26,058 bases of DNA, taken from the IMG/VR virus record IMGVR_UViG_3300028840_006311, positions 1-26,058 of that record. The stretch is one strand, 5' to 3'. Every line of letters begins with the position of its first letter. Positions within the stretch are counted from its first letter, which is position 1. The notes beneath the pieces were generated by a model. That model was not told the origin of the DNA, did not search any database, and saw only the letters and a list, made by a program, of their open reading frames with translations. Below are positions 1-26,058 of this stretch, in pieces. Source of the DNA: a virus. The translations under genes were made by a program, and so were the position numbers.

Positions 1-899
1 ATCACATCTTCTGTTAATACCTCTGCAGCTCGAACATCGCGCTTTCCTTGTTGTGACGAACGAGGTAAGTCCATAATTGATTCATAGCGGTCAATAAAGT
101 CTAATAGTTGTTGTGCACGCGCTGCTTTCTGTGCAGGAGTTGCAGCAGCAGCAAACATTCGATTTGCACCGGCAGCTTGTTGCACCACATCTTTACCTGA
201 AATCAATTCTTCTAATACTGCCACATTAGCACTACGCACCGCTGGGTCTGCATCAAAATAACCACTGAATTGTTGTGCTAAGCCTGCATCCTGAATTTCT
301 TTTTTGAGTGTTTGCAGATTACGAACTTGTTGTTGTTTACGAGCTTTTTCTGCTGCAATATCAGCACGCGTCGCCATTTCTTTGCCAGCTACAAATCTTT
401 GAATATCCATAGGCGGTTGCGCAGGTGCAATTGCTTCTTTACGACGCGCGGCTTCCATTGCTGCAGCTTGACGTGGTGCAGTAACTGGGTCTAATAATGG
501 ACTAGGACCAGGAGATAATGTCTCAGGCGGACCAGCAGTTTGTGCATAGAGTTCCACCAATGCGTCTTGTGTTTCCTGAGGTAGGTTTGCAATTATTTCA
601 GTAGGTACCTGAGATGCATCACCATAAGTAGCTGCCAAAGTTTTAGCAACACGTTGTGGGTCTTGTAGTTGTTTTGCAGCACGTGCTCGTGGGTCTTCTG
701 CTGCGCCAGCAAATGATTCACGCAATGCTGCCACACCACCTACAATTGCAGGGGAAGTTGCAATTTTATCAGCCGCATTGATGACTACGCCCAACTGTTC
801 CATGGTGCGGTTGCGCACTGGTTGTTTCGATAATTCGTCTAATTTTGGACCTTTGCGAGCACGTAAATAACCACCCACATCTGCAATAATTCTAGCCAT
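1..899 (-). CDS. Alanine/glutamine-rich helical virion-type protein, C-terminus cut by window edge
   Basis: The frame is open from the ATG at 899 to the left edge, giving 299 visible codons, so the C-terminus is missing. A strong Shine-Dalgarno AAGGAGAT lies a few bases before the start. The visible part is rich in Ala, Gln, Arg and Glu, has few hydrophobic runs and reads as long helices, probably with coiled-coil stretches. I recognise no enzyme motif. It follows the 233-aa helical gene by 9 bases, at the distal end of the structural operon. In T7-like podophages this place downstream of the nozzle gene holds the internal core or ejection proteins. An ejection or internal virion protein is therefore the best guess, from position and composition only. 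Confidence 0.75.
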   Translation of the reverse strand, partial: MARIIADVGGYLRARKGPKLDELSKQPVRNRTMEQLGVVINAADKIATSPAIVGGVAALRESFAGAAEDPRARAAKQLQDPQRVAKTLAATYGDASQVPTEIIANLPQETQDALVELYAQTAGPPETLSPGPSPLLDPVTAPRQAAAMEAARRKEAIAPAQPPMDIQRFVAGKEMATRADIAAEKARKQQQVRNLQTLKKEIQDAGLAQQFSGYFDADPAVRSANVAVLEELISGKDVVQQAAGANRMFAAAATPAQKAARAQQLLDFIDRYESIMDLPRSSQQGKRDVRAAEVLTEDV

Positions 900-908
900 T
901 ATATCTCC

Positions 909-1610
909 TTATAAGCGAGGGTCGTTACCAGCTCGAGCTTTTCTTGCAGCTGCTGCATACATTTGTGCAGCTTGTGGGTTAGTTTCTGATGCAGCCATTG
1001 CTTCCAAATCTTTTGCCATTTTAGCAAAGTCTTTCGAAGAAGTATAGACAAAGCCTTCGTATTTGGAGTAGATATCTGAAATACGAGAACGTGCTTCTTG
1101 TGATTTGCCAGCTCTTGCTTTTTCTGCTTCCACCAATTTACCTTCTTCCACTGCAGCTTCCGTACGAGCAAGCGCGGCTTTTTGTCTTGCATCTGCCAAT
1201 TGTGAAGCAAATTGACTTCTAAACAATTTTTCTTTGGTAGCTGCTTGTTCTGCAGTACCACGAGCAAGTGATAAACCGCGGCCGCCTTCTACTAAACCAC
1301 GTTGCGTAGCTAATGCTTGTGCCGCGCCACGACGTAATGCTTCCACCGAAGCTTCTTCTTGACGTTGCACATCAGTAACTGCTTCTCCAGCAGCGGCAAC
1401 TTGACCTTCGAGCCCACTGCGAATCGCTTCTTCTGCTGCAAGTTCTCGTTCTAAAATACTGGTATCAAAACCAGCAGGGACTGCATAGTCCACACCTTCA
1501 ATAGTGACAACTTCACGGTCTTGTCCACCACCAGAAAATTTTCTTGCTCTTCGTTTTTTGCCACCGAATAAATCTCCAACAGCAGTTCCAATATCTTGAA
1601 ATACAGGCAT
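909..1610 (-). CDS. Alanine-rich helical protein, possible internal virion/ejection protein
   Basis: This 233-aa protein has a Gly-containing N-terminus (residues 1-18, including GTAVGDLFGG). A short basic stretch (KKRRARK) follows, and then a nearly uninterrupted Ala/Glu/Arg/Gln-rich region from about residue 50 to the end, typical of long helices or a coiled coil. No catalytic motif is visible. AGAGGA stands 5-10 bases before the ATG. It lies between the 600-aa structural gene (21-base gap) and the partial helical gene (9-base gap). Length and position resemble T7 gp14-type internal core proteins, but I see no residue-level match, so the function is inference. Confidence 0.8.
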   Translation of the reverse strand: MPVFQDIGTAVGDLFGGKKRRARKFSGGGQDREVVTIEGVDYAVPAGFDTSILERELAAEEAIRSGLEGQVAAAGEAVTDVQRQEEASVEALRRGAAQALATQRGLVEGGRGLSLARGTAEQAATKEKLFRSQFASQLADARQKAALARTEAAVEEGKLVEAEKARAGKSQEARSRISDIYSKYEGFVYTSSKDFAKMAKDLEAMAASETNPQAAQMYAAAARKARAGNDPRL

Positions 1611-1631
1611 ATTTGTCCTCTACGTTCTTAC

Positions 1632-3434
1632 TTAGAAGCTGGTTTCTGCAGCTTCCATTTTTCCAATTAGATAAATCCAATGTCCACCCATTCCTACATA
1701 AACTGAATTAGTAGGGTTGACTCCAGCACCATTATTCAAACCATTAGGGTCATTGATAACCCAACGAACTTCGATGAATTGTTCACCACCATCGGTATTT
1801 GGAGTTTTAGGAGTGCCAGGATTATTAACATCTCCCACATTTCTACGGCTTCTTGAACCTAATCCGGATTTACCTATAAAATATGGATACCCCTGGTCAA
1901 CATAACCGCGCGTATTACGTCCACCTGAATTATTCTGTACTAAAGGTATCTGAAAGATTTCAAAGTCATAATTTTCAGATGATGCAGTACCAGCTCCCCA
2001 CAATGGAGCAAACTTTCCGCTTTTAATACGGTCAACTAAATATAAACTTTTACTGCCACTCACAATCTGTGCATAAGCAACTTGTTCATATTGTTTATCA
2101 TCAGCTCGTAAGCCCGTGCTAATACCCACACCAATTGAAGATGATAAAGATGTTGATGGGGGCACCAAACCAGAGCCCCATGTACCACCGTTTCTACCAG
2201 ACCCACTCAGAAATGGGTAATTAGAAGAATTAGGTGAGCTAACAAAATGAGAATAATAATTGTTAACAGCAAACACGTGGTGAATTGTGAAAGGCTGAGA
2301 GATTGGAATAATTCTACGGTCTTGAATGTAACCGTTCCAAGGTGTTCCCGAACCACTGTTATAAGTTTCTCCATAAGGTAATCCAATATTATTAATGTCT
2401 TCTGCACGAATATCATTCCAACCACCGAACATTGGTACTGCCATGACAGTATAACCTGCTTGCTCAGCAATTGAAGAAGACACCGGCTGTTGAGAATGAA
2501 TATCACGACCTGCCGCGAGTCCATCTAATAGTATTGTATCTAACGCCTCCGAATTTTTCTGGATTCTACCATTTCTAGGTAAACCTGAACGTGCGGTAAT
2601 TTTTTGGTCTGCTTCCGCCTCATCAGGAGTAAATGCAACTGCACTATACTGAGAGGAAGTAGCGAAACTTGAAGGAATGTTTTGCACTGGATAGGTAGTG
2701 CCATCATATAAATCAGAGACTACCGAAGGCCCTTCAAAATTTAGTTTAATAGTAAGTGAAGACACACAAAACTGTAGCTGTGTTGGGTCAGATTTACCTG
2801 TCCACACATTAGGAAAATTTGCAGTCAATAAATAAGTACGACGTGGGTCAATTGTTTCATCAATTCCATTGATAAAGATAGGATTAAATTGTTGTGCTTC
2901 TCCATCAAAAAGTAGACCAGAAATTTCTTGCTTAAAGATAGTTTCTTTTGCAACGTTATAGATAACATCTTCATTGAAACCGTAATCATATGCTTGTGGT
3001 TTACTACGAATTTCTAATTCAATGTCATAAATATCAGCATCACCAGCTGCTAATTCAGCATCAATTGCTGCAGGGTCCCATGTATCTTTGACAGCGTTTG
3101 GTCCCATGCCTAAGTCTACTGACACTGACATTGATTTTAATACAGGAAGTGGCGTTTCATCACCTACGATATTATCAGTCCACTGGTCTTGTAATGGTGG
3201 TAACACAATAGGAAATACTATTTTAGAAGGTTCATCATCTTGATAAGAAAACGCATATGCTGGTAGCCGTGGACAATTAAGAGTAATACTAAATGCTGGT
3301 TTATTAAGCTTTAAATTTTCTGGTGCAATTGTTTTCTGTGCCAGAGATGAAGAAATTGCAGTTAGAGGTGCATTAACATGCTCAACTGCAAGTTTAGTAC
3401 CACGACTGAGTTCTTTACGAGTAATCTTTGCCAT
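1632..3434 (-). CDS. Large virion structural protein, possibly tail-associated
   Basis: This 600-aa protein is rich in Ser, Gly, Asn, Pro and aromatic residues and predominantly beta in character. It has no signal peptide or membrane segment. Its N-terminus (MAKITRKELSRGTKL) resembles the start of the upstream 300-aa protein (RKITKEQFEEG), which suggests a shared virion-attachment segment. From memory, paired proteins beginning this way occur in aquatic podophage structural modules. The start follows the upstream stop by one base (TAAGATG), with GGAG inside the end of the upstream gene, so translational coupling is likely. The C-terminal third, from about residue 330, is Gly/Ser/Asn-rich and could be an exposed or receptor-facing domain. 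The exact role is not established. Confidence 0.85.
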   Translation of the reverse strand: MAKITRKELSRGTKLAVEHVNAPLTAISSSLAQKTIAPENLKLNKPAFSITLNCPRLPAYAFSYQDDEPSKIVFPIVLPPLQDQWTDNIVGDETPLPVLKSMSVSVDLGMGPNAVKDTWDPAAIDAELAAGDADIYDIELEIRSKPQAYDYGFNEDVIYNVAKETIFKQEISGLLFDGEAQQFNPIFINGIDETIDPRRTYLLTANFPNVWTGKSDPTQLQFCVSSLTIKLNFEGPSVVSDLYDGTTYPVQNIPSSFATSSQYSAVAFTPDEAEADQKITARSGLPRNGRIQKNSEALDTILLDGLAAGRDIHSQQPVSSSIAEQAGYTVMAVPMFGGWNDIRAEDINNIGLPYGETYNSGSGTPWNGYIQDRRIIPISQPFTIHHVFAVNNYYSHFVSSPNSSNYPFLSGSGRNGGTWGSGLVPPSTSLSSSIGVGISTGLRADDKQYEQVAYAQIVSGSKSLYLVDRIKSGKFAPLWGAGTASSENYDFEIFQIPLVQNNSGGRNTRGYVDQGYPYFIGKSGLGSRSRRNVGDVNNPGTPKTPNTDGGEQFIEVRWVINDPNGLNNGAGVNPTNSVYVGMGGHWIYLIGKMEAAETSF

Positions 3435-3435
3435 C

Positions 3436-4338
3436 TTATTTTTTTCGCTCCAAAAATGTTAGAGTGCCATTATATTGTTGTAGTCTCCAAGGTGTACTAG
3501 TTGCATTTTTCCACCGTACGTCTCCTGTGGAAACTGTAGAGGATGTATCCCAGTTAGGAATAAATATATTAAGACGTACTCTACTTTTAGCCGCAACTGG
3601 TACATTGACATTTCTACAAGATACTGCAACTCCCCATGCTTTTTGTCCACTACCAGCACCTGGTACTAACATGTTAGGCAACATATCTGAATCCCAATCT
3701 GTAGTGGCTGCAGCAAACTGTGCATCAGCATAGATTTGACTTTTTTGTAATTCTACTGCAGTAGTTTGTGGCTGAGATGCATTGAGTGGATGGTCAATTT
3801 CCATTTGTACTACGAAATCTTGCACATAAGAACCACTTTGAATCGTATCTACTGGGCCAACTGCTGCCCAACGCCAATCATCTGAAAAGGGAGCTTGTGG
3901 ATTACCAGATAATTCATCACACTGAAACCACATATCATAATCAGTTACTACGATAGGCTCATCAGTCCAAAAACTAACTTGCCATTGATAACCATTGCTG
4001 CAATACTTGCCACCAGCTGCTACCTGTAAGTTTACACCTGTAGCTTTCGAGTTAATTCCTTTCATTCGTAAAGAACCACTGGGAAATTCTACATTAGCAT
4101 CACGTGCTGGTAACCAAGGAGCTTCTAATAATCCAGTTGATGTACCACTGGGAACAAAATTGGTATCTCTTTCAGTATAGCCAAAAACTAATTGTTGCTG
4201 AAACCATGATGATTTATCATCAGTTGCTGGTAGGAAATTAAAACGATTAGTAGCATCTTCAAGATAATTGTCAATTGCATTGGAATCAATAACCACACCT
4301 TCTTCAAATTGTTCTTTAGTGATTTTTCTATTCGACAT
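3436..4338 (-). CDS. Virion structural protein with short N-terminal anchor-like motif
   Basis: This 300-aa protein starts with RKITKEQFEEG, then a helical stretch to about residue 35. The rest is rich in beta-prone residues, with many Trp, Gln, Ser and Thr, and shows no catalytic motif. AGGAAA sits before the ATG. It is followed directly by the 600-aa gene, whose N-terminus is similar in pattern, so the two probably attach to the same virion site or form one complex. I recall proteins with this type of start as structural proteins of aquatic podophages but cannot verify it. Alternatives are a tail-fibre adaptor or a head decoration protein. Confidence 0.83.
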   Translation of the reverse strand: MSNRKITKEQFEEGVVIDSNAIDNYLEDATNRFNFLPATDDKSSWFQQQLVFGYTERDTNFVPSGTSTGLLEAPWLPARDANVEFPSGSLRMKGINSKATGVNLQVAAGGKYCSNGYQWQVSFWTDEPIVVTDYDMWFQCDELSGNPQAPFSDDWRWAAVGPVDTIQSGSYVQDFVVQMEIDHPLNASQPQTTAVELQKSQIYADAQFAAATTDWDSDMLPNMLVPGAGSGQKAWGVAVSCRNVNVPVAAKSRVRLNIFIPNWDTSSTVSTGDVRWKNATSTPWRLQQYNGTLTFLERKK

Positions 4339-4346
4339 ATTATTTC

Positions 4347-4871
4347 CTAAATCTCAAAGATAGTCGTGACATTGACATGTGCAGTTGATGAAGTTTTTAA
4401 ACAACCAACGATACCTGCACTAGCAGCTGCACCGGCATTATTTATATATGCAGTTCCATCAAAAACGCAGCCAACAAATGCAGCTTTTGCACCACTCGCC
4501 ATAGTTATTTCTTTACTGAAACGACAACCATTGAATATTGCAGTTGCAGCTGCAGTCATCGTAATACCTTCAGAAAAATCCATGTCACTAATAATTGTTG
4601 CAGTTGCACTTACTGCCGTTGCTTTAGTTATTTTAGTACCACCAGCAGATGATAATCTAGATGTTGCAGCTGAAAATGCTCCCATGGGAAACTTACCATT
4701 AGCTACAAATTGTCTAGTTGCAGTAGCTCGTAATGCTTCTTTATCAGTAACTAAACCAAATGCATCAACAATATTAGCAATCTCTTCTCGAGTTTCTTGC
4801 TGATACTGTTCTTTTGGATTATCTGCAGCATCCGCCTTAGTAATTGGTAATTCTCTAACGATACTAGGCAT
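4347..4871 (-). CDS. Small protein with beta-helix-like repeats
   Basis: This 174-aa protein has a charged helical N-terminal part (residues 1-60) and a C-terminal part (about 75-165) of repeating rungs. In the latter, small residues alternate with beta strands and recurring turns: DMDFSEGITM, GCRFSKEITM and GCVFDGTAYI. The pattern is that of a short parallel beta-helix, as found in tail spikes and fibre tips, but without a visible sugar-cleaving active site. AAGG precedes the start by about nine bases. It lies directly after the nozzle-like gene, where tail appendage genes are common. A small spike or plug protein is plausible; the assignment rests on repeat shape only. Confidence 0.78.
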   Translation of the reverse strand: MPSIVRELPITKADAADNPKEQYQQETREEIANIVDAFGLVTDKEALRATATRQFVANGKFPMGAFSAATSRLSSAGGTKITKATAVSATATIISDMDFSEGITMTAAATAIFNGCRFSKEITMASGAKAAFVGCVFDGTAYINNAGAAASAGIVGCLKTSSTAHVNVTTIFEI

Positions 4872-4873
4872 AA

Positions 4874-7804
4874 TTATCTACCTTTCCTTCTGAAGCCTTT
4901 CATAATGCGAGCATATACTCTTGCTGCAGCAATTCTAAATTTTTCAGCAGGTGATAGCATATGTCCGAACATTTGTGCAACCACTTTGTCACCTTTGACG
5001 CCGACCGATGTTTTAATATTATCGACTTCAGCATCACCAATTAAGAAGTTACCGGTAGCACTATCACTATGGCTACCCCATTCAGCTAATTCATTAAATG
5101 TTGCAGTATTAGTTGCGTTAGCATTATCACCCATTCTTTTTCTAATCGCGTTCTTGGTAACTTTAATCAGTGCGTTTGGACTAGTTGCAAAATCTAATAA
5201 TTGTGCAGCATACTGCTTATAGTTAGTAGAAATTACTGAATTGAAGATTCTCAATGGCCAACCTGCTTGTCCTGGGTCACCTGACTGTAGTCCAGCATTA
5301 CCTGAAGATTCTACGTCCATAGAAACACCGCGAGCTTTCATCATAAAGCCAGATTCTCCACTGTTGATTTCTTCTCCAGTATATACCCAATCAACTGCCT
5401 GCACTGAATCTATCGGTTGTGAAGTTAACATAGCACGAGTCTGGTCTTCCCACACTCTAACTGCTAACGAACTTTGGATTGCTCTACTATCTAATGTATT
5501 AGCAGTAATTGTTTCTATTCCCAACGCAAAAGTATCATCGTTACTACCCGTTACTCGACGAAATGCTAATCGACAAATTGGATTTCGATAGCGAGAGATA
5601 AAACCAAAGTTTGGTGAAGTTGTATGAGAACCACTTGCACCCACTAGTTCAATTCGAATTGTATCTCCATCGGGGTCACCATTACCTGACGAGGAATCTT
5701 CAACCCAAATACCTTGCTCTAAAGTGTCGTCAGCTGAACCGATGAAATATGCACCACGTGCTCCTAGTCTTTCAGGTGGTAAATCAAATACTACTTCATA
5801 ATTGTTGGTAGCACTTTCGTTAAGATATGGTTTCCAATGAGTATTATCAAACTTAAATTCCATGCTAATGTTATTGATATTATCAGTGCCATGTGGTTCA
5901 ATATCAACATCAGATTTAGAAGGTACTAATTCAATGGGAATATACATGGGACTTGCATCTGATGCAGAAACGAAAGTATTTGCCCAATTGAATTCATAAT
6001 TTTTTGATATCTTAATTGGTTTATTTATGAAGAAGAAACCTCGGTCTCTGACTGCACTAGTAACTGCTTCATTTTGTCCATTATCAAACCATTCACCGGT
6101 AAAAATTCTACGGTCTTCTTGGTCTACAATCGATGCATCTAATGCACCACCACGGCCTAATTCACAAATAGCAAAAGAACGATTTTTGACATCAAATCCT
6201 GTAGCACTTTCATCATAATTAGTTGTATCTGTTTGTGATTGTTCACGCACATCGGTTACGGCAAATACACTATTACCATGCGCAAGTATCCATGGACGAG
6301 GTAGATTTCTCTGTGCTTGTACAATAGGACTTGAGCCAGACATAGAAACTACTGATTCGTAATTCCAAAAATGATAACCACCATCTTCTAAAATAAAACT
6401 CAATCTAAGTTCTGGTAAATTAATGAATACCTGACCTGCACTAGGCTCATAACTGAGATTTACGCCTGTTTGAGAAATAGCATTCCATTGATAAAATGAT
6501 GTAGGCTGTGGCTCATCACCTGCAGAAGCTCCATTAGCTGTGTAATAATTTAATAATGGATTAGAGATACCATCTTCAAAGAAATCTTGAATTGGTTTTG
6601 AAATTCTATTGACTGAAGTATTACCATAGTTACGATAGATACCATTCTTTGCAACCCAAATAATAGCGCCTTCTACATTGACCCATGCATTCGGCCCTAA
6701 AATTCCTACCGAATCAGATATTTCAGTAGTTCGGCCACCAGAGATTAAATCTCCTTTTGCAGGGTTATAGTAGAAAGTTCTATCGTCTTCTGTCCATACA
6801 ATTAAGTTACCTAGAGTAGGAGCTACTGCAACAATTTTCGCCTGAAATGGCTGTACGTTACCATCTAAAATAGCATTAGCATCCTCAGGGTCTGAGAAGT
6901 AAAGTACATTATCAACTGCATAAACTAAACGATTATCTAATACACATACAGCTTGTGGCTTACTAAACTCATCCTGCGTTAAATATGTTAAACCATCAAC
7001 TGCAAAGATACCATCACGCACCGGTAATGGACGAACACATGAACTTTCTGCATACGGGTCTCGATAATCAGATGTGTAGACGCCTTGTACCGACATACGT
7101 CGCTGCCGCCAAGTTTTTTCTGCATAACGTGGGTCAATAGGTGTATAAATCCATGCGCCAGCTCTTTTAGAACCAAAGTGGAGAATAGTTCTACCAGCTG
7201 AATCTTTTTGTTCTGCAAACCAGAAAAACTCTTCGTCATCAGCATTAAATTCTCTATTGGGTCCTAACTCATTTTGGCCGGCATCAATCCACACCTGATA
7301 ATCAGATTCAAAATTATCGCTTCTTACTGATTCATATACACCGTGTCTATCCGGAATTTCTGCACCCATCTCAGAAGTATGTAAATGTAAAGGTACTTCC
7401 CACCGGTCATCAGTTTCAAGGTCATAAATAAATACCGTATAGAGTGAACGATATTGTGCTAATATTTTCCAGTTATCAAATGATTCTTCTGACCTGCGAA
7501 AATCAGAAGTATACGCATTCATTCTAAAAACAGAAATAATCTGTGCATGTCCAAATGAAGTATCACGAATTAAAAATGAACCTAAATGTCTATCAATACC
7601 AACTGGATAATTACCAAAAGCTTCTTTACCTGTAGTTAAGCAAGAATCTAATACTGCACGAGTACCAAATCCTGGTCTAACTTTCCAAGAACTTTCAAAT
7701 TTTTCTAAATTTTGAATCCAACTAACCCCTCTGTCCTCGCTATTAGGAGTAACACCAGGTTTAATGAGGTCAATTAATTTAGTGCTTCTATCAAAAACTG
7801 CCAT
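4874..7804 (-). CDS. Tail nozzle / tail tubular B-like protein
   Basis: This 976-aa protein lies immediately downstream of the portal and adaptor genes. That is the place of the nozzle gene in short-tailed phages (T7 gp12, P22 gp10 type). The N-terminal part has the usual opening in which the protein is laid against a series of inputs (IDLIKPGVTPNSEDRGVSWI). The middle (about 265-410) has repeated strand-rich blades (VCVLDNRLVYAVDNVLYFSD, GNLIVWTEDDRTFYY, EGAIIWVAKNGIYR) that resemble the propeller part of such nozzle proteins. AAGGAA lies seven bases before the ATG. There is no membrane segment. Length and position agree; sequence-level identity to a named family was not tested. Confidence 0.85.
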   Translation of the reverse strand: MAVFDRSTKLIDLIKPGVTPNSEDRGVSWIQNLEKFESSWKVRPGFGTRAVLDSCLTTGKEAFGNYPVGIDRHLGSFLIRDTSFGHAQIISVFRMNAYTSDFRRSEESFDNWKILAQYRSLYTVFIYDLETDDRWEVPLHLHTSEMGAEIPDRHGVYESVRSDNFESDYQVWIDAGQNELGPNREFNADDEEFFWFAEQKDSAGRTILHFGSKRAGAWIYTPIDPRYAEKTWRQRRMSVQGVYTSDYRDPYAESSCVRPLPVRDGIFAVDGLTYLTQDEFSKPQAVCVLDNRLVYAVDNVLYFSDPEDANAILDGNVQPFQAKIVAVAPTLGNLIVWTEDDRTFYYNPAKGDLISGGRTTEISDSVGILGPNAWVNVEGAIIWVAKNGIYRNYGNTSVNRISKPIQDFFEDGISNPLLNYYTANGASAGDEPQPTSFYQWNAISQTGVNLSYEPSAGQVFINLPELRLSFILEDGGYHFWNYESVVSMSGSSPIVQAQRNLPRPWILAHGNSVFAVTDVREQSQTDTTNYDESATGFDVKNRSFAICELGRGGALDASIVDQEDRRIFTGEWFDNGQNEAVTSAVRDRGFFFINKPIKISKNYEFNWANTFVSASDASPMYIPIELVPSKSDVDIEPHGTDNINNISMEFKFDNTHWKPYLNESATNNYEVVFDLPPERLGARGAYFIGSADDTLEQGIWVEDSSSGNGDPDGDTIRIELVGASGSHTTSPNFGFISRYRNPICRLAFRRVTGSNDDTFALGIETITANTLDSRAIQSSLAVRVWEDQTRAMLTSQPIDSVQAVDWVYTGEEINSGESGFMMKARGVSMDVESSGNAGLQSGDPGQAGWPLRIFNSVISTNYKQYAAQLLDFATSPNALIKVTKNAIRKRMGDNANATNTATFNELAEWGSHSDSATGNFLIGDAEVDNIKTSVGVKGDKVVAQMFGHMLSPAEKFRIAAARVYARIMKGFRRKGR

Positions 7805-7814
7805 GCATTATTCC

Positions 7815-8516
7815 TTATGGGTTGATATAATAAACGTCTTCACTAAGCACATATCGATTTGCATTGCGCAATCTGCCTCGTTCAACGAAATCATTTAAGT
7901 GCTGGAGTCGGGTCTTAATCTGCCTCAACGTTGCATCATTTTCTGCTGCATCAACCATGAAATATGATTTAGCTGCAAACAGTGCAATCAAATCATGAAA
8001 TTGAAGTAACTCATCGATATATTCATTGTCGCCTGTACTGATTTGAGACCAATCAATATTTTGAATTGGAATATATTCGATTCGAATAGTTGCATTGATG
8101 GTTCCGCTAAATTTAAGCAAAGTGTTCTGAAGCATAAATCTTGCTGGATAAAGAACTCCTGGAGTGATGAGTTGTTCATAAGAATAGACTGGTGTATATA
8201 CGTTTTTAACATTGCTGCTGCCATCCAACTGTACAATTCGAATAATTTGCGCTAACTGTCTTTGTGGAGAAGCAACTGAAGCGCCCATAATAGGTGATGC
8301 AACTGCAGCTAAATCTAATTCATCAACGTTAGATAATGTGTATTCTTGTGTAACTAAAAAGAAATTAGGGTCAATATCTGAAACTGCTTGCACAAACTCT
8401 TCGTAGCCAATTTCAAGCCATTGTGCAACGTCAGTATTCGATACAAAGGTAGTATCAGAATCATCAATGATTTTTCTGAAATAATCTGCTACATTTTCTG
8501 CATATTTGAGTGCCAT
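7815..8516 (-). CDS. Head-tail connector / adaptor protein
   Basis: This 233-aa protein sits between portal and nozzle, as gp11 does in T7 and gp4 in P22. The N-terminus (residues 1-45) is helical and acidic. The middle is strand-rich, with a YEQLITPGVLYPARFML segment. The C-terminal part (about 165-220) contains long helices (DELLQFHDLIALFAAKSYFM, TLRQIKTRLQHLNDFVERGR) of the kind that pack against the portal ring in connector proteins. Its ATG overlaps the portal stop codon (TAATG), so the two are translated in tandem at matched levels. Assignment is by position, size and helical pattern. Confidence 0.85.
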   Translation of the reverse strand: MALKYAENVADYFRKIIDDSDTTFVSNTDVAQWLEIGYEEFVQAVSDIDPNFFLVTQEYTLSNVDELDLAAVASPIMGASVASPQRQLAQIIRIVQLDGSSNVKNVYTPVYSYEQLITPGVLYPARFMLQNTLLKFSGTINATIRIEYIPIQNIDWSQISTGDNEYIDELLQFHDLIALFAAKSYFMVDAAENDATLRQIKTRLQHLNDFVERGRLRNANRYVLSEDVYYINP

Positions 8517-10444
8517 TATCTTATACTCCCGCCATTAAAACTAAGTGCTTCTGCAGGCGCAGCATCAACCTGTCTTGATTCACTAAATGACTGTGCAGCT
8601 CCTTGCTCCATTGCTTGGTCAACCGCGGCACCTGTTTGTTGTGCTGCCGCTAAAGGTGAATTCTGCAAGAGTACTAATTTCTTAGCTTCTGCTGCATTAG
8701 CAATATCAGACCTAGGGAAGACTTTCATACGGTCTTTCAAATTCTTTGCAACTTCATCACCACTCTCATCATTAGGAGCAGATACAGAAATTAGAATATC
8801 TCTAATATAATCCTGTCTTTCAGTTGGCAACTCATAGAATTCACGTGATTTCGTAAACTCTCCAAATACTTCACTAAACGCTTCCGTATCATCAGTTGCA
8901 AAGATTTCAATAAGCGCTCCACGCCGAACTGCATCCAGCATTTGACGAGCATGAGAAACACCTTCCATCTTCTTGGCAATGAATGCATTACCAGTTCTAG
9001 AAGCAATTTCTTCCAATGCAGTTTCTTTATCAATAAGTCCAGCCTGAAAGAGTGCAATGGCTCGAGCTTCTCTATCCTCAGCCATATCATGGAATAGTGA
9101 ACCAGCTTCAATATGAATTTCAGGGTCTTCGACAATATTGGTAGAATTGACTTCATAGAAAATAACTTTGCCTTTATTATCTAACATACGGTATAGTTTT
9201 GATTCTGTGTAATATTCTTTCATCAACACCAATACAGTCACTGCTAAATCTTGGCATGCTCTTTCTAGTGAGTCTTGTGTAATTTGTAACGCTGAAGTAT
9301 CCTGTTGCGATAGCTCTTGAATTGCTTTACCTGAAACGATACCAACTGCACGTTTACCTAAAGTAGTAGAGTGAATACCAGCAACATCCATAATTTCAGC
9401 TTGTAGTTGACGAATATTGTCAATGACATAACCAGGGATTGAAGCTGCTGGAATTTGTTGAGGAGTGCCGCCTGAAGGACTATAGAAAATCTTTTCACCC
9501 GCTCTTTTAGTAATTGCATTAGGTGCAACGCCGGCGCTTTTAGGAATCAACCATTTCGGATTAGCCATTAGTTCAACATTCTGCATAATCTGACCACGAG
9601 CACGGTTGTAATAACTTTGTAGCTCAATAAGTGGAGTCATCATCGATAATCCCCACAGTCGATTAGGAATATCAGTATATTTCATATGCTGAAATGGTAG
9701 AATTTTACTAGGCATTTCACCTTCAAAAATGTATTTATCCCCTAATAAGAAACCATATTTGCCATTATTAAGATATACTTCATACACGTCAACTTTACCA
9801 GGCGGCACATAATTCATTGAGTATTGACGGTTGCCTTGCTGCGTATATGCACTATCACCATCAGATGTATATTTTTCTATCTCTTCTTCATGTTCAGGAT
9901 AAGCTTCAATCAAATCATATTTATCATAGAATTTTCTGATTGCAACCCAACGAGCATCTTTTAGATTTGCTAAACCTGCTTCATAGAAAATATCAAACGG
10001 AGAAATTGCTTCTGTACAAATCTTATCTTTATCTGGGTCGTAGTATGATAACATACCAGCATTACCAAATAATAAGATATATTCAATGCATTTAGAAATT
10101 ACATCTTTTATTTTTTCAGTTTTCCAATAGTAGCGTAATGCAGCTTCTGAAGCTTGTGCTTTGGTAATATCTTCTTTCGAAGGTGATGCCGGCATAACTG
10201 TGATACCGGGATATTGCGCGGACATTTTGCTAACAACCGTTCGATAAATAGGTAACAATTGGTTAATAGTAGGGATATTAGTAGTTTCTCTAGAATTAAC
10301 ATAAGTCTGTAGATTGCGGTCATATGTGATTTGCTGTTGACCCTGAATAAAGCGTTGATTTAAATCCCATGCTTTTTCTTCTACAGATTTAGCAGTACGT
10401 GCATCAGCAATTTTTGCTTTGACATCTTTTAGTTCTAACGGCAT
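8516..10444 (-). CDS. Portal protein
   Basis: This 642-aa protein forms the dodecameric channel at the capsid vertex through which DNA is packaged and ejected. Length and layout match podophage portals. The N-terminal helical part begins around PTINQLLPIYRTVVSKMSAQYP. A wing region follows (ECIEYILLFGNAG-like helix, then the SPFDIFYEAG segment). A characteristic stem/crown sequence comes next (WGLSMMTPLIELQSYYNRAR, ELMANPKWLIP, GVAPNAI). The C-terminal half is helical, with GKAIQELSQQDTSALQ, as seen in portal clip and crown regions. The tail is Ala/Gln-rich. It overlaps the adaptor gene by one base and follows the glycine-zipper gene, which carries its Shine-Dalgarno (TAGGTT) inside its last codons. 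Confidence 0.95.
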   Translation of the reverse strand: MPLELKDVKAKIADARTAKSVEEKAWDLNQRFIQGQQQITYDRNLQTYVNSRETTNIPTINQLLPIYRTVVSKMSAQYPGITVMPASPSKEDITKAQASEAALRYYWKTEKIKDVISKCIEYILLFGNAGMLSYYDPDKDKICTEAISPFDIFYEAGLANLKDARWVAIRKFYDKYDLIEAYPEHEEEIEKYTSDGDSAYTQQGNRQYSMNYVPPGKVDVYEVYLNNGKYGFLLGDKYIFEGEMPSKILPFQHMKYTDIPNRLWGLSMMTPLIELQSYYNRARGQIMQNVELMANPKWLIPKSAGVAPNAITKRAGEKIFYSPSGGTPQQIPAASIPGYVIDNIRQLQAEIMDVAGIHSTTLGKRAVGIVSGKAIQELSQQDTSALQITQDSLERACQDLAVTVLVLMKEYYTESKLYRMLDNKGKVIFYEVNSTNIVEDPEIHIEAGSLFHDMAEDREARAIALFQAGLIDKETALEEIASRTGNAFIAKKMEGVSHARQMLDAVRRGALIEIFATDDTEAFSEVFGEFTKSREFYELPTERQDYIRDILISVSAPNDESGDEVAKNLKDRMKVFPRSDIANAAEAKKLVLLQNSPLAAAQQTGAAVDQAMEQGAAQSFSESRQVDAAPAEALSFNGGSIR

Positions 10445-10447
10445 ATT

Positions 10448-10864
10448 TTAACCTAAATTTTTCTTATTTTTTTGTGCATTACTCAAATTTTTCTGGTCAT
10501 AAGAAGGCATGTTACCAATCATGTCTGATAGATTCATACCACCACCAAATAAACTTTTCATACGTTCTTCGCCACTTTCTGCTGTTAGTACTCCACCAGC
10601 ACTTTCACCAGCTTTAGCTCCAATTTGAGCACCAGTAGCAACATCACCACCAGCATAAGCACCTACAATTGCTCCAATAATTGCGCCTAATCCTTTAGTA
10701 ACACCTTCAACTTGACTGCCTTTCTTTTTTTTGTCTTGTGCAATTTTATCAGGATTTGATAAGTCGAATTCATCCGGATTACTATCCATACTTTTTTGGT
10801 TTTTTGATAATTTTGAAGCTGCAGCTTGTTGGCGCGCGGCTAATAATTTATCTACGTTTGACAT
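10448..10864 (-). CDS. Small glycine-zipper protein between capsid and portal genes
   Basis: The chosen start is the ATG at 10864 (MSNVDKLLAARQQ), with GAGG seven bases upstream. A longer frame upstream would run through the capsid terminator hairpin and is rejected. The 138-aa product has a basic, Ala/Gln-rich N-terminus. Residues 58-91 alternate small and Gly residues (GLGAIIGAIVGAYAGG, then TGAQIGAKAGESAGG), the glycine-zipper pattern that can insert in membranes. The C-terminus is polar and Asn/Lys-rich. Membrane-inserting glycine zippers occur in phage ejection proteins, so a minor virion protein delivered with DNA is possible; this is inference. Confidence 0.8.
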   Translation of the reverse strand: MSNVDKLLAARQQAAASKLSKNQKSMDSNPDEFDLSNPDKIAQDKKKKGSQVEGVTKGLGAIIGAIVGAYAGGDVATGAQIGAKAGESAGGVLTAESGEERMKSLFGGGMNLSDMIGNMPSYDQKNLSNAQKNKKNLG

Positions 10865-10896
10865 GAGTACCTCATAAATATACTTGGAACTTGCAT

Positions 10897-10933
10897 AAAA
10901 AAGAAGTGGGGGCTGACAAAAGCCAGCCCCCAC
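10897..10933 (-). terminator. Rho-independent terminator downstream of major capsid gene
   Basis: On the minus strand a perfect 10-bp GC-rich stem (GTGGGGGCTG paired with CAGCCCCCAC, loop of 8) is followed at once by TTCTTTTTTA. It lies 27 bases after the capsid stop and before the start of the glycine-zipper gene. It would reduce transcription of portal and tail genes relative to capsid protein, a common dosage arrangement in phages. Confidence 0.9.
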
Positions 10934-10959
10934 CCTATTGAAAAGCCTAACAGCTTATC

Positions 10960-12216
10960 TTAGAACTGAATACCAGTCAACACGGCATTTGCATTCGGGC
11001 GAGTGCAAACTGTGTTGTAGTACAAGCGGTAGTAACCTTCGAACTTGTCTTGGTTAGCTACACGACTCATAATGGCACCGTCTAAGTCAGCAAAACCAGG
11101 AGCTTCTAGTTCACATAGTTTCCATTCTGACGGGCAGAGGAAGAAGAATGAACCTTTGAAGCAATCCTTGGACGTACGCATCGGTACACCACCATACGCT
11201 AGACCGGTGAAACCACCATCGCCACCAGAAGCCTTTTCTGTCTGCGTGTAAAGATTACCAGCAGAAGTACCGACTAATAGTGATGTGTACTCTTGTCTCA
11301 TCAGCGGGCTCATGAGAATGAGTTCAGGTGCTTTATCCGAATCTTCTAGGATACGGTCCATTGCAGCCTGGATACGGTCGAGCGAGAGCGCGGCGTAGCC
11401 AGTTGCAGCTGTTTCCGAAACCTTGAGGTGATTGGACTGCAATGCAGATGCACCAGTTGCTGTGGTACGGTCAACACCGAAGTGCGAAGGAGCAGCCAAG
11501 TTTGTGGTAATACCAGCAGGCTCTTGGTCCCATGCACCAGCAACACCAGCAACGATAGTCGAGTTCGAAGTTGCAACTACAGCAAATGCAACATCACCAT
11601 CAATCGAAGCTAAACCGGTTAGGTTAATTGCAGCGTTGAAAGTAATTGTATCTTCTGTAACACCATTGACTTGCTGGTTGGTTGCAACCGAAGCATAAGT
11701 GTCTAGACGAACGATATCAACTAAGTCAGTAGCGTTACCAACCTGTAGACCTGAAGAGCGACCACTATAATCGAATGCAGCCTGGTTAGCCTGCTCAAAG
11801 ATGTAGCCTAGCACTCTACCACCGAAGATTGCTCTCTGGTTCGCAGCGGTCTTGACGTCTTCTACGAGCTTGTTCATTTCCGCATCGATGTACGAAATGA
11901 ATGCATTAGGACCAGATTTTGCGGAAGCAATCGCCGGACCAGTGATTGCAAATCTACCATACAGGAATTTGGCATCAACTTCTAGACGCTCAAAGTCTTG
12001 CTGACCTGCAGTTGGGAGTGTACCGTCATCTGCTACGAACGCGACACCACTGTTACGGGCAACGTGTACTGGGATAACTACTCTGCGGCCGCTCCAATCG
12101 ACCGATGCTTTTTCGAATAATTCATAAACCAGAATTTCCTGGTTTAGCTGTTCAGCCAAAGGTCCAAGATAAAACTCTTTAAGGATGGCTGTGAGGGATG
12201 AAATACTTGCGGACAT
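10960..12216 (-). CDS. Major capsid protein (HK97-type)
   Basis: This 418-aa protein should form the icosahedral shell. It follows a scaffold-like gene and precedes a strong terminator, as expected for the most abundant virion protein. The N-terminal arm (residues 1-35, helical, LTAILKEFYLGPLAEQLNQE) leads into strand-rich parts with the capsid pattern of an E-loop-like and A-domain-like region (VVIPVHVARNSGVAF, then LYGRFAITGPAIASAKSG). Later segments (LILMSPLMRQEYTSLLVGTS, GLAYGGVPMRTSKDCFKGSF) resemble the end of phage capsid proteins, where a binding-site sentence near the C-terminus is common. AGGAGA stands nine bases before the ATG. Its codon use is visibly more GC-rich than its neighbours, consistent with high expression. 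Confidence 0.93.
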   Translation of the reverse strand: MSASISSLTAILKEFYLGPLAEQLNQEILVYELFEKASVDWSGRRVVIPVHVARNSGVAFVADDGTLPTAGQQDFERLEVDAKFLYGRFAITGPAIASAKSGPNAFISYIDAEMNKLVEDVKTAANQRAIFGGRVLGYIFEQANQAAFDYSGRSSGLQVGNATDLVDIVRLDTYASVATNQQVNGVTEDTITFNAAINLTGLASIDGDVAFAVVATSNSTIVAGVAGAWDQEPAGITTNLAAPSHFGVDRTTATGASALQSNHLKVSETAATGYAALSLDRIQAAMDRILEDSDKAPELILMSPLMRQEYTSLLVGTSAGNLYTQTEKASGGDGGFTGLAYGGVPMRTSKDCFKGSFFFLCPSEWKLCELEAPGFADLDGAIMSRVANQDKFEGYYRLYYNTVCTRPNANAVLTGIQF

Positions 12217-12247
12217 TTTTTTGTTCTCCTAAAATTTTTCCGAGGTC

Positions 12248-13039
12248 TTATTGATGACCCATTTGCTCTTTCCAAAACGCTAGTGCACCTGCACGAGCAT
12301 CTTTCATGTTGCGCGGTTTTGCTTGTTTTGAAGGTCCTGAGGCACCGGTTGCAGAAGGTCTACGTGGAGCGGATGCTCGTTGGCGTTCATGATAATCTGC
12401 AATTGCTGATTCTTGGATTTCGGCAACCCATTGGTCATAAGTAGCAGCTACTTGGTTTAGATTCGCATTAGGATTCTGCACCACTGCTTGCAATAAAACA
12501 GATTCTGGAACACTAGGGTAGTTAGTTTTGACACTGCGTAGTTCTGCTTCTAAATCAGCTTGTGCTTGTCGTTCTTCAAAGGTTCGGAGTCTCTGTTCCA
12601 AGGATTCGTAACGTGAATCGCCGGGTGAGTCAACATCATCGATGTTGACATCAAACAAGGAATCTAAAGGGTCAACCTCTTCCTCTGCTTCTACTTTGGT
12701 TCTAGGGCCTTTGGTATCAAGCTGGGCTTTTAGTTCTTCTAATTGGCGTTGTAGCTCGCTATTTTTTGACTTCAAACTATTTTTAGTCTCAATAACTGAC
12801 TTAAACCTTTTGTAGGGAACTGCATGCCCATCATCGGAGTTAGCATTATCAGGGGTGGACGAAGCCTGCTCTTCTGCTTTTACGTCCGTTTCTGCCACCT
12901 CTTGGTTTTCTGCCGCGCGAGCTTCAACCTTTGGTTCCGATTGCGTGTCTTCAGACGGTGCAACTTCATTGCTAATGTCTTCCGACGAAAGACGCTCTGA
13001 CAATTGAGCCATGGCGTCTGGATTGAGAAACTTACTCAT
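12248..13039 (-). CDS. Scaffold / capsid assembly protein
   Basis: This 263-aa protein is strongly acidic in residues 15-75, then coiled-coil-rich (about 80-115, KNSELQRQLEELKAQLD) and again acidic, with a basic and Pro/Ser-rich region near residues 215-245. This charge layout, with no fixed domain, is typical of phage scaffolding proteins that bind the inside of the procapsid and leave before packaging. It precedes the capsid gene by 31 bases, the usual scaffold-capsid order. AGAGGTAAC precedes the ATG. The 86-base gap before it holds a candidate late promoter at 13104-13120. Confidence 0.88.
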   Translation of the reverse strand: MSKFLNPDAMAQLSERLSSEDISNEVAPSEDTQSEPKVEARAAENQEVAETDVKAEEQASSTPDNANSDDGHAVPYKRFKSVIETKNSLKSKNSELQRQLEELKAQLDTKGPRTKVEAEEEVDPLDSLFDVNIDDVDSPGDSRYESLEQRLRTFEERQAQADLEAELRSVKTNYPSVPESVLLQAVVQNPNANLNQVAATYDQWVAEIQESAIADYHERQRASAPRRPSATGASGPSKQAKPRNMKDARAGALAFWKEQMGHQ

Positions 13040-13103
13040 GTTACCTCTTTTACGTCTCTAGGACGAACTGCGCCCATTTGCAAGTGCTAGGCTGGCGACG
13101 CCT

Positions 13104-13120
13104 CTATTCTTATACTGGAA
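13104..13120 (-). promoter_or_regulatory. Candidate late promoter upstream of scaffold and capsid genes
   Basis: On the minus strand this reads TTCCAGTATAAGAATAG. The same motif with two adjacent bases exchanged (TTCCAGTATAGAAATAG) occurs at 17812-17828, upstream of another gene; 15 of 17 bases are identical. Both lie in intergenic gaps about 65-100 bases before well-initiated genes. TATAAG/TATAGA could be a -10 box, but no TTGACA-like -35 box is at the proper distance. The pattern also recalls the CACTATAG core of phage RNA polymerase promoters. The promoter role is inference. Confidence 0.45.
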
Positions 13121-13125
13121 AGGTC

Positions 13126-14727
13126 TTACTCAAAAGGTACCTTCACATAAGATTCTTCTTCAGTAATATAGCCAAAATATCCTTCTGCTTGTAGTTGCTG
13201 AATATTTTTTCCTGTTTTTCTTTCTAAAACCATTGCTTCTGATAAATTAGTTGGTGGCTCAATTTTCTTCATTGTAGTTTCTATCACCGCTTGGTCAACA
13301 CCTTGCAGTGCTAATGCAACTGCAAAAATTAAATCATCGTGTGTACCAGGAGAATGGTCAGGTCTGCCTTTATCGTTATAAACAAATGTGTTCATTTGAA
13401 ATCTAAGCCGTTCATCTGATGGCTCTAATTTACCTGAATTAATTGCTGATTGAATACTAGATAATAAAATGGGGCGTGAAGTTGCGCTGGTAGCAAAGCC
13501 TAATTTACTCGTCCAATTTTTGCTAACATTATCATATTTTTCTTGTGTGTAGATGTAGCTATATTCTTTATTGCGTAGATATTCAATTACCGCTAAACCA
13601 TATGAATTTGATTCAATTACTGCAACACAATTCCATTTATTACATTCTTCTAAAACTCTCTTGGCAAATTGTAGTGGTGTAATTCTTTCTACATAAGTTG
13701 CAACTATCTTACGAATACCACCGGTAATTTCTATCACTGCAAATGCACTGTAATCGCCTTTTGCAGAACCACTAGCAGTATCAGCTCCTAGCACATAAGA
13801 GCAATATTTTTTTGGTTGTTCATATTGTTTATAACCTTCGCTAAAAGTTGCATGCTCATAAACTTTATCAAAAAATCTATCACCTGAAGAGATAAAACAT
13901 GTGAGTGGGTCAATTGCATATTCTTGTAAGAATGTAGGCCACGAATTAGCGCACCGAACTTTTAATGTTTCTGCTGCCCAATTGAGTTGCTCATCTGAAA
14001 GTTCCCATTCTGCAGCATAGTCTAATAACTGAGCTGGAATATTGTTGGGCCTATCTGCAATTTTATAGTCTGGTTCCAATGTCCAATCAATAAATGTTTT
14101 ACCAAAACCTGACTCTTCATCTTGCCAAATTTGATGGAAGCCATTGAGACCATTGGCAGTTGTTTCAATAATAATATGAGAGTTACCAGTTGCCGTCTGA
14201 AACAAACCTGCAATCGCTCGTGTGGTATCTCTCCAAAACGCCATTTCAGATGCATGAATATTATTGTAAGTTGCACCACGATAGTTTTGAGAAGTAGCCG
14301 AGGCAATACGAATCGTACCACCATGAAAGAAAACTATTTCATTAGCTGAAGATGATTTGGTAGAAAACCGTAAAAATTGTGGTAGCTTCTCATAAAAAGT
14401 CTTATAGATACGATAAATGTTTTTTACCGCTTCATGTGTATGTGCTACTACCAATGAACGTTCATTAGCGTTGAATAAACTTTTCCAGAATAAAATTGCA
14501 GCAATAATCGTAGAACTGCCCATCTGTCGAGCTTTCAATACACATTGCCATGGATTTTCTTGAATATTGTCCCAAATAACTTTCTGTGCTGCTTTTAGTT
14601 TCAGCGGTAATACTTTACCATCACGGTCAATAATTTTGAGATAATTTTCTGCAAAATAAACAAAGTCTTGTTGGCAGCGCTGTATTTCTTCTGCAAATAA
14701 TATTTTTCTGTCTGGAACAACTGTCAT
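13126..14727 (-). CDS. terL: Terminase large subunit (packaging ATPase and nuclease)
   Basis: This 533-aa protein pumps DNA through the portal and cuts concatemers. The N-terminal ATPase half has a divergent Walker A (KARQMGSST, residues 65-73), in which the usual Lys before Ser/Thr is replaced and the upstream Lys-Ala-Arg variant is used, as in many terminase-6-type proteins. A Walker-B-like segment with the catalytic Glu follows (HASEMAFW, Glu161), then a coupling motif near ETTANG (188-193). The C-terminal RNase-H-like nuclease has acidic residues in LGADTASG (Asp316), AVIESNSYG (Glu372) and HDDLIFA (Asp464/465). Length is normal. The start is preceded by GAGG eight bases upstream. A 56-aa helix-turn-helix gene sits just upstream. 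Confidence 0.96.
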   Translation of the reverse strand: MTVVPDRKILFAEEIQRCQQDFVYFAENYLKIIDRDGKVLPLKLKAAQKVIWDNIQENPWQCVLKARQMGSSTIIAAILFWKSLFNANERSLVVAHTHEAVKNIYRIYKTFYEKLPQFLRFSTKSSSANEIVFFHGGTIRIASATSQNYRGATYNNIHASEMAFWRDTTRAIAGLFQTATGNSHIIIETTANGLNGFHQIWQDEESGFGKTFIDWTLEPDYKIADRPNNIPAQLLDYAAEWELSDEQLNWAAETLKVRCANSWPTFLQEYAIDPLTCFISSGDRFFDKVYEHATFSEGYKQYEQPKKYCSYVLGADTASGSAKGDYSAFAVIEITGGIRKIVATYVERITPLQFAKRVLEECNKWNCVAVIESNSYGLAVIEYLRNKEYSYIYTQEKYDNVSKNWTSKLGFATSATSRPILLSSIQSAINSGKLEPSDERLRFQMNTFVYNDKGRPDHSPGTHDDLIFAVALALQGVDQAVIETTMKKIEPPTNLSEAMVLERKTGKNIQQLQAEGYFGYITEEESYVKVPFE

Positions 14728-14784
14728 AGATGGAGCCTCAGTCTATTACTAGGCTAAACTGAAACTAAGGTAAATGTGCTTATT

Positions 14785-14955
14785 TTAAAGCTCAATATAT
14801 TCTTGCAATATTTTAGATTTTTTCATTTTTCGCAAAATTACTTTCTCAAGTTGACAAATTCTCATTTTCGATAATCCAAGTTTAGTTGCAATTTCTTGTT
14901 GAGATGCGCCTCTCATGGACTTTTTAATCTTATGGTTTAAATTATTATCGCTCAT
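14785..14955 (-). CDS. 56-aa sigma-70 region-4-like helix-turn-helix protein
   Basis: This 56-codon frame, translated by hand, starts at the ATG at 14955, with AGGA ten bases upstream, and ends at TAA 14785. Residues 16-46 match the sigma-70 region 4 pattern very closely. EIATKLGLSK is the first helix and turn, RICQLEKVILRKM the recognition helix with the conserved Gln/Glu and the final Leu-Arg-Lys. Nothing else of a sigma factor is present. It stands where a small terminase gene is usual, 57 bases before terL. Two readings are possible: a DNA-binding factor that bridges RNA polymerase at late promoters (compare T4 gp33), or a minimal terminase DNA-recognition protein. The motif is seen; the role is inference. 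Confidence 0.8.
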   Translation of the reverse strand: MSDNNLNHKIKKSMRGASQQEIATKLGLSKMRICQLEKVILRKMKKSKILQEYIEL

Positions 14956-14984
14956 TTAATAATGTTCCTATTAATTATAAAGCT

Positions 14985-14990
14985 ATTATA
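14985..14990 (-). promoter_or_regulatory. Weak promoter candidate (-10 box) before the region-4-like gene
   Basis: On the minus strand TGGTTATAATAG contains a perfect TATAAT box, 30 bases before the 56-aa gene. No convincing -35 box is found. A short palindrome (AGATAAT-TG-ATTATCT on the plus strand, 15000-15015) lies between it and the upstream stop codon and may be a weak terminator or operator. Confidence 0.3.
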
Positions 14991-15017
14991 ACCATTAGAA
15001 GATAATTGATTATCTAA

Positions 15018-15389
15018 TTACTCGTTGATTGCTTCAGCTACTTCTTTTTTTTCCATACATTTTTGATATGCTTCTTCCATTGACATACCATTTGCCATAT
15101 ATCGTTTGAGTTTTTCTAGCTTATCTTTCTTTAATTCTCTATCTTCTTCTTTAACTTCTTTGTCATCAGCATCTTTGACTTCTGCTGTTTCCATCTGTTC
15201 ATCATATTCTTCATATTCTTTTGATGGAGCTACATCAGCACCTTTCATCATTAAGCTAATCGAGATACCTTTCACCGCATCCATATCGATATTTTCTAAT
15301 TTTTCCATGAGTTGCATTGCTGCTTTCTTCATATTCGCATCAGCTGCATTTGATTTCATGCCTGTTTTATCTTTCTTTCCGTAATACAT
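15018..15389 (-). CDS. Acidic, highly charged helical protein of unknown function
   Basis: I chose the ATG at 15389 (MYYGKKDKTGMKS), preceded by AAAGGTG with eight bases spacing. A longer frame from a GTG at 15470 would overlap the lipoprotein gene throughout. The 123-aa product has a short basic start, a helix with ALDAN-like character (about 15-50), and a very acidic middle (EYEEYDEQMETAEVKDADD). A Lys/Glu-rich coiled-coil C-terminus ends in AYQKCMEKKEVAEAINE. There is no membrane segment or catalytic motif. It follows the lipoprotein gene by one base (TAAAATG), so the two are likely co-translated. No function can be given. Confidence 0.75.
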   Translation of the reverse strand: MYYGKKDKTGMKSNAADANMKKAAMQLMEKLENIDMDAVKGISISLMMKGADVAPSKEYEEYDEQMETAEVKDADDKEVKEEDRELKKDKLEKLKRYMANGMSMEEAYQKCMEKKEVAEAINE

Positions 15390-15390
15390 T

Positions 15391-15543
15391 TTAACAGCAC
15401 CTTTCCGTTTTCGTTTCTTGACATGGTAATTCAACTGCTTCTGATTTACAGAAACATGTTGTTCCTTCACAATCGATTTCGCACTTAGGCCCAGTACATC
15501 CTATGAGTGGTAACAACAATATTACAACTAATTTAAGTTTCAT
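15391..15543 (-). CDS. Small cysteine-rich lipoprotein
   Basis: This 50-codon frame, read by hand, starts at the ATG at 15543 (overlapping the last 11 bases of the upstream gene) and stops at TAA 15393-15391. The product begins MKLKLVVILLLPLIGC, a classic lipoprotein signal with lipobox L-I-G-C, and acylation would be at Cys16. The 35-residue mature part contains eight Cys (16, 21, 25, 30, 32, 41, 49, 50), very unusual for a phage protein of this size. GGTGAT stands before the ATG. It could be an outer-membrane lysis lipoprotein (Rz1-type o-spanins are small lipoproteins, but Pro-rich rather than Cys-rich) or a superinfection-exclusion lipoprotein. The lipobox is seen; the role is inference. 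Confidence 0.78.
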   Translation of the reverse strand: MKLKLVVILLLPLIGCTGPKCEIDCEGTTCFCKSEAVELPCQETKTERCC

Positions 15544-16720
15544 CGATTATCACCAAATCAAACTGTGATGCAACACCTGCACCACCTGAAGGGCCGATTG
15601 CCGTCACATAAATATCTGTCTTTGATGGGAATGGACCTACATAAGACTTAAATTCTCTTTCAACATTACCTTGAATGCCAGTAAATGTGCTCCAAATTCT
15701 GGGAGAAGTAAAAGGAGTAGTTACTACATCAGCTTTTTGTCGCTGCCAAAAATAAACATCAGCAGCTTTATTACCTTCAACTGAAACTGATGCACGACGG
15801 CAAAAAGCAATCTTTCCTTCTGGTACCGTATATGCGCCGTGTACTGTTTGGCCACCACCATGAGAATCAACAGTTGGAATTTGTAATACATCAGCAGTAC
15901 CATCTGAAGTTTGAATCGTAATTGCAGCAGCATTACTATTGCCATAACCACCAGAACCACTAACATATGCTCTAAACACTCTACGAAAGCTAGTGCTAGT
16001 AGCAGCAGAAGCACTAGCACCTGAAGTAATTAGTGAACCGGTTACAAATTCCCAATTATCATCAAGCCCTTCAATAATAATCGAACGAGCTCCTGTGCCG
16101 GCACTACTATCCTGTGCATCACCACCTGCTTTTACTCTCATTGGTAACGACGCAGTTAAAAAACCAGCATAAGGTAATGTGCCAATGCCACTAATTAATT
16201 CTTCTGTAGCGGCGGCAACATTAGTATTCAGACCAAATTTTGAAATAACGCTGCGAGAAGATTGTCGTGTATCCGCTTCATCTAATAATGGGTCGCCTGA
16301 TAAACGTACGGTATTAACATCGGTAAAATCATCAATTGTTTGACCAGCACGTGAAACAATATCGGTATTATTAGGAGATAAAATCACTTGACATGTTAAT
16401 TCTGACATGTCACTGGTGCCGTTATTAATCATAACTCTACCAAAACGTGCGACTGGAGCTAAATTATGAATACCTAATGAAGGTGAATTCGTGCGGGATA
16501 ATTGCACACTACGTAATACATTAACTCCGTCAGCAGAAAATTGATAAAATAATGTAGCTGGCGCATCTGCAATCGCATTAATAGTAATCGTAGAATAGCC
16601 TAGTATTTCTGTCCATTCACCCGTAAAAGATTCACTAGCATTGAGAGGTACTAGTGTGCTATTAGCTTCATCTACTCGATGTGGTTTTAAATACCTATCT
16701 CTTGATAAATTAGCCGGCAA
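15533..16720 (-). CDS. Virion structural protein, Ser/Gly/Ala-rich, with TTG start
   Basis: This 395-aa protein begins at a TTG codon at 16720, chosen because AGAGGA stands seven bases upstream and no nearby ATG is in frame. The N-terminal 120 residues have alternating strands (STITINAIADAPATLFYQFS) like an immunoglobulin-like or carbohydrate-binding sandwich. A middle segment (residues about 165-205, NTNVAAATEELISGIGTLPY) and later strands (EFVTGSLITSGASASAATS, VLQIPTVDSHGGGQTVHGAY) resemble a family of podophage virion proteins I recall from aquatic phages. No active site or membrane segment. It overlaps the lipoprotein gene by 11 bases. Likely a head or tail fibre or decoration protein. 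Confidence 0.82.
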   Translation of the reverse strand: MPANLSRDRYLKPHRVDEANSTLVPLNASESFTGEWTEILGYSTITINAIADAPATLFYQFSADGVNVLRSVQLSRTNSPSLGIHNLAPVARFGRVMINNGTSDMSELTCQVILSPNNTDIVSRAGQTIDDFTDVNTVRLSGDPLLDEADTRQSSRSVISKFGLNTNVAAATEELISGIGTLPYAGFLTASLPMRVKAGGDAQDSSAGTGARSIIIEGLDDNWEFVTGSLITSGASASAATSTSFRRVFRAYVSGSGGYGNSNAAAITIQTSDGTADVLQIPTVDSHGGGQTVHGAYTVPEGKIAFCRRASVSVEGNKAADVYFWQRQKADVVTTPFTSPRIWSTFTGIQGNVEREFKSYVGPFPSKTDIYVTAIGPSGGAGVASQFDLVIIDET

Positions 16721-16724
16721 TTTC

Positions 16725-17120
16725 TTATCCTCTTAGTACATGAATAAATAACACTGCTGAATCATCAGCTGTATTTTTAATACTAAATGTATTTGGAATC
16801 TCACCATCACAATCGATTTTAAAATATGCTGCATCAGCCGCTTCATGTGGACCAGCACCAGCACCATGACCACTGTCTGGTAAGTGTGGCACGGGTGATA
16901 ATGTACCACTGCCTAAACGAGAATCATACATACCAATCGAGCTAGAAGATGCTAAAATTTCTACTGAGCTAATTGCTACCGGTGCAATTGATGCTGAAGA
17001 TAGTTGTTGATTAACGATATCTACTAATGTATCTGCTCCATTCGCACCTAACTCTTTGCCGGCAATTAGATGATAATTACCTTTCTTTAACTGTGAATTA
17101 ACACTTTTATTTGCTGCCAT
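16725..17120 (-). CDS. Small virion-type protein of unknown function
   Basis: This 131-aa protein has AGAGGT before its ATG and ends four bases before the TTG start of the 395-aa gene. It has a basic start, a Ser/Ala/Ile-rich middle (about 40-65) and a Gly/His/Pro-rich loop (SPVPHLPDSGHGAGAGPHEA, residues about 74-93) followed by strands (YFKIDCDGEIPNTFSI). No known motif is visible. The composition and location between structural genes suggest a virion protein. The 16-bp inverted repeat at 17173-17236 lies in the gap upstream. Confidence 0.75.
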   Translation of the reverse strand: MAANKSVNSQLKKGNYHLIAGKELGANGADTLVDIVNQQLSSASIAPVAISSVEILASSSSIGMYDSRLGSGTLSPVPHLPDSGHGAGAGPHEAADAAYFKIDCDGEIPNTFSIKNTADDSAVLFIHVLRG

Positions 17121-17172
17121 CTATTTACCTCTTCCAATAGCCATAACTCCTTGTCAGAGTTAGCTGCGTTCC

Positions 17173-17236
17173 CGCTGTGGCCCGGTAACTCAAGAAAGGT
17201 AGGATATACTATCTTAGAAATTACCGGGCCACAGCG
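17173..17236. repeat. 16-bp perfect inverted repeat in intergenic gap
   Basis: CGCTGTGGCCCGGTAA at 17173-17188 and its exact reverse complement at 17221-17236 are separated by 32 bases. The stem is strong and GC-rich, but no U-run follows on the minus strand, so a simple terminator is unlikely. It is located between the 159-aa and 131-aa genes. A structured RNA, RNase processing site or protein-binding site is possible. Confidence 0.85.
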
Positions 17237-17250
17237 AGCCACAGATTTAA

Positions 17251-17730
17251 TTACTCAGTAAACGCGTCAGACTGACGTAACTGAATATGGACTGTCGCGG
17301 ATGCATCACCGCCAGAGCCATCAGAGATAGAGCGAACTGCGAGTGCTTTGCCAGGAATTAATCCTAGTGCACCTTCTGTACCACTGAGTACTGCTGTGGG
17401 TACCTGAATCAAACTACCGTTACCATCCTGTCCAAAGGAACCAGAAGCTGCGGGTAATAGTGTGCCATGGTCGACTGCACCGGTCAAAATGAGTGCTATC
17501 GATTCAAAACTACTAGAATCGCCATCAGTAACTCTACCAATTTCGATGCGGTCATTAGCAGCACCATCATTGCTTTTAATACCCCACACGTTGCATACTT
17601 CCCAGTAGCCACCAGGTAGTACTTTATAGGATACATCACCTGCGCCAGTAGAACCTGAAGGTGCCTTTAATTTAACATTAACTACATCGGTCCATACCGG
17701 TTGTTCGTCTAATTTTACGAAATTTGCCAT
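17251..17730 (-). CDS. Virion-type protein, possible decoration or stabilising protein
   Basis: This 159-aa protein is Gly/Ser/Ala-rich with several beta-strand segments (SYKVLPGGYWEVCNVWGI, ATVHIQLRQSDAF). No enzyme motif. It has its own leader: a candidate promoter (17812-17828), a 19-bp palindrome (17785-17803), and AGAGAG before the ATG. The gene is followed by a strong inverted repeat. Such dedicated control suggests high expression, which would suit an abundant virion protein such as a capsid decoration protein. Function is inference. Confidence 0.78.
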   Translation of the reverse strand: MANFVKLDEQPVWTDVVNVKLKAPSGSTGAGDVSYKVLPGGYWEVCNVWGIKSNDGAANDRIEIGRVTDGDSSSFESIALILTGAVDHGTLLPAASGSFGQDGNGSLIQVPTAVLSGTEGALGLIPGKALAVRSISDGSGGDASATVHIQLRQSDAFTE

Positions 17731-17784
17731 TTTTTATCTCTCTTATTGAAATTACAGATACATTTACATATCTCAACAGAGGTA

Positions 17785-17803
17785 GTTAACAAACTTTGTT
17801 AAC
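17785..17803. repeat. 19-bp palindrome in 5' leader of the 159-aa gene
   Basis: GTTAACAAACTTTGTTAAC is a perfect palindrome with a one-base centre (9-bp arms). It lies about 55 bases before the 159-aa gene start and just downstream of the promoter candidate. The tiny centre suits a dimeric DNA-binding protein better than an RNA hairpin, so an operator is plausible. Confidence 0.65.
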
Positions 17804-17811
17804 ATCACCTG

Positions 17812-17828
17812 CTATTTCTATACTGGAA
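17812..17828 (-). promoter_or_regulatory. Candidate late promoter upstream of the 159-aa gene
   Basis: On the minus strand this reads TTCCAGTATAGAAATAG, matching the motif at 13104-13120 at 15 of 17 positions. On the plus strand the motif is flanked in both cases by CCT on the 5' side, one base apart. Located in the 110-base gap upstream of the 159-aa gene. No -35 box is seen. Promoter role is inference from recurrence and position. Confidence 0.45.
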
Positions 17829-17840
17829 CTACTAAAATAA

Positions 17841-18089
17841 TTATGCTGATTTGGCTTTGCCACCTTGTAGGACTCGTAACACATCATCTTCAGACATATC
17901 GGTTTTTCCTTGTTCATCTGCCATTAATTCTGAAAGTAGTTTAAGTGCTTCGATTTTAGCACGTGCATGCTGAGCACTATTACCTTCAATTTCATACATA
18001 ATGCTGAGAGCTAGACTTTGCAAATCATTCTTATTAATATCGACTTCATCTAATTCAGCAATTAACTGTTTCATCTTTTTCATATTCAT
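17841..18089 (-). CDS. Small helical protein, possible small terminase subunit
   Basis: I chose the ATG at 18089, with GGAG six bases upstream; a TTG further up would extend it by four codons. The 82-aa product is helical. An acidic start (KQLIAELDEVDINKNDLQ) is followed by a helix pair (SLALSIMYEIEG and ARAKIEALKLLSELMADEQG) and a short C-terminal helix (SEDDVLRVLQGG). The ARAKIEALKLLSEL segment reminds me of the helical part of phage small terminase subunits, but no clear helix-turn-helix is visible. It lies first after the holin-like gene and the 121-bp stem-loop element. Small terminase is a tentative reading; the gene lies about 3 kb from terL. Confidence 0.7.
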   Translation of the reverse strand: MNMKKMKQLIAELDEVDINKNDLQSLALSIMYEIEGNSAQHARAKIEALKLLSELMADEQGKTDMSEDDVLRVLQGGKAKSA

Positions 18090-18158
18090 ACATAACTCCA
18101 ACCACTCTGCTACTGAGAGCGTGTTCTAATTCTTTACTGTGGAGATTAATTATTGAGA

Positions 18159-18279
18159 CTGCTACAACATGACCCTAGTAGGTAACAGCGAAACATATAA
18201 GGAGAATTTATGATGGCATTTCTACAGTTATATGGCGAAACTGTAATTACTGTTACCTACTAGGGTCATGTTGTAGCAG
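18159..18279. repeat. 30-bp perfect inverted repeat enclosing a 17-codon reading frame
   Basis: The left arm (18159-18188, starting CTGCTACAACATGACCC) and right arm (18250-18279) are perfect reverse complements over 30 bp, separated by 61 bases. Within the interior lie AAGGAG, two ATG codons in a row and a small frame that closes in the right arm. A 7-bp inner repeat (TACAGTT/AACTGTA, around 18223-18245) would form a second hairpin. It sits in the 240-base gap between the holin-like and 82-aa genes. It could be a mobile or recombination element, a packaging or replication site, or a structured RNA. No coding gene on the minus strand is interrupted. Confidence 0.95.
18210..18263 (+). CDS. Possible 17-aa micropeptide inside the inverted repeat
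   Basis: On the plus strand, opposite to all neighbours, AAGGAG is followed at about five bases by ATGATG. The frame codes for MMAFLQLYGETVITVTY and stops at TAG 18261-18263. The last codons run into the right arm. When the arms pair in RNA, the interior with the ribosome site stays in the loop while the stop lies in the stem. Codon statistics cannot be judged at this length. It may be fortuitous; the ribosome site is the main support. Confidence 0.35.
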   Translation: MMAFLQLYGETVITVTY

Positions 18280-18291
18280 CTAATAAATAAT

Positions 18292-18327
18292 AATCTAAAC
18301 TGAGTGAATGTTCAATATTTTTAGATT
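18292..18327 (-). terminator. Weak terminator-like hairpin after the holin-like gene
   Basis: Directly after the stop at 18330 the minus strand has AATCTAAA and TTTAGATT (8-bp stem, 20-base loop), followed by ATTATTATTTATT. The stem is AU-rich, so termination would be weak. Confidence 0.4.
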
Positions 18328-18329
18328 AA

Positions 18330-18527
18330 TTATTTCTTCAGTAATTGACTTGATTTCCAAGCAGTAGCAATATCTGCTAGACCCTGCGAGCCTATATATG
18401 CTAATGCTATTGCAATCCACTGTTCACCGTCTACTTTGTCTATTAGTAATAATCCAGTAGTAGTTAACCATACTAACAGTTTTCTAGAAATAAATTTCTT
18501 AATGTTGCTGTCGATTAATTGTTTCAT
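18330..18527 (-). CDS. Holin-like small membrane protein
   Basis: I chose the ATG at 18527, with GAGGTG nine bases upstream; a GTG at 18539 would add four residues. The 65-aa product has a basic, helical N-terminus (KQLIDSNIKKFISRK), a first membrane segment (about 17-30, LLVWLTTTGLLLI), a short polar turn (DKVDGEQ) and a second segment (about 36-52, WIAIALAYIGSQGL), then a Lys-ended tail. Two membrane spans with a charged turn in a protein of this size match class II holins, which open the inner membrane at lysis. No endolysin was found in the window, so it is named holin-like by topology only. Confidence 0.75.
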   Translation of the reverse strand: MKQLIDSNIKKFISRKLLVWLTTTGLLLIDKVDGEQWIAIALAYIGSQGLADIATAWKSSQLLKK

Positions 18528-18540
18528 AGCAATGAGCACC

Positions 18541-19113
18541 TCAGTTTATTTTACTAGGTTGTTTCTGAGACCAATTAGCTTGTTGCTCACGAATTTTCTT
18601 ATCTAATTCCCATTGAGGATATTTCTGCTTCATTCTTTGAATTTGTTTTGCTTTTTTATTTCGATAATATTTATTGCGTGCAGATTTTAGTATTTTATGA
18701 TGACGTTTTTTCTGAGACTTAGACTTTTTTTGTTTTAGCCACCATTTTGAATTAATTAATTTCTGATAGTATTCATCTTTATTAGCTTCAGTTAATTGAA
18801 TACTTTTCTTTGTTTTAATTCCTGGAAGGCAATTAGCTGAAACATTCAAACAATTTTTATCTGAGATATATTTATTAAGCAATAATTGCTCTTCAATATA
18901 TGCAGCAGTTCTATTATTGCACTTTTGCAAAATTTCTAATTTATAGCTTGTAATATCTGCAGATGATTTCCAAGTGTTCTGAAATTTATAATTGTGAGTC
19001 TTTAATTTAAGGCTATCTAAATGTTCAGATAATCTACGGTTGCAGTTATTAGAAGAACCTAAATAGAATTTACCTGAAGGGATATGAGTAATTTTGTAAG
19101 TGTGACCGGTCAT
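18541..19113 (-). CDS. GIY-YIG endonuclease, free-standing homing type
   Basis: This 190-aa protein has the GIY-YIG fold in its first 80 residues. TYKITHIPSGKFYLGSS (5-21) is the GIY and YIG pair, with Thr-Tyr-Lys in place of Gly-Ile-Tyr and Tyr-Leu-Gly for YIG. Then come the Arg-bearing helix NRRLSEHL (25-32), HN (40-41) and the catalytic Glu in IEEQLLL (74/75). The C-terminal half (about 105-190) is Lys-rich with clustered basic residues, suitable for binding DNA. No Shine-Dalgarno is visible before the ATG, unlike neighbours, and the leader contains two hairpins. Such enzymes cut an intron- or element-less allele and spread by copying. It lies two to fourteen bases from the holin-like gene. 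A. T-rich base use suggests separate origin. Confidence 0.87.
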   Translation of the reverse strand: MTGHTYKITHIPSGKFYLGSSNNCNRRLSEHLDSLKLKTHNYKFQNTWKSSADITSYKLEILQKCNNRTAAYIEEQLLLNKYISDKNCLNVSANCLPGIKTKKSIQLTEANKDEYYQKLINSKWWLKQKKSKSQKKRHHKILKSARNKYYRNKKAKQIQRMKQKYPQWELDKKIREQQANWSQKQPSKIN

Positions 19114-19333
19114 ATTTTAATAATAGAAACTTATAAAAGTAATTTCAATTTCTCTGTTAATTAGAGCTAAAATTAATTTAAATTATAAAAGATACGGTTG
19201 TTACCGTAGATATATGGAAATAAGTTAAAGTTTATTTTAAGTTCCGTTGGTCCGTTAGAACTTAAAACTCACATTTACTTTTTCAACTGAAGTCTTCAGC
19301 AATCTACAGTCCCGTTCACTGTTTCGACAGAAT
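19114..19333. other. Gene-free AT-rich leader with hairpins before the GIY-YIG gene
   Basis: No coding frame was found in these 220 bases. It holds TACGGT-TGTT-ACCGTA at 19193-19208, followed on the minus strand by TCTTTTAT (weak terminator-like). A second hairpin has 10-bp arms, TTTTAAGTTC at 19235-19244 and GAACTTAAAA at 19258-19267, with a 13-base loop. A third structure around CTGAAGTCTTCAG and ACAGT/ACTGT lies near 19285-19330. The density of structure suggests a regulatory RNA or terminators that shield the endonuclease gene. Confidence 0.5.
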
Positions 19334-19480
19334 TTAATTAACATTAAAATCTCCGGGGAAATCTTCTAACTCTTCCCAGTTACTCGGACCACTGCATCTC
19401 TCTGTATAGTAGGCTCCTCTTCGGACTCCACAACTCGATAACCAAATTGTTTCATAGTCTTTAGAATAAAAGCTATACAT
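19334..19480 (-). CDS. 48-aa protein of unknown function, first gene of the minus-strand block
   Basis: Translated by hand from the ATG at 19480, with GGAG eight bases upstream, to TAA at 19334. The product (MYSFYSKDYETIWLSS..., with Cys17 and Cys29, then WEELEDFPGDFNVN at the acidic end) is rich in Tyr, Ser and Trp and has the balanced make-up of a real protein. No family is recognised. It is the gene closest to the divergent promoter region and would be transcribed first in the minus-strand direction. Small first genes of this kind are often early regulators or host-takeover proteins. Confidence 0.6.
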   Translation of the reverse strand: MYSFYSKDYETIWLSSCGVRRGAYYTERCSGPSNWEELEDFPGDFNVN

Positions 19481-19534
19481 TTCAAAAACTCCATGATGAG
19501 ATAGATTAGTAACTGCTAATCATTCTCAGTTATA

Positions 19535-19562
19535 AATATAGACATAATCAAGAAATGTTCAA
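19535..19562 (-). promoter_or_regulatory. Sigma-70-type promoter for the minus-strand block
   Basis: On the minus strand TTGAAC (19562-19557) and TATATT (19540-19535) are separated by 16 bases, a good sigma-70 match. It lies about 55 bases before the 48-aa gene in a 149-base AT-rich gap between divergent genes. A poly-A stretch at 19561-19569 lies just upstream and could act as an UP element. Confidence 0.6.
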
Positions 19563-19629
19563 AAAAAAATATTTAAATTAAATGTGATTAAAAAGTGATG
19601 GTTTTCCTGAGTGCTAGATACTTATCTAC

Positions 19630-19770
19630 ATGAAGCCTAAACAACATATCATGGATAGTGATTTAAATCAAATATTATTGAAAATATCTGAAGTTATGAT
19701 TACTTTAGAATTATGTGAAAGAGAGTTGCAACAACTAAAACAAACCATTCAAAAAATATACGATGAATAA
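19630..19770 (+). CDS. 46-aa helical protein, first gene of the plus-strand operon
   Basis: The frame runs from the ATG at 19630 to TAA 19768-19770 and overlaps the next gene by eight bases. The product (MKPKQHIMDSDLNQILLKIS..., then LCERELQQLKQTIQKIYDE) is one long amphipathic helix, probably a coiled coil. No Shine-Dalgarno is visible, so it may start on a leaderless or short-leader transcript; an extended -10-like TGCTAGATA lies at 19612-19620. Function unknown. Confidence 0.5.
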   Translation: MKPKQHIMDSDLNQILLKISEVMITLELCERELQQLKQTIQKIYDE

Positions 19771-19930
19771 AGAAGAAATTACATTTTTACGCAACAGATG
19801 GGTGGAAATCTGTTTGTTTGAAGAAGAAGTTCCACCACATGTTATCGAATACCTACGATACGTATTATCACAAGCAGAGGAAAACACATGCCCAGAAGAA
19901 AACAAAAAGATATTAACTACGAAGACTTAA
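19763..19930 (+). CDS. 55-aa acidic protein of unknown function
   Basis: The frame runs from the ATG at 19763, overlapping the end of the 46-aa gene, to TAA at 19928-19930, and overlaps the next gene by 43 bases. The visible part (MNKEEITFLRNRWVEICLFE, then EEVPPHVIEYLRYVLSQAEE) has a well-formed helix-turn pattern with conserved-looking Trp and Pro residues. The final residues lie in the overlap. No motif is recognised. Stacked overlaps of small genes are usual in phage early operons. Confidence 0.5.
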   Translation: MNKEEITFLRNRWVEICLFEEEVPPHVIEYLRYVLSQAEENTCPEENKKILTTKT

Positions 19931-20319
19931 AATTGCTCAGCAAAGCAATGGAATATCCCAACATGAGTATTAAATACCTGAATCAGGTATATGCGATTCG
20001 CAATGCGTGGGCTAGCAGAAGATTCTTAATTGATAGAGAGCGCCAGTTACTTGCAATTATTTGTAATCGATTTGAACATGTAAGTCAGGTAAAGCCACAA
20101 CATACGGCAGTTGATAAGACCACTGATGAAAATTGTGATACCTGTGATAAACCAGCGGATAACTGTGCACAAGCAGCAGCCAAGAAAACTGAGAAGAAGG
20201 TGAAGAAAGTTGCCACTCCTCAGAAAAAAACGAGCACTCGCAAACGAACAGCCACCACGACTGCAGCCAAACCAGCAGCCAAGAAAACTAGAGCTCGTAA
20301 AACTACAGGAGATAAATAA
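19888..20319 (+). CDS. Protein with histone-H1-like Lys/Ala tail
   Basis: This 143-aa protein starts at the ATG at 19888, with AGAGG seven bases upstream. Residues 1-70 are an ordered helical domain (YEDLKLLSKAMEYPNMSIKY, SRRFLIDRERQLLAIICNRF). A Cys pair (CDTC) and spacer follow near residues 84-95, then a Lys/Ala/Thr/Pro-rich tail (about 98-143, with KKVKKVATPQKK and AAKPAAKKTRARK), very like the C-terminal tails of histone H1 and of bacterial H1-like proteins. Such tails bind DNA without sequence preference. A role in DNA condensation or host nucleoid take-over is possible. It overlaps the next gene by one base. Confidence 0.78.
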   Translation: MPRRKQKDINYEDLKLLSKAMEYPNMSIKYLNQVYAIRNAWASRRFLIDRERQLLAIICNRFEHVSQVKPQHTAVDKTTDENCDTCDKPADNCAQAAAKKTEKKVKKVATPQKKTSTRKRTATTTAAKPAAKKTRARKTTGDK

Positions 20320-20828
20320 TGACGGAACTGAAACGAGGCACCGTATATACGGGAACGGAAGGTGAAGCATTATTGAAGTTTAATAGCACACCACCTAAGC
20401 ATATCATCGATGCCGTTTTAGCTGATAAAATTAGAGAACTCAGCTATACACTGGAAGTTACCAAAAACAAACAATCAAAAAAGTTGACAGTAATGCAATC
20501 ATTTCGAGCTGCATTGGCTATCTGGGCAGCTGAGATGCATGATTTATCACAATTATTTAAGGATGTGGAGCCTAAAACATTAGCCCCGAAGCATCGCATG
20601 CTGGTAACATTATTCCCAAAATGGTTGCTCAGAATTGAAGTAATGCGCGCAGAACTAGCAGAGATTGAAGCTGAAACCTCAGTTGAGGCAGTTGCTGCTG
20701 CACAGGAAGTTACATCATTATTGCAGGTATTTCATTATGTATTAGATGAAAACACCAAACTGCGCCATAAACAAGAAATGGTACAGACTTATGAACACTT
20801 ATGGAATCGTGAAAATGCCGCAGCATAA
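20319..20828 (+). CDS. Helical protein of unknown function
   Basis: This 169-aa protein has AGGAG seven bases before its ATG, which overlaps the stop of the H1-tail gene (TAATG). It is mostly helical, with a conserved-looking segment (VMQSFRAALAIWAAEMHDLSQ, about 59-78) and a long Glu/Ala-rich helix (LRIEVMRAELAEIEAETSVE, about 105-125). No catalytic motif, membrane segment or repeat is visible. It overlaps the next gene by 14 bases. Possibly a regulator or a partner of the flanking genes; function unknown. Confidence 0.75.
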   Translation: MTELKRGTVYTGTEGEALLKFNSTPPKHIIDAVLADKIRELSYTLEVTKNKQSKKLTVMQSFRAALAIWAAEMHDLSQLFKDVEPKTLAPKHRMLVTLFPKWLLRIEVMRAELAEIEAETSVEAVAAAQEVTSLLQVFHYVLDENTKLRHKQEMVQTYEHLWNRENAAA

Positions 20829-21525
20829 ACAGAAAATTGATTGGAGCAAGCATAAAATCTGTCCCAAACATGGTTTAAGTCATTTATATGTACGCGATTT
20901 CCATCACCCTTCACAAACAGGTTTATGCGCGCATCCAGACTGCATCAATTCACAGATTAGCGCATTACGTCATCATCCCAGGTGTGGCAAAATGGTAAGG
21001 TTCGCTGACCATATCTGTGGCCGCGAAGAGTTGTTTGATGAGGTAATCATGGCATTGAGTCAACAAGTAGCTCAGAATCGACTGACGGTGCTGCACGGTG
21101 GCTTTATGTATTGGATTGCATTAGGATGCCTGAAAAGATTAAGAAAAGTAGAGCAAAAACAAGAGCGACAGAACAACATTAAAGAGCAAATCAAAGATTA
21201 TTTGGCTGATGAAGCGCGCAATGCAGTGGTCAAATGGGTAGGGTCGAGTCAGTGCCGCATGTTTGGGGGTATCAGCAGCCAAATTAGTGATTTGAGCGCA
21301 GACAAGTTATACGATTTTGCGGAATTAGTATCGATGCTTTGCACTCAATTTGGCGGGCATACATATATGTATCTGCAAGGACATATCACCAAACGAGATT
21401 GGGCACGCGTGGAAGGCTGCAAATTACGAGAAGCAGAAACGATGAGAGAGCGCGTGAAACAGTTTTATCTCGATAATTTTGGCATGCCTGAACACGCCGA
21501 TAGCATTGAATACTGTGCTCTCTAA
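20815..21525 (+). CDS. Cys/His-rich N-terminal protein, possibly zinc-binding
   Basis: I chose the ATG at 20815 (MPQHKQKIDWSKHKICPKHG); an ATG at 20746 would overlap the upstream gene by 83 bases and has no ribosome site. The 236-aa product has CPKH (about 16-19), CAHPDC, HHPRCGK and HICG between residues 15 and 70, which together could bind one or two zinc ions. A helical middle follows, then a segment (LVSMLCTQFGGHTYMYLQGH) that weakly recalls the FGG turn of Mor-type transcription activators, but no helix-turn-helix is seen after it. Its stop overlaps the stop of the metallopeptidase gene by four bases on the other strand. Confidence 0.7.
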   Translation: MPQHKQKIDWSKHKICPKHGLSHLYVRDFHHPSQTGLCAHPDCINSQISALRHHPRCGKMVRFADHICGREELFDEVIMALSQQVAQNRLTVLHGGFMYWIALGCLKRLRKVEQKQERQNNIKEQIKDYLADEARNAVVKWVGSSQCRMFGGISSQISDLSADKLYDFAELVSMLCTQFGGHTYMYLQGHITKRDWARVEGCKLREAETMRERVKQFYLDNFGMPEHADSIEYCAL

Positions 21526-22841
21526 GCTGCCTCATCGTCATCATCTGCTTTTACCGTTTGCAATAACTCTTCCATTTGCTGTTCCGCGTTGACACCGGGT
21601 GGCGGATTAATCAATAAGTCTAGTGCTTCGTTAAAGATAGGAAAATGATATCTTTCAGCACCATGTGGCACGCCATAAGAGTTAATTAATTCATCAATTA
21701 AATCGCCTTTGAGCATACTGAGTTCACCTTTCGGTTTATCAATTAGTTTTCTAGCAATTTGCAAACCTTCACGCACACTATTGATACTTGCAGAGGGGTC
21801 GTTGGTGATGATTCTCTTTGCACGTTCTAATGCACGCCGCACCGGACGGTTAAAATATGCTTCCCCTTCAGAACGTGGTCCCATCACATTATCAAGATAA
21901 CGAATATAATTGATATCTGCAGCTGTGGTTTGCTCTTTTTTCATCACATCTTTTAATAGCTCTTCTGCAACTCGTTGCACCGGCGCCAATGGTTTAGGTC
22001 GATTACGAGTTAGCCTTTCCTTGACCACATCATCGACGATATCAGTTGATTGCACTGCATGAGATAATTCATGTGACAACGCATCTCTAATTTCATTTCT
22101 GCCTAGTGGACGTCCACCTTTGTGTACTAAGATTTCAACCGTACTCGGGCGCATTACATCAACCCGTGCCACGCCATGTTGAGTTGGGTCATCAGTTTGT
22201 ATCACCATCACTCGAGTAGGACGATTAACAGCAGCATTACGCAAAGGACGCCGTGGTCGAGCACCACCCAGACCTTGACGAGCATGCCGTGTCATTGCAA
22301 TCACGCCTGGCAGCGCGTCACCGTGTTCTGCGTGCCATTCTTGTGCGGGCGTGACTCGTTCTGAAGGTTGTTGTCGAGTGCCATCACTCCTACGGCGCAC
22401 ACCATAGCGAATTGCATCAGCAACATCTTCTTCAACACCGGTCAAAATACGTTCGAACTCAGGTGACAGAGGTTGTTTTTGTAATCCCAATGGTTCACGA
22501 AAGCTACCACGGTTCTGGCTGTACGCATAATCAGGCAGCCGTCGCATGCGCGCAGCAGTTTTACGTTTACTGTTAACACCAGCTGCGCCCGGCAACATGC
22601 CCACCAGCACATCAAATAATTCTAATTCAGATTTGCCGGGTTGATAGCCTTCTGCTAAACGACTGAAATATTCACGTTGTTCAGGCGTAGCAGCATCTAG
22701 CGCCTGTTGCAGATATTTATCTCGGCGTGCTAATGCTTTCTTTTCGGCTGCAGTACGTTTAACTGAGACGGGATTGCGTAACACAGGACGTTGTGCTGCT
22801 ACGTCTGAAGAGGCAGGTGTTGCTCGAACTTTCTTTGGCAT
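21522..22841 (-). CDS. HExxH zinc metallopeptidase-like protein
   Basis: This 439-aa protein has a strong zincin signature. HELSH (residues 257-261, in DALSHELSHAVQ) gives two zinc-binding His and the catalytic Glu. About 66 residues later SEGEAY (324-329) offers a third Glu ligand in the gluzincin arrangement. The N-terminus (1-60) is basic with Ala/Thr/Pro stretches. Residues 160-185 include QEWHAEHGDALPGVIAM. The C-terminus ends in DDDDEAA. It has no signal peptide. AGGA precedes the ATG by ten bases. It overlaps the convergent Cys/His gene and the upstream membrane-protein gene. Peptidases of this type are seen as phage-encoded effectors or as parts of injected polyvalent proteins; the target is unknown. 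Confidence 0.82.
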   Translation of the reverse strand: MPKKVRATPASSDVAAQRPVLRNPVSVKRTAAEKKALARRDKYLQQALDAATPEQREYFSRLAEGYQPGKSELELFDVLVGMLPGAAGVNSKRKTAARMRRLPDYAYSQNRGSFREPLGLQKQPLSPEFERILTGVEEDVADAIRYGVRRRSDGTRQQPSERVTPAQEWHAEHGDALPGVIAMTRHARQGLGGARPRRPLRNAAVNRPTRVMVIQTDDPTQHGVARVDVMRPSTVEILVHKGGRPLGRNEIRDALSHELSHAVQSTDIVDDVVKERLTRNRPKPLAPVQRVAEELLKDVMKKEQTTAADINYIRYLDNVMGPRSEGEAYFNRPVRRALERAKRIITNDPSASINSVREGLQIARKLIDKPKGELSMLKGDLIDELINSYGVPHGAERYHFPIFNEALDLLINPPPGVNAEQQMEELLQTVKADDDDEAA

Positions 22842-23083
22842 GCGTGTAATTCCTGAATGTGGTGTGCACGTTGCTGTGCTCTTATTCTATTATTGGACTG
22901 TGAATGCTGCATTTGAGGCGGATGATACCAATTTAGATAATGATTATAACTCAGCCATGCAAAGCTAATAATGAATGGGAAGGATGATAATAATGCCGGC
23001 GCAAACAACACGATGACGGCAGCTAACCATAGTGGATGTGAACCAACATAGGTGTCGTTACGGTGGATGTGATGCCAATTCAT
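22799..23083 (-). CDS. Small membrane protein overlapping the metallopeptidase gene
   Basis: I chose the ATG at 23083 (MNWHHIHRNDTYVG), with AGGAG about six bases upstream; a longer frame upstream lacks a ribosome site. The 94-aa product has a polar, His-rich N-terminus, a long hydrophobic segment or hairpin (about 18-47, LWLAAVIVLFAPALLSSFPF and IISFAWLSY) and a His/Gln-rich C-terminal tail (HYLNWYHPPQMQHSQ). Its last 43 bases overlap the start of the metallopeptidase gene, so translation is likely coupled. It might anchor or deliver the peptidase or act as an immunity partner; both are inference. His is unusually common. Confidence 0.68.
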   Translation of the reverse strand: MNWHHIHRNDTYVGSHPLWLAAVIVLFAPALLSSFPFIISFAWLSYNHYLNWYHPPQMQHSQSNNRIRAQQRAHHIQELHACQRKFEQHLPLQT

Positions 23084-23567
23084 GAAGTCTCCTGTTAGGT
23101 TGATTATTTGAATGAGTGGATGAAATATGCGGGCAGTAATGCAGGTCCCGTGAATTCTGAGAGGGGGTCGGGACAAAAAAGTGGATGGGCGAGAAATCTC
23201 CTCATACGAAAATATAATATCATTGTCAGAATCACGCATTTTTCCGTAACACGCATACACGCCGTCAGCATCTGCAGCAGTAACCGCCCCTCCACTGCAA
23301 TAATTCTGTTTCTAACTTGCCGCCACTCATTAATACAGTTCTGACTCAGCAGCAGAGCAACAAATAATATGTGTCACTGCATGTTTCATGTCCACGCATG
23401 AATACGCAATTTATCTGATTCCCCGTCGTCCCCGGCTTGTTGTATGGATGATGGATTCCTAAGGCGTAACTGCTGCCTCCCCATAGACAGGACCGCGTGT
23501 GCTCTGAACGGATAGATACACAGGATTCTCCGTGTTTTGAGTCTGTTGCAGGACTGCATGCAAGCTG
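23084..23567. other. Gene-poor stretch, 484 bases, no supported gene
   Basis: No frame here has a good ribosome site with a convincing product. On the minus strand there are tiny overlapping frames beginning near 23386, 23330 and 23310, of which one (MSGGKLETELLQ...) and a following frame in another phase look partly coding, as if after a frameshift. I could not support any of them. An unusual G-rich run (GAGAGGGGGTCGGG) stands at about 23159-23172. The stretch may be a decayed gene or a regulatory region for the minus-strand membrane protein. Confidence 0.35.
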
Positions 23568-23627
23568 CTAGGAATGCCAACCAACAGCAAAGTACACGAA
23601 CAAGATGACAAATACGATGACTTCCAT
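23568..23627 (-). CDS. Possible 19-aa hydrophobic membrane peptide
   Basis: On the minus strand GGAGG stands five bases before the ATG at 23627. The frame codes for MEVIVFVILFVYFAVGWHS and stops at TAG 23570-23568. An in-frame ATG 12 bases upstream, at the edge of a direct repeat, would add four residues. Sixteen of the residues form one hydrophobic helix, long enough to cross a membrane once. Small single-span peptides of this kind occur as phage lysis or host-regulation factors. The ribosome site is good; the short length leaves room for chance. A competing 110-aa frame on the same strand has no ribosome site. Confidence 0.42.
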   Translation of the reverse strand: MEVIVFVILFVYFAVGWHS

Positions 23628-23633
23628 GATAAC

Positions 23634-23676
23634 CTCCATGTGCTAATATGGTTTCCACTCCATGTGCTAATATGGT
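23634..23676. repeat. Two 19-bp direct repeats with 24-bp period
   Basis: CTCCATGTGCTAATATGGT occurs at 23634-23652 and again at 23658-23676. On the minus strand each copy contains ATGGAG. The downstream copy supplies the ribosome site and first start of the 19-aa peptide. A recent duplication or a pair of regulator sites is likely. No gene was found in 23677-23960. Confidence 0.85.
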
Positions 23677-23965
23677 ATCATAGCTGAGAGGTTTATTCAC
23701 GTGGTCATGCGACACCATGCGTATTCATGCGACTAAATGTTTATCTGCTTCACGTATGATTCACTTGCTGCGCAGCTAGATGTTGCAAATCTATTAAAAA
23801 TTAGATAACTGAGCATAATTGCGAGTGTATGCGTAACCACACCTTTAGCTGTGTGTATTGCAGGGTGGTGCATGCATGACGGCGGCAACTAACCAGAACT
23901 CGCATTAACATCACGCAGAACTGAATTCTGAATCACAGATATGAACTTTTTATTAAAAACTATCA

Positions 23966-24000
23966 TGATAAAATATATATAATATGTATATAAAAGAGGA
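23966..24000 (+). promoter_or_regulatory. AT-rich promoter candidate for the 84-aa gene
   Basis: TATAAT lies at 23978-23983 within a run of TA steps, and an extended -10-like TGATAAAAT at 23966-23974. No good -35 box stands at the usual spacing. GAGG at 23997-24000 is the ribosome site, with the two start codons ATGATG just after it at 24003. Confidence 0.4.
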
Positions 24001-24002
24001 AC

Positions 24003-24257
24003 ATGATGTTAGATGAACAGCAGCTGAGACAGAAAATTGAAGCATTAGCAGCGGTATCTCCCAAGACGCATACTGAACATATGAGGCTATATCGATGGAG
24101 AAAGAAGTTACGTAAGTTAATAGCAGATAATACGCAGTTTACGCTAAGCCCAATAGAACGTTTGCAATTACAGCAATACATTGATGACGCAAATCAACGC
24201 GAGTATACGCAATTAGCTGCTGCATTGACGCAAGTGTTAAAAAATGATGCTGAGTGA
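24003..24257 (+). CDS. 84-aa basic helical protein of unknown function
   Basis: Two adjacent ATG codons follow GAGG; the second (24006) has the better spacing of six bases, so the mature start may be residue 2. The product has a helical N-terminus (LDEQQLRQKIEALAAVSP), a basic turn (RLYRWRKKLRKLIADN, about 27-42) and a Gln/Ala-rich helix (IERLQLQQYIDDANQREYTQ). It could bind DNA or RNA through its basic middle, but no helix-turn-helix is clear. It leads a short plus-strand group and is followed four bases later by a 36-aa frame. Confidence 0.65.
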   Translation: MMLDEQQLRQKIEALAAVSPKTHTEHMRLYRWRKKLRKLIADNTQFTLSPIERLQLQQYIDDANQREYTQLAAALTQVLKNDAE

Positions 24258-24260
24258 CTG

Positions 24261-24371
24261 ATGCTGAACTTTGCAATTGTTGTTATATACGCGTTAAAGT
24301 GCGTACGCGCGTGTGACGAGAGACTGACGGCAAACAGAGACACCTCGGGTAACGTAAATCTGGGGGACTGA
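24261..24371 (+). CDS. Possible 36-aa peptide with hydrophobic N-terminus
   Basis: Four bases after the stop of the 84-aa gene, an ATG opens 36 codons ending at TGA 24369-24371. The product starts with LNFAIVVIYAL, a short membrane-type helix, followed by a charged part (CVRACDERLTANRDT) with two Cys. GAG lies six bases before the ATG inside the end of the upstream gene. Spacing and make-up resemble a translationally coupled small gene, but length is too small for certainty. The 142 bases that follow hold no supported gene. Confidence 0.38.
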   Translation: MLNFAIVVIYALKCVRACDERLTANRDTSGNVNLGD

Positions 24372-24513
24372 GACCCTCCTCGGGGCGGGCAATAGTAGCT
24401 ATGTATCTGAGTGCATCTGAGTACCGCTGTGTCTCTGCATTATGACCGTTGTAGCGTGCAGATAGCGTATATTACCGTCTCATATCCCATTCAGAATTTA
24501 GAATAAACGATTT

Positions 24514-24777
24514 ATGTTCCATTTTGAAACAGTCGCGTTTTTTTACTGGACTAACGTCCATGCAGACTGGTGCAAGTTGATTCAAGCAACCGTTGCAATG
24601 TGTGTCGTGATAGCTGCTATTGTGTTCTGTGTCTGTGCAGCGTTATGTGTTATCTTATCTGTTATTAGAATTAGTGTTGTTTGTTGGCGCCAGTTGTGGT
24701 CTGTCGCTTTAAAGCAACGTGCCTGGTCTCGTTTACAGTCTCCCCTCGTCTGGTGTGTAACTGTCTTGTATGGATAA
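24514..24777 (+). CDS. Possible small membrane protein, Cys/Val-rich
   Basis: This 87-aa frame codes for an aromatic N-terminus (MFHFETVAFFYWTN), a long hydrophobic stretch (about residues 22-52, LIQATVAMCVVIAAIVFCVC and on to ILSVI), and a Trp/Arg-rich tail. The pattern is that of a membrane protein with one long or two short spans and six Cys, and it could be an accessory or exclusion protein. However, no Shine-Dalgarno is visible before the ATG. The stretch has a GC-richer base use than the late genes. I include it with limited confidence because the hydrophobic block is clear. Confidence 0.4.
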   Translation: MFHFETVAFFYWTNVHADWCKLIQATVAMCVVIAAIVFCVCAALCVILSVIRISVVCWRQLWSVALKQRAWSRLQSPLVWCVTVLYG

Positions 24778-24835
24778 TCCTATGCCCGAGTTGGTGGAGG
24801 GACACAGACAGGACCGCTGTGATTCTGAGTCTATT

Positions 24836-25435
24836 TCATATGGTTGCTGCATCGTATTCACACCGTAATAGCAAACCGTGCTGTAATAACATATCCCAGC
24901 GTAATAACACGCCGTACGTATCAAAACGAGTGGTGTAATAACGAAAGGGCAATGTGCTATCTGCATTGTCTTCTATTGCTGTTCTAATGGCTGCATACTT
25001 CAGCGTCCATAATGAGCCGTCTGAGAATACGGTGGTGTAGTAGTCAGGTTTATCTATCCAGGTTTGACTTTTTCTTTTTAATGCTGTGCTCGAAACGTAT
25101 GTGTACTTCTCTAAGAAAAAATTAGGTGACGCGCCGGGTGCATCGGGTCTGGGTCCTGCTCTAAACTTAATTTCTACTGTATGCTGGCTGCCATTGCGTC
25201 CTGTTACGATGACATCAGTGGCGGTGGCGTTTGAGTTTTTGCTTGCGTGCACGCCTCGTTTGCGTAGACATCTGATGACCCAGCTCTCGGTAATGGCCGC
25301 TTCTTGTCGTACCATTTGTTTGATTACCTGTTGCTGTGTGCGTTGTGTAGGTGTCAGTTGCTCGTACTTATCACTTAGTTGTTGTAGCTGTTGTAAATGT
25401 TCTGCCTCTGTGATAGAATCAATTAGGTGTTGCAT
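24836..25435 (-). CDS. PD-(D/E)XK-type nuclease
   Basis: This 199-aa protein has AAGGAG nine bases before its ATG. The N-terminal 45 residues are a Gln-rich helix pair. Then comes a restriction-endonuclease-like core. A helix carries Glu (ITESWVIRCLRKRGV, Glu50). The strand motif is ATDVIVTG with Asp74, and after a turn HTVEIKFRAG supplies Glu88-x-Lys90, the PD-(D/E)XK triad. The end (DKPDYYTTVFSDGSLWTLKY, about 127-147) matches the usual closing strands. It could be a nuclease that processes or repairs phage DNA, or an accessory defence protein. Minus-strand direction, facing away from the truncated plus-strand gene. Confidence 0.72.
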   Translation of the reverse strand: MQHLIDSITEAEHLQQLQQLSDKYEQLTPTQRTQQQVIKQMVRQEAAITESWVIRCLRKRGVHASKNSNATATDVIVTGRNGSQHTVEIKFRAGPRPDAPGASPNFFLEKYTYVSSTALKRKSQTWIDKPDYYTTVFSDGSLWTLKYAAIRTAIEDNADSTLPFRYYTTRFDTYGVLLRWDMLLQHGLLLRCEYDAATI

Positions 25436-25551
25436 CCGCTGTTCTCCTTACCAATAAGTATGGAGTTTGCAGCATTGTTATCACTTTAACTGATGTTTTT
25501 TTATTATGTTATTTTTTTAATACATGCGCCAGCTGAGAGATATTTAGTTAT

Positions 25552-26058
25552 ATGATAAACAATAATCCTGATGTGATGCTGATGCAATGCCGCATTTTAG
25601 ACTTAGCGCACGTATTTCAACTGCAGTTGCAAGAAGAAACTGTTGATGATACTCACCGCTGTTTATATTTACCCACACTCACTCATCGTTTTCTAGGAAT
25701 GCGTGCACAACTCAATACTGCATTTACTACGTGGCTAGAGCAAGTCACACTACCTCATCAAGCAACCACAACTGCTGTTACTCCCATGCAACAACTGAGT
25801 CAAAGAATATGTGGTATAGCACATCAATATCGATATGCAGGTGATAATTATGATACCTATGCACGCTTACAAATTACATTGTTTGGTCCAGGTCCTGCAG
25901 CAGTGTCAATGGCACATACTTATACTGCTATTTTAGCACGTAAATATGATATTCGTTACGGTTTTGACACACAATTTAAGTTTTATTGTTTTGAAGCTGG
26001 TAAGTCGATAACAGCTGCTGCTTTTTGGCGTGCAACTGACCCACAACGTTTGGTGACG
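25552..26058 (+). CDS. Protein of unknown function, C-terminus cut by window edge
   Basis: The frame is open from the ATG at 25552 to the right edge (169 codons). The visible part starts MINNNPDVMLMQCRILDLAH, then runs through a Gln/Thr/His-rich helical region (residues about 20-90) and a strand-rich part (DTYARLQITLFGPGPAAVSM, KYDIRYGFDTQFKFYCF). No motif is recognised. It stands divergent from the nuclease gene across a 116-base AT-rich gap with a poly-T run at 25496-25503. GAGA is a weak ribosome site. Only its N-terminal part can be judged. Confidence 0.7.
   Translation, partial: MINNNPDVMLMQCRILDLAHVFQLQLQEETVDDTHRCLYLPTLTHRFLGMRAQLNTAFTTWLEQVTLPHQATTTAVTPMQQLSQRICGIAHQYRYAGDNYDTYARLQITLFGPGPAAVSMAHTYTAILARKYDIRYGFDTQFKFYCFEAGKSITAAAFWRATDPQRLVT

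Follow-up and report, generated by a model that had tools for sequence, protein, structure and literature searches.

The DNA analysed here (the window) is the whole of a 26,058-base phage contig, listed in IMG/VR as a linear virus record and possibly a fragment. Its genes for the portal protein (8516-10444), the major capsid protein (10960-12216) and a T4-type large terminase (13126-14727) are carried by the minus strand. The order on that strand is as follows: a GIY-YIG homing endonuclease gene (18541-19113), a membrane-type gene (18330-18539), the element under study (18159-18279), a gene for a helical protein of 82 aa (17841-18089), then the particle genes. The membrane-type gene codes for a hydrophobic, holin-like product (65-69 aa), homologs of which occur in more than 40 viral contigs. 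Of the 46 contigs in which the gene was located, most come from other phage groups, in which it directly or almost directly adjoins the following gene, and these were therefore uninformative on the junction. These dozens of viral contigs are otherwise unrelated and, in several of them, the next gene is lysozyme-like by eye.

The first-pass annotation had placed a candidate small terminase gene 70 bases from the element, i.e. the frame starting at 18089. This identity was supported neither by protein families nor by fold search: the 82-aa protein matches nothing in PHROGs and no terminase family in Pfam, where its one hit (ADDB_N) stays below threshold at 18.1 versus 26.6 bits, and its structural model, of middling confidence (pLDDT 72.8), gave no match with E below 0.001.

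Structure of the element

The element is by far the strongest inverted repeat of the window. Its two 30-nt arms, 18159-18188 and 18250-18279, are 100% complementary and 61 nt apart, exactly as the error-free 30-bp match first noticed; among the other perfect Watson-Crick stems of the 26 kb, the longest has 16 bp. When G-T pairs are counted the stem extends to 32 pairs. The arms (47% G+C) exceed their flanks in G+C content, and the interior (18189-18249) is at 31%. The interior had been described as a 61-base loop: the length is right, but the loop is not a plain one, since a 7-bp hairpin (TACAGTT/AACTGTA) lies inside it. A 196-nt stretch of the minus strand folded at -75 kcal/mol with a z-score of -14.1, none of 200 shuffles being equally stable; for the plus strand (141 nt), the z-score against shuffles was -11.0. 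The structure is real and clearly non-random, and the perfection of its arms suggests a recent origin, or palindrome repair, in this lineage. A second, weaker hairpin adjoins the main stem on the minus strand (18284-18334, AATAATTAATCTAAA / TTTAGATTATTATT). Alternative folds are possible there: segment 18284-18297 can pair either with 18320-18334 or with 18143-18154.

The interior contains, on the plus strand (18199-18263) and thus antisense to the flanking genes, an AAGGAG (18199-18204), an ATGATG (18210-18215) and a 17-codon frame (MMAFLQLYGETVITVTY) whose TAG stop (18261-18263) falls within the right arm; all these features were found where the first-pass annotation had put them. The window has six AGGAG-N4-9-ATG strings, against about 3.8 in shuffled sequences; five of them lead into frames of 94-418 codons and only the one at the element into a frame of 17. 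For these reasons the ribosome-site observation does not go beyond chance, and the site and its frame are probably fortuitous. No promoter candidate leading into the element was found on the plus strand; the late-promoter-like motif of the phage (see below) was found on the late strand.

The junction in relatives and the stems between other late genes

Scans with the large terminase yielded only two contigs covering the same junction, L006 and that of L065/L074, with large terminases respectively 63% and 64% identical to that of the window. (Contig L004 is of the same species, its large-terminase residues being identical at 533 of 533 positions, and stops before the element.) Both L006 and L065 have the gene pair, in the same order as in the window, and neither shares the sequence of the element. 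In L006, the two genes are separated by 0 bp, stop codon against start codon, with neither element nor hairpin. In L065, they are 138 bp apart and the gap contains a hairpin (GGTCAACC/GGTTGACC), a textbook intrinsic terminator with its U-run (AACCCCCGGG...CTGGGGGTTTTTGTTT) and a late-promoter-like motif, CCAGTATTTAATAG. The first-pass annotation had pointed to relatives that keep the gap and lack the pairing: of the two at hand, L006 lacks both and L065 has a gap with different hairpins (n = 2). The hairpin is thus dispensable in the group, as judged from the bare junction of L006.

Stems were also present at other late junctions. After the gene at 17251-17730, there is a perfect stem of 16 bp in the window, a stem of 14 bp in L065 and one of 8 bp in L006, the three sequences being unrelated; that of the window (17173-17236) is G+C-rich, has a 32-nt loop and no U-run, and lies between two late genes. 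After the capsid gene, stems are followed by a U-run in the window and in L009, and are without U-run in L006 and L008; in the window this is an intrinsic terminator (10906-10933, GTGGGGGCTG/CAGCCCCCAC then TTCTTTTTT). All three of the perfect window stems of at least 10 bp with at least four G-C pairs lie between late-strand genes, with the proviso that 10-bp stems are little more numerous than in shuffles, chance being clearly exceeded by the longer ones alone. From these junctions, U-less stems and true terminators fill the same kind of slot in this phage group.

A CCAGTAT followed by A/T-rich sequence, often AATAG, recurs ahead of several genes of the late strand: in the window at 17826 and 13118 (minus strand), in L065 at 3661, 3978, 4247 and 7130, and in L006 at 500, 945 and 6404. 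It looks like a candidate late promoter of the group. No good copy is found just after the element in the window. A resemblance within the arms (CTAGTAG, 5 of 7 positions) is common by chance and was rejected, as was a similarly commonplace match at about 18145, which we do not claim as a promoter for the 82-aa gene. One copy nearly touches the ATG of the membrane-type gene in L006 and L065, which would suggest a leaderless message.

Readings as a mobile element, a by-product, an independent RNA or a DNA site

The abutting genes of L006 resemble an empty site, and the element could be MITE-like, i.e. a non-autonomous element inserted between abutting genes with duplication of its target AATAATTAATCT. 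As in MITEs, perfect terminal-type inverted repeats surround a short interior, here with arms more G+C-rich than the flanks; AATAATTAATCT is a 12-bp direct repeat present on both sides (18323-18334 and 18143-18154, minus strand), and, when flanks of 60 bp were compared, a shared word of such length turned up in only 1 of 2000 shuffles and, across the window, at 1 of 644 places. The direct repeat does not, however, abut the arms (it is 4 bp from one and 43 bp from the other), and the likeness of its two copies is otherwise explained by the fact that both complement one AT-rich segment, 18284-18297, of the second small hairpin. Moreover, the 138-bp spacer of L065 is without the element at the same place. 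Unlike MITEs, which are present in multiple copies, the element seems to be alone. The copies elsewhere that this reading predicts, and for which a search had been advised at the outset, were found neither in the window and the contigs of L004 and L005, nor by blastn in phages and plasmids, nor with exact patterns in IMG/VR (arm 27-mer and 16-mer) and in GTDB species genomes (18-mer and 16-mer), patterns that would miss diverged copies. Every short exact arm match found elsewhere was without a partner arm and was read as chance. A mobile origin is therefore unlikely. It is possible, though on balance we doubt it, that the element is a largely or wholly functionless by-product of replication, in which template switching or palindrome correction made a long perfect repeat out of an imperfect hairpin or terminator. 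This would account for perfect arms in a sequence unique to the contig, for a slot that varies between relatives and for flanks that are AT-rich and partly repetitive. Long perfect palindromes tend to be lost, however, so that persistence of this one suggests some use, and strong stems are found at other junctions of the group too.

Two further readings take the element as a unit on its own. A plus-strand mini-gene, with an exposed ribosome site and a 17-aa peptide, agrees with the good spacing between AAGGAG and ATGATG and with their location in a weakly structured part of the plus-strand fold; a stand-alone minus-strand RNA of 121 nt agrees with a TTGAAC-17-TATTAT that ends at 18287, so that a transcript would start at about 18280, which is the foot of the stem. 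Against them, strings of the AGGAG-ATG type are expected by chance, as seen above, the promoter match is of 9 out of 12 and such matches number 22 in the window versus 27.8 in shuffles, and such an RNA would lack a terminating U-run. No tRNA or tmRNA was found and no Rfam family scored above its gathering score, rli51 remaining below it (31.4 versus 48 bits). Taken together, these two variants are very improbable, and so is the more specific proposal of a discrete structured RNA of 121 nt, started from the stem foot on the minus strand and acting alone, for example as a double-stranded decoy or regulator of host or phage ribonucleases. Very improbable too, in our view, is a pac site or another DNA-level site (protein-binding, recombination or invertible) next to a small terminase gene. 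The position of the element, about 3.4 kb upstream of the large-subunit terminase gene and beside the gene for the small helical protein, which the group conserves, would suit it. Against it stand the failure of the 82-aa protein to match any terminase in PHROGs or Pfam or any fold with E below 0.001, and the want of the site in L006 despite a large terminase 63% identical. The packaging reading had been built on a small terminase that could not be supported, and the recombination-site reading met with nothing in its favour. No recombinase or invertase was found among the window proteins scanned; a single contig, which may be a fragment, covers the site.

The element as a proposed intercistronic RNA stem

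The reading we favour, with moderate confidence, is that the element is an intercistronic RNA stem-loop of the minus-strand (late) mRNA, occupying a terminator or insulator slot and acting in RNase III-type processing or as a block to 3' exonucleases. Its main support is that U-less stems and terminators share the same type of slot in the group. The extreme folding stability (z-scores of -14.1 and -11.0) also speaks for it, as do the gene pair and order common to the window, L006 and L065, and what the L065 junction contains. Of the four readings offered by the first-pass annotation, the one that invoked RNA kept its function as the most plausible, via the minus-strand mRNA, and lost its trapped or produced plus-strand peptide, into which no plus-strand promoter candidate leads. 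On the other side, terminators and stabilisers do not usually have an apical region of 61 nt, and the L006 junction, which has neither gap nor hairpin, also argues against it.

According to this RNA stem reading, the minus strand would be transcribed through the element together with the surrounding genes, and the transcript is predicted, from the computed fold, to form a 30-32-bp rod with a 61-nt domain at its tip. The rod would stand at the junction of the membrane-type gene with the first particle gene, where the relative L065 has a true intrinsic terminator and then a late-promoter-like motif. It might be a double-stranded processing site of the RNase III type that separates the two messages, or it might block 3' exonucleases and so shield the upstream message; the polymerase may also be slowed at the stem, with partial termination. 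Since the stem has no U-run, a post-transcriptional action is the most likely.

The element is like an intrinsic (Rho-independent) terminator in being a stem-loop between two transcription units, at the place where L065 has a true terminator. Such terminators combine a G+C-rich stem with a small loop and a U-run directly after it, and the element has neither: its stem is much longer (30 bp, 47% G+C), its apical region is of 61 nt and no U-run follows on either strand, the minus-strand tail being TCTCAATAATTA (3 T in 8) and the plus-strand tail CTAATAAATAAT. The view that it is not a standard terminator was therefore correct. A double-stranded stem of more than 20 bp, as in the element, would be compatible with an RNase III processing site. 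In T7-type phages, RNase III processing stems, which are shorter and irregular, lie between late genes. By this general comparison, what is shared is a double-stranded stem lying between cistrons of a polycistronic phage message. The element differs in being longer and regular, and it belongs to a phage with a T4-type large terminase.

The role of the element is probably ordinary, though its structure is striking. If it is an RNA-level insulator, then the same junction in one small phage group holds either nothing, or a true terminator, or a very long U-less hairpin, and this natural series would lend itself to tests of how phages keep the messages of lysis-type genes apart from those of particle genes. 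A mobile element or an independent RNA would be more notable, but the present evidence is not in favour of either. The element calls less for a category of its own than for a transcript map.

A very stable hairpin near a homing endonuclease gene has a precedent in Aeromonas phage 25, where a high-stability hairpin of unsettled function lies by seg43, a seg-type homing endonuclease gene (PMC2988022); the gene near the element is likewise for a homing endonuclease, of the GIY-YIG type. Homing endonuclease genes of the T4 type also carry hairpins at their ribosome sites (PMC2988022). The element instead is 3' to both the endonuclease gene and another gene, which makes the ribosome-site mechanism inapplicable: with the endonuclease start (19113, minus strand) over 800 bp further upstream, the stem does not cover the ribosome site of that gene. 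The GIY-YIG gene itself is missing at the corresponding place in L006 and L065, and related GIY-YIG domains are found elsewhere there (L066 and L067).
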